Assembly: GCF_002216775.1 (NCBI RefSeq)
Contig: NZ_CP022315.1
Location: 2,356,001 to 2,420,000, forward strand
Reading direction: 5' to 3'
Length of the DNA: 64,000 bases
Origin: Virgibacillus phasianinus
GTDB lineage: Bacteria; Bacillota; Bacilli; Bacillales; Amphibacillaceae
Positions 1 through 64,000 of this stretch are shown in pieces; positions within the stretch are counted from its first letter, which is position 1; each line of letters opens with the position of its first letter. Below the pieces are notes generated by a model. It worked only from the letters and a program-made list of their open reading frames with translations, was not told the DNA's origin and did no database searches. The position numbers and the translations under genes are program-made.

Positions 1-2
1 TA

Positions 3-530
3 TTAGTGTTTGGTCTTGGTATTGTTCTGCAATTTTCATTTACTGGTCTTTGGACATATTTACCCTTTTATCTGGATGGTCCACCATTTTCCCTTTCTTT
101 ACAAGCTATTTCCTATACCTTTTTTGCTTATGGGTTAGGGGTAGTGGGATCACCTTTTGCGGGATGGCTTGCGGGTAAGTTTGGGCTGCGAATCGTAAGA
201 ATATGTGGTGTGATCACATTTGGTACAGGTATATTCTTAACGTTAAGTGATTCATTAGTAATGCTGGTTATTGGATTATGTGTTGGCTGCCTGGGATTCT
301 TTACAGCCCACTCTCTATCAGCGGCATCAGTCAGTGAGCAGGCGACACATCATAAAGGCAGTGCGTCAAGTTTATATCTTGTGTCCTATTATGTTGGCGT
401 TGCGCTTGGCAGCACAGCAGTTGGTCCCTTATATGGCGCAGCAGGCTGGTTGGGCCTGGTGCTGTTCGCAGGTTTACTTCCAATTATTTATATTATTTTT
501 GTAACTGTCTTAACAAAGCGATGGGCTTAA
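3..530 (+). CDS. MFS transporter, C-terminal part (5' truncated)
   Basis: This is the last 175 residues of a membrane transporter. The frame is open from the window edge, so the GTG at 6 is probably internal. About five hydrophobic segments are visible. The loop AGWLAGKFGLRIVR fits the cytoplasmic G-x-x-x-D/G-R-x-G-R signature of the major facilitator superfamily. The protein ends with a short basic tail. The substrate cannot be inferred from this fragment. The stop codon sits in the loop of a terminator-like hairpin, so this gene is transcriptionally separate from the iron operon that follows. Confidence 0.75.
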   Translation, partial: LVFGLGIVLQFSFTGLWTYLPFYLDGPPFSLSLQAISYTFFAYGLGVVGSPFAGWLAGKFGLRIVRICGVITFGTGIFLTLSDSLVMLVIGLCVGCLGFFTAHSLSAASVSEQATHHKGSASSLYLVSYYVGVALGSTAVGPLYGAAGWLGLVLFAGLLPIIYIIFVTVLTKRWA

Positions 531-546
531 TGCCCGTCGCTTTGTT
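512..546 (+). terminator. Hairpin overlapping the MFS stop codon
   Basis: The 15-bp arms 512-526 and 532-546 pair with a single G-U wobble around a 5-nt loop that contains part of the stop codon. No long T-tract follows, so termination may be inefficient. Confidence 0.6.
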
Positions 547-571
547 AGTGTAAACTTGCTAAAATTTTGTG

Positions 572-623
572 TTGACATTTAAAGTTTTTCGTATAATAAT
601 GATGATATTGATAATCGTTATCA
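572..623 (+). promoter_or_regulatory. efeU promoter with Fur box
   Basis: TTGACA at 572-577 and AATAAT at 595-600 are 17 bp apart. The segment 604-622, GATATTGATAATCGTTATC, matches 17 of 19 positions of the classical Fur box and contains the 7-1-7 palindrome TGATAATCGTTATCA (609-623). It lies just downstream of the -10, where Fur-Fe(II) would block transcription when iron is plentiful. Confidence 0.85.
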
Positions 624-646
624 TTTACGAAAAGGAGGTAATTGCC

Positions 647-2104
647 ATGTACAAACGAATACTTTTTTTGATGATTGCCTTTCTAATCTTGATCTTCGCA
701 GGAATAACAGGGCCTGTAGCATTTGCGGAAACGATTCAGGATCACGCAGATGTGTCAAAGACTGTTCTATACATAAAAAAAGCGGTAACGGCCGCCAATA
801 AACAAGACCTTGATAAAGTGAATCAATCGTTCCAATCATTCAAGAAAGAGTGGGTGGACATCAAAAATGAAGTTAGAGAGGGTTCGCTGCCGGTCTATTC
901 TAAAATCCAATCCCAGATTGCAGCGGTATCGTTGGATCTGGTAAATGGGAATGCGAATAAAACACTCGGATCACTGCAAGCTTTACAGAATACTTTACTT
1001 GATTATCAAAACGGTAAACTAAAGAAGGATGGTTCTTCTGCAGAAAAAGTGACCATTCGCTCCTACATTCGGCAATTGAACGAAACGGCTGACTCGATAG
1101 AATCAAATAATCTGGCGAAAGCAGCGGGGCAGGTTAAATCATTGCGTGCAAATTGGCTGGAAATTGAAGGAGACATTGTTAGTAAATCACAACAGGTTTA
1201 TACAAACTCTGAACGGAATCTAGTATTGCTGGAAGGATACGTAGGTAAGGGTAAAACAGATCAAGCGCTAGGGACCGTCAATGAATTGAAAACAGACCTG
1301 GAGCCATTTATAAACAGTTCATATGGAATTTGGGATGCGGCACTTATTCCAATTCGAGAAGGGCTGGAAGCATTGCTCGTAATCGGTGCACTTCTGGCGT
1401 TCACCAATAAAAGAAAGGAAACGAAGGGTGCGCGCTGGGTTTGGGGTGGCATAAGTTTGGGAGTACTTGTCAGCATTGCAATTGGATTTACAGTCAGTTT
1501 TCTATTAAACGCAAGTTCCTTCGGTGAAAACAACTTTATTATCAATGGTGCTACTGGGATTTTTGCCAGCATCATGCTTTTATATGTTAGTTATTGGCTG
1601 CATCGCCATTCTAACGTACAGCGCTGGAATTCCTACATACGCAAGAAGACGGAAAAAACATTCAGCAGCGGTAAGATGTTTTCCTTCGCGCTGATTGCCT
1701 TTCTTGCCGTTCTTCGTGAAGGAATGGAAACAGTTATTTTCCTAATCGGTATGGCTAACCGCATGCCTATCTCAAACCTTATTTTAGGGATTGTTATAGG
1801 ATTTGGAATTTTATCTGTAATAGGCATCTTTATGTTGAAAGTTGGGAAAAAACTGCCATTGAAGCCGTTTTTCCTTGTTTCAAGCTTGATTGTGTTTTAC
1901 ATGTGCATCAAGTTTATGGGATCCGGGATTCATAGCCTGCAGTTGGCAGGTTACATTCCATCAACAATTAATGAGATGATTCCGACCATATCATTCCTTG
2001 GCATCTATCCGTCATGGAGCAGTACACTGCCTCAGCTTATGATTATTATTCTAGCAGTCTTTGTGATTGCTGCTCGTCAATTGAAAATCAGGAGGGCTAT
2101 ATAA
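647..2104 (+). CDS. efeU: EfeU, FTR1-family ferrous/ferric iron permease
   Basis: This is the membrane permease of the EfeUOB (YwbLMN) iron uptake system. The ATG at 647 follows AAAGGAGG with good spacing and opens a clear signal peptide (MYKRILFLMIAF...), so longer upstream starts were rejected. The first 240 residues form a helical extracytoplasmic domain with two similar repeats. The C-terminal half has seven hydrophobic segments and both FTR1 REGxE iron-binding motifs, REGLEALLVIG near residue 247 and REGMETVIF near residue 360. The length of 485 aa fits Bacillus EfeU. The stop TAA shares one base with the efeO start, indicating translational coupling. Fur control is expected from the upstream box. 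Confidence 0.93.
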   Translation: MYKRILFLMIAFLILIFAGITGPVAFAETIQDHADVSKTVLYIKKAVTAANKQDLDKVNQSFQSFKKEWVDIKNEVREGSLPVYSKIQSQIAAVSLDLVNGNANKTLGSLQALQNTLLDYQNGKLKKDGSSAEKVTIRSYIRQLNETADSIESNNLAKAAGQVKSLRANWLEIEGDIVSKSQQVYTNSERNLVLLEGYVGKGKTDQALGTVNELKTDLEPFINSSYGIWDAALIPIREGLEALLVIGALLAFTNKRKETKGARWVWGGISLGVLVSIAIGFTVSFLLNASSFGENNFIINGATGIFASIMLLYVSYWLHRHSNVQRWNSYIRKKTEKTFSSGKMFSFALIAFLAVLREGMETVIFLIGMANRMPISNLILGIVIGFGILSVIGIFMLKVGKKLPLKPFFLVSSLIVFYMCIKFMGSGIHSLQLAGYIPSTINEMIPTISFLGIYPSWSSTLPQLMIIILAVFVIAARQLKIRRAI

Positions 2105-3264
2105 TGCAGTTCAAAAAAACGGTGGGGTTATTATTATCACTCACTTTACTTATTACCATGCTTGCAGCGTGCGGTGAAAACAATACAAAATCAGATAAAA
2201 TAAATGAAGAATCTGTGGCAAGTGAAACAGATTCCGTAAAAGAACTTGCGAAGGACTTGCAGAAAATAAATGCTAATCTGCAAGCCGCTGCAAAAGAGAA
2301 TAAGCAAGACGAAGTAAAAAAAATAGGTGAAAAATTAAATGATCAATGGCTCACAACTGAGAATAAAATCAGGGATGCATATCCGCTTCTTTATACAGAC
2401 GTTGAAAAGTATTTGCTGCCACTATATACAGAAGTAACGACAGACTCTATGGATCAAAATAAAGTCATCGAGCTTGCAGGTAGTTTACAAGATTCGCTTG
2501 GAAAACTAGAAAATGCGAAAGAGACAGCAATGAAAAGTTCTGAACTGCTGGATAAAGCGGTGAAGAATTACCGGGAATATGTAAATGATCAAACAGAGCA
2601 GTTGGTGGCAACAACAAAAGAATTTACTGATGCTGTTAAGGCCGGAAAGATAGAGAAAGCAAAAGAACTTTATGCGGATGCCCGCGTCTTTTACGAACGG
2701 ATTGAACCAATCGCGGAGAGCTTTGGTGACTTAGATCCTAAAATTGACGCTCGTGAAACCGATGTGGAACCTGCTGACTGGAGCGGTTTTCACAGGATTG
2801 AGAAAGCACTTTGGAAAGATAAATCGTTAGAAGGTATGGATAAAGTGGCAGATCAGTTGAACAAAGATGTGCTTGCATTGCAGGAAAAAGTGAAACAAGT
2901 GGACTTAAGTCCTACTCAGGTAGTTGCTGGGTCAATGGAACTGCTGAATGAGGCAGCTATCTCTAAAATTACCGGGGAAGAGGAACGTTATTCACATATT
3001 GATTTAGTGGATTTCGCTGCGAATGTGGAGGGCTCACAGGCAGTCTATCATGCCATCATTCCGGCGTTGCAGGAAAAGGACAGCAAGCTTGCAGATCAGT
3101 TAGATAAACAATTTATCGCATTAATGGATACGCTCAATCAGTATAAGAAGAACGGCGAATACGTACTTTACACGGAATTAACCGATGAACAAATTCGTGA
3201 TTTAAGCAGTAAACTTAGCGTTTTATCTGAAAAAATGGCCCAAACCGCAGCTATTTTTCAGTGA
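2104..3264 (+). CDS. efeO: EfeO/EfeM-type iron-binding lipoprotein (M75/imelysin-like)
   Basis: This is the extracytoplasmic partner of EfeU. The 386-aa product starts with a lipoprotein signal ending in the lipobox LAAC, so it is anchored outside the membrane. An N-terminal helical region of about 120 residues, related to the EfeU extension, is followed by an imelysin/M75 domain with the HxxE motif (FHRIEKALW, near residue 235), the proposed metal site. The family is thought to bind iron and pass it to EfeU. The start overlaps the efeU stop by one base. Confidence 0.92.
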   Translation: MQFKKTVGLLLSLTLLITMLAACGENNTKSDKINEESVASETDSVKELAKDLQKINANLQAAAKENKQDEVKKIGEKLNDQWLTTENKIRDAYPLLYTDVEKYLLPLYTEVTTDSMDQNKVIELAGSLQDSLGKLENAKETAMKSSELLDKAVKNYREYVNDQTEQLVATTKEFTDAVKAGKIEKAKELYADARVFYERIEPIAESFGDLDPKIDARETDVEPADWSGFHRIEKALWKDKSLEGMDKVADQLNKDVLALQEKVKQVDLSPTQVVAGSMELLNEAAISKITGEEERYSHIDLVDFAANVEGSQAVYHAIIPALQEKDSKLADQLDKQFIALMDTLNQYKKNGEYVLYTELTDEQIRDLSSKLSVLSEKMAQTAAIFQ

Positions 3265-3274
3265 ATAGATTTTT

Positions 3275-3306
3275 AGCGCAAGCGCCTCTTTGGCGCTTAC
3301 GCTTTT
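3275..3306 (+). terminator. Intra-operon hairpin between efeO and efeB
   Basis: The 12-bp arms 3275-3286 and 3292-3303 contain one mismatch, with the 5-nt loop TCTTT, and are followed by TTTT. The hairpin lies between efeO and efeB. It probably causes partial termination or protects the 3' end, lowering efeB relative to efeUO. Confidence 0.6.
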
Positions 3307-3323
3307 CATAGGAGGATTTTGCA

Positions 3324-4550
3324 ATGGATGAAAAAAAGGTTTCACGTCGGGAAATAATAAAGATGTCCCTTCTTACCGGAACGGGTATAGCAATTGGGGC
3401 GAGCGGGCTGGGCTCGATTGCCACGATGACGGAAGCCTTTGGTGACACAGCTGAACAACCGAAAAAAAAGGATAACACGATTCCGTTTTATGGCAAACAT
3501 CAGGCAGGAATCATTACTCCACAGCAGACGTATACCTATGTTGCTGCCTTTGACCTGCAAACTGACCGGAAACAAGAAGTGATTGATTTGTTTAAACAAT
3601 GGACCCAACTTAGCGCAGTGATGAGCGCGGGGCAGGTGGAACATGCTTATGAGAATGATTGGTTGCCACCCAAAGATACTGGTGAAGCACTAGGTCTTAC
3701 GGCCGCAAAGTTAACCGTTACATTTGGACTTGGTTCATCATTTTTTGAAAAAGATGATGTTGACCGATATGGAATATTGAAGAAAAAGCCTCGTCATCTA
3801 AAACCAATTCCCGCCATGCCTAGAGACGGGTTAGAAGATCCTTATATTGGCGGGGATGTGTGTGTACAGGTTTGTGCAGAGGATCAACAGGTAGCGTTCC
3901 ATGCAATCCGCAATATGATTAAAACAGGAATCGGCAAGGCTGAAGTGAAGTGGTTACAATCCGGTTTTATCAGTGCACCAAAAGGGGAGACCCCTCGTAA
4001 TTTATTCGGGTTCAAAGATGGTTCCGCAAATGTTCCAGCAACCAATCAAGATGCACTAAATCAGATTGTTTGGGTTGATGACGATAAACAGAATTGGATG
4101 AATGGTGGATCATACCTTGCATTTCGTAGGATTCAGATGTTTTTAGAGGTGTGGGACCGCTCCTCTTTAAAAGACCAGGAAGATACATTTGGCCGAAAAA
4201 AACTGTCTGGGGCTGCCTATGGTAAAAGTGAAGAACACGCGCATGTAAATGAAGAGAAGCTTCCACCTAATTCACATGTGCGGTTAGCGAAAAGTACCGG
4301 TCAGGAAATATACCGCCGCGCTTATTCGTATACAGATGGAGTAAATCCGAGAACGGGTGCTATTGATGCGGGATTAGCTTTCATCAGCTATCAAAAAAAT
4401 CCTGACAAACAGTTCGTACCAATGTTAAAAAAGATGAGTTTGAGGGACAACTTAAATGAATATACCAAACATGTAGGAAGTGCGTTATTTGCGTGCCCAA
4501 AAGGCGTCCAAAAAGGCGAATATATTGCACAAGGGTTATTAGAGGACTGA
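3324..4550 (+). CDS. efeB: EfeB, Tat-exported DyP-type peroxidase
   Basis: This heme peroxidase of the EfeUOB system is thought to oxidise ferrous iron or release iron from heme outside the membrane. The 408-aa product begins with a twin-arginine signal (SRREIIKMS followed by a hydrophobic stretch), consistent with folded export. The DyP signature GxxDG is present as FGFKDGSANVP near residue 230. A later HVRLAK segment supplies the likely proximal heme His. The start ATG follows GGAGG. It is the third gene of the Fur-controlled operon, separated from efeO by a hairpin. Confidence 0.93.
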   Translation: MDEKKVSRREIIKMSLLTGTGIAIGASGLGSIATMTEAFGDTAEQPKKKDNTIPFYGKHQAGIITPQQTYTYVAAFDLQTDRKQEVIDLFKQWTQLSAVMSAGQVEHAYENDWLPPKDTGEALGLTAAKLTVTFGLGSSFFEKDDVDRYGILKKKPRHLKPIPAMPRDGLEDPYIGGDVCVQVCAEDQQVAFHAIRNMIKTGIGKAEVKWLQSGFISAPKGETPRNLFGFKDGSANVPATNQDALNQIVWVDDDKQNWMNGGSYLAFRRIQMFLEVWDRSSLKDQEDTFGRKKLSGAAYGKSEEHAHVNEEKLPPNSHVRLAKSTGQEIYRRAYSYTDGVNPRTGAIDAGLAFISYQKNPDKQFVPMLKKMSLRDNLNEYTKHVGSALFACPKGVQKGEYIAQGLLED

Positions 4551-4579
4551 GACAAAAATGTTTGGTCAAAGGGAAATCC

Positions 4580-4634
4580 GAACTATGATTCAAAATTCTT
4601 TAATTAGATTTTGAAGTAGTTCGGATATTTTCTT
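4580..4634 (+). terminator. Terminator after efeB
   Basis: TCCGAACTA and TAGTTCGGA form the outer stem, with an inner TTCAAAAT/ATTTTGAA helix, followed by TATTTTC. It closes the efe operon; the convergent minus-strand operon ends at 4701. Confidence 0.7.
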
Positions 4635-4654
4635 AGCTGTTGATATAAACTGCT

Positions 4655-4720
4655 GCGACGTAGCGGCAACGTGTTTTTCCGCAGCGGTGGGCTAACAATC
4701 CTATGAAGTTACGTTACAGC
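4655..4720. repeat. Dispersed intergenic repeat, right-end fragment
   Basis: CCGCAGCGGTGGGCTAACA and the following bases to about 4715 resemble segments at 37735-37770 and 55975-56010 (CCGCAGCGGTGGACTAACA...TATAAAGTTAC). It looks like the end of a larger dispersed element seen almost entire at 55.6-56.1 kb. Confidence 0.55.
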
Positions 4721-5060
4721 CTTTTTGCAATTCCAACGATCCTTTTACGATTAGTTGATTTTCAACGAACCCTTTGAACGGATAAGAAAGGTCCTTTTTT
4801 TCGCCTATCTCTATGGCCATGACATCATCAGCGTATAGAGGTGCTGAAAATGTCATGGTATAAGTTTCAAGTGTTTCTTTACCAAAAAAATATTCTGTTG
4901 ATAGGACGTTCCAAAGCTTTGCCATTATTAGCATTCCATGTACTATTCCACCTGTGTATCCATGCTGTTTGGCATAAGTACCATTTAAGTGAATAGGATT
5001 GTGGTCACCCGCGATAGATGCAAAGTTACGAATATCCTCTTTCGTAATTGTCATGTTCAT
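4701..5060 (-). CDS. MaoC-like hot-dog dehydratase subunit
   Basis: This 119-aa product is a MaoC/R-hydratase hot-dog domain. The segment FASIAGDHNPIHLN matches the hydratase-2 motif, with Asp and His as the catalytic pair. It should hydrate or dehydrate 3-hydroxyacyl thioesters. The start at 5060 makes an ATGA overlap with the stop of the upstream gene. An upstream extension in the same frame was rejected because it would run inside that gene. Together the two small genes look like a split two-subunit dehydratase (catalytic half plus FAS1-type half), as in mycobacterial HadAB. It is last in the bioY operon. The substrate is unknown. Confidence 0.8.
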   Translation of the reverse strand: MNMTITKEDIRNFASIAGDHNPIHLNGTYAKQHGYTGGIVHGMLIMAKLWNVLSTEYFFGKETLETYTMTFSAPLYADDVMAIEIGEKKDLSYPFKGFVENQLIVKGSLELQKGCNVTS

Positions 5061-5416
5061 GGCTGCCCCCCTGAGACCAGCTCCATCGTTCCCGTAAAGC
5101 AAGGCGTGCCCCGCAATGTGCAAATGCGTAGTGTCTGCTTGCTAAAGGTAACATCTTTTCGCGTATATCGTTTATCAAGGGTTACACTGGCCCTGTATTT
5201 TTCATTTGCGACCATTGGTGTATGCATAACACATTGTTGTTTTCGGTGGATGATTGGCGGCTTAAATGTCCATGGAATGTTGACCCACTGGTAAGCGATC
5301 ATGGGCATTGTATAGTGAAGAATTAATTTATCCCGTTTATCGGTTTCTCCTAACATTCGCTGATACAATACTATTTGCTCTTCCGTGAAAGTAACAACTT
5401 TTTCTTCTGACTTCAA
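5057..5416 (-). CDS. FAS1-type dehydratase partner (MaoC N-like hot-dog)
   Basis: This 119-aa protein appears to be the non-catalytic or substrate-binding hot-dog subunit partnering the downstream MaoC domain. It lacks the D-x4-H hydratase motif. The segment MPMIAYQWVNIPW and the downstream VTLDKRYTRKDVTF resemble the FAS1-like dehydratase N-domain. It overlaps the thiolase stop by 4 bp and the next start by an ATGA, so the three are tightly coupled. The assignment rests on general similarity and on context. Confidence 0.6.
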   Translation of the reverse strand: MKSEEKVVTFTEEQIVLYQRMLGETDKRDKLILHYTMPMIAYQWVNIPWTFKPPIIHRKQQCVMHTPMVANEKYRASVTLDKRYTRKDVTFSKQTLRICTLRGTPCFTGTMELVSGGQP

Positions 5417-6507
5417 TTTATCACCTCAAATAATACTGCGACTCCAATTCCGCCTGCGCTGCCTATTGCGGCAATTACATAGGTATAATTCTTATTCCGT
5501 TTAGCTTCATAAAATAATCTTGTCACAAGTGCGGAACCAGATGCTGCATATGGATGCCCAACTGTTAATGCACCGCCATTAACATTCAATTTTTCATAAG
5601 GAATATGAAGTTCCTTTGCGCATGCTGCGATTTTAGATGCAAATGCTTCATTTATTTCAAACAGGTCAATATCCGCAATTGACAGATTATGTTGCGCAAG
5701 TATTTTTCTAATTGCATAAACTGGCGCAATGCCAGGGGAATTGGGATGAACACCACTTACAGCACTGCCAGCAAATCGCAGTGCAGGCGTAAGGCCGTAT
5801 GATTTGGCCATGGTTTCTTCCATGACAAGTACAGCACTACCCCCATCATGAATACCACAGCTGTTCACAGCCGTCACGGTTCCCCCGTTTAGAAATATCG
5901 GTTTGGCACGGTCAACTAACCTCTCAATGTTACGCCGTTTCAGGAAGGCTTCATCTTGATTCATGTGCAGGATCGGGATAATTTCATCCCTAGTTAAACC
6001 TTTATGATAGGCATTCCAACTCCGCTTGTAGCTCATCAATGTATATTCATCCTGCATTTGTCTTGATATATCAAAGTTTCGTGCCACATTTTCCGCACCA
6101 ATTCCCATATCTGTATCACCAATCGACTCTGGTGCAAATTGAGCCCGCTTTGTATATGGTGATGTACTTGCGCTCTCTATACCACCTGCGATATAACAGC
6201 TGCCAGCATGACCCTGAATCCAGTAACATGCGGTGCGAATAGCTTCTAACCCTGCGCTGCATTGACGATCGAGAGTCATTCCAGGCAGTGTAAGCGGCAA
6301 ACCCGCTTCGAGCGCAGAAAATCTTGCTATATTTCCACCAGGGCCGACGACGTTGCCTAATATGACATCATCTAACTCAGGTTCAAATCCGCTTGCAAGA
6401 TCAGCCAATAACGGGGATGCAAGTTCCTGCGGCTGCATGGATTCAAGCATGCCATTTTTCTGTCCAAATGGTGTACGCTTGGCCCGAACAATTACTGCTC
6501 TATGCAT
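5413..6507 (-). CDS. yhfS: Thiolase-family acyltransferase, YhfS-like
   Basis: This 364-aa thiolase-fold enzyme would join or cleave beta-ketoacyl-CoA. The nucleophilic Cys83 (DRQCSAG), the NEAFA motif (286-290) and the GHPYAASG His318 are present. The usual C-terminal catalytic Cys (C-x-G-G-G-x-G) is absent: residues 349-355 read GSAGGIG. Either the second acid/base step works differently or the reaction is not classical. B. subtilis yhfS-yhfT-yhfU has the same gene set, and its yhfU is a BioY biotin transporter. The start overlaps the ligase gene by 16 bp. The role in biotin physiology is unresolved. Confidence 0.82.
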   Translation of the reverse strand: MHRAVIVRAKRTPFGQKNGMLESMQPQELASPLLADLASGFEPELDDVILGNVVGPGGNIARFSALEAGLPLTLPGMTLDRQCSAGLEAIRTACYWIQGHAGSCYIAGGIESASTSPYTKRAQFAPESIGDTDMGIGAENVARNFDISRQMQDEYTLMSYKRSWNAYHKGLTRDEIIPILHMNQDEAFLKRRNIERLVDRAKPIFLNGGTVTAVNSCGIHDGGSAVLVMEETMAKSYGLTPALRFAGSAVSGVHPNSPGIAPVYAIRKILAQHNLSIADIDLFEINEAFASKIAACAKELHIPYEKLNVNGGALTVGHPYAASGSALVTRLFYEAKRNKNYTYVIAAIGSAGGIGVAVLFEVIN

Positions 6508-7952
6508 TTGGATAGCAACCTTCTTTCTGCAATCAAATGAAGTTCTTTTCTTGCAATCTTACCACTGATTGTATGCGGGATGCTTTCTTTCATGATCCAC
6601 TTTCTGGGTACCTTATAAGAAGCCAGATAATCTTTGCACCATCTTTTCAATGACAATATGCTTGTACTGCCGTCAATAATTGCGACGGCAACTTCACCCC
6701 AATAATCACTTGAAATACTTGTGACAGCAGCCTCATATACATCTGTATGCATCATTAACACATTTTCTATTTCTTCCGGGAAGATATTAATTCCTCCATA
6801 ATTAATGATATTTTTTTCACGGCCTATGATATACAGATAACCTTCTTCATCCAGGTATCCCATATCATCGACAGTGAACCAATCATCCTTATGAAATTTG
6901 TTAGGGTGGGTGGTGTAACCAGAAAATAACATCGGGCTTTTTACGAAAATCTTACCAGTCTCCTGATTGTATGCCAGCTCCTGATTTGCCTGTCTGATTT
7001 GAATTTCCACGTTGTGACATGCCTTTCCGACTGATGCCGGTTTATTAATGTTTTCCTGATCAGAAAGGGAGGTAACAAAGCTCAATTCGCTTGCCCCGTA
7101 AAATTCGTACATGATCATTCCCGAAAATAATTTGCGCATCCGCTGTTTGGAGTTCTTCTCCCATTTCGCGCCAGAAGATATAATTTTAAATGAATTAGTT
7201 ACCGGCACGTTTTCCCGTAACATTGCTTCAATCATTGTTGGAACGGTATAAACAACGGAAACACTATCAGAGAAGATTGCCCTCAGGATCGTTGCGGGAG
7301 AAAATTTTCGCTGCAGATGCACTGTCCCTCCTAGATATAGCGTGCTAATAGCACCATATAAAAAATGGGAATGAACGAGTGACCCGGGAATAAGAACACG
7401 ATCATCGGCGTCCATATGAAAGTCGTTTTTATTACATGCAAAACTTGCAATCCATGAGGCATGGGAACGTGTAAATGCCTTTGGCTCACCTGTTGAACCA
7501 GATGTGAAACCAATATGAAAATCTTTGTCATTTATTGTATTTACCGGTACATTTGTAAAACTAGCGATAGTTATTTCTTCCTGCGCCTGTTCCCAACAGA
7601 CAATAGGTACATCTTCTATTTTTATTTTTGATGCCAATTTTTTCGTTGTTATAATAAGAGCTGGACTAGTATGCTGAAGTCGTTTCTCTATTTCGGCTGG
7701 TTTCCACTTTGTATCAAGTGGCATGGCAATCCATCCAGCCGCAGCAGCACCTGTATATACCTGCAGGAACTCAATACAGTTAGGAAAAAAAATACCTACC
7801 TTTTTTTCAGTGCCCTGGGAATAAAACCAGTTTGCAGTTTGGTTAATCAATTTGGACCATTTGCCATATGATATCTCTGTATCGCCCAATTGTACGGCTG
7901 TTTTATTTGGAAACTCCGCAGCGTGTTCCGTATAGGTGCTAGTAATATTCAT
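6492..7952 (-). CDS. yhfT: Acyl-CoA ligase (AMP-forming), YhfT-like
   Basis: This 486-aa adenylate-forming enzyme would activate a fatty or dicarboxylic acid to the acyl-CoA with ATP. Seen motifs are the P-loop FTSGSTGEPKAFTRSH (about 150-165), YGASE, DDWFTVDDMGYLDEEGYLYI (the A7/A8 region) and a C-terminal GKIARKEL with the catalytic Lys. It lies 26 bp after bioY behind an AGGGGG ribosome site and overlaps the thiolase gene, consistent with one transcript. The substrate is not apparent. Pimelate or a biotin-related acid is an inference from the BirA control only. Confidence 0.87.
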   Translation of the reverse strand: MNITSTYTEHAAEFPNKTAVQLGDTEISYGKWSKLINQTANWFYSQGTEKKVGIFFPNCIEFLQVYTGAAAAGWIAMPLDTKWKPAEIEKRLQHTSPALIITTKKLASKIKIEDVPIVCWEQAQEEITIASFTNVPVNTINDKDFHIGFTSGSTGEPKAFTRSHASWIASFACNKNDFHMDADDRVLIPGSLVHSHFLYGAISTLYLGGTVHLQRKFSPATILRAIFSDSVSVVYTVPTMIEAMLRENVPVTNSFKIISSGAKWEKNSKQRMRKLFSGMIMYEFYGASELSFVTSLSDQENINKPASVGKACHNVEIQIRQANQELAYNQETGKIFVKSPMLFSGYTTHPNKFHKDDWFTVDDMGYLDEEGYLYIIGREKNIINYGGINIFPEEIENVLMMHTDVYEAAVTSISSDYWGEVAVAIIDGSTSILSLKRWCKDYLASYKVPRKWIMKESIPHTISGKIARKELHLIAERRLLSKCIEQ

Positions 7953-7978
7953 TTGACATCCCCCTATTAAAAAATGAC

Positions 7979-8536
7979 TTATCCTGCGCGGGCAGCTTTG
8001 GCGTTATTAAAAATTGGATATTTATGTAGTTTCACCACAAGGAATGAAGCAATAATGGCTTTTATCACATCTCCAGGCAGGTAAACTAAACTAAGCTGAA
8101 TAGCATGAGAGATTGATATATTCATAATCATCGCTTGAAAAGGAATACCAAACAAATAGATTACGAAAATACCTACTGTTAAATTAAATGCTAATACATG
8201 CCAAAGTCTTAGTCGAGGGATTTTATGTAACACATAACCGATCAGGAATGCTGTAATTGGATAGGAGAGAATGTATCCGCCACTTGGTCCAAAAAAGACA
8301 CCGAATCCGCCTCTTCCCCCGGAAAGTAGAGGAATCCCAACTGCCACTAAAAGTAAAAATACCATTTGACTCCACGCTCCAAGTCTCCCGCCAAGCAATC
8401 CGCCAGATAAGAGAACACCTAATGTTTGCAGTGTTATTGGTACTGGTGTAAAGCTTAGCATTAAAGGTGGAACCAGTCCTAATGCTCCCATTATGGAGGC
8501 AAAAAGGGCAACAAATGTTATTTCTTTTGCTCTCAT
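7979..8536 (-). CDS. bioY: BioY biotin transporter (S component)
   Basis: This 185-aa integral membrane protein with about six hydrophobic segments matches BioY. Its early GALGLVPPLMLSFTPVPITLQTLGVLLSG-type region is characteristic of the family, and further segments follow to a short basic tail. BioY binds biotin and works alone or with an ECF ATPase module. It is the first gene of the operon, with AAAAGGAGAG before the ATG at 8536. A BirA-type operator overlaps its promoter, so biotin should repress the whole operon. Confidence 0.92.
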   Translation of the reverse strand: MRAKEITFVALFASIMGALGLVPPLMLSFTPVPITLQTLGVLLSGGLLGGRLGAWSQMVFLLLVAVGIPLLSGGRGGFGVFFGPSGGYILSYPITAFLIGYVLHKIPRLRLWHVLAFNLTVGIFVIYLFGIPFQAMIMNISISHAIQLSLVYLPGDVIKAIIASFLVVKLHKYPIFNNAKAARAG

Positions 8537-8570
8537 ATAAAACTCTCCTTTTTTCAGACTTACCTCTCAA

Positions 8571-8624
8571 ATCATAAAAGAAACAGACAGAATATGTCAA
8601 CCTTTTATATATAACGGTTTACAT
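8571..8624 (-). promoter_or_regulatory. bioY promoter with BirA-type operator
   Basis: Reading the minus strand, TTGACA (8600-8595) and TATGAT (8576-8571) are 18 bp apart. On the plus strand, ATGTCAACC (8594-8602) and GGTTTACAT (8616-8624) form an inverted repeat with a 13-bp spacer. This matches the Bacillus BirA operator type (T-G-T-x-A-A-C-C, spacer, G-G-T-T-x-A-C-A). The operator overlaps the -35. Confidence 0.88.
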
Positions 8625-8631
8625 TATGCGC

Positions 8632-8661
8632 GAAAAAATGACCCCACACAAGTGGAGTCAT
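8632..8661 (-). terminator. Terminator of the DASS transporter gene
   Basis: On the minus strand ATGACTCCA and TGGGGTCAT pair around CTTGTG and are followed by TTTTTT. It separates the transporter gene from the bioY operon, which runs in the same direction. Confidence 0.85.
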
Positions 8662-8667
8662 CTAAGC

Positions 8668-10314
8668 TTAATTTTTAAATGCATCTGGCAAATGCGATAA
8701 ATCAATTCCCCATGCTAATGGGAGATAGAAATAGACCGCAGCTGTAACTAAAATGATGCCGACAATATTTAATAGAAATCCTGCTTTTGCCATATCTGGA
8801 ATTCGTAAATATCCTGATCCGAAAACTACAGCATTCGGTGGTGTTGCAACCGGCAGCATGAATGCACAAGATGCGGCCACAGCTGCAATAATCATCACGG
8901 AAAAAGGGTGAATGTTAAGTGCCAAGGCCAAGGAAGCCATAATTGGATACATCATCGAAGCTGTAGCAGTATTCGATGTTAACTCCGTCAAGAAGATAAC
9001 GAGTGTCGCAACGACTAGCATTACAATTAATAAATTGACACCCTCAAGCGCACTTAATTGGTTTCCGATCCATTCCGATAAACCTGATTCGACAAATCCA
9101 GCGGCAACTGCAAGACCACCACCAAATAATAATAGTATTCCCCAGGGAAGCTTAACCGCAGTGTCCCAATCCAGAAGATGATCTCCTTTTTTGTTGATCG
9201 AAGGAATGATGAACAGAACGATTGCAAATGTCATTGCGATCACTGCGTCATTTATATTTTCACTAATGTGTACAAGTAAAAATGATCGTGTTATCCACGA
9301 CAGTGCTGCAAGAAGAAAGACTACAAATACAGCTTTTTCTTCAAATGATGCAGAACCAAGCTTCTTTTTTTCCGATTGAATCAGCTCTCTGCCACCTGGA
9401 AGTTTTTTAACTTTAAGTGGAAATGCGACTTTTACAAGATAGACCCAGGCGATAATAATAAAAATCCATGCAATTGGTACACCGAACAGCATCCATTTTG
9501 CGAATGATAACTCGACACCGTAAAATTTATCGATAGCAGCCGCTAATGCTGTGTTCGGCGGCGTGCCGATTAGTGTACCAATACCACCAAGAGAAGCAGA
9601 GTAAGCAATACCTAACATCAGCGCCTTTCCGAAGCCAAAGTTTTCTTTTGACGTATCAACAGCATCATCATCTTTAAGTGCCTCAGACACCTGATAAATG
9701 ATTGCCAGGCCAATTGGGACCATCATCATTGCTGTTGCAGTATTTGAAATCCACATGGATAAAAACCCTGTTGCAACCATAAATCCGAGAATAATCCGGT
9801 CTGTATTGGTACCAATCATTGAGATTATACTAAGTGCAATACGCTTATGAAGATTCCATTTTTCCATTGCCAGGGCAATCATGAATCCACCCATAAATAG
9901 AAAAATAGTATCATCCCCATAAGAGGCCGTGGTTGCCCCGATATCCAATCCGCCAGTTAAAGGAAATAGAATAATAGGCAAAAGTGATGTCGCGGGAATT
10001 GGGATAGCTTCAGTCATCCACCAGACCGCGATCCAAATAGTACTGGCCAAAACACCCTTTCCTTCACCAGAAAGCCCTTCAGGTGAAAATAATGTTAAAG
10101 TTAAAATGAATAAAATTGGTCCAAGAAATAGTCCGATTAACTGTGGAGTTTTATAACTCCGTTTATTTCCATCACCATTTCCGCCCGAAGATTTGGCCTT
10201 TGAGCTGCTGTCTGTTTTACCGATATTTGACGAATTTGGCCGGACGAAAAAGCTTAATAAATCTTTTGCTTGATCGTGCTTGTCCCATAACCAATCCCAA
10301 GTAGCTGTTATCAT
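8668..10314 (-). CDS. DASS (SLC13) family dicarboxylate/anion symporter
   Basis: This 548-aa Na+-coupled anion transporter is of the divalent anion:sodium symporter family. Two SNT substrate/sodium motifs are visible, ISNTATAMMMVP and TSNTATASMMYP, with GTPPNTALAA and a matching late TPPNAVVFG loop, as in the VcINDY inverted-repeat fold. About eleven membrane segments follow an unusual hydrophilic N-terminal extension of roughly 50 residues rich in Ser and Gly. Likely substrates are succinate, malate or related C4 acids; sulfate is possible. The start at 10314 follows AGAAGGAGG. It is a single-gene unit with its own terminator. Confidence 0.88.
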   Translation of the reverse strand: MITATWDWLWDKHDQAKDLLSFFVRPNSSNIGKTDSSSKAKSSGGNGDGNKRSYKTPQLIGLFLGPILFILTLTLFSPEGLSGEGKGVLASTIWIAVWWMTEAIPIPATSLLPIILFPLTGGLDIGATTASYGDDTIFLFMGGFMIALAMEKWNLHKRIALSIISMIGTNTDRIILGFMVATGFLSMWISNTATAMMMVPIGLAIIYQVSEALKDDDAVDTSKENFGFGKALMLGIAYSASLGGIGTLIGTPPNTALAAAIDKFYGVELSFAKWMLFGVPIAWIFIIIAWVYLVKVAFPLKVKKLPGGRELIQSEKKKLGSASFEEKAVFVVFLLAALSWITRSFLLVHISENINDAVIAMTFAIVLFIIPSINKKGDHLLDWDTAVKLPWGILLLFGGGLAVAAGFVESGLSEWIGNQLSALEGVNLLIVMLVVATLVIFLTELTSNTATASMMYPIMASLALALNIHPFSVMIIAAVAASCAFMLPVATPPNAVVFGSGYLRIPDMAKAGFLLNIVGIILVTAAVYFYLPLAWGIDLSHLPDAFKN

Positions 10315-10490
10315 AGTTGACCTCCTTCTTGTTCATATTCATTTATTATACAAATTTTAAGAAAAACCAACAAGGAAAAAGTGTCTGCGCTTTCATTCCA
10401 AAGCGATTGTGCTATCATCTGGACATGCCGAATTAAAATAACTGGAAATCTTTCACCTGTGTAAACCGTTATAATATGGAGGTGATTACA

Positions 10491-10556
10491 ATGAAAAATA
10501 ATCCGGATATTGAATCTTCCGAGGGTAAAAAGGAGCAAATCTCCTTCCTGTCATGA
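10491..10556 (+). CDS. Small ORF, 21 aa, upstream half of an overlapping pair
   Basis: A strong ribosome site (GGAGGTG, 8 nt before ATG) starts MKNNPDIESSEGKKEQISFLS, a charged peptide. Its stop TGA overlaps the ATG of the next small ORF as ATGA. The pair could be a translationally coupled duo, or one small membrane protein broken by a frameshift. No function is known to me. Confidence 0.45.
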   Translation: MKNNPDIESSEGKKEQISFLS

Positions 10557-10615
10557 TAATCATGTACGCAATTACAATATTTCTTTTCATCGTTAAAGTA
10601 AGGCGGCTGAAATAA
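10553..10615 (+). CDS. Small ORF, 20 aa, single hydrophobic segment
   Basis: The peptide has a hydrophobic stretch (IIMYAITIFLFIV) followed by the basic tail KVRRLK, a typical small membrane peptide. It overlaps the previous ORF by ATGA. If a single base were removed in the overlap, the two would join into a protein of about 40 aa with a charged N-terminus and one membrane helix. Confidence 0.4.
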   Translation: MIIMYAITIFLFIVKVRRLK

Positions 10616-10686
10616 TTTAATTGATTGGTCACTCGAAATAGTATAAAATAGCGTGAATGATATTCGGATAAAGAGAGATGACAGCA

Positions 10687-11874
10687 ATGCCGAAGTACAT
10701 ATGGCTATTAGCAATTGCAACAACTATTAATGTGACTGGGGCCTCATTTTTATGGCCGCTTAATACCATCTATATGCATAATGAACTAGAAAAAAGTTTA
10801 GCCTTTGCGGGGTTTATTTTGATGTTTAACCAGGGAGCGTCAATCGCGGGAAATATGATTGGCGGAATGTTATTTGATAAGTTAAGTGCGTTTAGAACCA
10901 TCATGATTGGAATGTCCATTGCATTCGCAGCGTCTGCGGTTATGTCGGTCTACCATAGCATTGTGCCTTATTCAATCCTGCTCGTTTTAATTGGCTTTGG
11001 AGCTGGAATGACATGGCCTGTTATGTTTGCAATGGCAGGATCCGTTTGGCCCCAAGGTGGCAGACGGGCATTTAATGCAATCTACGTCGCGCAAAATTTG
11101 GGTGTCGCACTTGGAGCCTCACTTGGCGGATATATTGCAAGTATTTCTTTTAATTATATCTTTATTGCGAATGCGCTCCTTTTTGCAGTCTTTTTGGTTA
11201 TTGTTTTAACAACCTTTAGAGGGATGGATAAAGAGCGCGACCGTCAAATGAATACTACTATCCTTGAGCAAAACTTAACGATTAAAAATAAATCTGCTTT
11301 TACTGCACTTTTAATATTATGCACCGGTTTTCTGGTTTGCTGGCTCGCGTATAGTCAATGGCAGTCAACGATTGCCTCTTATACGCAGGATGTAGGAATT
11401 GGATTAGAGCAATACAGTATGCTTTGGGCAATTAATGGTTTTCTTATCGTTTTAGGACAGCCTCTGCTAAAATTAATTATAGACCGGGTTACCTCAACGA
11501 AGAAACAAATATATATTGGTAATTCAATAATTATCGCGGCATTTATTATAGTTATGTTTGCAGAAGCATTTACTTTATTTGCCGTTTCGATGGTTATTTT
11601 GACTGTTGGTGAGATGATTCTGTGGCCGGCGATTCCTACTTTAGCCAATGAACTTGCCCCAAAAGGTCGCGCAGGTTTCTATCAGGGGTTTGTTAATAGT
11701 GTTGCGGCAGCGGGGAGGATGGCTGGTCCATTGATTGGCGGATTGATTGTCGATTTATACTCCATTCAATTGCTGTTCTTTGTCCTGATTGCCCTATTAG
11801 TCATCCCATATATCACCACACATTTATATGACCACGGACTAACACCAACTATAAAGGAGAATGAACATGTCTAA
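10687..11874 (+). CDS. MFS transporter (drug/efflux-like)
   Basis: This 395-aa protein has 12 hydrophobic segments and two-fold MFS symmetry. It has a GGMLFDKLSAFRT loop between helices 2 and 3 and a second-half loop near LIIDRVTSTKKQ. The fold resembles multidrug-type H+ antiporters, but no substrate motif is diagnostic. The start is uncertain. ATG 10687 is preceded by a weak AGAGAG; ATG 10678 would add three residues with even poorer spacing. The stop overlaps the HAD gene by 8 bp, suggesting co-translation. Confidence 0.8.
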   Translation: MPKYIWLLAIATTINVTGASFLWPLNTIYMHNELEKSLAFAGFILMFNQGASIAGNMIGGMLFDKLSAFRTIMIGMSIAFAASAVMSVYHSIVPYSILLVLIGFGAGMTWPVMFAMAGSVWPQGGRRAFNAIYVAQNLGVALGASLGGYIASISFNYIFIANALLFAVFLVIVLTTFRGMDKERDRQMNTTILEQNLTIKNKSAFTALLILCTGFLVCWLAYSQWQSTIASYTQDVGIGLEQYSMLWAINGFLIVLGQPLLKLIIDRVTSTKKQIYIGNSIIIAAFIIVMFAEAFTLFAVSMVILTVGEMILWPAIPTLANELAPKGRAGFYQGFVNSVAAAGRMAGPLIGGLIVDLYSIQLLFFVLIALLVIPYITTHLYDHGLTPTIKENEHV

Positions 11875-12613
11875 AATCGATAAACAGATTAAATTAATCG
11901 CACTTGATATGGATGGTACTTTACTGACAAGTGATGAAAGGATTTCGGAACGTACACATAATGCAATAAAGCAGGCTATGGATAGAGATGTGCAAGTTGT
12001 TCTCAGCACTGGTCGCTGGTTGGGATCATGTTATCCGTATGCGGAAGCACTTGGATTAACATCTTTCCTTGTTACCAGTAACGGCGGCGAAATTTGGACA
12101 ATGGCCAAAGAACTAGTTGAACGTCATAAAATTGATTCTGCCTTAATGGAAAAAATGTGGAACCTTGGTAAAGAATTCGGTATGGGCTGCTGGATGATTG
12201 CTACCGATGTTGTGTGGCGGGGGGAACGCCCTAACAATTTCACTGAGCATGAATGGTTGAAAATCGGTTTTGATTCACACATTCCAAGTAATTTGGAAAA
12301 ATTCATGCAAGAACTTTCCCATTTTGATGGATTGGAATTAACCAACTCCCAACCTCATAACTTGGAAGTTAATCCTAAAGGTGTACATAAAGGCAGCGCA
12401 TTGCAAAAGATTTGCGGCAAGCTTGATCTTAAGATGGACGAAATTATGACCGTGGGTGATAGCTTGAATGACATGAAGATGATTCAACAGGCGGGTCTAG
12501 GGATAGCAATGGGAAATGCCCAAGAAGCTATCAAAAAAGCCGCAGATTTTACGACGGATACAAACGACCGTGATGGCGTCGCCAAAGCAATAGAGCATTT
12601 TGTTCTTGATTAA
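11867..12613 (+). CDS. HAD-superfamily phosphatase, Cof/YidA-like
   Basis: This 248-aa haloacid dehalogenase-type hydrolase would dephosphorylate sugar phosphates or similar small molecules in the cytosol. Motif I is LDMDGTLL with both Asp residues, motif II is STGR, and the motif III/IV region is KGSALQKI...TVGDSLNDMKMI. A C2-type cap lies between them, the IIB layout. ATG 11867 is chosen over 11861 because it lies 7 nt after GGAG. It overlaps the upstream MFS gene. The substrate cannot be told from sequence. Confidence 0.88.
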   Translation: MSKIDKQIKLIALDMDGTLLTSDERISERTHNAIKQAMDRDVQVVLSTGRWLGSCYPYAEALGLTSFLVTSNGGEIWTMAKELVERHKIDSALMEKMWNLGKEFGMGCWMIATDVVWRGERPNNFTEHEWLKIGFDSHIPSNLEKFMQELSHFDGLELTNSQPHNLEVNPKGVHKGSALQKICGKLDLKMDEIMTVGDSLNDMKMIQQAGLGIAMGNAQEAIKKAADFTTDTNDRDGVAKAIEHFVLD

Positions 12614-12636
12614 TGAAGGAAGTGAGTGATTTATCG

Positions 12637-12880
12637 AAAGAAAAATCCGAACTAACCGGAAACTGGTGCATATAATCGCTTCGGAAATATACTTCGCTTT
12701 TACGCGGGAGGCCGGTGAGCATCCTCGTGCTGACGCACAAAGGCACTGAAAAGTGGTGGATTTAAAAAACTTCTCTTTTCACCTTTACTTAGTATCATCT
12801 TGAATATACGTAGACTCCTCGTAAAAGTGCTTTTCTTTCTCGAGAGATCTACGTATATTTCCTCCGCTAAATAACAGAAT
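12637..12880. repeat. Dispersed intergenic repeat, mosaic copy
   Basis: 12641-12705 (AAAAATCCGAACTAACCG ... AATATACTTCGCTTT) closely resembles 62442-62515. 12740-12830 (AAGGCACTGAAAAGTGGTGG ... CTTGAATATACG) closely resembles 55695-55775. The block has no convincing ORF and joins two elements that occur separately elsewhere, so it is a mosaic or degraded element. Confidence 0.7.
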
Positions 12881-12950
12881 TGCTCGTATTTTGAGTTACA
12901 CTTTTTCGATATGTCCAACTCTATTTATGTAAAATTTTACTGAAAATGGC

Positions 12951-12979
12951 TTGACTGTAATATGAATTATTGGTAAATT
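12951..12979 (+). promoter_or_regulatory. Candidate promoter of the aminotransferase leader
   Basis: TTGACT followed 17 bp later by TAAATT gives a moderate sigma-A match. It is the last plausible promoter before the structured leader at 13009-13117. Confidence 0.45.
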
Positions 12980-13008
12980 GTTAATATTAAGATAGTAACT
13001 AACTGCTA

Positions 13009-13117
13009 AATCTAATTGACTTGACTGATGAAGTGAAGCAATCCCTTAGATTAAAACCAGTTATATTGATAGGAGCTTGTTTAAATATGTCTTCTATCCA
13101 TATTGCTGGTTTTTTTG
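13009..13117 (+). ncRNA. Structured leader RNA ending in an intrinsic terminator (unknown class)
   Basis: Helix strands AATCTAA (13009-13015), TTG (13016-13018) and ACTT (13019-13022) pair with AAGT (13031-13034), CAA (13039-13041) and TTAGATT (13046-13052). The GAAG and TCCC bulges are only on the 3' side. Four A residues later a long imperfect hairpin (CCAG 13057-13060 with CTGG 13106-13109) is followed by seven or eight T residues. No T-box, SAM, purine or glycine consensus was recognised. It is a candidate riboswitch/attenuator or an independent small RNA. Confidence 0.55.
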
Positions 13118-13160
13118 CACTTAAGGAAAGTATAAAAATTTAAAGGAATTAAGTATAAGC

Positions 13161-13207
13161 AAAACTTCGGCATTCACTATTAAGAACAAGGCGAATGCCG
13201 AGTTTTT
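13161..13207 (+). terminator. Second terminator, 36 nt before the aminotransferase start
   Basis: AAAACT-TCGGCATTC (13161-13175) pairs with GAATGCCGAGTTTT (13193-13206) with one bulged T, and the T-tract ends at 13207. The ATG lies only 36 nt downstream and the ribosome site takes part of that, so gene expression must pass through this hairpin unless a cryptic promoter exists. Confidence 0.75.
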
Positions 13208-13242
13208 CTAATATATTTAATTTTTTGAAGGAGGTTTGAAAA

Positions 13243-14589
13243 ATGGAAAACTTAATTGACTTGGACAAAATGCATTTTATTCATCCAACTTCTTCCATTA
13301 AACAGCAACAGGAAGAAGGGTCAAAGATAATTTTCGAAAAAGGGGACGGGATATACCTAACGGACAAAAATGAAAACGTATACATTGATGCGATGTCTTC
13401 CTTGTGGAACGTCAATATTGGTCATGGAAGAAAAAAGCTAGCAGAAGCAGCAGCTGAACAAATGGAAAAGTTAGCCTTTAGCTCCGCATTTTCGACATTT
13501 AGTCATGAGCCGGCTATCAAGCTTGCCAAGAAAATTGCAACTATTACCCCAACAGGTCTAAACGCAGTTTTCTTTACATCCGGTGGGTCTGAATCAAACG
13601 ACTCGGCTGTCAAACTGGTCCGTCATTATTGGAAAATTCAAGGTCAGCCGAACCGCAGAAAAATTATTTCATTAAAACGTGGGTATCATGGGGTCGCCGC
13701 AGCTTCGACAAGTGTGACAGGAATCCCTGAATTTTGGGGGATGGCTGGTCATTTGATGACAGATTTTGTTCATGCGGATACGCCTTATGGAAAGGGTACT
13801 GAGAAAGCTATCACTTCGCTACGTCATGTGATTGAAGAAGAAGGACCAGAAACAATTGCAGCTTTCATGGCTGAACCGGTGCAGGGTGCCGGTGGCGTTC
13901 TTATTCCGCCAGATGATTATTTCAAAGAAGTCCGTGAACTGTGTAACGAATATGGCATTTTATTGGTCGCCGATGAAGTGATAACCGGATTTGGTCGCAC
14001 GGGTAGGATGTTTGGTATGGAAAATTGGGGTGTTATTCCCGATATGATGACTTTTGCTAAAGGAGTCACTAGTGGCTATATCCCGCTGGGCGGTGTTGTT
14101 GTATCGGATGCAATACATGACGTACTGAAAGAAAAATCTGAAGGGACTTTGTTCCATGGGTTTACCTACAGCGGTCACCCAACAGCAGCTGCTGTAGCCT
14201 TGAAAAATATTGAAATTATCGAACAGGAGAAACTAGTTGAAAACTCACGTAAAATGGGTGAACAACTGGTAAAGGGATTCCAGAAAATGAAGCAGCAATT
14301 GGATATTGTTGGTGATGTGCGTACTATTGGGTTGCTGGGAGCAGTTGAGCTTGTTCAGGATCCTAAGACAAATAAACGCTTTTCATCAGATATGAAAGTG
14401 GCACCTAAAGTGATTGACGCACTGCATGAAAGAGGGGTTATCTGCCGTGCTGTTACATATGAGAGCACAGACATTATTTGCTTTGCACCGCCACTCATTA
14501 TGGAACAGTCGCAAATTGATACATTAGTGGATAAATTGCATGATGCTATATTATTTGTACAGAAACAACTGGGCGTTGAACATAGATAA
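13243..14589 (+). CDS. Class-III PLP aminotransferase (omega-amino acid:pyruvate type)
   Basis: This 448-aa fold-type I transaminase uses an amine or omega-amino acid donor. Seen are FFTSGGSESNDSAVKL (phosphate-binding region), DEVITGFGRTGRMFG with the cofactor Asp, and the PLP Lys in MTFAKGVTSGYIPLGG near residue 290, followed by HGFTYSGHPTAAA. The profile is closest in type to beta-alanine or taurine:pyruvate aminotransferases. The ATG follows AAGGAGG. It is probably transcribed through the tandem terminators upstream and together with the APC permease gene 166 bp downstream. The exact donor is unknown. Confidence 0.88.
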   Translation: MENLIDLDKMHFIHPTSSIKQQQEEGSKIIFEKGDGIYLTDKNENVYIDAMSSLWNVNIGHGRKKLAEAAAEQMEKLAFSSAFSTFSHEPAIKLAKKIATITPTGLNAVFFTSGGSESNDSAVKLVRHYWKIQGQPNRRKIISLKRGYHGVAAASTSVTGIPEFWGMAGHLMTDFVHADTPYGKGTEKAITSLRHVIEEEGPETIAAFMAEPVQGAGGVLIPPDDYFKEVRELCNEYGILLVADEVITGFGRTGRMFGMENWGVIPDMMTFAKGVTSGYIPLGGVVVSDAIHDVLKEKSEGTLFHGFTYSGHPTAAAVALKNIEIIEQEKLVENSRKMGEQLVKGFQKMKQQLDIVGDVRTIGLLGAVELVQDPKTNKRFSSDMKVAPKVIDALHERGVICRAVTYESTDIICFAPPLIMEQSQIDTLVDKLHDAILFVQKQLGVEHR

Positions 14590-14755
14590 TTTTATTGTGG
14601 GGGGTGCTCACCACCTCCCAGCCCTATTTTTCAATTGAATGAATTACACTGGGAGCTACATTTAGATAAATAGATAGAGGGAAGAGGGAGAAGTGCAGTA
14701 AAAGTAGATTGAAAAGTGAATTAATCAAAAATCATCCTGAATGGGGGGAGAAAGA

Positions 14756-16165
14756 ATGAATGATGATCAAAAGCTATTAAAAATATTAGGGAATAAAGAC
14801 GTGCTTGCACTTGCTTTTGGCGCGATGATTGGCTGGGGGTGGGTTGTTACCACCGGGTTATGGATAACAGAAGCGGGATCACTGGGAGCCATTCTTGCCT
14901 TTGCGATTGGTGGTACATTGGTTGTATTTGTTGGTCTAACCTATGCGGAATTGGCTTCAGCTCTTCCACTTGCTGGTGGCGAACATGTCTACAGTTATAA
15001 GGCAATGGGCAGAGCAGCGTCGTTTATAACAACCTGGGCTATAATTCTTGGCTATGTGTCTGTTGTGGCTTTTGAGGCAGTAGCCTTGCCAACTGTTTTT
15101 GAATATTTAATTCCGGGTTACAGCCAGGGGTATCTGTATACAATAGCCGAATGGGACGTTACGGCAACATGGGCAGGTGTTGGTATAGTAGGTTCTTTAA
15201 TCATTACCTGGGTTAATTATCGTGGAATCAAGTTTTCTACATCTATTATGTTTATCCTTACACTGTTAATTATAATCGCAGGCTTATTGCTGATTACCGG
15301 CAGTTCAGTAGGTGGAAATGCGCAAAACATGCAGCCATTATTTGAAAAAGGAATTGCAGGACTATTAACGGTCATCATCATGACTCCATTTATGTTTGTT
15401 GGATTTGATGTCATTCCACAGGCAGCTGAAGAAATAAATCTGCCGCAGAAACGCATAGGGCAATTATTAATATTTTCCGTTTTGCTTGCGGTTGTCTGGT
15501 ATATTGCTGTTATTTTCGGTGTTTCCCGTATACTGACGCCTGCTGAGATTGGTGAATCAAATCTGGTTACAGCAGATGCGATGGCGAAAGCCTTTGGCGA
15601 TAGTCAAATGATGGGGAATATTCTCGTTCTTGGTGGAATTGGTGGAATTTTGACAAGTTGGATTGGCTTCTATGTTGGTGGCAGCAGAGCAATTTATGCA
15701 CTTGCTAAAGCTGGTATGCTTCCTAAGGCTTTAGGTGAACTCCATCCGAAATATAAAACACCGCATAAGGCTATCCTGCTCATTGGTTTCTTTTCAACGA
15801 TTGCCCCATTATTGGGCCGTCCGGCGCTAGTTTGGCTTGTTGATGCTGGTGGACTTGGACTTGTTATCGCATGGTTAATGGTTGCGATTTCGTTTATCAT
15901 TCTCCGTAAAAAGGCTCCAGACATGAAACGGCCATTTAAACTTGGTGGAGGTACGACAATTGGCTGGATAGCAGTTGTGATGGCTGCAGGGATATCTGTA
16001 CTTTATATGCCGGGTATGCCTTCAGCACTTGTCTGGCCTTATGAGTGGGTGATTGTAGGGTTCTGGATTGTTTTAGGGTTTATCCTTTATAAAATTTCAA
16101 TGGCTAAGTACGGTAAAGAATACGCAGATGACCATATGAAAAAAGAAATTGATCGAGTGGCATAA
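14756..16165 (+). CDS. APC-family amino acid permease
   Basis: This 469-aa transporter has 12 hydrophobic segments and the APC signature in helix 1, GAMIGWGWVVTTGLW. Other APC features are the NYRGIKFST stretch and the later GGSRAIYALAKAGMLPKALGELHPKYKTP region. It probably imports an amino acid or amine processed by the upstream aminotransferase. ATG 14756 is preferred over 14741 because GGGGGGAG sits just before it; the earlier start lies inside the ribosome site. A strong terminator follows. Confidence 0.88.
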   Translation: MNDDQKLLKILGNKDVLALAFGAMIGWGWVVTTGLWITEAGSLGAILAFAIGGTLVVFVGLTYAELASALPLAGGEHVYSYKAMGRAASFITTWAIILGYVSVVAFEAVALPTVFEYLIPGYSQGYLYTIAEWDVTATWAGVGIVGSLIITWVNYRGIKFSTSIMFILTLLIIIAGLLLITGSSVGGNAQNMQPLFEKGIAGLLTVIIMTPFMFVGFDVIPQAAEEINLPQKRIGQLLIFSVLLAVVWYIAVIFGVSRILTPAEIGESNLVTADAMAKAFGDSQMMGNILVLGGIGGILTSWIGFYVGGSRAIYALAKAGMLPKALGELHPKYKTPHKAILLIGFFSTIAPLLGRPALVWLVDAGGLGLVIAWLMVAISFIILRKKAPDMKRPFKLGGGTTIGWIAVVMAAGISVLYMPGMPSALVWPYEWVIVGFWIVLGFILYKISMAKYGKEYADDHMKKEIDRVA

Positions 16166-16171
16166 TAAAGC

Positions 16172-16220
16172 AGACGAATCAACATACCAATTGGGTAGTG
16201 TTGTTTCGTCTTATTTTAAA
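16172..16220 (+). terminator. Terminator after the APC permease
   Basis: AGACGAA, CAACA and ACC on the left pair with GGT, TGTTG and TTCGTCT on the right (16172-16211) and are followed by TATTTTAAAA. The aminotransferase/permease unit therefore ends before the doeA promoter. Confidence 0.85.
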
Positions 16221-16247
16221 ATGGAAATTACAATAATCAGAATATTA

Positions 16248-16311
16248 TTGACACATAAAAAAGTGGTGGATTATAATATAATATATAGAAACATAATGTC
16301 GACAATCGACA
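16248..16311 (+). promoter_or_regulatory. doeA promoter and 15-bp palindromic operator
   Basis: TTGACA (16248-16253) and TATAAT (16272-16277) are 18 bp apart. TGTCGACAATCGACA (16297-16311) is a 6-3-6 palindrome. Its exact reverse complement occurs once more, at 18929-18943, just downstream of the gntR promoter. The operator would cover about +13 to +27, a roadblock position. About 270 nt of leader follow before the start codon, with no clear ORF. Within it AAATCCTCT (16384) and AGAGGATTT (16501) are complementary. Confidence 0.8.
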
Positions 16312-16558
16312 GATGGCTGTTGTTCCATTGCAATTATTGTTCTTTTCGATAAAAATGGTACGGGGGTCAATGGATGCACATGTAAATCCTCTAATATCAT
16401 TTTTCCCATCGACCAGACATTCTTGAAAAGTTACCCAACAAACTCACAGTTAATACACCATATATTTCGTAATCCCAACCACAGAGAGGATCTAAATTTC
16501 AGAGGATTTGACGGCGTTTCCAAAAGAAAGAAAGCTAAATTAAGTACGAGGGGAAGCG

Positions 16559-17752
16559 ATGGTTGTGTTAACATTTCCTATTTCCGAGTTTCAAGAGCGA
16601 ATAACTAAAACGAAGCAGCGTATGGCAGATGCTGGGGTAGATATTCTATTGGTTACAGATCCAGCGAATATGAATTATCTAACCGGATACGATGCTTGGT
16701 CCTTCTATGTACATCAGTTACTTATTGTAATGATTGATGAGGATCAGCCGATCTGGGTTGGACGTGGTCAGGACGCCAGTGCAGCCAAGCACACCACATG
16801 GTTAGAAACAGATCATATCATCCCTTATGCGGATAGTTATGTACAGTCAGAGCACAAGCATCCGATGGACTTTGTCTGTGATTTGTTAAAGACGAGAAAA
16901 CGAGAAACCCAGACAATTGCCGTTGAGCTTGATGCCTATTATTTTACGGCAAAATGTCATATGCGATTAATCCAAGGCTTGCCAAACGCATCTTTTAAAG
17001 ATGGTACAAATATGGTCAATTGGGTTCGCATAATTAAGTCTGATCAAGAAATAACGTGTATAAAGCAGGCAAGCAGAATCTCAGAAAAAGCAATGCAAAT
17101 AGCTTTTGATACAATTAATGAAGGTGTTAGAGAATGTGATGTGGTTGCGAATATAGCACATGCCCAAATAAGTGGAACGGGAGAATTTGGTGGTGACTAT
17201 CCTGCCATAGTGCCATTATTACCTACTGGTGATAAAACATCTGCGTGCCATTTAACCTGGACAGATGAACGGTTTAAAAATGGTGATCCAGTAATTATTG
17301 AATTGGCGGGCTGTTATAAACGGTACCATTCACCACTTGCCAGGACTATTGTAATTGGTATGCCGACTGAGAAAATGCAGCATATTTCCGATGTTGTCAT
17401 TGAAGGTATTAATACAACACTTGATTTTATTAAGCCGGGTATTACCTGTGAAGAAATTGAATTGGTCTGGCGGAAAGTTATTGAAAAAAGCGGTATAAAA
17501 AAGGAATCGCGGATGGGCTATTCCATGGGGCTGAACTATCCACCAGACTGGGGAGAACATACGGCAAGCTTACGGCCGGGGGATCGTACTATCCTGGAGC
17601 CAAACATGACATTCCATATGATACCTGGAATTTGGATGGAAAATATGGGAGTTGAGATCAGTGAATCATTCCGGGTAACAGAAACTGGTTGTGAAGTGCT
17701 CGCTGAATTTCCCCGTGAACTTTACGTTAAACCCAACATCCGCCTGGCATAG
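16559..17752 (+). CDS. doeA: Ectoine hydrolase DoeA/EutD (M24 fold)
   Basis: This 397-aa creatinase/M24-fold enzyme opens the ectoine (and hydroxyectoine) ring to N-acetyl-2,4-diaminobutyrate. The N-terminal stretch VTDPANMNYLTGYDAWSFYV, the IWVGRGQDASAAK segment, the AGCYKRYHSPLARTI segment and the C-terminal NYPPDWGEHTASLRPGDRT region match Halomonas DoeA as I know it. The metal ligands of true M24 peptidases are altered in the same way (AGCYKRYHSP instead of a D-x10-D pair). The length also fits. It is a single-gene transcript with a palindromic operator after the promoter. A bidirectional terminator separates it from the convergent dehydrogenase gene. Confidence 0.92.
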   Translation: MVVLTFPISEFQERITKTKQRMADAGVDILLVTDPANMNYLTGYDAWSFYVHQLLIVMIDEDQPIWVGRGQDASAAKHTTWLETDHIIPYADSYVQSEHKHPMDFVCDLLKTRKRETQTIAVELDAYYFTAKCHMRLIQGLPNASFKDGTNMVNWVRIIKSDQEITCIKQASRISEKAMQIAFDTINEGVRECDVVANIAHAQISGTGEFGGDYPAIVPLLPTGDKTSACHLTWTDERFKNGDPVIIELAGCYKRYHSPLARTIVIGMPTEKMQHISDVVIEGINTTLDFIKPGITCEEIELVWRKVIEKSGIKKESRMGYSMGLNYPPDWGEHTASLRPGDRTILEPNMTFHMIPGIWMENMGVEISESFRVTETGCEVLAEFPRELYVKPNIRLA

Positions 17753-17770
17753 GCAATTTAAAACAGTTAA

Positions 17771-17803
17771 TGGCCCCAGAGGATATCTTCTGGGACCATT
17801 TCT
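17771..17803. terminator. Bidirectional terminator between doeA and the dehydrogenase gene
   Basis: TGGCCCCAGA (17771-17780) pairs with TCTGGGACCA (17789-17798) with one wobble around GGATATCT, followed by TTTCT. It serves both convergent genes. Confidence 0.75.
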
Positions 17804-17807
17804 ATGA

Positions 17808-18788
17808 TCACCCTTTCCATACACTAGGGTCGATTAAATTTGGTGGTTTTCTTCCTGTTAACCCAGCCTCCAAGTTTTTTGCTGCAAGCTCTGACATCGC
17901 GAGTTCGGTCTCATGGGTGGATGAACCAATATGTGGTGTCGTCACCACATTTTGATATCCCAATAAAGGGTTATTCGGATCAACAGGTTCCTTTTCAAAA
18001 ACATCCAATCCGGCTGCGGCAATTTCCCCCCTTCTAAGTGCATCGATTAAGTCCTTCTCCACGATCGTTTTTCCTCGCGACCCATTTATAAATATTGCTG
18101 AGTTTTTCATCATTTGAAATTCTTGTCGACCAATCATGCCTTCTGTTTCCGGAGTTAGCGGTGTGATCAAACAAACGAAGTCAGACCGCTGTAATAATTC
18201 TTCAAGTGAACAATATGCTGCATTAAATCTTTTTTCTGCATCGGGTTTTTTTGATCGACTATGATATAAAATGTCCATGTCAAAACCAAAATAGGCTCGC
18301 TTTGCAATGGCCTGACCGATTTTACCCATTCCAATAATACCTAATGTTTTGTGATGAACATTGACACCAAAATGTTCAGGCTCCACCGCTTCCGTAATCC
18401 ATTCGCCATTTTTGACAAATCTGTCCAGCTCCGGGATACGTCTAGCTGCGGCAATGAGGAGGCCAAATATCGTGTCTGCAACTGTATCTGTCAAAACATC
18501 GGGTGTATTCGTTGCTAAAATATTGCGCTTGCGAAGTTCCTTGAGGTCTAAATTGTTATAGCCTACCGAAACGTTACTAACAATTTTTACGTTTGGAGCT
18601 TGATCAAGAAGCTCCTTGTCGACTACTAATTCCAGACCTATAATACCGTCTGCCTGACTAAGAAAGGTTAAAAAGTCAGGGTCCTTTTTAGTGTTTATAC
18701 CTTTAAAAAATCGAACGTCATAATTATTTTGCAATGCTTCCAGGACAGGTTTCTCTACACGGTTATATGCAATAATTTTCTTTCTCAT
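17808..18788 (-). CDS. D-isomer 2-hydroxyacid dehydrogenase (glyoxylate/hydroxypyruvate reductase-like)
   Basis: This 326-aa NAD(P)-dependent reductase interconverts 2-oxo and D-2-hydroxy acids. The Rossmann motif GIIGMGKIGQAIAKRA is near residue 150. The catalytic Arg (NGSRGKTI), Glu (FEKEPVDPNN) and His (TTPHIGSST) are all present. The residue SRSKKP after the second strand suggests NADPH preference. It is divergent from gntR in the ectoine locus. A candidate TTGACT/TATTTT promoter lies in the 211-bp divergent region. Glyoxylate, hydroxypyruvate or oxaloglycolate are plausible substrates; the choice among them is inference. Confidence 0.87.
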   Translation of the reverse strand: MRKKIIAYNRVEKPVLEALQNNYDVRFFKGINTKKDPDFLTFLSQADGIIGLELVVDKELLDQAPNVKIVSNVSVGYNNLDLKELRKRNILATNTPDVLTDTVADTIFGLLIAAARRIPELDRFVKNGEWITEAVEPEHFGVNVHHKTLGIIGMGKIGQAIAKRAYFGFDMDILYHSRSKKPDAEKRFNAAYCSLEELLQRSDFVCLITPLTPETEGMIGRQEFQMMKNSAIFINGSRGKTIVEKDLIDALRRGEIAAAGLDVFEKEPVDPNNPLLGYQNVVTTPHIGSSTHETELAMSELAAKNLEAGLTGRKPPNLIDPSVWKG

Positions 18789-18886
18789 CTACATCCCCCG
18801 TTTCCATATTTCTATCCTTAAAATAGCTACAAATTAACAATAAGTCAATGTTGAAAATGAAATATTTTAAATAGTGTAAAATATCA

Positions 18887-18943
18887 TTGACAATCAAAAT
18901 TGTCTGAATTATGATGAATACAAATCGGTGTCGATTGTCGACA
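18887..18943 (+). promoter_or_regulatory. gntR promoter and 15-bp palindromic operator
   Basis: TTGACA (18887-18892) and TATGAT (18910-18915) are 17 bp apart. TGTCGATTGTCGACA (18929-18943) is the exact reverse complement of the doeA operator and lies at about +8 to +22. The same geometry at both promoters indicates shared repression, most simply by the GntR protein encoded next. Confidence 0.82.
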
Positions 18944-18999
18944 TAAAACAATAATGAATCTTTTTTAAGATATTAGTTACACGAAAGGGGGATGGACAA

Positions 19000-19683
19000 A
19001 TGAATGAGAATAATTTTATTTTGCAAAAATCATTAAGTGAACAAATTGCGGACCAATTGAAGAGACGCATTTGGAATAAGCAAATTATGTTTGGTGAACG
19101 ATTATTGGAAACGGAACTGGCAGAAAGTTTTGATGTGAGTCGCAGCACGATTCGTGGGGCATTGAAAACTTTGGAAATAGAAGAATTGGTCGTAAGCAAA
19201 GCACGAAAAGGTACGTACGTGGCCAATTTCACAGATCAGGATCTGGATGAGATTATTGAATTGCGTGCATTAATCGAAACCCAGGCCTTTAAAAGAGCAA
19301 TCCCGCGTCTTGACCAACAGCATATACAGAGTCTTACAACGATTACAGAACAAATGAGGGTAAAAGCAGACGAACAGAATTGGAATGAACTGTTTGACCT
19401 TGATATGAAGTTCCATCGTTATGTTGTTGATTTGTGTGACAACTCGCGGATCATAAAAATTTATGATTCCCTGCAGGTGCAAATCAGAACATTTCTTATG
19501 CACCTTGATCAATACTATTCCAGTCATCAATCTTTCTATGATGAACATAAAGAATTACTTGATGCCTTAGTTTCAAAAGACGTACAAAACATTAATGCGC
19601 GAGTGAAAAATCATATTGAATACGTCGAAGAAAAACTGCTGGGTGTCAAGCAAAGAAACAGTTTAAAAACTGAGGAGGTATAA
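19000..19683 (+). CDS. GntR-family regulator, FadR/FCD subfamily
   Basis: This 227-aa repressor has an N-terminal winged helix-turn-helix (SEQIADQLKRRIWNKQI ... ETELAESFDVSRSTIRGAL, residues 10-60). An all-helical FCD ligand domain follows, carrying the metal/ligand-type motif LDMKFHRYVVDLC and the later His in EHKELLDAL. It is first in an operon with gabT-like and gabD-like genes, 3 bp before the former. It probably binds the 15-bp palindrome at its own promoter and at doeA. Ectoine-pathway regulators known to me are MocR-type EnuR and Lrp-type DoeX, so this would be a different class. Confidence 0.88.
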   Translation: MNENNFILQKSLSEQIADQLKRRIWNKQIMFGERLLETELAESFDVSRSTIRGALKTLEIEELVVSKARKGTYVANFTDQDLDEIIELRALIETQAFKRAIPRLDQQHIQSLTTITEQMRVKADEQNWNELFDLDMKFHRYVVDLCDNSRIIKIYDSLQVQIRTFLMHLDQYYSSHQSFYDEHKELLDALVSKDVQNINARVKNHIEYVEEKLLGVKQRNSLKTEEV

Positions 19684-19686
19684 TTA

Positions 19687-21042
19687 ATGAACAAAAAGTT
19701 TGCTAATGTTCATACGCAATTACCTGGTCCAAAAGCGAAGAAGTTAATTGACCGCAGACATGATGTGGTGCCTCAAGGGGTTAGCTATGGTATTCCGACA
19801 TTTGTTGACTCAGCAAAAGGGGCCTTGCTCCAGGATGTTGATGGAAACAGGTTCATTGATTTTGCTGGGGCAATTGGAACGATTAATGTTGGGCATAGTC
19901 ACGATACAGTGTCTGCAGCACTGCATGATCAAATTGATCGTTACATCCATACTGGTTTCAATGTTATGATGTATGATCCCTATATCGAATTTGCTGAGAA
20001 ATTAGCGGCGCTTGCCCCAGGCTATTCCAAAAAGAAAGTGATGTTTTTAAACAGTGGTGCTGAAGCTGTGGAAAATGCGGTGAAAATTGCTCGTAAATAT
20101 ACAAACCGCCAAGCAATTGTGTCATTCTCCGGTGGATTTCATGGCCGAACATTGATGGCGATGTCATTAACGGGTAAGGTGCGACCATATAAATATGAAT
20201 ATGGACCGTTTGCCCCGGAAATTTACCGTGCACCATTTCCATATGCATACCGGCGTCCTGAATCAATGAGTAATGAGGAATATACGAACCATATGCTAAA
20301 ACAGGTGGAGGACTTTTTCATAACGGAAGTTGATCCCAGTTTAGTAGCAGCCTTCATTATGGAGCCAGTACAGGGTGAAAGCGGGTTCATCATCCCTGAT
20401 AAAGCATTCGTGCAGGGTGTATATGAACTGTGTAAAAAACACGGAATCCTGTTTATTGCCGATGAGATCCAAACTGGGTTTGGGCGTACGGGTAAATACT
20501 TTGCCATGGAACACTATGGTGTAGAACCAGACCTGATTACCATTTCCAAGTCAATGGCTGCGGGATTGCCAATTAGTGGAGTGATTGGCCGGGAAGAAAT
20601 CATGGATCAGGCACGACCGGGAGAACTTGGTGGAACGTATTGCGGCAGCCCGCTTGGATGTCGCGCTGGGCTTGCTGTACTGGAGGTAATGGAAAAAGAG
20701 AACCTAAACAAACAGGCAGAATTGATTGGTCAACGAGTTATGAACAAATTCAAGGAGATGTACGATCAATTTAACGAGATTGGTGACTTCAGAGGACTTG
20801 GCGCAATGTGCGCACTTGAATTCGTTAAGGATCGAAAAAGTAAAACGCCAGATAAAGCTTTAACTGACCAGATTTTAAAAGAAGCACATCAACGGGGGCT
20901 TATTGCTCTGAAAGCTGGTGTATTTGATAATGTAATTCGCTTGTTGATGCCACTTGTAATAACTATCGAACAGCTGGATGAAGGATTGAACATCCTGGAA
21001 GAAGCGATTGAATCCGTTCTTGTTGGAGAAAAAACGAAATAA
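19687..21042 (+). CDS. GabT-like class-III aminotransferase (candidate diaminobutyrate aminotransferase)
   Basis: This 451-aa PLP enzyme is of the 4-aminobutyrate:2-oxoglutarate type. Seen are FLNSGAEAVENAVKIAR, DEIQTGFGRTGKYFA and the PLP Lys in TISKSMAAGLPISG near residue 280, then the GGTYCGSPLGC contact loop. In ectoine breakdown the equivalent step (DoeD/Atf) converts 2,4-diaminobutyrate to aspartate semialdehyde, chemically the same omega-amino transfer as with GABA. GABA transaminase activity is an equally valid reading from sequence. AGGAGG precedes the ATG, and the gene is coupled to gntR. Confidence 0.87.
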   Translation: MNKKFANVHTQLPGPKAKKLIDRRHDVVPQGVSYGIPTFVDSAKGALLQDVDGNRFIDFAGAIGTINVGHSHDTVSAALHDQIDRYIHTGFNVMMYDPYIEFAEKLAALAPGYSKKKVMFLNSGAEAVENAVKIARKYTNRQAIVSFSGGFHGRTLMAMSLTGKVRPYKYEYGPFAPEIYRAPFPYAYRRPESMSNEEYTNHMLKQVEDFFITEVDPSLVAAFIMEPVQGESGFIIPDKAFVQGVYELCKKHGILFIADEIQTGFGRTGKYFAMEHYGVEPDLITISKSMAAGLPISGVIGREEIMDQARPGELGGTYCGSPLGCRAGLAVLEVMEKENLNKQAELIGQRVMNKFKEMYDQFNEIGDFRGLGAMCALEFVKDRKSKTPDKALTDQILKEAHQRGLIALKAGVFDNVIRLLMPLVITIEQLDEGLNILEEAIESVLVGEKTK

Positions 21043-21081
21043 ACTGTAATAGTGAACGATACAGATTGGAGTGAGTTGAAA

Positions 21082-22527
21082 ATGAATGAGGTAAAAACAA
21101 AAAACTATCTAATGAGTATAAATGGGGAATGGGTCGGGGAGGAACTCGATCTGCTCAAAGTTAGCAACCCAGCAAATGGGCAGATTGTTGGTTCAGTTCC
21201 AAACGGTGGTGAAAAGGAGGCTAATCTAGCAGTTGAGGCAGCGCACAGGGCTTTTCAGACCTGGTCGAAAACGACTGCCTATGAACGGGCAAATCATCTA
21301 AAACGACTTCATCAGCTCATGCTGGAAAACCAGGAGGAATTAGCACAAATTATGACCTTGGAAATGGGTAAACCAATCAATGAATCCCGGGGCGAAGTCA
21401 ATTACGCTGCCTCCTTTATCGAATGGTTTGCTGAGGAAGGGAAGCGCATTTATGGTGAAACGATTCCTTCTCACACCTCAGGTAAGCGCTTGCAGGTATG
21501 GAAGAAGCCAATTGGTGTTGTAGCAGCAATCACACCATGGAATTTCCCGGCAGCGATGTTAACAAGAAAAATAGGTCCAGCGTTAGCTGCCGGCTGTACA
21601 GTTATCATGAAGCCGTCGGGTGAAAGTCCATTGACAGCAGTTAAATTGATGGAGCTGTGCGAAGAGGCAGGATTTCCAAAGGGTGTCGTTAACTTAATTA
21701 CAGGTTCTTCATCAAAGATCGCTAAAGCGATTATGGATGATGCAAGAGTACGAAAAATCACATTTACAGGATCAACAGAAGTTGGAAAAATTTTAATCAG
21801 ACAAAGTGCTAATCAAGTAAAACGATTATCTCTAGAGCTTGGCGGGCATGCGCCCATGATTGTTTTGGATGATGCCAATGTCGATGTAGCGGTTAAAGGC
21901 GTGATGGCTTCGAAATTCAGAAATGCAGGCCAAACATGTATATGTGCGAACCGTATTTATGTTCAAGCTAGCATATATGATACGTTTGTTGCCAAGTTTG
22001 CTGAAGCCGTCGAGGAATTAAAAGTTGGAAATGGTGTCGATGAATCGGTCGATATTGGACCATTAATTAATCAGGCAGGTCTGGATAAGGTGAATCACCA
22101 TGTACAGGATGCTATTACGAAAGGAGCAACCATTTTAACTGGAGGTAAATCAATAACCAGTGATGGTGGCGTATTCTTTGCCCCAACAGTGATTAAAGAT
22201 GTCGATCAATCGATGGTAGTAATGCAGGAAGAAACATTTGGTCCTGTGGCACCTGTGCAAAAGATTGCATCAGAAGAAGAAGCGGTTAAATTAGCAAATG
22301 ATACACCATACGGCTTAGCTGCTTATGTCTTTACGGAAAACGTTGCCAGAGGTACACGTGTTATTGAACAGCTCAACTTCGGAATTGTTGGCTGGAATGA
22401 TGGGGCTCCTTCAGCTGCGCAAGTTCCATTCGGTGGTATGAAGGAAAGTGGTATTGGACGTGAAGGGGGACACGAAGGAATTGACGCCTTCGTAGAGTCA
22501 CAATATGTTTCAATTGGGTTGGAATAA
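21082..22527 (+). CDS. GabD-like aldehyde dehydrogenase (candidate aspartate-semialdehyde oxidiser)
   Basis: This 481-aa NAD(P)+ aldehyde dehydrogenase is of the succinate-semialdehyde group. The catalytic Glu is in LELGGHAPMIV and the nucleophilic Cys in NAGQTCICANR. TPWNFP, TGSTEVG and EETFGPVAP mark the cofactor and catalytic regions. In ectoine clusters the Ssd/DoeC enzyme oxidises aspartate semialdehyde to aspartate, which suits this position directly after the aminotransferase gene. The ATG at 21082 follows GGAGTGAG and is preferred over a GTG at 21052 with no ribosome site. A terminator follows at 22620. Confidence 0.88.
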   Translation: MNEVKTKNYLMSINGEWVGEELDLLKVSNPANGQIVGSVPNGGEKEANLAVEAAHRAFQTWSKTTAYERANHLKRLHQLMLENQEELAQIMTLEMGKPINESRGEVNYAASFIEWFAEEGKRIYGETIPSHTSGKRLQVWKKPIGVVAAITPWNFPAAMLTRKIGPALAAGCTVIMKPSGESPLTAVKLMELCEEAGFPKGVVNLITGSSSKIAKAIMDDARVRKITFTGSTEVGKILIRQSANQVKRLSLELGGHAPMIVLDDANVDVAVKGVMASKFRNAGQTCICANRIYVQASIYDTFVAKFAEAVEELKVGNGVDESVDIGPLINQAGLDKVNHHVQDAITKGATILTGGKSITSDGGVFFAPTVIKDVDQSMVVMQEETFGPVAPVQKIASEEEAVKLANDTPYGLAAYVFTENVARGTRVIEQLNFGIVGWNDGAPSAAQVPFGGMKESGIGREGGHEGIDAFVESQYVSIGLE

Positions 22528-22619
22528 GATAAGAAATTGAAGTAGATTTAAAAGAAATTATCCAAACACTTTGGGGATTGGGGGGAATTAGCACATTGCT
22601 TCAATTAACTGAATGGTGG

Positions 22620-22647
22620 AAAGGGAGCTGAAGATTGGCTCCTTTTC
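22620..22647 (+). terminator. Terminator after the gabD-like gene
   Basis: AAAGGGAGC (22620-22628) pairs with GCTCCTTTT (22638-22646) over a 9-nt loop, and the T-run follows within the stem end. It separates gntR-gabT-gabD from the M20 operon. Confidence 0.7.
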
Positions 22648-22650
22648 TAT

Positions 22651-22699
22651 AAAAAAGTCTCGCCATAAGTTCGTGGCGACAAGCCAAGTATTCTAAGGG
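22651..22699 (+). repeat. Leader hairpin element, copy A
   Basis: AAAAAAGTC, then CGCCA (22661-22665) pairing with TGGCG (22674-22678), then CAAGCCAAG and TTCTAA, directly before the AAGGGAGG ribosome site. A closely similar element precedes the hydrolase gene at 30865 and a weaker one lies near 59480. It could be a leader RNA element or a small dispersed repeat. Confidence 0.5.
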
Positions 22700-22709
22700 A
22701 GGATTGGGA

Positions 22710-23918
22710 GTGGTTAAAAAGGCAACGCACATGCGGGCAGATGCTATGTTTGCACAGTTGGTTCAATGGCGACGCAGGCTCCATGCAAATCCTGAGTTAA
22801 GCTTTCAAGAAGTGGAGACAGCTCGGTATGTTGCCCAGATTTTAAAGACTATCCCCGGTATGCGGATAGAGGTGGGAGTAGGCCTTCCGACAGCCGTAGT
22901 TGGGACACTTTCTTCTGGCAGCGGCCCGACAATAGCAATTCGGGCAGATATGGACGCGCTGCCAATCCTGGAGGAAAATGATCATGATTTCAGATCCCAT
23001 AATGAAGGTGTTATGCATGCCTGTGGCCATGATGCGCATATAACGATTGGGCTTGGAACTGCTAGTTTACTAAGTACATGTTTTCAAAACAGGGAAATTC
23101 AGGGAACGGTTAAATTTCTGTTTCAGCCCGCAGAAGAAAAAGCAGATGAAAACGGTTCAACAGGTGCACCATATATGATTCAAGCCGGAGTGTTAGCAGA
23201 AGTAGATTGTGTTATTGCACTCCATATGAGCCCCGAGGACCAGCTCGGTGAAGTACGCGTTCATGACGGTTATAGCATGGCGAATGTCGACGTGTTTGAA
23301 GCCACGGTTCATGGAACAGGCAGTCATGGGGCGTATCCTCATCTTGGGACAGATCCTATTTGGATGCTTGGTCCAGTATTACAGGCCTTGCATGGAATTG
23401 TAGCACGGCGTGTATCACCGCTCGAAGCAGCTGTCATTAGCATAGGCAGTATCAAGTCAGGTACAGCCAGTAATGTGATCCCATCTGAAGTTACACTAAA
23501 TGGAACAATTCGCAGTTACCATCCCGATGTCCGAAAAGTGTTGCATATAGAAATGGAAAGAGCTTTCTCCATCATTACCAATCTAGGTGGCGAATATGAA
23601 TTAACAATTACACCTGAAGACCCTTCATTAAAAAACAGTCCGGAAGTAAATCTCCTAATAAAGGATGCAATTAACGCTGTTTACCCAGACTTTACCGTGA
23701 TAGATACTCCATTTGGTCTGGGGGGAGAGGATTTTGCTCATATGACCCAGGTTGTTCCAGGAGCAATGTTTTTCCTTGGCTGTGCAGTAAATGATGGGAA
23801 AATCAGGGATCTTCATACACCGCTTTTTGATATTGATGAGAAGGTGTTACCTGTTGGCGTATCAATTTTGACAGAAGCGGTCACTCGTTTTCTGGCGGAT
23901 CAGATACTACCAGAATAA
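22710..23918 (+). CDS. M20D-family amidohydrolase (candidate N-acetyl-diaminobutyrate deacetylase)
   Basis: This 402-aa zinc amidohydrolase is of the aminoacylase/hippurate hydrolase type. The metal ligands are recognisable: the Cys-His pair in HACGHDAHI, the Glu pair in FQPAEEKAD, and the late His in GLGGEDFAH. It removes acyl groups from N-acyl amino acids. In this locus it is the best candidate to deacetylate the product of DoeA, where other clusters use the unrelated DoeB/EutE. The GTG at 22710 is chosen because TTG 22704 is too close to AAGGGAGG. It is first in an operon with eutB, dat, alr and tdh. Confidence 0.85.
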   Translation: MVKKATHMRADAMFAQLVQWRRRLHANPELSFQEVETARYVAQILKTIPGMRIEVGVGLPTAVVGTLSSGSGPTIAIRADMDALPILEENDHDFRSHNEGVMHACGHDAHITIGLGTASLLSTCFQNREIQGTVKFLFQPAEEKADENGSTGAPYMIQAGVLAEVDCVIALHMSPEDQLGEVRVHDGYSMANVDVFEATVHGTGSHGAYPHLGTDPIWMLGPVLQALHGIVARRVSPLEAAVISIGSIKSGTASNVIPSEVTLNGTIRSYHPDVRKVLHIEMERAFSIITNLGGEYELTITPEDPSLKNSPEVNLLIKDAINAVYPDFTVIDTPFGLGGEDFAHMTQVVPGAMFFLGCAVNDGKIRDLHTPLFDIDEKVLPVGVSILTEAVTRFLADQILPE

Positions 23919-23936
23919 TAGATTAAGGGGGATAGC

Positions 23937-24920
23937 ATGGCAGAAAAACCTGTTGGTCTTCGTGAAATATGGATGGCCCGAACGCGGATTTCTTCCGTGA
24001 CACAAAAGACACCACTATTATATTCCGCGGAACTGTCCGAAATTGCGGGTACATCGGTATCTTTAAAACTGGAAAATCTGAATGTAAGCGGTTCGTTTAA
24101 AATCAGGGGGGCAGCAAATAAAATCCTTAGTCTAACTTCAGAAGAGCGGGAGCATGGTGTGACAACGTTCTCTACGGGTAACTTTGGTATGAGTGTCGCG
24201 TATATTGCCAAAAAGCTGGGAATCGATGCAACGATTTGTATTTCTAAACGGGTCCCTAAAGCAAAGGTAGATGCATTACATCAATCGGGAGCACAAATAG
24301 AAATATACGGTGATTCACAGGATGAGGCCGAACAGCGCAGCTATCAGTTGGAAAAGGAACAGGGAATCACTGTTATTCATCCATTTGATGATCCATTTAT
24401 TATTGCTGGGCAAGGTACGATAGGGCTTGAATTGCTGGAGGATTTACCTGAAATTGATACAGTTATTGGCGGGTTATCTGGAGGTGGCCTGCATTCGGGA
24501 CTTGGTGTTGCACTAAAAAAAACCGACCCAGCGATTCGCGTCATTGGTATGTCAACGGCAAAGGGTGCAACCATGTATGAAAGTATTCAGGCGGGCAGGC
24601 CGATTCAGGTGGAGGAGCACGACACTCTGGCTGATAGTTTATTAGGCGGAATTGGCCTGAATAACCGCTACACATTTGATATGGTTCAGCAGTATGTCAA
24701 TGAAATTAGTTTGATAGATGAGGATGAAATTGCCAAGGGGATGGCCTTTATGCTGGATAAGCACCGTATGGCCATTGAGGGGGCAGCGGCCTCCGGAATT
24801 GGTGCAATCCTAAATAAAAAGGTTCAGCTTGGTTCAAGTGTCGCGGTGATCATCAGTGGCAGCAGTGTCGATACATCTGTAGTGCTGGACATTGCGAATC
24901 GATATAGAAACCCGAATTAG
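23937..24920 (+). CDS. eutB: EutB-like PLP dehydratase (threonine dehydratase family)
   Basis: This 327-aa fold-type II PLP enzyme resembles EutB of hydroxyectoine utilisation more than biosynthetic IlvA, because it lacks the C-terminal ACT region. The PLP Lys lies in SGSFKIRGAANK (near residue 56), and the phosphate loop is GGLSGGGLHSG. The segment DSLLGGIGLNNRYTF recalls EutB. The SxGNHG motif of the family reads STGNFG here, so His is replaced by Phe. It probably eliminates water and ammonia from a beta-hydroxy amino acid such as 3-hydroxyaspartate or hydroxy-diaminobutyrate. It starts 18 bp after the M20 gene. Confidence 0.8.
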   Translation: MAEKPVGLREIWMARTRISSVTQKTPLLYSAELSEIAGTSVSLKLENLNVSGSFKIRGAANKILSLTSEEREHGVTTFSTGNFGMSVAYIAKKLGIDATICISKRVPKAKVDALHQSGAQIEIYGDSQDEAEQRSYQLEKEQGITVIHPFDDPFIIAGQGTIGLELLEDLPEIDTVIGGLSGGGLHSGLGVALKKTDPAIRVIGMSTAKGATMYESIQAGRPIQVEEHDTLADSLLGGIGLNNRYTFDMVQQYVNEISLIDEDEIAKGMAFMLDKHRMAIEGAAASGIGAILNKKVQLGSSVAVIISGSSVDTSVVLDIANRYRNPN

Positions 24921-24936
24921 GTAAAAGGGAGGTTTT

Positions 24937-25779
24937 ATGTTGACTAAAATGTTATATAATGACCGAATTGTTGAACGGGAAAGCCTGATTAATATTGAGG
25001 ACCGAGGCTACCAATTCGGTGATGGGATCTATGAGGTTATCGGAGTCTACGACGGGGAACCACTCATGCTGGATGAACATATGGAGCGCTTGGAAAGAAG
25101 TGCCCGAGAGGTTAGACTAAACTTGCCGAGTGCAATTTCAGATTTGAAAAATAAGCTAGTAGATTTAGTAGCAGCCAATGGGTTGGGGGAAGGGATTATA
25201 TATATGCAGGTTTCCAGGGGGGCTGCCCCTAGGTGGCATGAATTTCCTAATCATGATGTCTCTCCAGTAACGGTTGCCTATACAAGAGCAGAAGAACGAA
25301 TGACAGATGTTGAGAACGAGGGTGCTTTTGCAATACTTGCAGAGGACATTCGCTGGCTGCGGTGTGATATTAAGACACTTAATTTGCTCCCGAATGTACT
25401 CGCTAAACAAATGGCAGTCGAAAATAATGCAATTGAAGCGATTCTTCATCGCAATGGAACTGTAACGGAAGCAAGTGCATCAAACGTCTTTATCGTTAAA
25501 GGCGGTCAATTGTATACACATCCATCGAACAATTTTATTCTAAACGGCATAACAAGGAAAAAAGTATTTCAATTGTGCGATGCACTTAATTTGAAAATAA
25601 ATGAGGTAACATATTCAACTGACGAATTGTTAGATGCAGACGAAGTTTTTATAACCGCAACAAAGCTTGATGTCGTACCAATTTTAAAAATTGATGATCA
25701 TGTGATTGGGTTAGGAAAGCCAGGAAAAATAACAAGGAGGATTTTGCAGGAGTTTCGTTCACTTTATCTTGATAAATGA
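24937..25779 (+). CDS. dat: D-amino-acid aminotransferase (class IV)
   Basis: This 280-aa fold-type IV transaminase is of the D-alanine aminotransferase type. Seen are the N-terminal EDRGYQFGDGIYEVI motif, the PLP Lys in DIKTLNLLPNVLAK near residue 145, and the Glu of TEASASNVFIV near 178. It exchanges amino groups between D-amino acids and 2-oxo acids. AAAGGGAGG precedes the start. Its stop lies just before the alanine racemase start, and the pair Dat plus Alr would link L- and D-amino acid pools. Inside this operon it may handle a D-configured intermediate; that is inference. Confidence 0.9.
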   Translation: MLTKMLYNDRIVERESLINIEDRGYQFGDGIYEVIGVYDGEPLMLDEHMERLERSAREVRLNLPSAISDLKNKLVDLVAANGLGEGIIYMQVSRGAAPRWHEFPNHDVSPVTVAYTRAEERMTDVENEGAFAILAEDIRWLRCDIKTLNLLPNVLAKQMAVENNAIEAILHRNGTVTEASASNVFIVKGGQLYTHPSNNFILNGITRKKVFQLCDALNLKINEVTYSTDELLDADEVFITATKLDVVPILKIDDHVIGLGKPGKITRRILQEFRSLYLDK

Positions 25780-25801
25780 TCATGAATTGGAGGGGCGAGT
25801 C

Positions 25802-26935
25802 TTGTTACATTCAGTGTCCTTGGAATCACATAGTCCGACTGTGGCGGAAGTAGACCTGACTGCTTTTAAAGAAAATACCCAGAAGCTAAAAAAGCATGTT
25901 GAAAAGAGCATGCTTTTAGCTGTTGTCAAAACAAATGCTTATGGACATGGTATCATTCCAATTGGTCATGAAGCTGTTAATGCTGGGGCAGATCGACTTG
26001 GTGTTACAACTGTTGAAGAAGGTGCAATGCTTCGTGAAAGTGGCATTTCAGCACCTATTCACATTCTTAGTTCCGTTATACCAGAGCAAGCGGTTGATAT
26101 TGTTTCATACAGGTTAACGGCATCCATTTCGTCCAGAAAGCTGGCACGGGCAATTAGTGAGGAGGCAACAAAGCAAGGTCAACACATTCCGGTACATTTG
26201 AAATTAGATACGGGCCTTCATCGATTTGGTGTTGACCCACATGATGTGGTCGATTTCTGTAATACATGCTATCACTTACAAGGTTTGTACTGGGAAGGGA
26301 TATATACCCATTTTTCAAGTGCAGACGAAGGTGATTGGCAATTGACTGAACAGCAGTATACCCTGTTTATGGAAACAGTCATAAAGTTAAATAAACAGGG
26401 TTTTAATTTTCCTGTTCGCCATGTTGGTGGATCAACAATTACGATTGAAAGAAAGGATATGCATCTTGAAATGGTACGGCCAGGGCTTGCTTTATTTGGG
26501 TATCATCCCGTACAACGTCAGCAGGGTATTATTAAATTAAAACCGGTTATGAAAATAAAATCCCAGCTCCTGCATGTTCGTGAGATTCCCGCCAATACAC
26601 CAGTTGGATACGGAGGAAGTTATGTTACTTCAACAAAGGAGAAAATAGCAATTGTCCCGATTGGCCATGGTGATGGTTATCAACGGTTGCTGTCAAATAA
26701 AGGGGAAATGCTTGTAAAAGGAAAGAGAGTCAAAATAGTTGGTACAATTTCACTTGATCAGACGTTGATTAATGTCACAGGTATACCAGATATTAGTTCG
26801 GGTGATGAAGTAATTCTGCTTGGCAGGCAGGGCGATGAGGAAATTTCAGCACGTGATATAGCAAATTGGATTCATAGTGTTGTCGATGAAGTATTGGCAA
26901 GTTTAATGGAGCGGGTTAGGAGGGAGTATGTCTAA
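25802..26935 (+). CDS. alr: Alanine racemase family protein
   Basis: This 377-aa fold-type III PLP racemase has the PLP Lys in VKTNAYGHG near residue 39, the second catalytic Tyr in VGYGGSYV, and the HVGGSTITI phosphate-binding region. Both domains are full length. The start is assigned to TTG 25802, 6 nt after GGAGGGG; an in-frame TTG at 25769 overlaps dat. The chromosome probably has another, housekeeping alr, so this copy in a catabolic operon may act on a different amino acid. That is inferred from position only. Confidence 0.87.
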   Translation: MLHSVSLESHSPTVAEVDLTAFKENTQKLKKHVEKSMLLAVVKTNAYGHGIIPIGHEAVNAGADRLGVTTVEEGAMLRESGISAPIHILSSVIPEQAVDIVSYRLTASISSRKLARAISEEATKQGQHIPVHLKLDTGLHRFGVDPHDVVDFCNTCYHLQGLYWEGIYTHFSSADEGDWQLTEQQYTLFMETVIKLNKQGFNFPVRHVGGSTITIERKDMHLEMVRPGLALFGYHPVQRQQGIIKLKPVMKIKSQLLHVREIPANTPVGYGGSYVTSTKEKIAIVPIGHGDGYQRLLSNKGEMLVKGKRVKIVGTISLDQTLINVTGIPDISSGDEVILLGRQGDEEISARDIANWIHSVVDEVLASLMERVRREYV

Positions 26936-27011
26936 GATAGACAAAATCGGGAAATAAAGGAAACAATTTCATTACAATTAGATAGATTAGCAAAGTATCT
27001 GGAGGGTAATT

Positions 27012-28088
27012 ATGAAACATATCAAGATTGCGTTAATACCTGGTGATGGTATTGGACCAGAGGTTATAGCTGAAGGAGTTAAGGTGCTAAAAGCGATTGA
27101 AAAGATGGATTCTGACATTTCATTTTCTTTCACAACATTTCCCTACGGATGTGAGTATTATCTTGAAAACGGTCGAATGATGGACGAAGATGGCATTGAA
27201 AAGTTGAAAGAATTTGATGCCATTTATTTGGGTGCAGTTGGTTATCCTGGGGTTCCTGATCATATTTCACTGCGGGACCTCCTTTTGAGAATCAGAAAAG
27301 AATTTGATCAGTATGTAAATTTGCGTCCGATTTCACTCCTAAATCCGTCGTTAACGCCTTTAAAATCGAGAACGGAAGAGGATATAGACATGCTTGTTAT
27401 CCGCGAAAATAGTGAAGGGGAGTACGCGGGTGCGGGGGACTGGCTGTTTCCAGGAAAGCCTGAAGAGGTTGTGCTGCAAACAGGTGTATTTTCCCGTAAA
27501 GGGACAGAGCGGATTATTCGTTATGCTTATGAGGAAGCACGCAAGTCGAACAGGTCTTTAACAAGCATTAGTAAAGGAAATGCCTTAAATTATTCGATGG
27601 TTTTTTGGGACAGTGTTTTTGAAGAGGTAGGAAAAGAATATCCGGATGTGAAGACTTTCTCTTACCTTGTTGATGCTGCCAGCCTTTATTTTGTTTCAAA
27701 TCCTGAGAGATTTGAGGTTGTTGTCACCTCCAATCTATTCGGTGATATAGTTACCGATATCGGTGCAGCAATAACGGGAGGACTTGGTTTTGCCACAGGT
27801 GCGAATATCAATCCGGAGAAAGCATTTCCTTCCATGTTTGAACCTGTACATGGATCCGCTCCGGATATAGCTGGGAAAGGCATTGCTAATCCAATTGCGG
27901 TAATTTGGTCTGTCAGCCAAATGCTGGATTTTTTTGGTGAATCAAACTGGGGCAAAGCAGTTCTAACTACGATTAAAGACTTACTTAGGGAAAAGGATTA
28001 TCACACGAAAGAGATAGGCGGGAGTGCTTCAACAAGGCAGGTGGGAAATCGATTTGTTGAAAAACTGATTAAATCCATGAGTCCATAA
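27012..28088 (+). CDS. Tartrate/D-malate dehydrogenase (isopropylmalate dehydrogenase superfamily)
   Basis: This 358-aa NAD+-dependent, metal-requiring beta-decarboxylating dehydrogenase is similar to YcsA/TtuC/DmlA. Seen are LIPGDGIGPEV, the substrate region DHISLRDLLLRIRKEFDQYVNLRPI, the metal-binding TSNLFGDIVTDIGAA, and the nucleotide segment EPVHGSAPDIAGKGIANPIA. The stretch FPYGCEYYLENGRMM is typical of the tartrate group rather than LeuB. Products would be oxaloglycolate, glycerate or pyruvate. It is last in the M20 operon, 76 bp after alr behind GGAGGG, and is followed by a strong terminator. Confidence 0.87.
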   Translation: MKHIKIALIPGDGIGPEVIAEGVKVLKAIEKMDSDISFSFTTFPYGCEYYLENGRMMDEDGIEKLKEFDAIYLGAVGYPGVPDHISLRDLLLRIRKEFDQYVNLRPISLLNPSLTPLKSRTEEDIDMLVIRENSEGEYAGAGDWLFPGKPEEVVLQTGVFSRKGTERIIRYAYEEARKSNRSLTSISKGNALNYSMVFWDSVFEEVGKEYPDVKTFSYLVDAASLYFVSNPERFEVVVTSNLFGDIVTDIGAAITGGLGFATGANINPEKAFPSMFEPVHGSAPDIAGKGIANPIAVIWSVSQMLDFFGESNWGKAVLTTIKDLLREKDYHTKEIGGSASTRQVGNRFVEKLIKSMSP

Positions 28089-28115
28089 GAAAGGCGCAAG
28101 TTTCCCATTTAACGA

Positions 28116-28142
28116 AAAGGGATGCTCCCTTTCACTTTTTTT
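28116..28142 (+). terminator. Terminator after the tartrate dehydrogenase gene
   Basis: AAAGGGA (28116-28122) and TCCCTTT (28126-28132) form a perfect 7-bp stem with loop TGC, followed by CACTTTTTTT. It closes the ectoine-region operon. Confidence 0.85.
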
Positions 28143-28230
28143 GTCAAATTGCTTCTAAAATTGTCAGTTGCTTTCATTGTTGTCAAGAAAGGAGTATAAT
28201 AAAGGAAGTAAGATGAAAGGGGTTTTGTTG

Positions 28231-28413
28231 ATGTCTTTTTCTCGCGGTCCAAAAGAGCCAGTACCTGAAGTAGAAACGGATGTATGGAAGTGCACCAGTG
28301 ATGACTGCCAGGGATGGATGAGGGAGTCATTTAGCTTTGAAGAAGAGCCAAAATGTCCACTTTGCCAATCATCTATGGAAAAGGAAAAACGTATGCTGCC
28401 CGAATTAAAATAA
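28231..28413 (+). CDS. YdjO-like cold-inducible zinc protein
   Basis: This 60-aa protein has the CTSDDC and CPLC pairs forming a probable zinc site, and GWMRESFSFEEEPKCPLC matches the YdjO family of Bacillus. The ATG at 28231 follows AAAGGGG. ATG 28213 upstream would give a longer, atypical N-terminus. The function is unknown beyond cold induction of the B. subtilis relative. A short GATG/CATC hairpin with TTTTTT at 28511-28534 is a weak terminator. Confidence 0.8.
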   Translation: MSFSRGPKEPVPEVETDVWKCTSDDCQGWMRESFSFEEEPKCPLCQSSMEKEKRMLPELK

Positions 28414-28580
28414 GGCAAAATACAGGTATTCCAAGTAGTTGGAGCTATTCATTACTTGTTCTAAATAGAATAAATATTGCTTTTTTTTATGCTTATATAT
28501 AGTTGCTTGGGATGTCTGATTTGGCATCTTTTTTATATAGCAGAAGCATTGTACGGTCGATGTGATCGATAGCTTCAAAG

Positions 28581-28615
28581 AAAAACCCCAGTCACAGTTG
28601 TTGGCTGGGGTTTTT
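28581..28615. terminator. Bidirectional-looking terminator
   Basis: AAAAACCCCAG and CTGGGGTTTTT form a stem with A- and T-tracts on the two sides. It lies in the 348-bp gap between the ydjO-like gene and the aldehyde dehydrogenase promoter. Confidence 0.85.
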
Positions 28616-28653
28616 CGTGCTTAAAAAGAATGAAAAAATGAAAAGTCTAATAG

Positions 28654-28737
28654 TTGCAACAATTCATAAAAAATTGCTATAATTATAGTAGAATGACTGA
28701 CATAGATAACTCATCATATAAAATGGAAACGGTTACA
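28654..28737 (+). promoter_or_regulatory. Aldehyde dehydrogenase promoter with CcpA cre site
   Basis: TTGCAA (28654-28659) and TATAAT (28678-28683) are 18 bp apart. ATGGAAACGGTTACA (28723-28737) fits every fixed position of the cre consensus WTGNAANCGNWWNCA. It lies some 35 bp after the expected start, a roadblock position for carbon catabolite repression. Confidence 0.75.
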
Positions 28738-28761
28738 ACAATTCGAGGAGGAATGTAGCAC

Positions 28762-30282
28762 ATGCAATACGCAAATCCAAACACTGATGGGGCAAAAGTA
28801 GAATTTAAGGATCGGTACGATAACTTTATTGGAGGAGAATACAAGCCGCCTGTAAGTGGTAAATATTTTGAAAATGTTAGTCCGGTTACTGGAAAGGTAT
28901 TTTGTGAAATTGCTAGATCTACGAAAGAAGATGTGGAGGCGGCAGTTGATGCTGGGCATGCCGCGGCGGAAAAGTGGGGACAGACTTCGGTAGCGGAACG
29001 TTCGAATATTTTAAATAAAATCGCTGATAGAATGGAAGCCAATCTGGAAACACTCGCTGTCGCGGAAACATGGGATAATGGAAAAGCGGTTCGGGAAACA
29101 TTAGCTGCGGACATTCCATTGGCTATTGATCATTTTCGTTATTTTGCTGGGGCAATTCGTGCCCAAGAAGGCGGATTAAGTCAAATTGATAATGATACAG
29201 TAGCGTATCATTTTCATGAGCCGTTAGGTGTTGTGGGGCAAATCATTCCCTGGAATTTCCCGATATTAATGGCTACATGGAAATTAGCTCCAGCACTCGC
29301 AGCAGGGAATTGTGTAGTATTAAAACCTGCAGAACAAACTCCTGCATCGATTCATGTGCTACTTGATCTGATTAAAGATCTCCTGCCAGCTGGTGTACTT
29401 AATATTGTTAATGGATTTGGTGTAGAAGCTGGGAAGCCACTTGCGTCCAATAGTCGAATTGCCAAAATTGCGTTCACCGGGGAAACTACCACTGGTCGAT
29501 TAATCATGCAATATGCTTCCGAAAATATTATTCCGGTAACCCTTGAACTTGGTGGGAAGTCACCGAATATTTTCTTTGAGGATGTTATGGATAAGGACGA
29601 TGGATTTTTGGATAAGGCAATTGAGGGCCTTGTCATGTTTGCGCTAAACCAGGGGGAAGTTTGTACATGTCCTTCCAGGGCACTTGTTCACGAATCCATC
29701 TATGATGAATTCATGCAACGTGCAGTGGAGCGGGTTAAACAAATTAAAATCGGTCACCCGCTTGATACTGATACAATGATGGGTGCTCAAGCATCACAGG
29801 AGCAACTTGAAAAAATTCAATCCTATCTGGATATTGGAAAACAGGAAGGTGCTGAAGTCCTTGTTGGCGGAAACACCAATAAATTAGCTGGGGATATGGA
29901 AAACGGTTATTATGTTGAACCAACTATTTTCAAAGGAAATAATAAAATGCGTATTTTCCAAGAAGAAATTTTTGGACCGGTATTATCCGTGACGACATTC
30001 AAGGATCAAGAGGAAGCTATGGAAATTGCTAATGATACGCTATATGGATTGGGGGCAGGTGTCTGGACGCGTAATATCAATACAGCATATCGATTTGGAC
30101 GCGGAATTCAGGCTGGGCGTGTGTGGACGAATTGCTATCATCAATATCCAGCACATGCTGCGTTTGGTGGATATAAGAAATCTGGTATTGGCCGTGAAAA
30201 TCATTTAATGATGCTTGATCACTATCAACAAACGAAGAACCTGCTTATAAGTTATTCGGAGGATGTTGCTGGTTTATTTTAA
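28762..30282 (+). CDS. Acetaldehyde-type aldehyde dehydrogenase (ExaC/AldB-like)
   Basis: This 506-aa NAD+ dehydrogenase probably oxidises acetaldehyde or related short aldehydes to acids. Seen are [10 protein letters not shown], the catalytic Glu in [12 protein letters not shown], the Cys pair in [12 protein letters not shown] (nucleophile first) and [10 protein letters not shown]. The long form with the ending [15 protein letters not shown] is typical of the ExaC group. It is followed 50 bp later by a DUF779 gene, which accompanies this dehydrogenase in many genomes. The upstream cre site suggests repression by preferred sugars. Confidence 0.9.
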
Positions 30283-30332
30283 CGTAATACTGTGAACCAT
30301 TTTCTCGAGTACTGTAAAGGAGGTTGAAAAAT

Positions 30333-30689
30333 TTGGTTGAGCGGGTTACTGCCACAAATGAAGCGTTACATCTCATTGAAACGTTAAAGGAAATGCATGG
30401 CGATTTAATGTTTCATCAATCTGGCGGCTGTTGTGATGGCAGTTCACCGATGTGTTATCCAAGAGGTGAATTCCGAACGGGTGAATCAGATGTACTGCTT
30501 GGCGAAATAGGGGAAACCCCATTTTATATGGCAAAAGATCAATATGAGTATTGGAAACATACACAGATTATCGTTGATGCCATTGATGGCCGTGGTGGGA
30601 TGTTTTCATTGGAGGGGCCAGAAGGAAAACGATTTTTGACAAGATCACGTGTTTTTACAGAGGAAGAACGGGCAGAATTAGCCAAATAG
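30333..30689 (+). CDS. DUF779 protein, aldehyde-dehydrogenase partner
   Basis: This 118-aa protein of the DUF779 family contains a conserved HQSGGCCDGSSPMC Cys cluster that may bind a metal or act in redox. The start TTG 30333 lies 8 nt after AAAGGAGG; a TTG at 30324 overlaps that site and was rejected. It shares a transcript with the dehydrogenase. No biochemical function is established to my knowledge. Confidence 0.82.
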   Translation: MVERVTATNEALHLIETLKEMHGDLMFHQSGGCCDGSSPMCYPRGEFRTGESDVLLGEIGETPFYMAKDQYEYWKHTQIIVDAIDGRGGMFSLEGPEGKRFLTRSRVFTEEERAELAK

Positions 30690-30705
30690 ATATATAATAG
30701 GAAAA

Positions 30706-30742
30706 AGTCATCAGCTTATACATTTTTGTTGATGATTTTTTT
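30706..30742 (+). terminator. Terminator after the DUF779 gene
   Basis: TCATCA (30708-30713) pairs with TGATGA (30730-30735), followed by seven T residues. Confidence 0.8.
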
Positions 30743-30786
30743 CGTTATACTTTAAGGAAATATAATTATTATCGGTATAAAGTGTA

Positions 30787-30848
30787 AAAAAATCTAAGGC
30801 TATCGCCATTCGTTCTTGGTGGCAAGCCAAGATTTTCTAATACCTTTT
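30787..30848 (+). repeat. Leader hairpin element, copy B
   Basis: Nested pairing is possible: AAAATCT with AGATTTT, GGCT (30798-30801) with AGCC (30825-30828), and CGCCA (30804-30808) with TGGTG (30817-30821). CAAGCCAAG and TTCTAA then precede the AAGGGAGG ribosome site. It aligns closely with copy A at 22651-22699, including a G-U pair here where copy A has G-C. Confidence 0.5.
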
Positions 30849-30864
30849 AAGGGAGGAATTTGCT

Positions 30865-31647
30865 TTGAAACATACTGTTGCCATGATACAGCTCGATATT
30901 AAGTACGGGGATCCAAAGTCCAATTTCACGCATGCTTCGACACAGATTGAGAAAGCCGCAATAGCTGGTGCAGATATAGTTCTGCTTCCGGAGTTATGGA
31001 CTACTGGCTATGACTTAACAAGATTAGATGAAATAGCCGACAATCATGCCCGGAAATCGATAGCGTTCTTACAGGAGCAAGCAAGAAAACATAATGTTAG
31101 TTTAGTAGGGGGATCTGTTGCCGAAAAGTATGAAGACGGGGTACGGAATACATTACTGGTAATAGATGAAAAAGGAGAGCTTGTGCACAAATATAGTAAA
31201 CTGCATTTATTTCAATTAATGGATGAACATATATACTTGGAAGAGGGCGAGGATGACGCGGAATTTGAATTAGCCGGGGTAAAATCCACTGGGTTTATTT
31301 GTTATGATATCCGTTTCCCAGAGTGGATGCGAAAATCAGCATTACAGGGTGCAAAGGTAATGTATGTCGTAGCAGAATGGCCGAATCCTCGGATTGATCA
31401 TTGGAAAACTTTACTTCAGGCCCGTGCTATCGAAAATCAATGTTATGTTGTGGCATGTAATAGAAGTGGGGCTGATCCAAAAAATGAATTTGGCGGCATG
31501 TCTCTTATTGTTGATCCATGGGGCGAGATTATTGCAGAAGGAAGTAGAAGAGAAGAAATTGTCGTTGGAGAAATTGACTTTGCGTTAGTTGACGAGGTTA
31601 GGAAACGGATACCCGTGTTTAGGGACCGGCGGGAAGGGCGGTACTAA
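30865..31647 (+). CDS. Carbon-nitrogen hydrolase (omega-amidase, MtnU-like)
   Basis: This 260-aa nitrilase-superfamily enzyme shows the Glu-Lys-Cys triad in LLPELWTTGY, KYSKLHLFQL and GFICYDIRFPEW. The RFPEW motif and size fit omega-amidases such as B. subtilis MtnU/YkrU, which hydrolyse 2-oxoglutaramate or 2-oxosuccinamate. The TTG start follows AAGGGAGGAA. The methionine-salvage neighbours of mtnU are not present here, so the physiological substrate is uncertain. The leader contains hairpin element copy B. Confidence 0.83.
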   Translation: MKHTVAMIQLDIKYGDPKSNFTHASTQIEKAAIAGADIVLLPELWTTGYDLTRLDEIADNHARKSIAFLQEQARKHNVSLVGGSVAEKYEDGVRNTLLVIDEKGELVHKYSKLHLFQLMDEHIYLEEGEDDAEFELAGVKSTGFICYDIRFPEWMRKSALQGAKVMYVVAEWPNPRIDHWKTLLQARAIENQCYVVACNRSGADPKNEFGGMSLIVDPWGEIIAEGSRREEIVVGEIDFALVDEVRKRIPVFRDRREGRY

Positions 31648-31724
31648 AAAATAACTTGATATTCACACATCTGCCCAATTTTCATACAATAATAAAGTAA
31701 AAAAGCTTGGAAGGGTGTGTTAGC

Positions 31725-32747
31725 TTGTCTGGAAAAAATTATTATTATCTGTCAGGTAATACCGCGCAAGGACTCATTAGTTTTTCTGAATCAAATTTAG
31801 CTGGTTTAACTAATGTTTTCTTCTTAAATCATCCATCTGAATCGTTAAAAACGGAATTGATAAGCAAAGTTATCAAACATTATGAAGGCAGTTTTGATCT
31901 CGAAATTATAAAAAGTGTAAATGGACATGAATTTCTTGATGGGGTTGTTATACGCGATAAGTCATTAGCAGTAATTTCACAGCCAGTAAAGTCTGAAAAT
32001 ATAACTGAAATTGATTTAAGAAACGGAACTGACGTAGATGAATGTAAGGATTTGCATGAAAAGAAGATTTCATTGACAAACGCAGCTTATCAAGCATTCG
32101 ATGCAGGCTTACATGTACATGATGAACTTGAAAAAATCTACATTAATGAAATGGATTTTGCTATGGCCAATCAGGTAGCAAATGATTTTATCAGCAAAGT
32201 TCTTCCATCAATTGTAGAAAGGGAAGGCCATATTTACCATCGTTTGTTCGGTACTAACACCAAGGATGGTGTGGTAAATGTGGTTCCCGAACTCATCAAT
32301 AGTGTATCAAAAGCCTATTTCATAAAAGGTCGTGCCGGGACTGGTAAGTCAACATTTATGAAAAAGCTAGCAAATGCATGTAAGGATAACGGTTACAAAG
32401 TGGAATTATATCACTGCAGTTTTGATTCGAACAGTATTGATATGGTGCTCGTTCGGGAACTTGATTTCTGCATTTTTGATAGTACTGACCCTCATGAATT
32501 TTTCCCGGAACGAGTTGGAGATGAGATAGTTGATTTATACGAGAAGCTGGTCACACCTGGAACGGATGAAAAATTTTCTACTGAAATCAATGAACTGAAT
32601 AATCGTTATAAATCCTATATGCAAAAAGGAATAGCGCATTTACAAGAGGCGGGACTATATCATAGTAAGCTTGAGGAAAATTATAAAAGCGTTAATCAAA
32701 CAGACATAAATGAAATAACTGACTACATGTATAATCAAATTAAATAG
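31725..32747 (+). CDS. P-loop NTPase-like protein with tandem domains (PRK06851 type)
   Basis: This 340-aa cytosolic protein appears to have two homologous halves. The C-terminal half has an intact Walker A, FIKGRAGTGKSTFMKK near residue 205, and the conserved ELDFCIFDSTDPHEFFP region. In the N-terminal half the matching position reads VFFLNHPSESLKTELISK, so the nucleotide-binding Gly and Lys are lost. TTG 31725 lies 8 nt after GGAAGGGTG; an earlier TTG overlaps that site. The family is conserved in Bacillales, but its function is unknown to me. Confidence 0.75.
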   Translation: MSGKNYYYLSGNTAQGLISFSESNLAGLTNVFFLNHPSESLKTELISKVIKHYEGSFDLEIIKSVNGHEFLDGVVIRDKSLAVISQPVKSENITEIDLRNGTDVDECKDLHEKKISLTNAAYQAFDAGLHVHDELEKIYINEMDFAMANQVANDFISKVLPSIVEREGHIYHRLFGTNTKDGVVNVVPELINSVSKAYFIKGRAGTGKSTFMKKLANACKDNGYKVELYHCSFDSNSIDMVLVRELDFCIFDSTDPHEFFPERVGDEIVDLYEKLVTPGTDEKFSTEINELNNRYKSYMQKGIAHLQEAGLYHSKLEENYKSVNQTDINEITDYMYNQIK

Positions 32748-32923
32748 ATATAGTTTGCCGTCAACTTTTTCAAAGTTGGCGGCAGCTTATACAAAAGTAG
32801 CATTTTACTTATCTCGTTAACTATATAAATTTAATTCAACAAACTTTTCTCTTGTTTTTTTTTGAAAAGTTAGGTAAAATTAATTAACTGAAAATTTGAT
32901 AAATGATTCAGGAGGTGGAGAAA

Positions 32924-33364
32924 ATGCTAACCGTAAAAATGTTAAAGCCATACTACATTAAGACAGAAAACGATTATGTTCGAATTATCTTAGCTTATCA
33001 GTATTTTGCTTTATTTATTAATGAAAAGGTATATCAGTTTGTCCCCACCAAAGCTAAGGAAATTCAAATAAATCGAAGGACACAGAAGGTCGTCAATACC
33101 GATGCACTGTTCGCCTTTCAAAAAGGCAAAGATGTCATTCAAGTTGCTATGAGTGAGCTTATATCCATTCCTGATTTTTTGCTACAACTTAATGAAATTG
33201 CAAAACCCTATTATATAAACGAAACGGAAGAGGAAATTAACTTCAAAAATGAAAACGCTACCATTATTAGTGAGTTGGAACAAGAAAATATCAAGCGGCT
33301 AATTGATCAAGCATTAGATGATCGTAACAGAGCTGCATTTGAAAGACTTGTGGAACTATTATAA
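32924..33364 (+). CDS. IDEAL-domain protein
   Basis: This 146-aa protein ends with LIDQALDDRNRAAFERLVELL, matching the short IDEAL domain found at the C-terminus of several Firmicute proteins. The first 100 residues are a beta-rich domain without recognisable catalytic motifs. ATG 32924 is chosen because AGGAGGTGGAG precedes it. It is a single gene between the P-loop protein and the convergent pbp gene; its role is unknown. Confidence 0.75.
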   Translation: MLTVKMLKPYYIKTENDYVRIILAYQYFALFINEKVYQFVPTKAKEIQINRRTQKVVNTDALFAFQKGKDVIQVAMSELISIPDFLLQLNEIAKPYYINETEEEINFKNENATIISELEQENIKRLIDQALDDRNRAAFERLVELL

Positions 33365-33390
33365 TGACAAAGAGTCTGCCCCAAGGATGA

Positions 33391-33427
33391 ATAAAAGCTA
33401 CTCCTAAAAATTAAGGAGTAGCTTTTA
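33391..33427. terminator. Bidirectional terminator between the IDEAL-domain gene and pbp
   Basis: AAAAGCTACTCCT and AGGAGTAGCTTTT form a 13-bp perfect stem with A/T tracts on both sides, between convergent genes. Confidence 0.9.
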
Positions 33428-33431
33428 TATG

Positions 33432-35453
33432 TTATTTATATTCTGCTAGAATTTTTGTTACCTTTTTAACGGCGTAAGAACTGCCGCTTTCATCTTCAGC
33501 ATGCTCAATCATCATTGCAATCAGAATATCCTCGGATTCACTCGGATATCCGACAAACCAGACATTTTCCTGACCGGATTTTTCATCCTTAGTTTTCTTT
33601 AATTCAGCGGTGCCTGTTTTACCAGAAATAGGGAAGTCAGCTTTTTGTGCGTCATTAGCCGTTCCTTTATCAAGTGTTACAACCTTTCGCAATGTATCTT
33701 GCAGGAATGCTACCTGATCCATCGTTATTAAATCTTTTTTCCAAATCTGACCGGGATCCTCTTCTTTTAATAAAATAGGTTTGATCATATTACCCTGATT
33801 CAGTATCGGTGTATAGGTAGCTGCAAGGTGGAGTGCACTCATCTGCATTTCCCCCTGTCCATAGCCGGAATTCGCCAGCAATACTTTTTCATTCAGCTTA
33901 CCATCTGTTGAAATCGTGGAAGTTTGAATTGGATAGGCAAAAGGAATTTCCTCACCGAACCCAAATTTGTGTAATCCATTAATAAATGTTTCACTTCCCA
34001 TATCTAGTGTTTTCATCGCAAAATAAATATTGTCAGATCGGATTAACGCATCGGCAAGGTCGACTGGACCGTTCGATTCGGAGACCCGGTGAATTTTGTA
34101 ATCGCCAAATGCTTCTCCTGGACTCCACGTTAGTCCATTTATTTCAATGCCTTCACTAGGATCTATGTCACCACTTTGCAGGCCAATTGAGGCAGTTACT
34201 GGCTTAATAACTGATCCTGGAACATAGGTCGCTGCAAATTTATTAATTAGCGGTTGAAGCGGGTCTTCTTGTAATTCATTTAATTTTGATTGTGAGATTC
34301 CATATACAAATTCATTTGGGTTAAAGGATGGACTGCTGACAAGTGCTAGTGCTTCACCAGTTTTCGGATCAATTGCCGCTGTTGTACCACCCTCACCATT
34401 GTACGATTGATAAATGTTCTTTTGTAATTCAGCATCTATCGTAAGCATAATGTTTTCGCCATCTTTTACGGGTTTCTCTGCTAGCACAACATCTTCCTGC
34501 CCATCCTGGGTGACAAGAATTTTGACACCTTCTTCACCGCGCAGCTTCTTGTCATATAATTGCTCAAGCCCGCGCTTACCAATCATATCATTCGCTGAAT
34601 ATGTTCCGTTTTCTTTTTTCTTAAGTTCTTCTGCTGTTATTTTACCAATGTAGCCAACCAAATGGGCAGCTGATTCACCGTACGGATAAACACGACCGGT
34701 TACTTCTCTTCCGGCGACAGGACCTGTAGCCCACAATTTATCCAGATTTTTTTTTGTTTGCGGAACTTTTGTAATTGGAACAAACAGATCTGGTTTAACC
34801 CAATCTGCATCTAATTTACTTTTGATCGTTGCTGGATCCATGTCTAGCAATTCAGCGATTTCTTTTATTTTCGCTTCTTTGTCATCACCGAATTTACTTG
34901 GTATGATACCAACTTCCCAAACGGTATCATTGATCGCCAGAGGTAGGCGATTCCGATCGAGTATTTCTCCGCGTCTTGGATGCTCTGTCTGGATGTTAAT
35001 GTCGCCGCCTTCCTTCAGCGCAGGAAAAATAAATCCCGGATTCCATTTTACGTACCAGTTTTTCTTTTCATCTTCGCCTTGTTGAACAAGTTTTGCTTGA
35101 TAATCAAATGAAATTTCCCCAGCAATGGTGTTCATAGTAACGGAAAAAGGATAAGTTGCTTTTCCTTTCTCGAGTGCTTTTTCTACTTCCTTTTCATTTA
35201 ATTTTTGATAATTGATTTTTAAATCAGACACGCCTAAATCCTTATATATTTTCTTGTAACGATCAACATACCCTTCCGTCGGATAGGCTGATTTCGATTT
35301 TTCCGCAAGCATATCATACATTTTCGCAAAATCTTTTTTATGCCAGTTCTTAACATATGTATCAAATCGATCATTAGGTGATACTTCGTCATTCGAACAA
35401 GCAACAAGAAGCATGCAAATCATGATAGATAAAAGAACTACCACTTTTTTCAT
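33432..35453 (-). CDS. pbpC: Penicillin-binding protein 3/MecA-type transpeptidase lipoprotein
   Basis: This 673-aa class B PBP cross-links peptidoglycan outside the membrane. A lipobox (LLVAC) follows MKKVVVLLSIMIC. An NTF2-like MecA-N domain (about 30-150), a dimerisation domain (RGEILDRNRLPLAIND) and the transpeptidase domain follow. The active-site motifs are PGSVIKP (Ser-x-x-Lys), RSDN (Ser-x-Asn) and SGKTGTAE. The architecture is that of B. subtilis PbpC and of PBP2a, members of which tend to have low beta-lactam affinity. ATG 35453 is preferred over GTG 35465, which overlaps GGTGGGG. It follows the LCP gene by 63 bp. Confidence 0.9.
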   Translation of the reverse strand: MKKVVVLLSIMICMLLVACSNDEVSPNDRFDTYVKNWHKKDFAKMYDMLAEKSKSAYPTEGYVDRYKKIYKDLGVSDLKINYQKLNEKEVEKALEKGKATYPFSVTMNTIAGEISFDYQAKLVQQGEDEKKNWYVKWNPGFIFPALKEGGDINIQTEHPRRGEILDRNRLPLAINDTVWEVGIIPSKFGDDKEAKIKEIAELLDMDPATIKSKLDADWVKPDLFVPITKVPQTKKNLDKLWATGPVAGREVTGRVYPYGESAAHLVGYIGKITAEELKKKENGTYSANDMIGKRGLEQLYDKKLRGEEGVKILVTQDGQEDVVLAEKPVKDGENIMLTIDAELQKNIYQSYNGEGGTTAAIDPKTGEALALVSSPSFNPNEFVYGISQSKLNELQEDPLQPLINKFAATYVPGSVIKPVTASIGLQSGDIDPSEGIEINGLTWSPGEAFGDYKIHRVSESNGPVDLADALIRSDNIYFAMKTLDMGSETFINGLHKFGFGEEIPFAYPIQTSTISTDGKLNEKVLLANSGYGQGEMQMSALHLAATYTPILNQGNMIKPILLKEEDPGQIWKKDLITMDQVAFLQDTLRKVVTLDKGTANDAQKADFPISGKTGTAELKKTKDEKSGQENVWFVGYPSESEDILIAMMIEHAEDESGSSYAVKKVTKILAEYK

Positions 35454-35479
35454 AAGAGACCCCACCTTACATAAAGATA

Positions 35480-35507
35480 GAAGTCATTCTATGTTATGAA
35501 TGACTTC
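35480..35507 (-). terminator. Perfect 10-bp stem-loop between the LCP and pbp genes
   Basis: GAAGTCATTC (35480-35489) and GAATGACTTC (35498-35507) pair perfectly over an 8-nt loop. On the minus strand only TATCTTT follows, so it may attenuate rather than fully stop transcription into pbp. Confidence 0.6.
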
Positions 35508-35516
35508 ACGATACTG

Positions 35517-36461
35517 CTAATTTTCTTTCATGTTTGTCTTGATTGCCTGTGTAATTCGATCCATTTCTTGCTCCGGCACAATATAATACCAGACTCCATT
35601 AATCACATCGCCACTACCACCGATTTCCATTGTTTCGATATTTTTTCTTGTATCACGATAATCAGTAAATAATGTCTGCATTTTATCCATGTTTAAGTTT
35701 GTAGTTACATTGCCGCCAAGAATACTTAGAATGTCGCTGACCTTCGTAATACTGGAAAAACTTGCGGCTTCGTCCATCGCAGCTTTTATGACACTGCGCT
35801 GCCGTTCATTTCGTCCAAGATCACCACGTGGATCTTCCTTGCGCATGCGGATATACTTAAGAGCTTCTTCACCACTGAGGTGGATGGAACCTGTTTTAAA
35901 AGTTTCGCCACCCTGTGAAAATGCCTGGTCGTTTTTAACAGTTACTCCACCTAGGGCATCAATCCCCTGTTTAAATCCTTCCATATTAACCTTTACATAA
36001 AAATGAACGGGAATATCAAATGCCTTTTCAACTGTTTTAACAGATAAATCTGTACCACCGAAAGCATATGCGTGATTAATTTTATCCATTCCTCTTCTCG
36101 GAATTTCTACATATGTATCACGGGGGATACTTACCATAATCATCTTATTTGTCCGCGGATTAAGGGACATCAGAATCATCGTATCCGAACGACCTACATC
36201 ATGTTCCCGCTGATCCACTCCAAGCAGCAATACGTTTATGGATTTTTTGTTTTTTACAATCGATTCCAATTCTTTCTGCCTGTCAGGATCCGCATCCCGC
36301 GACAGTGGCTCGTGCATATTTGCCACAGTGTCTTCCACTTTATCGTATAAATAATAAAGATATAAACCAACTGCAAGGATTAACAGTACAATGATTCCGC
36401 CAACCCAATAAGGCCATTTACGTTTTTTCTTTGTTTGACGCTTTCCAGTTCTTGTATCCAA
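35517..36461 (-). CDS. LytR-CpsA-Psr (LCP) cell-wall polymer ligase, TagU-like
   Basis: This 314-aa type II membrane enzyme attaches teichoic acids or other anionic glycopolymers to peptidoglycan. A basic N-terminus and one transmembrane segment (residues 18-40) precede the LCP domain. The domain carries the conserved LLLGVDQREHDVGRSDTMIL and VSIPRDTYVEIP motifs and the later KYIRMRKEDPRGDLGRNERQ Arg cluster that binds the polyprenyl pyrophosphate. The start is TTG at 36461 behind AGAGGAG. It is expressed toward pbp and divergent from sinIR. Confidence 0.9.
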   Translation of the reverse strand: MDTRTGKRQTKKKRKWPYWVGGIIVLLILAVGLYLYYLYDKVEDTVANMHEPLSRDADPDRQKELESIVKNKKSINVLLLGVDQREHDVGRSDTMILMSLNPRTNKMIMVSIPRDTYVEIPRRGMDKINHAYAFGGTDLSVKTVEKAFDIPVHFYVKVNMEGFKQGIDALGGVTVKNDQAFSQGGETFKTGSIHLSGEEALKYIRMRKEDPRGDLGRNERQRSVIKAAMDEAASFSSITKVSDILSILGGNVTTNLNMDKMQTLFTDYRDTRKNIETMEIGGSGDVINGVWYYIVPEQEMDRITQAIKTNMKEN

Positions 36462-36710
36462 TAAAATTCTCCTCTAATATTCGATCAATATGGTTTATTG
36501 CTTGGTTAAATTATAACGAATTCAACGCATCACGTCTATCAATTTTAGTCATATTATACTAGGATTATTTAAAAATTTACACAATAGACAGGAGACTAAA
36601 TAATTGCGTGTATTTTATTGATTTTAGAAGAAAAGAACATTTTTTGGTACGTATTTGCTCATATTTGAGGTTTTCATAAAACGAATAGATAGCCTATAAT
36701 ACAAGTAATT

Positions 36711-36748
36711 GTTCTTTATAAAATACATTTGTGGATTTTAAAGAGAAC
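36711..36748. repeat. Imperfect inverted repeat in the sinI upstream region
   Basis: GTTCTTTATAAAAT (36711-36724) and ATTTTAAAGAGAAC (36735-36748) form an imperfect 14-bp inverted repeat without a T-tract. It lies in an AT-rich 530-bp stretch between the LCP start and the riboswitch that otherwise holds only scattered -10-like sequences. It may be an operator. Confidence 0.35.
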
Positions 36749-36987
36749 AAAAAATGTAATTAAAATAGTACTAATAGACTAATCCGCGGACTATAATTAA
36801 TTATAAGGGTGTTAAAAACTGACTTTGGGGTTTTATATACAATCTAGGCAAAAATGCTTATTTTGGGAGTGACTTTTCGAAATTTTAAGTATATAATGAG
36901 CGTAATATACAAAACTAGTTGCTTTTAGACAAAACAAGACACCCAATACCAATTCTACTTATAGTAAAATAGTAGTATAAAAAATTG

Positions 36988-37085
36988 TTTCCTCAGAAAA
37001 GGGCAAACCTACTGAAAAGTACGGACGCAAAACCACAGACCTAAGGCGAACTCTGCTATGGTGGCTGGGTTACGAAGGGAAAAAA
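36988..37085 (+). ncRNA. Cyclic-di-GMP-I (GEMM-I) riboswitch
   Basis: The aptamer core is seen directly: GGGCAAACC (37001-37009), a TACT-GAAA-AGTA hairpin with a GNRA tetraloop (37010-37021), CGGACGCAAAACC (37022-37034), CAGACCTAA, a second hairpin strand CTCTG...TATGGTGGC, and CTGGGTTACGA. This follows the Vibrio Vc2 GEMM-I consensus step by step. P1 can form between TTTCC (36988-36992) and GGGAAA (37077-37082). No terminator lies between aptamer and gene. The ribosome site GGCGGGGG (37086-37093) sits right after P1, so translational control of sinI is likely. Confidence 0.88.
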
Positions 37086-37099
37086 GGCGGGGGCTAACA

Positions 37100-37231
37100 A
37101 TGATAAAAGTGGTGAAGGAAACAGGTCTTGATTGTGAATGGGTTGAGTTGCTGCAGGAAGCAAAGAGCATCGGAATAACAGTAGAGGAGGTTCGAATGTT
37201 TCTTTGCAAAACACTGGAAGAAGAGAGATAG
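37100..37231 (+). CDS. sinI: SinI-like anti-repressor
   Basis: This 43-aa protein matches the SinR-binding part of SinI: LDCEWVELLQEAKSIGITVEEVRMFL corresponds to the two helices that pair with the C-terminal helices of SinR. It lacks a DNA-binding domain. The ATG follows GGCGGGGG, which sits immediately after the c-di-GMP aptamer. In B. subtilis SinI sequesters SinR and so releases matrix genes. sinR starts 73 bp downstream. Here the synthesis of SinI appears to be set by a c-di-GMP-sensing leader. Confidence 0.88.
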   Translation: MIKVVKETGLDCEWVELLQEAKSIGITVEEVRMFLCKTLEEER

Positions 37232-37304
37232 AAATTAAAAATGTGCTTAATATAGAACCACACACTTTTTTGTGATATAATCACTCTGAAGGTGGGTGTG
37301 CGTT

Positions 37305-37634
37305 TTGATCGGTGAAAAAATTAAACAACTGCGCCAAGATAAAAAAATGTCCATATCTGAACTTGCGGAGAAAGCTGGTGTAGCTAAATCATACTTAAGC
37401 TCTATAGAACGCAATCTCCAGTCAAATCCGTCAATCCAATTTATTGAGAAAATAGGTGCTGTATTAGGTGTCACTGTAAATGATATACTGCGCGAGGATC
37501 AAGCAAATGCAATAGACCAACTTGATGGTGAATGGTTGAAAATAGTGCAGGAAGCAATGGAATCAGGAGTTACAAAGGAACAGTTCAAAGAATACCTCGA
37601 GTTTAATAAATGGAGAAAAAAACAGGATAACTAA
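37305..37634 (+). CDS. sinR: SinR, biofilm/competence master regulator
   Basis: This 109-aa transcriptional repressor has an N-terminal XRE helix-turn-helix (MSISELAEKAGVAKSYLSSIE ... NPSIQFIEKIGAVLGV, residues 14-60). Its C-terminal SinI-like oligomerisation helices are LDGEWLKIVQEAMESGVTKEQFKEYLEFNKWRKKQ. The match to B. subtilis SinR runs along the whole length. The TTG at 37305 is chosen because it aligns with the MIGxxIKQ start and has GAAGGTGG before it. A TATAAT at 37275-37280 may give sinR its own promoter. A good terminator follows. Confidence 0.93.
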   Translation: MIGEKIKQLRQDKKMSISELAEKAGVAKSYLSSIERNLQSNPSIQFIEKIGAVLGVTVNDILREDQANAIDQLDGEWLKIVQEAMESGVTKEQFKEYLEFNKWRKKQDN

Positions 37635-37643
37635 TTTTGTCTT

Positions 37644-37672
37644 GACCGTAGTGCTGAACCAGCATACGGTTT
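37644..37672 (+). terminator. Terminator after sinR
   Basis: CCGTA with TACGG and the inner TGCTG with CAGCA form one stem, followed by TTTTTT. Confidence 0.88.
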
Positions 37673-37724
37673 TTTACTTTTGCGATATTTGCACAGTTGC
37701 AGTTGATTTAAAATACCACAAACC

Positions 37725-37835
37725 CTTGTAGTGTTTTTCCTAAGCGGTGGATTAACACTCATATAAAATTACGTTCTATTTCTAGGTTTTGTGTCAAAAT
37801 AATAATCTTTTAGAAAACAGCCTTTACTGTTTACA
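37725..37835. repeat. Dispersed intergenic repeat, right-end copy
   Basis: From AGTGTTTTTCC through AAGCGGTGGATTAACACTC to TTTTAGAAAACAGCC this matches 55968-56070 closely, including GAATTTTGTGTCAAAA-like and AGAAAACAGCC blocks. It occupies most of the 218-bp gap before the SIS gene. Confidence 0.65.
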
Positions 37836-37852
37836 GAAAGCGAAGTGAACTA

Positions 37853-38575
37853 ATGAATTATTTTTCAGAAATACAGGAATTGCTTACTATCGTAGAAAAG
37901 CAAGAGAATAAGGTGATGAATGCTGCAGCTGGCTGTGTAGCAAATTCGATAATTAACGAAGGGGTTATTCATTTATTCGGTTGTGGGCACTCGCATCTGC
38001 TTACGGAGGAAACTTATTATCGTGCGGGTGGACTAGTCCCCGTACATCCGATTTTACATGAGCCGCTAATGTTGCATGAGGGAGCTATTCAGTCATCTGA
38101 GCTGGAACGACAAAACAATTATGCGCGCTTGTTTATGGGAAAGCAGGACATTCAATCGGGTGATGTGATGATGGTATTTTCCAATTCCGGGAGAAACCCC
38201 GTGCCTGTTGACGTTGCATTAATTGCCAAGGAAAAAGGCGCTAAAGTCATTGGTATTACTTCTATTACATATGCCAAAAGTCAGCCATCGCGCCATCAGC
38301 TTGGCAAGTATCTGCATGACGTGGCGGATATCGTGATTGATAACCACGCGCCAATCGGTGATGCTGTGTTAAACCATTCAAATGTTGCTGTAAGTTATGG
38401 ACCAGTTTCTACTACAATTGGCTCAGCGATTATCAATCATGTTTTTGCAGAGGCTATCACAATAATAGCCGAGCAACAAATAGAACCACCCGTATTTTTG
38501 AGTGGAAACCTTGAAGGTGCCGATGAACATAACCGAATGGTCATGCAGAAATATCAGCATCGATTATTATTTTAA
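37853..38575 (+). CDS. SIS-domain sugar phosphate-binding protein (UPF0309 type)
   Basis: This 240-aa protein has a SIS fold for binding phosphosugars. The loop HLFGCGHSHLLTEE and the VFSNSGRNPVPVDVA motif form the sugar-phosphate pocket. The family is uncharacterised but often lies near amino-sugar genes, which fits the GlcNAc regulon starting 0.8 kb downstream. The ribosome site is weak (AGCGAAGTGA). It may act on N-acetylglucosamine- or muramic-type phosphates; that is inference. Confidence 0.8.
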   Translation: MNYFSEIQELLTIVEKQENKVMNAAAGCVANSIINEGVIHLFGCGHSHLLTEETYYRAGGLVPVHPILHEPLMLHEGAIQSSELERQNNYARLFMGKQDIQSGDVMMVFSNSGRNPVPVDVALIAKEKGAKVIGITSITYAKSQPSRHQLGKYLHDVADIVIDNHAPIGDAVLNHSNVAVSYGPVSTTIGSAIINHVFAEAITIIAEQQIEPPVFLSGNLEGADEHNRMVMQKYQHRLLF

Positions 38576-38599
38576 AAGATCAGAAAGCATAAATAAAAA

Positions 38600-38725
38600 T
38601 CTGTCTAGCTCCAGCGCCCAGAAGCTGCCGTCATAAGCAATGGACACTACGAACGCTAAACCCATGCGTTCTACGGCCCCTTGCTTATGCGTCCGCTTCT
38701 AAACGGGGCGCTTGCGCTTTTCTTA
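38600..38725. repeat. CTAGCTCCAGCGCC-type dispersed repeat
   Basis: The block begins CTAGCTCCAGCGCC and ends GGCGCTTGCGCTTTTCTT, with internal inverted halves (CATAAGCAA... / ...TTGCTTATG). This pattern occurs in many Bacillales intergenic regions. It can fold into a long hairpin and may terminate the SIS gene transcript. Confidence 0.7.
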
Positions 38726-38739
38726 AGTGTGGTGAAAAT

Positions 38740-39246
38740 GTGACCAAAATTAATTATTGGCTCCTGCCAATTGGCTGGATGGGCCTTATTTTTTACTCGT
38801 CTGCCACACCATACCAGGATCAGGATATTAAACCATTTATGACAAATAAATTAGATCTTTCCTTTCTAGTTCCATTTGTGGAGAATGTTACGTTGTATTA
38901 TCATCATTCAGAGGTGAGTGTTGATGCACTTGGGATTGAAGGGTTTGTGGAATTCTTCGTAAGGAAGGGTGCACATGTTTCCGTTTATTTCATATTGATG
39001 GTCCTGTTCTATGTTGCTTGCAAGAAAACGATGAGCGTATCATCCTCGAAAAGATTATTACTCTCATACATTTTCACAAGTTTATACGCTATTCTGGATG
39101 AACTTCACCAGGGATTCACCCAGAATCGAACACCATATATAGGTGATGTAGGGCTGGATATGTCAGGGGCGTTAGCGGCTTTGATTTTAATCATTTTATT
39201 TGCCGCATTTAAAAAGAAAAGTATAGCAAAAAATACATTTTCCTAG
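38740..39246 (+). CDS. VanZ-like membrane protein
   Basis: This 168-aa protein has about four hydrophobic segments. FVRKGAHVSVYFILMVLFYV and the DELHQGFTQNRTPYIGDVGLDMSGAL stretch match the VanZ family (D-E-x-H-Q plus a following Asp). Members confer low-level teicoplanin resistance in Enterococcus; in Bacillaceae the role is unknown. The start is GTG at 38740 behind a weak GTGGTG site. Confidence 0.82.
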   Translation: MTKINYWLLPIGWMGLIFYSSATPYQDQDIKPFMTNKLDLSFLVPFVENVTLYYHHSEVSVDALGIEGFVEFFVRKGAHVSVYFILMVLFYVACKKTMSVSSSKRLLLSYIFTSLYAILDELHQGFTQNRTPYIGDVGLDMSGALAALILIILFAAFKKKSIAKNTFS

Positions 39247-39270
39247 CAAAATGTATTTTTTTCGACAAAG

Positions 39271-39324
39271 TTGTATAGACAACTATATGTTAAGGTGATA
39301 TACTCCTTGGTGGTAACGTTTTCA
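39271..39324 (+). promoter_or_regulatory. nagE promoter, NagR operator and possible cre site
   Basis: TTGTATAGACAACTATA (39271-39287) shares 16 of 17 bases with the site before nagA. TAGACA within it and TATACT at 39299-39304 are 17 bp apart, so the operator overlaps the -35. TGGTAACGTTTTCA (39311-39324) is one mismatch from the cre core, suggesting CcpA control as well. Confidence 0.8.
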
Positions 39325-39348
39325 AATAAAGAAGGGGAGTGCTATATA

Positions 39349-41292
39349 ATGTTAGGTTATTTGCAACGTCTTGGAAAATCATTGATGCTTCCAATTGCAA
39401 TGCTGCCTGCCGCTGCATTACTGGTTCGACTGGGAGCAGAAGATGTATTTAATATTCCATTTGTAACTGCTGCTGGTAATGGTATTTTACAGCATTTAGG
39501 GCTTATTTTTGCTATTGGGATTGCCATTGGGTTCTCAAAGGATGGTAATGGTGCTGCAGCCTTATCAGGTGCTGTTGGCTATCAAGTTCTGACAAATGGG
39601 TATGAAGCAATTAATAGTGATCTTAATCTTGGAGTGCTAGCCGGGATTATTGCTGGTATTGCTGCTGGGCATTTATATAATAAATTTCATGATATTCAGC
39701 TGCCAGAGTTCTTAGCATTTTTTGGCGGAAAGCGATTTGTGCCGATTGTTACATCGGTGCTAATGGTCATTGTATCCGGATTAATAGGTGTATTATGGGG
39801 ACCTGTCCAGGATGCAATTAATGCATTAGGTAATTGGTTTATCAACTCAGGTGCTATTGGGGTTGGATCATATGGATTCTTTAACCGTTTGTTAATTCCA
39901 ATTGGGTTACATCATGTTATGAACACGTTAATTTGGTTTGACTTCGGAACGTTTGTTGATGCTGCAGGAAATACGTGGCATGGGGAAATTAATCGATTTT
40001 TAAACGGAGATCCCGACGCAGGATTCTTTATGGCCGGGTACTTCCCAATCATGATGTTTGGTTTGCCTGGTGCGTGTCTCGCGATGTATGCAACAGCGAA
40101 AAAACATCGTAAGGCAGCTGTCGGAGGATTCCTTGGAAGTATTGCACTAACTTCTTTTTTAACGGGAATCACAGAACCGATTGAGTATTCATTCATGTTC
40201 TTAAGTCCATTGCTATACGTCGTTCATGCAATACTAACCGGACTGTCCATGATGGTTTCATTCTGGTTTGGAATTAAAGATGGCTTCGGTTTCTCAGCGG
40301 GGCTTATCGATTATGTGCTTAACTTTGGAATTGCATCGAAACCATTGCTCTTACTCGTGCAAGGTATCGTATTTGGATTTATCTATTTCATTATTTTCTA
40401 CGTATTAATTAAAAAGTTCAATCTTAAAACACCTGGTCGTGAGGATGAAGATGAAGTTTATGTAGAGGAAAATGAACAAACAGGAGCTCCTTCTACTGGA
40501 AAGGGCCGCAAAGATTATGATGGAAAGGCGTATCATTATTTAAACGCATTAGGCGGCCCGGAAAATATTAAGTCACTGGACTATTGTGCGACAAGACTGC
40601 GCTTGCAAATGAATGATATGGATCAGGTTGATGAAAAGGCGTTGAAACGTCAAGGTGCTAATGGTGTGATGAAGGTAAACAAGAAAAATTTACAGGTAAT
40701 TGTTGGGACAACTGTTGAATTTTTAGCTGACGCTATGCAAAAAAGAATGAATCAGGGAAATATGCAGGCCCCTGCAGATGAAAAAGCTTCAGTTGAAAAT
40801 GAGGCGCCTGTTTCATCGAAGCCTGCAAACGAGTTTAATTCTGCAGCCTTTGCGATGCCGGTTAAGGGTGAAATTATGTCTATTGCCGATGTGCCGGATC
40901 AAGTGTTTTCACAAAAAATGATGGGAGATGGCTTTGCAATTGCTCCTGAGGATGGCACATATACATCCCCAGTGAATGGTGAAATCATCAGTGTATTCCC
41001 GACAAAACATGCGATAGGGGTTCGGTCAGAATCCGGTCTGGAAATATTAGTGCATATTGGATTAGACACGGTGGAGTTAAATGGACAAGGATTCGATGTA
41101 TATGTAAAAGAAGGTGACATTGTTAGAAAAGGTGATATACTCGTTCGAGTTGATCTAGCTTATATGAAAGAAAATGCAACATCTCATATATCACCTATCG
41201 TGTTTACTAACCTCGAAGAAAATGAGCAGGTTAGTCTGCTGCAAACGGGAACAATTGAACTAGGCAGGACAGGCATTGTTGAAATAAAATAA
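39349..41292 (+). CDS. nagE: PTS N-acetylglucosamine transporter EIICBA
   Basis: This 647-aa phosphotransferase permease imports and phosphorylates GlcNAc. The EIIC domain (about 1-365) contains IGLHHVMNTLIWF and GITEPIEYSFMF. The EIIB domain carries the phosphorylated Cys in LDYCATRLRLQM near residue 440. The EIIA domain at the end has LVHIGLDTVELNGQGF with its active His. ATG 39349 follows GAAGGGGAGTG; the upstream frame was rejected because it crosses the operator. The matching nagR, nagA and nagB genes support GlcNAc over glucose as the substrate. Confidence 0.9.
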   Translation: MLGYLQRLGKSLMLPIAMLPAAALLVRLGAEDVFNIPFVTAAGNGILQHLGLIFAIGIAIGFSKDGNGAAALSGAVGYQVLTNGYEAINSDLNLGVLAGIIAGIAAGHLYNKFHDIQLPEFLAFFGGKRFVPIVTSVLMVIVSGLIGVLWGPVQDAINALGNWFINSGAIGVGSYGFFNRLLIPIGLHHVMNTLIWFDFGTFVDAAGNTWHGEINRFLNGDPDAGFFMAGYFPIMMFGLPGACLAMYATAKKHRKAAVGGFLGSIALTSFLTGITEPIEYSFMFLSPLLYVVHAILTGLSMMVSFWFGIKDGFGFSAGLIDYVLNFGIASKPLLLLVQGIVFGFIYFIIFYVLIKKFNLKTPGREDEDEVYVEENEQTGAPSTGKGRKDYDGKAYHYLNALGGPENIKSLDYCATRLRLQMNDMDQVDEKALKRQGANGVMKVNKKNLQVIVGTTVEFLADAMQKRMNQGNMQAPADEKASVENEAPVSSKPANEFNSAAFAMPVKGEIMSIADVPDQVFSQKMMGDGFAIAPEDGTYTSPVNGEIISVFPTKHAIGVRSESGLEILVHIGLDTVELNGQGFDVYVKEGDIVRKGDILVRVDLAYMKENATSHISPIVFTNLEENEQVSLLQTGTIELGRTGIVEIK

Positions 41293-41297
41293 GAATT

Positions 41298-41334
41298 AAA
41301 AATGCCCACCTAAATGATGTAGGTGGGCATTTTC
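41298..41334. terminator. Bidirectional terminator between nagE and nagR
   Basis: AAAATGCCCACCT and AGGTGGGCATTTT form a perfect 13-bp stem between convergent genes. Confidence 0.92.
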
Positions 41335-42063
41335 TTACCTTCGCATTTGCAGTTTGAATTTATATTTGTCAGCACGGTAGGCTGATTTCACATATTCAAG
41401 TGGTGTCGCATTTTCATCAGATAAATACGTAATACGTTGAATTAATAATACTGGGTCGCCAGCCTTTACATGGAGGTTTTCAATTTCAAATTCATTTGCC
41501 AGAACGGATTCGATCATCTGATCACCGTAAGAAATGTTTAGGTTTAAATTTGTTTCAATATATTTGTAGAAGGATTCTACTACATTGGCATCGGTTAGGT
41601 TACCAACTAAGTGTTTGGGTGTATAAATTGTCTCTACTGCTACAGGTGATTCATTTGCATATCTTATTCGTTTTATTTCGTAGACTTCATCATTTTTATT
41701 TAATCTTAACAACTCCGCAATTCGCTCATTCGCATGAAGTGTTTGGAAACTGAGTAGCTTATTGGATGGTGTTAAGCCCCTTGCCCGCATATCTTCGCTG
41801 AAGCTCGTTAATCCCTGTAAATCCTGTTCAAACTTTTTTTCAGAAACAAAGGTACCTCGTCCTTTTTGCCGGTAAAGCAGACCCTCTGCAGCCAAGTTGT
41901 TGATCGCTTGTCTTACAGTCATTCGGCTGATATTATAACGCTCCGCATACTCCCGCTCCGAAGGTAATAATTCACCAGGACTTAATTTTTCCGTTTGAAT
42001 CAGCAGGCGAATTTCTTCCTCCAGCTGATAATAAATAGGTAATGGCGAATTTTTGTCAATCAT
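41335..42063 (-). CDS. nagR: NagR (YvoA), GntR/HutC-family repressor
   Basis: This 242-aa repressor has a winged helix (GELLPSEREYAERYNISRMTVRQAINNLAAEGLL, about 30-65) and a UTRA ligand domain. The UTRA domain should bind glucosamine-6-phosphate or GlcNAc-6-phosphate. The start at 42063 follows GTGGGGGGA; a further eight residues upstream lie in that site. The gene is divergent from nagA. Two near-identical 17-bp operators stand before nagE and nagA, the expected NagR targets. Confidence 0.9.
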   Translation of the reverse strand: MIDKNSPLPIYYQLEEEIRLLIQTEKLSPGELLPSEREYAERYNISRMTVRQAINNLAAEGLLYRQKGRGTFVSEKKFEQDLQGLTSFSEDMRARGLTPSNKLLSFQTLHANERIAELLRLNKNDEVYEIKRIRYANESPVAVETIYTPKHLVGNLTDANVVESFYKYIETNLNLNISYGDQMIESVLANEFEIENLHVKAGDPVLLIQRITYLSDENATPLEYVKSAYRADKYKFKLQMRR

Positions 42064-42138
42064 TCTATTCCCCCCACTTGATTCCATTCTTTAGCTAAAT
42101 TTTATCAAAGATGCAGGAGGTTGTATATACTTACCTTA

Positions 42139-42155
42139 ATGTATAGACAACTATA
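42139..42155 (+). promoter_or_regulatory. NagR operator before nagA
   Basis: ATGTATAGACAACTATA differs at one base from the nagE site. It lies in the divergent nagR-nagA region and could regulate both directions. Confidence 0.85.
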
Positions 42156-42197
42156 TCTTTATATGCTAACGTATATGGGTGGAAAGGGATGACCTGG

Positions 42198-43376
42198 ATG
42201 AATAAAGACAAGGTACTGGTTATTAAAAACACAAAAATTTATACAGAAAATAAGGTAATGGAACTGGCAAGTTTAGTTTCTGTAAATGGCAAAATTACAG
42301 CCGTGTATGAGAAACAGGATGTACCTGCCGATTTTCCAGCAAATGCTGTGATCATTGATGGAACTGGGAAGAGTCTGATTCCTGGTTTTATTGATGGACA
42401 TATCCATGGGGCAAATGGAGCTGACGTGATGGACGCGACAGAAACGGCCCTTGATGCAATAGCGGGGGTTCTTCCTAAAGAAGGCACGACAAGTTTTCTA
42501 GCAACAACCATCACACAGTCTAAACAGGAGATTGAGGCTGCACTTAAAAATGTTGCTGCCTATGCAAATAAAATCGGACATGCGGAAGTGATTGGGGTAC
42601 ACCTGGAAGGACCGTTTATTGAAAGAAGCAGGGCCGGTGCTCAGCCAATTGAATATATAGTTGATCCCAATATCGAGCTGTTTAAAAAATGGCAGCTGGC
42701 ATCCGGGGACAAAATTAAGACGATAACCATGGCTCCTGAGCATGATCCAGATGGCAGATTTATTCAATACTTAATAAAAAATGGGGTTAATGTTTCAGCA
42801 GGACATACAAAAAGCGGATTTTCGGAAATGAAACAAGCGGTCACATATGGAGTGAAACAAGTTACTCATATCTGCAACGCAATGTCAGGCATTCATCACC
42901 GGGATATTGGTGTTGTTGGGGCCGCCTTGCAGATTCCGGAATTACGGGCCGAATTAATCGCGGACACCATTCATGTTTCCCCTGAAATGATGCAATTAAT
43001 TTATAACACAATGGGAAGCAAACGTCTTATTCTAATCACGGATGCGATGCGAGCTAAATGCTTGAATCCGGGAAATTATGAGTTAGGTGGACAACCTGTA
43101 AAGGTTTCTGCTGACCGCGCGTTACTGGAGGATGGAACACTTGCGGGAAGTATTTTGAAAATGAATAAAGCAGTTCAAAATATGCTGCATTTATCACATG
43201 TAGCAATGGAGGACATTATCGAAATGGCTTCCACGAACCCTGCAAAACAAATTGGGCTTTATCATATGAAAGGGAGCATCGCTGTCGGCAAAGATGCAGA
43301 CCTTCTGCTTGTTGACGATGGATTAACCATTCATTATACGATTTGCCGGGGAAGTATTGGATTTAAGGAGGAATAG
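42198..43376 (+). CDS. nagA: N-acetylglucosamine-6-phosphate deacetylase
   Basis: This 392-aa amidohydrolase converts GlcNAc-6-P to GlcN-6-P and acetate. Metal ligands and motifs seen are PGFIDGHIHG, GVHLEGPFIE, AGHTKSG, THICNAMSGIHHRD and the catalytic Asp of LITDAMRA. ATG 42198 has AAAGGG about 9 nt before it; ATG 42189 would add three residues but abuts the ribosome site. nagB follows after 6 bp. Confidence 0.93.
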   Translation: MNKDKVLVIKNTKIYTENKVMELASLVSVNGKITAVYEKQDVPADFPANAVIIDGTGKSLIPGFIDGHIHGANGADVMDATETALDAIAGVLPKEGTTSFLATTITQSKQEIEAALKNVAAYANKIGHAEVIGVHLEGPFIERSRAGAQPIEYIVDPNIELFKKWQLASGDKIKTITMAPEHDPDGRFIQYLIKNGVNVSAGHTKSGFSEMKQAVTYGVKQVTHICNAMSGIHHRDIGVVGAALQIPELRAELIADTIHVSPEMMQLIYNTMGSKRLILITDAMRAKCLNPGNYELGGQPVKVSADRALLEDGTLAGSILKMNKAVQNMLHLSHVAMEDIIEMASTNPAKQIGLYHMKGSIAVGKDADLLLVDDGLTIHYTICRGSIGFKEE

Positions 43377-43382
43377 TTTTCT

Positions 43383-44108
43383 ATGAATATAGTGAAAGTG
43401 AAAAATTATGATGAGATGAGCAATAAAGCCTGCCAGGTACTGGTGGATCGGATGAACAAGGTGAATAATCCAGTTCTTGGTCTTGCCACTGGATCCACAC
43501 CGGAAGGGCTATATAAAGAATTAATTAAAACATCCCGCAAAGGTGACGTTTCTTTTAAACATACAACTACTTTTAATTTAGATGAATATATTGGCCTGTC
43601 AAAAAGCAACGCAAATAGCTATCATTATTATATGAAGAACCACCTTTTCCAGTATATTGATGTCAATATGGATAATGTACATGTACCAAAAGGGGATGTA
43701 CTGGATATCAAGAAAGAATGTCAGGAATATGAAAAATCAATTCGCTCACATGGAAATATTGATCTGCAAATATTAGGGCTTGGGGCAAATGGACACATTG
43801 GATTTAATGAACCCGGTACTTCATTCAACAGTAGAACACATATCGTTGATTTAGCGGAATCAACGCGTCAGGCGAATGCAAGGTTTTTCGATTCGTATAA
43901 TGATGTACCTGAACAGGCCATCACCATGGGGATAGAAACAATTTTGGAGAGCAAGGAAATAATTGTGCTTGTTTCAGGAAACAAAAAAGCTGAAGCGTTA
44001 TCCAGACTTGTAAATGGTAAGATAAGTGAAGACTTTCCAGCGTCAGTTCTCAAAGAACATATTCATGTTACGGTAATTGCGGATGAAGCGGCGTTATCAG
44101 CTATGTAA
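43383..44108 (+). CDS. nagB: Glucosamine-6-phosphate deaminase
   Basis: This 241-aa isomerase/deaminase yields fructose-6-P and ammonia from GlcN-6-P. GLATGSTPEGLY is the phosphate loop, FNLDEYIGL has the catalytic Asp, and LGLGANGHIGFNEPG carries the His and Glu of the ring-opening set. The length fits the short allosterically simple form of Bacillus. It is expressed with nagA; an AAGAAGCTG/CAGCTTCTTTC terminator follows at 44109-44142. Confidence 0.94.
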   Translation: MNIVKVKNYDEMSNKACQVLVDRMNKVNNPVLGLATGSTPEGLYKELIKTSRKGDVSFKHTTTFNLDEYIGLSKSNANSYHYYMKNHLFQYIDVNMDNVHVPKGDVLDIKKECQEYEKSIRSHGNIDLQILGLGANGHIGFNEPGTSFNSRTHIVDLAESTRQANARFFDSYNDVPEQAITMGIETILESKEIIVLVSGNKKAEALSRLVNGKISEDFPASVLKEHIHVTVIADEAALSAM

Positions 44109-44142
44109 AAAGAAGCTGTCCCATCTGAAGGGCCAGCTTCTT
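44109..44142. terminator. Terminator after nagB
   Basis: AAGAAGCTG pairs with CAGCTTCTT, followed by TCTATTTC. It lies between the convergent nagB and yvyE genes. Confidence 0.8.
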
Positions 44143-44143
44143 T

Positions 44144-44779
44144 CTATTTCTGGTCAATTTCGATGTAAGCGTGATCTTTATCCTCGATATGAACGTTATC
44201 ACTGGTTAAATTAACGACCCACTCTTTAAATTTTAATACATCGTTGGTCCTTACATACATATGAAATATTACCTGGTCCAGGTAATCTATTTTGGACAGT
44301 ACATGTTCAGATGTTCGAAACACATTTTCCAATTTTCCAAGTAAGCCATAATCCACAGTTAACTGCATTCCCTGCATCAGCTGGCGTTCCACCACACCAG
44401 TCGATTTGATTACTTCAGAAGCTGAACCGCCATAGGCTCTGATTAACCCGCCGGCGCCTAACTTTATGCCGCCAAAATAACGTGTAACCACAATTACCGT
44501 ATCCTTCAGTTTTTGTTTTTTTAATACCTCGAGAATGGGGACACCTGCCGTACCACTTGGTTCTCCGTCATCATTTGCCTTTTGAATTTGATCATGTTCA
44601 CCAATTATATAGGCCGAACAGTTATGATTTGCATCATGATGTTTTTTCTTGATTTCTTCAATAAAAGCCTGGGCCTTATCTTCAGATTCTACACGGCTCA
44701 CGTGTCCAATAAATCGGGATTTTTGGACGATAAATTGATTTGTTCCTTCTTTTTTAATGGTATAATAGTTAGATAGCAT
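44144..44779 (-). CDS. yvyE: YigZ/IMPACT family protein YvyE
   Basis: This 211-aa two-domain protein has the UPF0029 core KSRFIGHVSRV ... DDGEPSGTAGVPILEVL and VTRYFGGIKLGAGGLIRAYG. A C-terminal DUF1949 domain follows. The family is related to eukaryotic IMPACT and probably interacts with translation or nucleic acids; its function is unproven. It lies divergent from degS, as in B. subtilis. Confidence 0.9.
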   Translation of the reverse strand: MLSNYYTIKKEGTNQFIVQKSRFIGHVSRVESEDKAQAFIEEIKKKHHDANHNCSAYIIGEHDQIQKANDDGEPSGTAGVPILEVLKKQKLKDTVIVVTRYFGGIKLGAGGLIRAYGGSASEVIKSTGVVERQLMQGMQLTVDYGLLGKLENVFRTSEHVLSKIDYLDQVIFHMYVRTNDVLKFKEWVVNLTSDNVHIEDKDHAYIEIDQK

Positions 44780-44951
44780 TCTCTATGTAACCTCCTTAAC
44801 TTAGATTATAATAGTTGAGGTATTCGTGCAAATAAAACTATGGGTAAAAATTAACTAGAAAAAAAGAATAATATTCCAATAAGTATGCTAAAAGACCCTA
44901 CTAAAAAGGTATTGTATTTCGAACATATATACACATAGGTTGGTGAGATAA

Positions 44952-46088
44952 ATGGTCATGAAGACATCAGAAAAAGTGCTTGATGGCGTTGTTGATGAAA
45001 TGATCGAGGTTGTAGAAAACAGTAAAGACGAAATCTTTAACATTAGCGAAGAATCACGAAAAGAATATGAACTATTGACCCAGGGATTACTAGAAACGAG
45101 AAATCAGGTCATTGAACATATTAATAATGGCGACAGGTTGGAACAGAAGGTGCGTTTCTCTAAGAAGAAGCTCACCGAGGTAAGTAAGTATTTCGAACGG
45201 TATTCGGAATCTGAAATACGTGAAGTGTATGAGAATACACATGCCATGCAGACTGAACTTGCCATGCTCCAGCAGCAGGAAATTGCTTTGCGCGAAAAAC
45301 GCGACGAATTGGAGCGCCGTTTACTTGTATTAGACCAGACGATTAACCGCGCTGAAGGATTAGCGGGCAAAATTACAGTTATCCTAACCTATTTAAATGA
45401 TGATTTTAAGCAAGTAAATGAATTAATTGAAAATGCGAAAGAAAAACATGAGTTTGGTTTAAAAATAATTGAGGCTCAAGAAGAGGAAAGAAGGAAAATC
45501 TCGCGGGAAATACATGATGGTCCTGCCCAAATGCTTGCGAATATCTTGCTTCGTTCAGAAATTGTTGATCGAACGTTTCGCGAGGGAGATATGGATCACG
45601 TCAGAAAAGAAATCAGCAGCATGCGTAAAATGATCCGCACTTCGTTATATGAGGTGCGCAGAATTATTTATGATTTACGGCCAATGGCTCTGGACGATTT
45701 AGGGTTGGTGCCAACATTAAAAAAATATATTGCCAATGTTGCAGAATATACTGGAATCAAAATAGAATTTGTAGCAGTTGGCGAGGAACGTCGTTTTAAC
45801 CAGAAGTATGAGGTGGCTTTTTTTCGCTTAGTTCAGGAAGCCGTACAAAACTCGATTAAGCATGCCGAAGCAACACATATTATCGTTAAATTAGAAATAA
45901 AAAAGAAAAATATCGTCATGATTGTGAAAGACAATGGACAGGGTTTTGATCCAAGCGTAAAAACGGATAAATCTTTTGGTCTGATTGGGATGCGCGAGAG
46001 AGTCGACATGCTTGATGGCAGTTTCAAAATTAACTCCGTGATCAAGGAAGGTACATCGATAATCATCAGTGTTCCACATAAAGAATAG
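44952..46088 (+). CDS. degS: DegS, cytoplasmic sensor histidine kinase
   Basis: This 378-aa kinase has no membrane segments. An N-terminal sensor with a long coiled coil (about 40-150) precedes the HisKA_3 box EERRKISREIHDGPAQMLANIL with the phosphorylated His. The HATPase domain shows VQEAVQNSIKHA, DNGQGFD and GLIGMRERV. It phosphorylates DegU to control exoenzymes, competence and multicellular behaviour. Initiation is at ATG 44952 or 44958 behind GGTGAG. Confidence 0.93.
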   Translation: MVMKTSEKVLDGVVDEMIEVVENSKDEIFNISEESRKEYELLTQGLLETRNQVIEHINNGDRLEQKVRFSKKKLTEVSKYFERYSESEIREVYENTHAMQTELAMLQQQEIALREKRDELERRLLVLDQTINRAEGLAGKITVILTYLNDDFKQVNELIENAKEKHEFGLKIIEAQEEERRKISREIHDGPAQMLANILLRSEIVDRTFREGDMDHVRKEISSMRKMIRTSLYEVRRIIYDLRPMALDDLGLVPTLKKYIANVAEYTGIKIEFVAVGEERRFNQKYEVAFFRLVQEAVQNSIKHAEATHIIVKLEIKKKNIVMIVKDNGQGFDPSVKTDKSFGLIGMRERVDMLDGSFKINSVIKEGTSIIISVPHKE

Positions 46089-46138
46089 TAAACATTGGTA
46101 ATATGTGTTATAGTCAGAATTATAAGACTTAGGAAAGT

Positions 46139-46154
46139 TAGGAAATAATTCCTA
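46139..46154. repeat. Palindrome in the degS-degU gap
   Basis: TAGGAA-ATAA-TTCCTA is a perfect palindrome within 240 bp between degS and degU. A TTAGGAAA repeat precedes it. It may belong to a degU-specific promoter, but no strong -35/-10 pair is obvious. Confidence 0.35.
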
Positions 46155-46328
46155 GACCACGAATCATAATCTTTATGTATACTGAAATTATACTAAAATA
46201 AATAGAAGTTCATCACAGTAAGGAAAAGAAAAATCCCTGATTGATGAAAGTTACACCCGTATGAAAAAGACATATATGTAATAGGGAGAAAGATAAAAAT
46301 AGAAATCTTGTAGGAGGAACAAAATTTG

Positions 46329-47021
46329 ATGGTAAAAAAAGATCTTACAAAAATTGTGTTAATAGATGATCATAAGCTTTTTCGAGAAGGGGTTAAGCGC
46401 ATATTGGAGTTTGAATCTTCTTTTGAAATAATTGCAGAAGGTGACGATGGCAATGTTGCTTCTCAATTAGTGGCTAAATATAAGCCGGATGTGGTGTTGA
46501 TGGACATTAACATGCCTGACATGAACGGGGTACAGGCTACCTCAAATCTCGTTAGACATCATCCGAATACAAGTGTTATTATCTTATCCATTCATGACGA
46601 TGAAAGTTATGTTACGCATGCATTAAAGACTGGTGCACAGGGCTATTTATTGAAAGAGATGGATTCCGATTCATTAATTGAGGCAATTAAAGTTGTAAGC
46701 GAGGGTGGATCCTATTTACACCCGCGTGTTACCCATAATTTAGTTCAAGAGTTTCGCCGGCTTGCAAAAGAGGTTCCTGCAAATCGCACTGAACTTGGAG
46801 CAGATTACCGCAAACCATTGCATTTGCTTACGCGTCGTGAATGTGAAGTACTGCAGCTGCTGGCTGAAGGGAAAAGCAACCGTGGTGTCGCTGATTCATT
46901 ATATATCAGTGAAAAGACGGTGAAAAACCACGTAAGCAATATCCTTCAAAAAATGAATGTAAATGATCGGACACAAGCTGTTGTATCGGCAATCCGTAAA
47001 GGATGGGTAGAGATAATTTAA
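46329..47021 (+). CDS. degU: DegU, NarL/LuxR-type response regulator
   Basis: This 230-aa regulator has a receiver domain with the acidic pair in LIDDHKLF, phospho-Asp in [13 protein letters not shown], and [12 protein letters not shown] with the conserved Lys. A C-terminal LuxR helix-turn-helix ([25 protein letters not shown], about 160-200) follows. ATG 46329 follows GGAGGAAC. The 240-bp spacing from degS leaves room for a separate promoter. It connects to the sinIR biofilm switch and to comF genes by known Bacillus regulation. Confidence 0.94.
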
Positions 47022-47073
47022 CGGGAGAACTATTTAAATTTTGGTTCCTTATCCATTTCTATGTTTTTATCAA

Positions 47074-47115
47074 TCTATGCTTTGATGAATAATTCGTCAA
47101 AGCATATTTTTATTT
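47074..47115 (+). terminator. Terminator after degU
   Basis: TATGCTTTGA pairs with TCAAAGCATA, followed by TTTTTATTT. Confidence 0.88.
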
Positions 47116-47208
47116 CTCTATCCTGAGGAGTTGCACTTTTCTATGTAAATCATGTAAACTGTTAATGAAATATTAGGATATTTATCGATAATTATGAGGT
47201 GAACTTGT

Positions 47209-48051
47209 ATGAAAATTGCTGTAATGACAGATAGTACAGCATATATTCCAAGACAAATCCGGGAAAGTGAATCGATTCATATGGTCCCGTTAAATGTTGT
47301 TTTTGGAGAAGTGTCCTACCAGGAAGAAGTTGATTTATCAACCGGCGAATTCTATCATATGGTAAAACAATCTGAGAACCTGCCCAAGACTTCTCAGCCT
47401 TCTATTGGTTCTATCATCGATAAACTTGAAATGCTGGCAATGGATTACGATGCAGTTATATCTGTTCATCTTTCAAGTGGTATAAGTGGTACATATCAGG
47501 CAGTTGTTAGTGCCGGTAAGATGGTAGAAGGAATAACTGTTTATCCATTTGATTCTGAAATTAGTTGCTTACCGCAGGGTTTCTATGCTTTAGAGGCGGC
47601 AAAAATGGCAAGGGAGAATGCATTGCCTGGAGCTATCATTGATCGGTTGGAGCAAATGAAACAAAACATGTGTGCATACTTTATGGTTGACGATCTCAGC
47701 CATTTGCAGCGCGGCGGACGATTAAATGGAGCGCAAGTACTTGTAGGAAGTTTATTGCAGATTAAGCCTCTTCTTCATTTTGTCGATAAGCAAATTGTTC
47801 CTTTTGAAAAAATCCGAACTCGAAAAAAGGCGTTGAACAGAATTATCGGCTTATTGGAAGAAGACATTAATAATGGGAAACCAGTAAAAGTAGCAATCAT
47901 TCACGGAAACGCCGAACAAAAGGCGCTTGAAATGAAACGGGAATTGGAAGAAAAACATCCTTCAATTGATTGCCAAATCAGTTATTTTGGCCCCGTTATC
48001 GGTACCCATTTAGGGTCGGGTTCAATCGGTATTGGCTGGTATATAGTCTAG
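47209..48051 (+). CDS. DegV-family fatty-acid-binding protein
   Basis: This 280-aa DegV/FakB-type protein has the MTDSTAYIP N-terminus, the SQPSIGS lipid-carboxylate loop and HLSSGISGTYQ. The RGGRLNGAQ region and GTHLGSGSIG near the C-terminus complete the signature. It binds an acyl chain, often to present it to a fatty acid kinase. The position after degU matches yviA in B. subtilis. Confidence 0.9.
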   Translation: MKIAVMTDSTAYIPRQIRESESIHMVPLNVVFGEVSYQEEVDLSTGEFYHMVKQSENLPKTSQPSIGSIIDKLEMLAMDYDAVISVHLSSGISGTYQAVVSAGKMVEGITVYPFDSEISCLPQGFYALEAAKMARENALPGAIIDRLEQMKQNMCAYFMVDDLSHLQRGGRLNGAQVLVGSLLQIKPLLHFVDKQIVPFEKIRTRKKALNRIIGLLEEDINNGKPVKVAIIHGNAEQKALEMKRELEEKHPSIDCQISYFGPVIGTHLGSGSIGIGWYIV

Positions 48052-48106
48052 CTAATTGTGGAGCCGTACGAACGGCTTCACACCATTAATATAAGGAGAG
48101 TGTGCC

Positions 48107-49525
48107 ATGAACGAACTAACCCCCTTTGATCCACATTCTGAGCTGACATTAGCTTTGCGCTATTCCGGCAAATTATTGCTTCGGAAGGAAATCCCCCTCG
48201 ACCATGCAACATTTCAACAACTGCTCAATCAACAACAATTTATTCCCCATGCTTCCATCATCAGGAAATTTAGCGGTCCTAAATGCAATCGATGCAACAA
48301 TCAAAAACGTTCATTATTTGGAATAATTCCCTGCCAAATTTGTCGTAAACAGCATCTCTATTGCCGGAAATGTATTGAGATGGGTAGGGTGCTGGAATGT
48401 GAATCACTATACAGTTGGCAAGGATCAAAACCGGACTGGCTAAGCCATGCTAATCCGTGTTCGTGGATTGGCGAACTGACTAAGCGCCAAAAGTTAGCCA
48501 GTGAGCGGATTGTTGAGGCTGTAACCAATCTTGAAAAAGAACTTCTCATTTGGGCTGTCTGTGGCGCTGGGAAAACCGAAATGCTTTACGCGGGAATCAC
48601 GTCGGCACTTAAAAAAGGCAAACGAGTCTGCTTGGCAACACCGCGAGCAGATGTTGTACGTGAGCTGCTCCCTAGGTTTCGTCAAGCGTTTTCCTCCGTT
48701 CACATCCAAGGGTTATATGGAGGAAGCAAAGATAATGATGGCACCGCTCAGCTAATTCTTGCAACCACCCATCAATTGCTTCGCTTCCAAGCAGCCTTTG
48801 ATCTGATGATTATTGATGAGGTTGATGCATTTCCATTTCATGCTGATCCCTCGCTACCATATGCTACTAGCCGTGCTAAAAATGAAACAAGCACGACGAT
48901 TTACCTGACTGCCACACCTCGCAAGATGCATCGAAAAAGAATCGCAAGGAATAATTTAGCTCATATTTTTGTGCCTGTTCGATTTCACGGGCATCCCTTA
49001 CCTGTCCCTACAATGAAAATGTCCTTAAATCTTCGTAAAAGTATCCAGCGTTTTCTTCCGCCCAATCATTTTTTTACCTGGTTAAAAAATAGAAGGACAC
49101 CAAGTCGACAATTATTACTATTTGTCCCGACCATTAATTTGGCAGAACGAATGGGGGAGAAGCTGATTGAAAAGCTATTGATTTCAGAGGATATTACCTC
49201 GGAATTGGACCTGGTTACAGTGCATGCCTCCGATGTGAACAGAGAAGAAAAGGTTATGCAATTCCGAAACAAGGAAATTTTAATATTAATTACAACAACC
49301 ATTTTGGAACGTGGAGTGACATTTCCTTCGGTGGATGTTGCGGTAATTGATGCGGGACATGAGGTGTTTGATGAAGCCGCATTGGTTCAAATCTCGGGGC
49401 GTGCTGGCAGAAGCATTGATGATCCAGATGGAGAAGTAGTATTTTTTCACGATGGCAAGACCGATGCGATGGTAAAAGCAATAAGGTCAATCAAATCAAT
49501 GAATCGGCGGGGAGGTTTTAAATAG
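48107..49525 (+). CDS. comFA: ComFA, DNA-uptake helicase/translocase
   Basis: This 472-aa DEAD-like ATPase drives single-stranded DNA import during competence. A Cys4 zinc finger lies near the start (CNRCNNQK ... CQICRKQHLYCRKC). The Walker A is AVCGAGKTEM, motif II IIDEVDAFP (a DEVD variant), motif III LTATPRK and motif VI QISGRAGRS. comFC follows immediately, without the comFB that lies between them in B. subtilis. No ComK box (AAAA-N5-TTTT pairs) was seen in the short upstream region. Confidence 0.93.
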   Translation: MNELTPFDPHSELTLALRYSGKLLLRKEIPLDHATFQQLLNQQQFIPHASIIRKFSGPKCNRCNNQKRSLFGIIPCQICRKQHLYCRKCIEMGRVLECESLYSWQGSKPDWLSHANPCSWIGELTKRQKLASERIVEAVTNLEKELLIWAVCGAGKTEMLYAGITSALKKGKRVCLATPRADVVRELLPRFRQAFSSVHIQGLYGGSKDNDGTAQLILATTHQLLRFQAAFDLMIIDEVDAFPFHADPSLPYATSRAKNETSTTIYLTATPRKMHRKRIARNNLAHIFVPVRFHGHPLPVPTMKMSLNLRKSIQRFLPPNHFFTWLKNRRTPSRQLLLFVPTINLAERMGEKLIEKLLISEDITSELDLVTVHASDVNREEKVMQFRNKEILILITTTILERGVTFPSVDVAVIDAGHEVFDEAALVQISGRAGRSIDDPDGEVVFFHDGKTDAMVKAIRSIKSMNRRGGFK

Positions 49526-50203
49526 ATGAATTGTTTATGGTGCGATGAAGAAATAATCATAAGCGTATCCTGGACCGATTTTCTGCTGCTCCCCAAAAGA
49601 AAAGTATTATGTCTAAAGTGTGCAGGTGATTTAAAATTTATTAGCGGGTCTAGGTGTATAGTCTGCAGTCGCTCCTGTGACGGCAAAATATGTTCAGATT
49701 GTCAAAGGTGGAGAAACAAAACGAAAGACCCCCTTGCAATGAATCAATCTGTTTTTCTATATAATCCTGCAATAAAAGAAATGATTTCAAAATGGAAGTA
49801 TCGCGGGGATTATTGTTTAGGTGATATTTTCAAAGAGTCATTTGTTCAGACCTTTAAGACTGCATTTGGTAATGAAATAAACGATTCAATTGTGGTTCCA
49901 ATTCCATTAAGCGATGAACGGTTACTGGAACGCGGATTTAATCAATCCGCAATGCTTGCAGACTATTTACAAGTGGAAAAAAAAGAAATATTAACCCGGA
50001 TACATGGTGAGAAGCAATCCAAAAAAACACGGATCGAAAGAATTTCAGCACGTAATCCATTTTCCTTAAACGCCGTGGTAAGTAACAAGGTTATTTTGAT
50101 TGATGATATCTATACAACCGGCGCGACTCTGCGTCATGCTGCGACATTATTACAGGAAGCGGGGTGTCCGAAAGTAAGTTCATTTACATTAATTAGGGGA
50201 TAA
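49526..50203 (+). CDS. comFC: ComFC, competence phosphoribosyltransferase-like protein
   Basis: This 225-aa protein has an N-terminal zinc finger (CLWCDEE, CLKCAGDL, CIVCSRSCDGKICSDC). The PRTase fold has PIPLSDERLLERGFNQS and the PRPP-binding motif VILIDDIYTTGATLRHAA. It interacts with ComFA and the DNA-uptake apparatus. The ATG begins directly after the comFA stop, so the two are coupled. In B. subtilis late-flagellar genes follow; here hpf follows. Confidence 0.92.
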   Translation: MNCLWCDEEIIISVSWTDFLLLPKRKVLCLKCAGDLKFISGSRCIVCSRSCDGKICSDCQRWRNKTKDPLAMNQSVFLYNPAIKEMISKWKYRGDYCLGDIFKESFVQTFKTAFGNEINDSIVVPIPLSDERLLERGFNQSAMLADYLQVEKKEILTRIHGEKQSKKTRIERISARNPFSLNAVVSNKVILIDDIYTTGATLRHAATLLQEAGCPKVSSFTLIRG

Positions 50204-50295
50204 TAAAATAAATAGGTAGCTGTTGTAAAACCTTTGCTCATAAGGGCTAAGAAATTCCGACAAAATTCTGCATCATTTTCCATGGAATTTATTTA

Positions 50296-50329
50296 GTTTA
50301 AGCAGGAATTAGACAGGGTATTGTAGAAT
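50296..50329 (+). promoter_or_regulatory. Overlapping sigma-B and sigma-H promoters of hpf
   Basis: GTTTAA (50296-50301) and GGGTAT (50316-50321) with a 14-bp spacer match the sigma-B consensus. AGGAATT (50304-50310) with GAAT (50326-50329) matches sigma-H. B. subtilis yvyD/hpf is known to use both factors, so stress and stationary-phase induction is expected. Confidence 0.78.
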
Positions 50330-50363
50330 AGTAAATACATAAGGATGAAAGGAGGACACTTTT

Positions 50364-50921
50364 ATGAAATACAACATTCGTGGTGAGAATATTGAGGTGA
50401 CAGGTTCAATACGCGATTACGTGCAAAAGAAAATAGGCAAGCTGGAACGATATTTTGATACACCTCCAACTTCTGATGTACATGTAAATTTAAGTGTCTA
50501 TAATGATGAGCAGAAAATTGAAGTAACAATTCCAATGACGAACTTATTGCTTCGGGCAGAGGAACAGCATATTGATTTGTACGCTGCCATCGACCTTGTG
50601 GTGGATAAGTTAGAAAGACAAATTCGCAAATATAAAACAAAAGTGAATCGCAGGTCGCGTCAAAATGGGGCTGCAAAACACATTTTCGCTGAACTTGAAA
50701 AAGAGCAAATAGACAATAATGTAGAAGAAGATTCAGATGAAATTGAAATTGTAAAGACAAAACGATTTGACCTTAAACCAATGGATTCTGAAGAAGCTGT
50801 ACTGCAAATGGATATGCTTGGACATACATTTTATGTATTTACGAATTCCATTTCTGGAGATACTAATGTTGTTTATCGTCGAAGAGACGGAAGGTATGGA
50901 ATTATTGAACCAAACAGTTAA
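50364..50921 (+). CDS. hpf: Long-form ribosome hibernation promoting factor
   Basis: This 185-aa protein dimerises 70S ribosomes into inactive 100S particles. The N-terminal domain (MKYNIRGENIEVTGSIRDYVQKKIGKLERYF) binds the 30S subunit. After a charged linker, the C-terminal dimerisation domain shows KRFDLKPMDSEEAVLQMDMLGHTFYVF. GAAAGGAGG precedes the ATG. The sigma-B/sigma-H promoters explain likely expression in stress. A terminator follows. Confidence 0.95.
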   Translation: MKYNIRGENIEVTGSIRDYVQKKIGKLERYFDTPPTSDVHVNLSVYNDEQKIEVTIPMTNLLLRAEEQHIDLYAAIDLVVDKLERQIRKYKTKVNRRSRQNGAAKHIFAELEKEQIDNNVEEDSDEIEIVKTKRFDLKPMDSEEAVLQMDMLGHTFYVFTNSISGDTNVVYRRRDGRYGIIEPNS

Positions 50922-50936
50922 CGAATAGATGTTTTT

Positions 50937-50967
50937 GGAGCCACCCTTTATGGGTGGTTTCTTTTTG
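50937..50967 (+). terminator. Terminator after hpf
   Basis: GAGCCACCC pairs with GGGTGGTTTC around TTTAT, followed by TTTTTG. Confidence 0.88.
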
Positions 50968-51201
50968 TTGAACGAGAATTTGATCGCCGCTTGTCGAATT
51001 TTGTTGAACACTTTACCAAAATTGAAATTTGGATTTGAAATATAAGTCTTTTCACCTATAAAAAAGCCTTTTCACCCTGCAAACCTCCTATTTGAAGGTT
51101 GAATTATGTCGAATACATACCCAAAATCAAAAAATGGCAATTAGCTATTTATTCTTTTTTTATGGTATAAGTAAGTATGCCATAGACGAGGGGGAATGTT
51201 T

Positions 51202-51363
51202 GTGAATGATCAGCACTATACTTCTTATGATTCATTAGCTATAAAAGTGAGGCAACAAGAAGAAACGATAACACAATTACTTGTCATTATCGCTGCAACT
51301 AATCGAAAACTATCTGATCTCATTGAGGCGCAAAATCAATCGAAGCATTCCCTTCAACCATAA
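51202..51363 (+). CDS. Small protein of 53 aa upstream of secA
   Basis: GTG 51202 lies 7 nt after GAGGGGG and opens MNDQHYTSYDSLAIKVRQQEE, continuing to a TAA at 51361. The middle (QQEETITQLLVIIAATNRKLSDLIEAQ) is an amphipathic, probably coiled-coil helix. An ATG two codons upstream is too close to the ribosome site. No family was recognised. An AAAGAG...CTCTTTT hairpin near 51424-51457 ends the transcript. Confidence 0.65.
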   Translation: MNDQHYTSYDSLAIKVRQQEETITQLLVIIAATNRKLSDLIEAQNQSKHSLQP

Positions 51364-51423
51364 GTGGCCCACAGTTAGTATCTTCTGTATTTTCCGCCAA
51401 AATTTTTATATCTACCCCATTTG

Positions 51424-51457
51424 TAAAGAGTTGCCCATCCCCGGGTGGCTCTTTTCT
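51424..51457 (+). terminator. Terminator after the small ORF
   Basis: AAAGAGTTGCCC pairs with GGGTGGCTCTTT (two G-U pairs), followed by TCTATTTG. Confidence 0.7.
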
Positions 51458-51499
51458 ATTTGTCCGCCGCTGAACAGTCGTCTTCGCTTTTCTTTGTAC

Positions 51500-51529
51500 T
51501 TGGCATAGTTGTTTATATAGTGTTATTAT
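51500..51529 (+). promoter_or_regulatory. secA promoter
   Basis: TTGGCA (51500-51505) and TATTAT (51524-51529) are 18 bp apart, about 57 bp before the secA start. Confidence 0.55.
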
Positions 51530-51586
51530 GAATGATGGACAATAGTAAAAGATAGATGATTTTGAACAAATTGAGGAGCGTTAATT

Positions 51587-54097
51587 ATGCCTGGATTATT
51601 AACAAAAATCTTTGGTGATGGAAACCAAAAACAATTGAATCGATTACAGAAAACTGTCGATAAAATCGAAGCATTAGAGCCAGATTGTGAAAAATTAGCA
51701 GACACAGACTTTCAAAATAAAACAGAAGAATTTAAAGAAAGATATAGAAATGGTGAATCGCTTGATGACATGCTTGTTGAAGTATTTGCCGTTGCACGTG
51801 AGGCTTCAAAACGTGTTCTAGGAATGCGCCCGTTCCCTGTTCAGCTTATGGGTGCCATAGCATTGCATCAGGGTAATATTGCGGAAATGAAAACCGGTGA
51901 AGGTAAAACACTTGCTTCCACGATGCCAGCCTATTTAAATGCAATTGCTGAAAAAGGTGTTCATATTATCACGGTCAATGAATACTTAGCAGATCGTGAT
52001 GCGAAAGAAATGGGCGAACTATATCAATTTCTCGGTTTAACAGTAGGTTTAAATGGAAATGGATTAACAAAAGAAGAAAAACGTGACGCATATTACTGTG
52101 ATATCACATACGGAACAAATAATGAATTTGGGTTCGATTATTTACGTGACAACATGGTGCTGTATAAAGAGCAAATGGTTCAGCGGCCATTAAACTTTGC
52201 AATTATTGATGAGGTCGACTCAATCCTAATTGATGAAGCAAGGACACCATTAATAATTTCAGGAAGTGCACAGAAATCAGCATCCATGTATCAACAGGCA
52301 AACGGATTTGTTACTACCTTAAAAAATGAAACAGATTATACGTACGATGTGAAGACAAAGGGTGTTCAATTAACGGAGGAAGGTATTAATAAAGCTGAAC
52401 GATATTTCAATATCGAAAATTTATTTGATTTAAATAACGTGACCCTTACACACCACATTAATCAGGCGTTAAAAGCAAAAGCATCAATGCATCGTGACAC
52501 AGATTATGTGGTTGAAGATGGGGAAGTGGTTATTGTTGATCAATTTACTGGACGTCTTATGAAAGGGCGCCGGTATAGTGATGGATTGCATCAGGCCATT
52601 GAAGCGAAAGAGGGTCTGCAAATCCAGAATGAAAGCATGACACTGGCATCAATCACATTCCAGAACTTTTTCAGAATGTATCAAAAGCTGTCTGGTATGA
52701 CTGGTACAGCTAAAACAGAAGAAGAAGAATTTCGCAATATTTATGCGATGGATGTAATTGCTATTCCAACGAATAAGACAATTGTGCGTGATGACAGGGC
52801 GGACATGATCTATAAGTCAATGGAAGGTAAGTTTCGTGCAGTTGTTGAAAACATTAAAGAACGCTATGAAAATGGCCAGCCTGTATTGGTTGGTACGGTA
52901 GCGGTAGAAACATCTGAATTGATCTCGCAGATGTTAAAAAAATCCGGCGTTAAGCATAATGTATTGAATGCGAAAAATCATTTTCGTGAAGCAGAAATCA
53001 TTGAAAACGCTGGTCAGCCTGGATCGGTGACGATTGCTACAAACATGGCTGGCCGTGGTACAGATATTAAATTAGGTGAGGGTGTAATTGACCGTGGAGG
53101 TTTAGCTGTAATTGGTACAGAACGCCACGAATCGAGACGTATCGATAATCAGTTGCGCGGCCGTGCTGGACGTCAGGGAGACCCGGGGATGTCGCAATTT
53201 TATCTTTCGATGGAAGACGAACTGATGCGTCGTTTTGGTTCAGATAATTTACGGAACATGATGGAACGACTTGGAATGGATGATACACAACCAATCGAAA
53301 GTAAAATGGTTTCCCGCGCTGTTGAGTCAGCACAAAAACGTGTGGAAGGAAATAACTTTGATGCACGTAAAACTGTTTTATCCTATGACGATGTATTACG
53401 CCAGCAAAGGGAAATAATCTATAAACAGCGTTTTGACGTTATTGATTCCGAAAATCTCCGCAGTATTATTGAGGAAATGATTAAATCCACAGTTGAACGT
53501 GTTGTGAAATCACACATGTTTGATGATGAAGAAGATCAGGAATTATCAGCAGTCATTGATTACTTGTATGGAAACCTTCTGGACCCAGAAGATATTACAT
53601 TATCTGATATCGAAGGCAAGGATACAGATGAGATTATTGAGGTTATCCTGGATAAAGTGAAGGTAAAGTATGACCAAAAAGAGGAAGAATTAACGGCAGA
53701 GCAAATGCGTGAATTTGAAAAAGTAATTCTCCTGCGTACCGTTGATTCCAAATGGATGGACCACATTGACCAGATGGACCAGCTTAGACAGGGAATCCAT
53801 TTACGTGCATATGGACAAAATGATCCACTGCAGGAATATCAGGCAGAAGGCTTTGCGATGTTCGAACAAATGGTTATAGCGATTGAAGAGGAAGTTTCTA
53901 AATATGTGATGAAAGCACAAATCCGTCAAAACCTCCAACGTGAAGAGGTTGCTAAAGACACACAAGCTGTATCCGGCAGTGAGGATGACGGAAAGAAAAA
54001 AGCGAAGAAACCATATGTGAAGAAAGAGAACATTGGCAGAAATGACCCTTGTCCTTGTGGAAGCGGGAAAAAATATAAAAATTGTCACGGAAAATAA
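51587..54097 (+). CDS. secA: SecA preprotein translocase ATPase
   Basis: This 836-aa motor of the Sec pathway pushes unfolded secretory proteins through SecYEG. Walker A is EMKTGEGKT, the DEAD-type motif is [17 protein letters not shown], and [13 protein letters not shown] and [11 protein letters not shown] mark the second motor domain. The C-terminus has the zinc SEC-C motif [17 protein letters not shown]. The size is typical of Bacillus. GGAGCG precedes the ATG, and prfB follows after a terminator-like hairpin at 54108-54155. Confidence 0.97.
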
Positions 54098-54107
54098 ATA
54101 ACTGGTG

Positions 54108-54155
54108 AAGGGTGTTCAAAAAACAAGGAATATACCGTTTTCTGAACCCCTTTTT
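54108..54155 (+). terminator. Terminator-like hairpin between secA and prfB
   Basis: AAGGGTGTTCA (54108-54118) pairs with TGAACCCCTT (54143-54152) with one bulge, and a T-run follows. It leaves only about 30 nt before the prfB start, so part of transcription must read through. Confidence 0.65.
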
Positions 54156-54187
54156 CATTACATAATTATTTAATTGAGGTGGATAAA

Positions 54188-55292
54188 ATGGAATTAGCAG
54201 AAATAAGAAATGACTTGGACAAAATGGATTCACGAATTGAAGACTTTAGGGGGTCTCTTTGACCTGGATGTCAAAAAAGATCGAATCAAAGTGCTTGAAT
54301 TAGAAATGACAGAAAGCAATTTTTGGGATGATCCTGATGCTGCTCAAAAAGTAATAAACGAAACAAACGGCATTAAGGAATATGTCACAAAGTTTGAAGA
54401 GTTAGAAGAACGGTTGGAAAATACGGAAGTTAGTTATGAATTAGTCAAAGAAGAACAGGATACTGAACTTTTTAATGAACTTGAAAAAGATCTAGTATCC
54501 CTCCGCGCAGACATCAACAATTTTGAATTGCACATGCTCCTAAGCGGACCGTATGATGCAAACAACGCATTGCTTGAATTACATCCTGGTGCAGGAGGAA
54601 CTGAGTCACAGGACTGGGCAAGCATGTTACTGCGAATGTACCAGAGGTGGGCTGAATCCAAAAACTTTAAAGTGGAAACATTGGATTATTTAGCCGGGGA
54701 CGAAGCAGGTATTAAAAGTGTTACGTTGAATATCATAGGGCACAACGCCTACGGTTATTTAAAGGCTGAAAAAGGTGTCCATCGTCTTGTCCGAATTTCC
54801 CCGTTTGATTCATCGGGACGCAGACATACATCGTTTGTATCGTGTGATGTAATGCCTGAATTCGGTGACGATGTTGAGGTGGATATTAAAACAGAGGATA
54901 TAAAAGTGGATACCTACCGTTCAAGCGGTGCAGGTGGACAGCATGTAAATACAACTGACTCAGCGATCCGGATAACGCATCTGCCGACGAATATCGTTGT
55001 TACATGTCAATCCGAACGTTCACAAATTAAAAATCGCGCGACAGCGATGAAAATGCTTAAATCAAAGCTATATCAAAAAGAACTTGAGAAGCAACAGCAG
55101 GAATTGGATGACATCCGCGGTGAGCAAAAGGAAATTGGCTGGGGAAGTCAGATACGTTCCTATGTTTTCCATCCGTATTCAATGGTTAAGGATCATCGGA
55201 CAAATTTGGATATTGGTAATGTACAAGGTGTAATGGATGGAGACATTAATCCGTTCATCGATGCATTTTTACGTTCACAAATCAACAACTAA
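54188..55292 (+). CDS. prfB: Peptide chain release factor 2 with programmed +1 frameshift
   Basis: RF2 ends translation at UGA and UAA. The ATG at 54188 starts a 24-codon frame ending at the in-frame TGA 54260-54262. The site is AGGGGGTCTCTTTGAC: an internal Shine-Dalgarno-like AGGGGG, the slippery CTT and TGA-C. Skipping T54260 gives join 54188-54259, 54261-55292 and a 367-aa protein. RF2 signatures are SPF (RISPFDSSG) and GGQ (SGAGGQHVN). The frameshift is autoregulatory: low RF2 favours slippage. The AATTGAGGTGG ribosome site precedes the start. Confidence 0.97.
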
Positions 55293-55316
55293 TACAATAG
55301 AATAGAGGGCTCATCG

Positions 55317-55625
55317 ATGAAGACATGGATTTTTATGCTTCTTTTAGGAATGGTACTTCTTCTTAGCGCTTGTGGTGGTAATGAAAAAGCAAGTGATGAA
55401 CCATCCGGTGGCACAGCGGAAGAAATCTTCCAGAATAATTGCGCATATTGCCACGGATCAGACCTATCAGGCGGTGCTGGACCTGATATTACCGAAGTTG
55501 GCTCACGATACTCTAAGCAGGAAATTATGGAAATTATTAAAGAGGGTAAAGGTGCAATGCCGGCAGGGGTGGTTTCGGGCGACGATGTGGAACAGATTGC
55601 CACTTGGCTAGCAAAAAAGAAGTAG
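55317..55625 (+). CDS. cccB: Cytochrome c551 lipoprotein CccB
   Basis: This 102-aa extracytoplasmic electron carrier has a lipobox LLSAC for membrane anchoring and the heme motif CAYCH with the distal Met in GAMPAG. The low-complexity linker between lipobox and heme domain is typical of Bacillus CccB. It probably delivers electrons to a caa3-type oxidase. It lies 24 bp after prfB and is likely co-transcribed, as in B. subtilis. Confidence 0.93.
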   Translation: MKTWIFMLLLGMVLLLSACGGNEKASDEPSGGTAEEIFQNNCAYCHGSDLSGGAGPDITEVGSRYSKQEIMEIIKEGKGAMPAGVVSGDDVEQIATWLAKKK

Positions 55626-55639
55626 AATAAATGAAAATG

Positions 55640-56070
55640 CGTTTTTCGCTGCGGACCGTTGCTTGCCGCGGGCGCGGCTTAAGCCTCCTTGCCACAAGGG
55701 CACTGAAAAAGTGGTGGATTTAATAAGTTTAACTTTCCACATTTACTTAGCATCTTGAATATACGGAGACTCCTTGAAAAAGAAAAGCACTTTTTCTTCG
55801 TGCGATGCTTATTCAGGGAAGCTTTCCTTGTCCTGCGGGAAGTGAGAGATCGACGAGACCCCGGAGGACGGCAGTTAATGAAGCCCGACTAAAACCGCCC
55901 TTTGCGGGCAACGTCGGCTACCCCTTGCCGGGGCAAGGAGACTCGACACTCGCCCGCGGAAAGCGCAGTGGTTTTCCGCAGCGGTGGACTAACACTCATA
56001 TAAAGTTACATCGCAGTTTATGAATTTTGTGTCAAAAACAACGATTTATAGAAAACAGCCAATTAAAAAG
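55640..56070. repeat. Large GC-rich dispersed element, most complete copy
   Basis: The block of about 430 bp is distinctly GC-rich against an AT-rich background. It includes segments shared with 12740-12830 (GGCACTGAAAAAGTGGTGG...) and its right end is shared with 37735-37830 and 4660-4715. Internal pieces such as CCGCGGGCGCGGCTTAAGCC and GACGAGACCCCGGAGGACGG are not ORF-like. No transposase is present. It fills most of the 700-bp gap between cccB and ftsE. Confidence 0.72.
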
Positions 56071-56325
56071 ATGGCAAATGGGAGTATTCCTATTTGTCAT
56101 CTTTTTTGCGCTTAATAAAGATATTACAAAGAGGTAAAAGCTGCGGACCATTTGAAACACAAATGTAATATTAATACCCCTAAAATTTATGTCGAAAGAT
56201 GTTATACTAGATAAGAATTATGCGGAAAAAAGAAATGTCAGACTATAAGGATGTTGTGTCTAGAAGAAACTTACCTAGAAAATTTCAGCCATGAACAACA
56301 ACAAAAATAAAAAGGTGATACATAT

Positions 56326-57012
56326 ATGATTAAAATGAAGGATGTATATAAAACATATTCCAATGGGGTAACTGCCCTAAATGGGATAAGTACGGATATT
56401 GAACAAGGAGAATTTGTTTATATCGTCGGCCCAAGTGGTGCAGGGAAATCGACATTTGTTAAGTTAATGTACCGTGAAGTTAAACCAACTACGGGAACAA
56501 TAATGATTAATGATAGAGATATGAGTTCGCTTAAAGAAAGGAAAGTTCCATATCTGCGTCGGGAAATAGGAGTTATTTTTCAGGACTTTAAATTGCTGCC
56601 CAAACTATCAGTCTATGAAAATATAGCATTTGCGTTGGAAGTAATCGAAGAGTCACCTAGAAATATTAAAAAACGCGTGATGGATGTGCTGGAACTCGTC
56701 GGCCTGAAAAACAAAGCCCGGTTTATCCCAGATGAGCTGTCAGGTGGCGAACAACAGCGGGTATCAATTGCACGTGCGATTGTAAACCATCCTAAAATTG
56801 TGATTGCCGATGAACCAACTGGTAATCTTGACCCGGAAACATCATGGGGGATTATGCGCGTATTTGAAGAAATCAATTCTCGAGGAACGACAATTATTAT
56901 GGCAACACATAGTAAGGAAATAGTGAACACGATCAAGAAACGGGTTATTGCAGTTGAAGACGGTTTGATTGTTCGTGATGAACATCGAGGTGAATACGGA
57001 TATGAAATTTAG
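56326..57012 (+). CDS. ftsE: FtsE, ABC ATPase of the FtsEX complex
   Basis: This 228-aa ATPase controls extracytoplasmic cell-wall hydrolases through FtsX. Walker A GPSGAGKSTFVKL, Q-loop VIFQDFKLLP, signature LSGGEQQR and Walker B IVIADEPTGNLDPE are all intact. The stop overlaps the ftsX start by 11 bp, so subunits are made together. The upstream gap contains the large repeat; AAAGGTGAT precedes the ATG. Confidence 0.96.
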   Translation: MIKMKDVYKTYSNGVTALNGISTDIEQGEFVYIVGPSGAGKSTFVKLMYREVKPTTGTIMINDRDMSSLKERKVPYLRREIGVIFQDFKLLPKLSVYENIAFALEVIEESPRNIKKRVMDVLELVGLKNKARFIPDELSGGEQQRVSIARAIVNHPKIVIADEPTGNLDPETSWGIMRVFEEINSRGTTIIMATHSKEIVNTIKKRVIAVEDGLIVRDEHRGEYGYEI

Positions 57013-57895
57013 AACAGCTAAACGGCATCTCCGTGAAGGTGTAAAGAATATTTTCAGAAACGGCTGGATGACTGTGGCTTCAGTAGGCGCCGTTACGACA
57101 ACACTCATTCTGGTAGCGGCATTTCTGGCATTGGTTTTTAACTTAAACCAAATGGCCGCTGAAATAGAAGATGATGTTGAAATCAATGTATTAATTGACC
57201 GCACTGCTGATGAAGCCCAGATTAAAACATTGGGTGAAAAGATATCAGTGATTGATGAAGTTGATACTGTTGAATTTTCTTCTAAAGACGAACAGTTGAA
57301 GAAACTCATTGACAGCATGGGAGAGCAGGGTAAGTCTTGGCAGCTCTTTAAACAGGACAACCCACTCAACCATGTATATATCGTAACAGCTAAGACACCC
57401 ACTGACACAATGGGTATTGCTAACCAAATAAAGGATTTTAATTCTGTTAAGGAAGTTAACTACGGTAAAGATGTTGTACAACGCTTATTTGAATTTAACA
57501 AATATGCAAGAACGATTGGTTTAGTATTAATCGCCGGACTAGTCTTCACCGCTATATTCCTCATTTCAAACACAATTAAACTAACTATTATGGCTCGAAG
57601 CCGGGAAATTGGAATTATGAAGCTTGTTGGGGCAACCAATGGTTTTATCAGATGGCCGTTTTTTGTGGAAGGAATGTTATTAGGTGTGTTAGGGTCGATT
57701 ATTCCAATCGGCGTTATTCTTGGAGGTTATTACTATTTAGACACCAAAATTAGTGATCGAATTGATTTTAGTTTCGTTGAGATATTACCGTTTAATCCTT
57801 TCGCATGGCAGCTGTCACTGATTGTTCTGGCAATAGGTGCTCTGATTGGTATTTGGGGAAGTGTTATGAGCGTTCGTAAATTCCTGAAAGTATAA
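57002..57895 (+). CDS. ftsX: FtsX, membrane subunit of the FtsEX complex
   Basis: This 297-aa membrane protein has one N-terminal helix, a large extracellular loop (about residues 45-165) and three C-terminal helices. RNGWMTVASVGAVTTTL and SREIGIMKLVGATNGFIRWPFFVEG are typical FtsX stretches. The loop transmits ATP-driven movement to a wall hydrolase. The start at 57002 was chosen because it follows GAGGTG; the frame also continues upstream inside ftsE. A hairpin near 57904-57944 probably terminates. Confidence 0.94.
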   Translation: MKFRTAKRHLREGVKNIFRNGWMTVASVGAVTTTLILVAAFLALVFNLNQMAAEIEDDVEINVLIDRTADEAQIKTLGEKISVIDEVDTVEFSSKDEQLKKLIDSMGEQGKSWQLFKQDNPLNHVYIVTAKTPTDTMGIANQIKDFNSVKEVNYGKDVVQRLFEFNKYARTIGLVLIAGLVFTAIFLISNTIKLTIMARSREIGIMKLVGATNGFIRWPFFVEGMLLGVLGSIIPIGVILGGYYYLDTKISDRIDFSFVEILPFNPFAWQLSLIVLAIGALIGIWGSVMSVRKFLKV

Positions 57896-57903
57896 GGCAA
57901 TGA

Positions 57904-57946
57904 TGGGGATCGTTTATTTTTTTGGCGATCATCCATCCCCTTTTAG
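57904..57946 (+). terminator. Probable terminator after ftsX
   Basis: GGGGATCG...CGATC...ATCCCC can form a stem followed by TTTT. It is imperfect. Confidence 0.5.
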
Positions 57947-57990
57947 CAGCATGAACAAAACTAAATAAGGAAAAGGAGACGTAAAATATT

Positions 57991-59373
57991 ATGAACAAAT
58001 GGATTTCTAATGCTTCACTTGCGACACTAGTTTTAACTGGTATTTTAGTAGGAAGTCAATCTGTTTCAGCATCATCCATTGATGATGCGAAGAGTAAACT
58101 GAACGAAATAGAATCAAAACAGGATAATTTAAATGAAAAACAGAATGAAGTGAAAAACAAAAAAGAAGAAACGACTGGACAGATTGATAAGAACCTTTCA
58201 AAGCAGGATAAGGTAACAAATGAAATAAAAGATATCGATCAGAAACTAGCAGATACGAAATCTACTATTCAATCAAAAGAAAAAGAAATCTTCGAAACCA
58301 ACAAACAGATTGATCAGCTTAAGGCTGATATAAAAGAACTAAAAGAACGTATTAAAAAGCGGGATAAGCTTTTAAAAGAACGCCTTCGAACTATTCAGCA
58401 AAATGGTGGAAGTATGCGCTACATAGAAGTTATTCTTGGTTCACAAAATTTTGGAGACTTTGTCAGCCGTTCAACAGCAGTAAACACAATTATGGACCAG
58501 GATAAAGATATTATGGAAACACATATGGCAGAGAAAAGGGAAGTTGAACGAAAGAAACAGGAAGTTGTCCAACAGAAACAGGAATTAGAAAAACAAAAGC
58601 AGGAACTAGTATCACTTAAAAACAAGCTCGATGATCAAATGGCTAAAAAAGAAGAGCTGATGTCACAATTGGAAGCTGAACATGCTGATTTAGCAGAAAA
58701 TAAGGCAAGCCTAGAAGACCAAGAGGCAAGTCTTATGGATCAGGAAGCAGAATTACAGGATGAAAAGAAAGAGGCCGAGGACGAAATAGCCAGATTACAA
58801 CAAATAGCATTAGAAAAAGCTAGAAAAGAAAAAGCGGCGAGGGAAGCAAAGGAGCAGGCTGCCCGTGAAGAAGCTGCCAAGGCAAAAGCACAGGAAACAA
58901 AAGACCAAGGAGCGGAGGCAGAGTCGGAATCTGCCGACCTTCAACAGTTGTCAAAGTCATCAAATTCCGGATTTATTTGGCCAGCAGCCGGTAATCATTT
59001 ATCAAATTATGGGATGCGCTACCATCCGATATATCATACTTCCAGATTACATGCAGGTGTTGATATCGCCGCACCAATAGGAACTCCAATTTATGCTTCA
59101 ATTTCTGGTTATGCAATGCCAGTGCATTATGCTAGTACATTTGGTAATCATGTAATTGTTGCGGGAACAATTAATGGAACAGACTACACTACTTTATATG
59201 CGCATATGTCGAGCATTGCAATCGGCAGTGGTAAATATGTTGAACAAGGTGAATTAATTGGTTACGTAGGTACTACAGGGTTGTCTACGGGTCCACATTT
59301 ACATTTTGAGGTACATGTTGGTCAATATCGGGGAAATGAAAGCTCTGTGGATCCAGCTCAATTTTTAAATTAG
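57991..59373 (+). CDS. Secreted coiled-coil M23 peptidoglycan hydrolase (EnvC-like)
   Basis: This 460-aa exported endopeptidase has a signal peptide (MNKWISNASLATLVLTGIL ... SVSAS). A long coiled coil (about 30-300) rich in Lys, Glu and Gln is interrupted by a GGSMRYIEVILGSQNFGDFV patch. A C-terminal LytM/M23 domain follows, with zinc ligands in LHAGVDIAAP and the GPHLHFEVH pair, so it should be catalytic. It lies directly after ftsEX. In B. subtilis the FtsEX partner CwlO has a similar coiled coil but an NlpC/P60 domain and is encoded elsewhere. Confidence 0.88.
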   Translation: MNKWISNASLATLVLTGILVGSQSVSASSIDDAKSKLNEIESKQDNLNEKQNEVKNKKEETTGQIDKNLSKQDKVTNEIKDIDQKLADTKSTIQSKEKEIFETNKQIDQLKADIKELKERIKKRDKLLKERLRTIQQNGGSMRYIEVILGSQNFGDFVSRSTAVNTIMDQDKDIMETHMAEKREVERKKQEVVQQKQELEKQKQELVSLKNKLDDQMAKKEELMSQLEAEHADLAENKASLEDQEASLMDQEAELQDEKKEAEDEIARLQQIALEKARKEKAAREAKEQAAREEAAKAKAQETKDQGAEAESESADLQQLSKSSNSGFIWPAAGNHLSNYGMRYHPIYHTSRLHAGVDIAAPIGTPIYASISGYAMPVHYASTFGNHVIVAGTINGTDYTTLYAHMSSIAIGSGKYVEQGELIGYVGTTGLSTGPHLHFEVHVGQYRGNESSVDPAQFLN

Positions 59374-59415
59374 ATTGCATGTATTTGCAATTGTTTGGCA
59401 TAGACTATAATATAA

Positions 59416-59452
59416 AAAGGCATCGCACATTACGGTGTGATGCCTTTTTAAT
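59416..59452 (+). terminator. Terminator after the M23 gene
   Basis: AAAAAGGCATCGCAC and GTGTGATGCCTTTTT form a long stem with a terminal T-run. Confidence 0.9.
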
Positions 59453-59474
59453 TTTAGAAAGTTTATCGTAAAGG

Positions 59475-59520
59475 AATAGAAATCTAGGATTTCGCCATTA
59501 GTTCCGCAACAGGCAAAAAA
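59475..59520 (+). repeat. Leader element-like sequence, copy C (weak)
   Basis: AAATCTAGGATTTCGCCATTAGTTCC resembles the first half of leader copy B (30791-30815). The second half (CAAGCCAAG) is replaced by CAGGCAAAAAAC. It lies about 100 nt before ctpB and may be a degraded relative. Confidence 0.35.
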
Positions 59521-59621
59521 CTTTTTAACGATTTTCATGGATGAATAGATATGAATATCCCGAATGTGTTTTTTTGTATATTTTACACGATTAAAAAATG
59601 TTTAGGAACAGGGGTGAAGCA

Positions 59622-61079
59622 ATGAATTTAAAGAAGCAGCACATTATTTTAGTTTTGATTGGTGCATTGATACTTGGATTTGGTGGGGCATATTTTGGCG
59701 TCCAATTAGCGCAATCTGATCAACCTCAGAGTATAAACGATCTTACTGCAAACGAACCTGGCGGAAGCAACGATATATCCACTGAAACTCCTAAGAATAT
59801 GACCAAAGTTGTCCAAGCCTATAATTTAATTGAACAAAATTACTTGAAGGATGTGAAGGGACAGCAACTAATAGAGGGTGCTATTCAGGGTATGTTGGAC
59901 ACGCTTGAAGACCCGTATAGTACATATATGGACGTCGAAACGATGAAGAATTTTAATGAAACAATTGAATCTTCATTTGAAGGAATAGGCGCAGAAGTGA
60001 GTATGGTTGATGATACAGTTACTATCATTGCACCAATCAAGGATTCACCTGCGGAAAAGTCCGGTCTGCGGCCCAAAGATCAAATTCTTAGTGTAGATAA
60101 TAAGAGTGTTAAAGGACTCGATCTATATGAAGCGGTTGAAAAAATCCGGGGTGAAAAAGGTTCTGAGGTAGTTTTAGAAATCAAGCGGCCGGGAGTATCG
60201 GAGCCGTTTGATGTGACAATTACCCGGGATGATATACCGATTGAGACTGTTTATTCTAAGATGAAGACAATTGATGGCAATAAAACCGGTATTATTGAGA
60301 TTACCACTTTTTCTGAAAACACAGCAAAAGATTTTAAAGAACAGCTTGCCAAACTCGAAGAAAAGGGCATGGAAGGTCTTGTTATAGATGTCCGTGGTAA
60401 TCCTGGTGGACTGCTAAGTGCCGTTGAAGAAATATTAAGGGAGTTTATTCCAAAAGATATGCCAATGGTCCAGATTGAGGACGGGAATGGTAAAAAAACA
60501 CCAACATATTCCGACCTAGAGGAGAAAAAGCCTTATCCGATAAATGTGTTGGTAAATGAAGGAAGTGCTTCTGCTTCGGAAATTTTGGCGATTGCAATGA
60601 AGGAAACTGGCTATGATGTGGTAGGTACAAAAAGCTTTGGTAAGGGTACCGTACAGAAGGCAATTCCATTCGGTGACGGCAGTACAATTAAATTGACTTT
60701 CTTTAAATGGCTTTCCCCCGAAGGAAATTGGATACATGAGAAGGGAATCAAACCAACGATTAAGGTCAAACAACCAGATTACTTCTATACAAATCCGATA
60801 CAGGTAAAAGAACCATTAACGTACAATCATACTGGAGAAAAAATCAAAAACGTTCAAACGATGCTTCGCGGATTAGGGTATAATCCTGGTCGAAACGATG
60901 GTTATTTTAATAAAGAAACGGAAGCGGCTGTAAAAAGATTTCAAGCAGATAACGACTTAAAAGTGACTGGAAGCATCGATGAAGAAACTGCTGGATTAAT
61001 CGAAAGCAAAATTGTTGAAAAAATTCGCAGTGGTGAGGATGACCAGCAGCTTGGAAAAGCATTAAACAGTTTATATTAA
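59622..61079 (+). CDS. ctpB: CtpB, S41 carboxyl-terminal processing protease
   Basis: This 485-aa serine protease is exported or membrane-anchored by an N-terminal helix. A PDZ domain (SFEGIGAEVSMVDDTVTIIAPIKDSPA) precedes the S41 core. The catalytic Ser lies in NEGSASASE and the Lys in SFGKGTVQK. A C-terminal peptidoglycan-binding domain (IKNVQTMLRGLGYNPGRND) follows. In B. subtilis CtpB cleaves SpoIVFA in sporulation signalling. ATG 59622 follows GGGGTGA. The GCGGGGAAACCCGC hairpin at 61088-61115 terminates. Confidence 0.94.
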   Translation: MNLKKQHIILVLIGALILGFGGAYFGVQLAQSDQPQSINDLTANEPGGSNDISTETPKNMTKVVQAYNLIEQNYLKDVKGQQLIEGAIQGMLDTLEDPYSTYMDVETMKNFNETIESSFEGIGAEVSMVDDTVTIIAPIKDSPAEKSGLRPKDQILSVDNKSVKGLDLYEAVEKIRGEKGSEVVLEIKRPGVSEPFDVTITRDDIPIETVYSKMKTIDGNKTGIIEITTFSENTAKDFKEQLAKLEEKGMEGLVIDVRGNPGGLLSAVEEILREFIPKDMPMVQIEDGNGKKTPTYSDLEEKKPYPINVLVNEGSASASEILAIAMKETGYDVVGTKSFGKGTVQKAIPFGDGSTIKLTFFKWLSPEGNWIHEKGIKPTIKVKQPDYFYTNPIQVKEPLTYNHTGEKIKNVQTMLRGLGYNPGRNDGYFNKETEAAVKRFQADNDLKVTGSIDEETAGLIESKIVEKIRSGEDDQQLGKALNSLY

Positions 61080-61087
61080 TTCGAAAT

Positions 61088-61115
61088 TCGCGGGGAAACC
61101 CGCGAGTTTTTTGTT
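61088..61115 (+). terminator. Terminator after ctpB
   Basis: TTCGCGGG pairs with CCCGCGAG around GAAA, followed by TTTTTTG. Confidence 0.9.
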
Positions 61116-61214
61116 TTTCCTGCATGCAATATGAGCTATAATAGATGCAACTACATAGAGGAAAAATGATAGATATCGAATGAATGACATGCAGTTATAT
61201 GGAAGGTGATTAGG

Positions 61215-62411
61215 ATGCTTGAGGTATGGGCAATGGAATTTGCTAAAGGAATCGGTAAGTTATTTTTAAATCCATTAACATATTGGACCTTTATTTTTAT
61301 CATATTTGCAGGGATACGAAGAATAAAGCGGGAACGAATTAACTTCGGAATAAAAATAGCTGATGTTTTTTCAGAATGGAAAAGCACCTGGACCGTATCC
61401 ATATTTGTGGGTATTTTGGTGTCAGGGATTTGTATCGGTGCTGGCGTTGTATTCTCGTATGAAACCATTGCGCTTCTTTGTGCAGTAACCATTCTGCTAA
61501 GTTTATCCATGCGTTTCACCTTTCTTTCCCCAAGCTACACCATTGGTGGAACGTTAATACTGCTGCTATTTATGCCAATTATCATTAACAATCAAACATA
61601 CTTTGACCATCAACTTTTCGAAGACATTAACTTTGCAGGGATTGCCTTACTTGCGGGTCTGTTTTTACTAGTGGAAGCAATCCTTACATACAGGATTAAG
61701 CAGGGTGAAACGTATCCAAATTTAACAGTTGGTTCAAGGGGAAAATGGGTTGGGTTCCATCATCTCAAAAAGCTGAGTTTCATCCCATTTTTTACATTGG
61801 TTCCGACTGGCCTGATTGCACCTTTTGCTGCATACTGGCCGTCCATTTCGGTAGACGGGGAAACATATGGTGTATTATTAGTTCCATTTATTATTGGTTT
61901 CGATCATTCGGTGAAAAATGTACTTCCTGAGGTTGCTGCAAAAAGCCTTGGCAGAAAAATGGGTCTGCTTGGGATGATCGTATTGCTGATCGCAATAGGT
62001 AGCATATTCTATTGGAGTTTATCAATTGCAGCTGTGGTAATTGCCATACTGGGTAGGGAATTTGTCAGCTACAGGCATCGCTCGAAAGATGGAGCTAAAC
62101 AATCCTTTTTCAGCCAGAGTACACGTGGGTTGACCGTTATCGCGATTGTTCCACATACACCCGCTGAACGATTGGGAATTCAGATTGGCGAGAAAATAAG
62201 TAAAGTTAATGGGCGGACAGTGCAGAACGTTGATCAATTTTATCAGTTCCTCCAAATAAGCGGAGCATTTGCAAAACTGGAAGTATTGGACCGTGCGTGG
62301 GAACCCAGACTCTTACAAACGGCAATCTATCAGGATGATCATCATGAACTAGGTTTGGTGTTTGTTAAAGATCGGTATCAAATCAACGAAAAAAATCAGC
62401 AAACGAGTTAA
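61215..62411 (+). CDS. minJ: MinJ, topological division-site protein
   Basis: This 398-aa membrane protein has six to eight transmembrane segments and a C-terminal PDZ-like domain (GLTVIAIVPHTPAERLGIQIGEKISKVNGR). It bridges DivIVA to MinD to keep division away from poles and septa. ATG 61215 follows GGAAGGTGAT. The order ctpB-minJ is as in B. subtilis. No clear terminator follows. Confidence 0.9.
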   Translation: MLEVWAMEFAKGIGKLFLNPLTYWTFIFIIFAGIRRIKRERINFGIKIADVFSEWKSTWTVSIFVGILVSGICIGAGVVFSYETIALLCAVTILLSLSMRFTFLSPSYTIGGTLILLLFMPIIINNQTYFDHQLFEDINFAGIALLAGLFLLVEAILTYRIKQGETYPNLTVGSRGKWVGFHHLKKLSFIPFFTLVPTGLIAPFAAYWPSISVDGETYGVLLVPFIIGFDHSVKNVLPEVAAKSLGRKMGLLGMIVLLIAIGSIFYWSLSIAAVVIAILGREFVSYRHRSKDGAKQSFFSQSTRGLTVIAIVPHTPAERLGIQIGEKISKVNGRTVQNVDQFYQFLQISGAFAKLEVLDRAWEPRLLQTAIYQDDHHELGLVFVKDRYQINEKNQQTS

Positions 62412-62436
62412 TAAAAAAGACCGAGAAGTGTTTTAA

Positions 62437-62545
62437 CAAAAGAAAAATCCGAAATAACCGAAAAATGTTGCATATAACCGCTCTGGAAATATACTTCGCT
62501 TTCGCGGGGGCTACACATATTTCCGGAGCTAATAAAGGTCGTTGT
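62437..62545. repeat. Dispersed intergenic repeat, copy at 62.4 kb
   Basis: GAAAAATCCGAAATAACCG through CATATTTCCGGAGCTAA closely matches 12637-12705 and shares AATATACTTCGCTTT. It is the short type and lacks the GGCACTGAAAAG segment found in the 12.7-kb copy. Confidence 0.65.
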
Positions 62546-62650
62546 TCGTCATTTTAGGGGAGGAATTGGTTTAGTCCCAGCCACTTTTCTGCACAAACCT
62601 ATTATATTACTTATAACTTAAATTCCTTATGTGTATGAATTCCCTCTTTT

Positions 62651-62837
62651 TTACCATTTTCCAGACCACAAATTGAACCTCATTGGCTTGTCACCATCTG
62701 TTTTTTCCGTTACGTCCAGTGCTGCTTCAATCGGTTTGACAATATCCCCTTCTGTTCCTTTTGTGGATCCCATCATTACTTTTCCCACAAGCCCTGAGAA
62801 TAATGATAATTATTACAAGAAATAAGAGTTTCTTCAT
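62651..62837 (-). pseudogene. Remnant of a small exported protein (frameshifted)
   Basis: ATG at 62837, behind AAGGAT, opens MKKLLFLVIIIIILRACG, a lipoprotein-like signal, but the frame stops after 36 codons. In another frame the same strand reads GKVMMGSTKGTEGDIVKPIE and continues to FNLWSGKW before a TAA at 62653. That stretch has natural-looking composition. It may be a decayed gene with a single frameshift. The remaining sequence to uvrB, 62838-63060, contains only promoter-like and LexA signals. Confidence 0.4.
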
Positions 62838-62979
62838 AGTAAATAATCCTTCCCTGGTTCGCTTTCTGTCATGTTCAATTAAAGGGAGAAACTAATAGTG
62901 AAAAAATAGAATCCTTTGTGAACGATTCTATAAGGAGTAATATGGGTATTATGGATAATAAAATAGCGAAACAGAAAAA

Positions 62980-62993
62980 CGAATATTTGTTCG
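62980..62993 (+). promoter_or_regulatory. LexA/DinR (SOS) box before uvrB
   Basis: CGAATATTTGTTCG fits the Bacillus SOS consensus CGAAC-N4-GTTCG with one deviation. It lies about 70 bp upstream of the uvrB start. Confidence 0.8.
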
Positions 62994-63060
62994 CGTTTAT
63001 GTTAAAATAGTTAAACAAGTATGGTAAACTAGAAATAGATTTAGAACGGAGGCTTGCCTT

Positions 63061-64000
63061 GTGAAAAATAAGTTTGATCTTGTGTCCCAGTATAAACCAA
63101 GCGGGGACCAGCCAAAAGCTATTGAGGAATTAGTTAAACGAGTAAAAGCGGGACAGCATCATCAGACATTGCTTGGAGCAACAGGGACTGGTAAGACATT
63201 TACCGTTTCAAACGTTGTGACTGAAATAAATAGACCGACATTAGTTATTGCGCATAATAAAACGCTGGCAGGTCAGCTGTACAGCGAGTTTAAGGAATTC
63301 TTTCCGAATAATGCTGTGGAATACTTTGTCAGCTTTTACGATTACTATCAACCAGAGGCATATGTACCGTCTAGTGATACATTTATCGAGAAGGATGCAA
63401 GTATCAATGATGAAATAGATAAATTGCGGCACTCGGCTACTTCAGCCCTTTTTGAGCGAAATGATGTGCTTGTCGTTGCCAGTGTTTCTTGTATTTACGG
63501 GCTAGGTTCTCCAGAAGAATACGGAAGTCACGTGCTTTCCATTCGAATGGGCATGGAAAAAGACCGGGATCAGTTGCTGCGTGAACTTGTTGATATTCAG
63601 TATGCACGTAACGATATTAATTTCCAGCGTGGAACATTCCGGGTCCGTGGGGATTCTGTTGAAATAATTCCTGCTTCCAGGGAAGAGCACTGTATCCGAA
63701 TCGAATTCTTTGGTGATGAGATTGACAGGATACGTGAGGTGGATGCATTAACAGGTGAAATTATTGGTGACAGGGAGCATATTGCCATCTATCCAGCTTC
63801 TCACTTTGTTACACGGGAAGAAAAATTGAAGCTGGCGATTAAAAATATCGAAACAGAATTAGAAGAGCGCTTAAAGGTACTAAGATCGGAGAATAAACTT
63901 TTAGAGGCGCAACGGATTGAACAACGAACCAATTATGATATCGAAATGATGAATGAAATGGGCTATTGTTCGGGTATAGAGAACTATTCAAGGCATTTAA
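63061..64000 (+). CDS. uvrB: UvrB, excinuclease ABC subunit B (3' truncated)
   Basis: The first 313 residues of the damage-verification helicase of nucleotide excision repair are present. Walker A is [12 protein letters not shown]. The beta-hairpin region [26 protein letters not shown] and the [11 protein letters not shown] segment are intact. The frame runs off the window edge. GTG 63061 follows ACGGAGG. The upstream LexA box indicates DNA-damage induction. It follows minJ with a gap of about 650 bp holding a repeat and a gene remnant. Confidence 0.96.

Follow-up and report, generated by a model that had tools for sequence, protein, structure and literature searches.

In Virgibacillus phasianinus, a c-di-GMP-I aptamer lies directly before sinI, which is followed on the same strand by sinR (Table 1). 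The locus is part of a 64,000-nucleotide stretch of DNA (genome positions 2356001–2420000), here called the window, whose numbering is used for all coordinates below. A sequence-only reading of this DNA had proposed the aptamer and its core elements, and both were borne out. The covariance search gave a match to RF01051 (c-di-GMP-I) that covers the full model (1–87) with 71.7 bits, against a gathering score of 35, and an E value of 4.4e-12 (Rfam cmscan); the elements GGGCAAACC, a GAAA tetraloop, GGACGCAAA, and GGGTTAC were all found in it. No Rfam family besides RF01051 reached its gathering score in the 64-kb window, and no second RF01051 match at E ≤ 0.001 was found in the whole genome (one contig, 4,071,214 bases).

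The same reading had identified the next genes as those of a 43-residue SinI and of SinR, in agreement with the profile matches in Table 1 and with a sequence search of solved structures, in which the window SinR matched the B. subtilis SinR chain of 1b0n (E 1.1e-38) and the window SinI matched the B. subtilis SinI chain of that entry (chain B; E 2.8e-4). With a PF08671 score above the cut-off and with sinR adjoining, the small protein is probably a SinI anti-repressor, and we predict that it binds SinR. For the candidate sinI promoter, the motif AGTAnnAT was found within 60 nt 5′ of the aptamer in 34 of the 57 aptamer-bearing loci of the V. phasianinus family (family loci, see below), compared with 2.4 ± 1.6 after letter shuffling.

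Table 1. Features of the sinI–sinR locus, in window coordinates (SD, Shine–Dalgarno sequence)
Feature	Position	Strand	Basis or details
Candidate sinI promoter −10, TAAAAT within AGTAAAAT	36965..36970	+	Motif conservation
Switching 5′ strand AUUGUUUCCUC	36984..36994	+	Two alternative pairings (P1 3′ strand, or SD and start codon)
c-di-GMP-I aptamer	36992..37077	+	RF01051; pocket G37002, A37029, C37073; GAAA loop 37014–37017
P1 3′ strand GGGAAA	37077..37082	+	Sequence, fold model
sinI SD GGCGGGGG	37086..37093	+	Sequence; G-rich SD at the same place in family loci
sinI, predicted anti-repressor of 43 aa	37100..37231	+	ATG 37100; PF08671 44.5 bits, cut-off 31.4
Inverted repeat predicted to hide the sinR SD	37258..37303 (arms approx. 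37258–37267 and 37292–37303)	+	Duplex and covariation tests
Extended −10 TGATATAAT, sinR promoter candidate	37273..37281	+	Motif conservation
sinR, HTH repressor with SinI-like C-terminal domain	37305..37634	+	TTG start; HTH_3 and SinI matches
Terminator-like hairpin 3′ of sinR	37651..37675	+	Terminator scan

We take the pocket positions G37002, A37029, and C37073 to be G20, A47, and C92 in Vc2 numbering, and on this assignment all three ligand-contact bases are kept in the window. A departure from the consensus follows directly after the last of them, where G37074 replaces the second C of the 3′ “ACC” (position C93). The P1 closing pair beside the pocket is presumably G14–C93, a pair that we take to be common but not universal among RF01051 members; in the window, G36996 and G37074 stand at these places, so that the first P1 pair is lost. 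C93 is kept in 48 of the 57 family aptamers and in 56 of 57 aptamers of other families. Since the structure line of the Rfam model lacks P1, the closing pair was not counted as class-defining. Beyond a 3 × 3 internal loop, P1 of the window can still form a 6-bp helix (36988–36993 with 37077–37082). Judged by its sequence, the window element is a c-di-GMP-I riboswitch by class and is expected to bind c-di-GMP.

The change at C93 could also mean that the aptamer is real but degraded or insensitive in V. phasianinus and that sinI is set by its promoter, through Spo0A, under whose control the B. subtilis gene stands (PMC8876208). An 0A-box-like TGnCGAA occurs in six of the 57 upstream regions, compared with 2.3 ± 1.5 in shuffled ones, which points toward promoter control and is too weak for claiming Spo0A boxes as a shared input. 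We consider degradation improbable: the score lies far above the cut-off, G20, A47, and C92 are intact, both alternative helices described below can be formed in the window, and the aptamer of G001, the only other congeneric genome compared, scores 72.2 bits with C93 kept.

GEMM-Ib cGAMP riboswitches share the fold of c-di-GMP-I, and A at position 20 goes with cGAMP recognition in GEMM-Ib. The window differs from them in keeping G at this position, and cGAMP specificity of its aptamer was rejected on that ground. Elsewhere in the family, A at position 20 occurs in nine of the 57 aptamers, namely in all eight of genus g38 (L046, L065, L071, L072, L074, L078, L101, and L107, several of them from Lentibacillus) and in L096 (g13). 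C92 is U in 13 of the 57 (L094, L044, L043, L047, L093, L080, L095, L103, L082, L053, L097, L083, and L073), never together with G20A in the family; this change may tune affinity or ligand choice.

The end of the aptamer and the sinI ATG are 22 nt apart in the window and 11–27 nt apart in the family loci for which the script called a start (54 loci). No terminator-like site was found between aptamer and sinI (37077–37100) in the window. A short gap without a terminator leads us to expect control at translation initiation, which the sequence-only reading had suggested, and the closeness of the SD to the aptamer is likewise that of a translational riboswitch. Transcriptional attenuation by a terminator before sinI has a precedent in Bc1, a c-di-GMP-I element of the Bacillus cereus group whose platform has two terminators (PMC11218506). 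At sinI, attenuation is very improbable, given that the gaps in the family loci leave no room for it and that the window lacks a terminator-like site there.

Spread of the arrangement and its target gene

The family survey covered 146 genomes, 97 with a SinI match and 113 with an RF01051 match. We examined 92 SinI/SinR loci, which came from 91 of the 97 SinI-positive genomes (all except G066, G093, G101, G136, G142, and G144). The aptamer search model, R1, was built from 29 aptamers, three of which were sinI aptamers (L001, L002, and L020). The sinI profile rests on the sinI genes of the 57 family loci with an aptamer, so that divergent sinI genes may be missed.

An aptamer precedes sinI in 57 of the 92 family loci, from 22 of the 46 sampled genera, and these aptamers score 53.7–92.8 bits, except for L064 at 19.4 bits. 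The 35 aptamer-less loci fall into 21 with a sinI-like ORF (that of L081 is atypical) and 14 where the search detected no sinI. The element at L064 (1069–1151; Ornithinibacillus halotolerans L163) is a decayed sinI aptamer that may be in the course of being lost.

Across the order, a SinI match was obtained in 148 of 199 genomes. The non-family loci were taken from the 90 best-scoring of about 143 SinI-matching genomes outside the family and represent 32 families. They contain 58 aptamer matches in 56 of the 90 loci; 57 of these matches form aptamer–sinI pairs (55 loci, 24 of the 32 families), with the aptamer on the same strand as sinI and 19–73 nt before the start of the SinI profile match. 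The remaining match, at L283, lies 311 nt from sinI and was left out of the pair counts, as was a second match in L097. The other 34 loci include 18 with a sinI-like ORF and 16 without. Over the whole sample, the aptamer accompanies sinI at 112 of 152 sinI loci, being missing directly before the gene at 21 of 78 in the family and 19 of 74 elsewhere. The aptamer–sinI arrangement is order-wide, not local. Among named relatives, the best 80 of 524 gave an aptamer match in 57 loci (only a weak one in L163), in genera that include Oceanobacillus, Virgibacillus, Lentibacillus, Sediminibacillus, Aquibacillus, Ornithinibacillus, and Sutcliffiella; placement was judged there mostly by position before sinR, and the set shares many genomes with the family and order samples, so that the counts are not additive.

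The aptamer is tied to sinI rather than to sinR. It was found at none of the loci without a detected sinI (0 of 14 in the family and 0 of 16 in other families). At 14 of the 55 non-family aptamer loci, sinI and its aptamer lie together on the strand opposite sinR (L213, L223, L224, L225, L237, L242, L245, L247, L261, L266, L269, L276, L278, and L298), and an opposite-strand sinI with an aptamer is also seen in loci L189, L194, and L198 of the named relatives. In Sporosarcina globispora, the inverted sinI forms a separate ORF that follows the aptamer, and Bacillus dakarensis and Bacillus sp. EB01 resemble this layout when inspected by eye. Because the aptamer stays with sinI when sinI is inverted relative to sinR, we regard sinI as its target. 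Loci L211 and L214 carry two sinI genes in tandem, each with its own c-di-GMP-I aptamer.

Pairing of the sinI SD and the predicted direction of control

Two kinds of pairing that could hide the sinI SD were found. In type A, the aptamer-closing strand CU.CCUGAAAUAC, which is the P1 3′ strand, pairs with GUAUUUUAGGAG, a stretch that includes the SD. This hairpin occurs in 32 of the 57 non-family pairs, from 14 families, and in only two of the 57 family loci, both of which are type B too. In the alignment of the 32 type A rows, 97% of cells are paired, a percentage that is favored by the choice of rows because they fold this way; pairing falls to 38–60% when the partner is slid by 1–3 columns. 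The hairpin covaries, with double-sided changes in five pairs compared with 0.7 in shuffles (0/500), and swapping the halves between loci weakened the duplex from −11.8 to −10.7 ± 0.2 (0/2000). At L284, judged by eye, all three strands are changed: the closing strand reads CCAAU, the 5′ strand of P1 reads AUUG, and the SD strand reads AUUGG.

In type B, a C-rich P1 5′ strand (UUCCUC, CCUCC, or CUUCUUC) complements the SD (GGGGGA, GGAGG, or GGAGGAAG). This type was found in 44 of the 57 family loci, the window included, and in 21 of the 57 non-family pairs, where it is seen in 18 of the 25 that do not have type A and in just 3 of the 32 type A pairs. Both types are present in 3 non-family pairs, A only in 29, B only in 18, and neither in 7; by a Fisher test that treats related loci as independent, with kinship uncorrected, the types avoid each other (p = 1.2e-6). 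At the thresholds used, 13 of the 57 family loci also fit neither type. The leader:SD duplex of type B in the family has a native value of −6.9 kcal/mol, compared with −4.2 for shuffled leaders (0/300), and when leaders were swapped among family loci, 1 or 5 of 2000 swaps were as good as the native mean. A genus's own SD was better than the SDs of other genera in only 12 of 22 genera, and in the non-family pairs without type A the swap test was not passed (308 of 2000 leader swaps reached the native value). Type B appears to rest on conserved complementarity more than on covariation, which is modest.

Bound and free states were modeled with partition functions. Fixing P2/P3 alone gave no net SD change in the family (unpaired probability 0.275 to 0.290, 29 of 57 loci up), a result explained by the ability of the 5′-strand:SD pairing to enclose the aptamer, so that only a forced P1 separates the states; the P1-forced bound state was adopted after this result had been seen. 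With P1 forced, the SD was unpaired with a mean probability of 0.54, up from 0.26, in 48 of the 57 family loci; the other nine, in which no three consecutive P1 pairs were found, were left out of this mean. The probability rose by more than 0.1 in 36 of the 48 loci and fell in three. Longer flanks weakened the effect (0.31 to 0.46, 24 up, 9 down).

The window sequence AUUGUU-CCUC is complementary to GGGG-..-AACAAU, and a duplex of the two would take in the SD and the start codon (36984–36989 with 37096–37101 and 36991–36994 with 37090–37093). This pairing and P1 are mutually exclusive and, in short transcripts, nearly isoenergetic: in RNAs whose 3′ end lies close to the start codon, the sequestered fold has −27.7/−27.8 kcal/mol compared with −26.3/−26.8 kcal/mol for the P1 fold, and the SD is unpaired with a probability of 0.45–0.48 in the free state and 0.79–0.80 with P1. 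Adding 50 nt of coding sequence left the accessibility unchanged (0.80 free compared with 0.77–0.80 with P1), another pairing of the same strand winning in the ligand-free state. Switching of the window copy is plausible in these models, with a weakened P1 and a predicted switch that depends on fold context.

In c-di-GMP-I riboswitches, the ligand stabilizes P1. In types A and B alike, P1 formation competes with SD hiding, and the ligand should therefore turn translation on. According to this model, the strand 5′ of the window aptamer (AUUGUUUCCUC) would, when no ligand is present, pair with the SD and the start region of sinI and block initiation. When c-di-GMP is bound, the aptamer would fold, P1 would form (UUUCCU with GGGAAA), and the 5′ strand would be engaged, leaving the SD free. 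The other P1 strand would play this part in 14 of the 24 further families that have the arrangement: there, CCUGAAAUAC would be bound to GUAUUUUAGG(AG) of the SD as long as P1 does not take it up. The SinI made would then bind SinR, and matrix genes would be derepressed. We consider it likely that the riboswitch in the sinI leader controls translation and that c-di-GMP turns SinI synthesis on, with derepression of SinR targets to follow.

The opposite direction, in which ligand-bound P1 beside the SD blocks the ribosome and c-di-GMP lowers SinI, would fit the P1 3′ strand ending 4–7 positions before the SD, as well as the long-context fold of the window, where P1 formation brings no gain in SD accessibility. 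Such an OFF switch is nevertheless unlikely, given that in type A the P1 3′ strand itself is the partner of the SD, so that P1 and the sequestering hairpin exclude each other, and that forced P1 opens the SD in most of the 48 modeled loci and closes it in few. The sequence-only reading had left the direction undecided, which was too cautious, as the comparison of more than 100 loci suggests an ON switch.

The sinR region, c-di-GMP proteins, and known systems

The motif TGnTAnnnT is present in all 47 script-found sinI–sinR intergenic regions of the family (10 of the 57 loci gave no script-called sinR start and were left out of this set), and TATAAT is invariant in the 45 rows of alignment A8 of family loci. 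An inverted repeat flanks this candidate sinR promoter, which occupies the loop, and the sinR SD lies in the 3′ arm of the repeat. In 45 distinct regions, the native arms have −14.4 kcal/mol, compared with −11.2 ± 0.4 when swapped (0/2000). The arms contain 41 cells with two-sided changes compared with 21.9 in shuffles (0/500); doubly changed pairs (6 compared with 5.9) and pair types were not more numerous than after shuffling. A transcript that begins at the sinR promoter would be without the 5′ arm, and read-through RNA would contain it and have its sinR SD hidden. In such a model, the inverted repeat and the separate promoter would keep SinR production independent of sinI transcription, and with sinR under its own promoter the SinI:SinR ratio would follow c-di-GMP.

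The V. phasianinus genome has genes for two GGDEF proteins, whose GGDEF/GGEEF motifs are intact, for one HD-GYP protein, and for four TasA/camelysin-type proteins; no EAL match and no PilZ match were found in it. A c-di-GMP-II riboswitch (60.9 bits) is present in the same genome at L300 687–771 (G000:C1:2689686–2689770), about 30 nt before a prepilin gene of a type IV pilus cluster (gene names assigned by eye). The c-di-GMP system is small, and of the receptor families searched (RF01051, RF01786, and PilZ) the genome has only the two RNAs. Relatives such as G040, G030, and G061 have up to 19 c-di-GMP-I aptamers per genome, compared with one here. The earlier proposal that c-di-GMP is wired to the SinI:SinR ratio without a protein receives support from this inventory, the regulation itself being predicted.

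An element of this kind had been listed once before, contrary to the statement in the sequence-only reading that no description of the arrangement was known. Table 4 of a 2015 paper on Bacillus methanolicus MGA3 contains the entry (c-di-GMP)-sinI (locus BMMGA3_08510), and one clause names it a putative riboswitch in the sinI 5′-UTR, as in the window (PMC4342826). The elements in that table were found in RNA-seq-mapped 5′-UTRs of >100 nt, so that the aptamer is transcribed there; unlike the present analysis, the entry itself comes without a mechanism, a direction, or a test of conservation or target (PMC4342826). No other description of a c-di-GMP riboswitch on sinI was found among the matches listed from the open-licence literature, with subscription papers outside the search. 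The spread, the target, the two platforms, and the predicted direction had no counterpart among these matches.

The elements Bc1, Bc2, and Bc3–5 of the B. cereus group and Vc1 of Vibrio cholerae belong to the same aptamer class and precede other genes; Bc1 uses terminators (PMC11218506), whereas the window is predicted to hide the SD. Hiding of the SD by either P1 strand sets the present loci apart from the characterized c-di-GMP-I switches as their abstracts describe them. In Bacillus thuringiensis, c-di-GMP raised via CdgF was accompanied by higher sinI expression, in parallel with more biofilm, which agrees with the predicted ON direction; the two mentions of riboswitches in that source concern other genes (PMC7793685).

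B. subtilis resembles V. phasianinus in its SinI and SinR proteins and differs from it in that its genome has no RF01051 match. None of the 14 control genomes gave an RF01051 match, and only B. subtilis among them gave a SinI match. The gene order sinI–sinR is the same in B. subtilis as in the window. SinI/SinR is the textbook biofilm switch from B. subtilis, where the known action of c-di-GMP is mainly on motility, via PilZ proteins. We give even chances to a broader view, in which SinI/SinR of the order was ancestrally a c-di-GMP-sensing RNA circuit with two interchangeable SD-hiding strategies and an insulated sinR, and B. subtilis, lacking the aptamer, is a derived exception; “ancestral” is an inference here.

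The gene sinI releases the brake on biofilm formation, and c-di-GMP probably switches its translation on. If the relatives translate sinI only at high c-di-GMP, the second messenger would have direct control over the decision to make matrix, and B. subtilis, the model, would be atypical. More than 100 species would offer testable natural c-di-GMP sensors, with two solutions to SD hiding.
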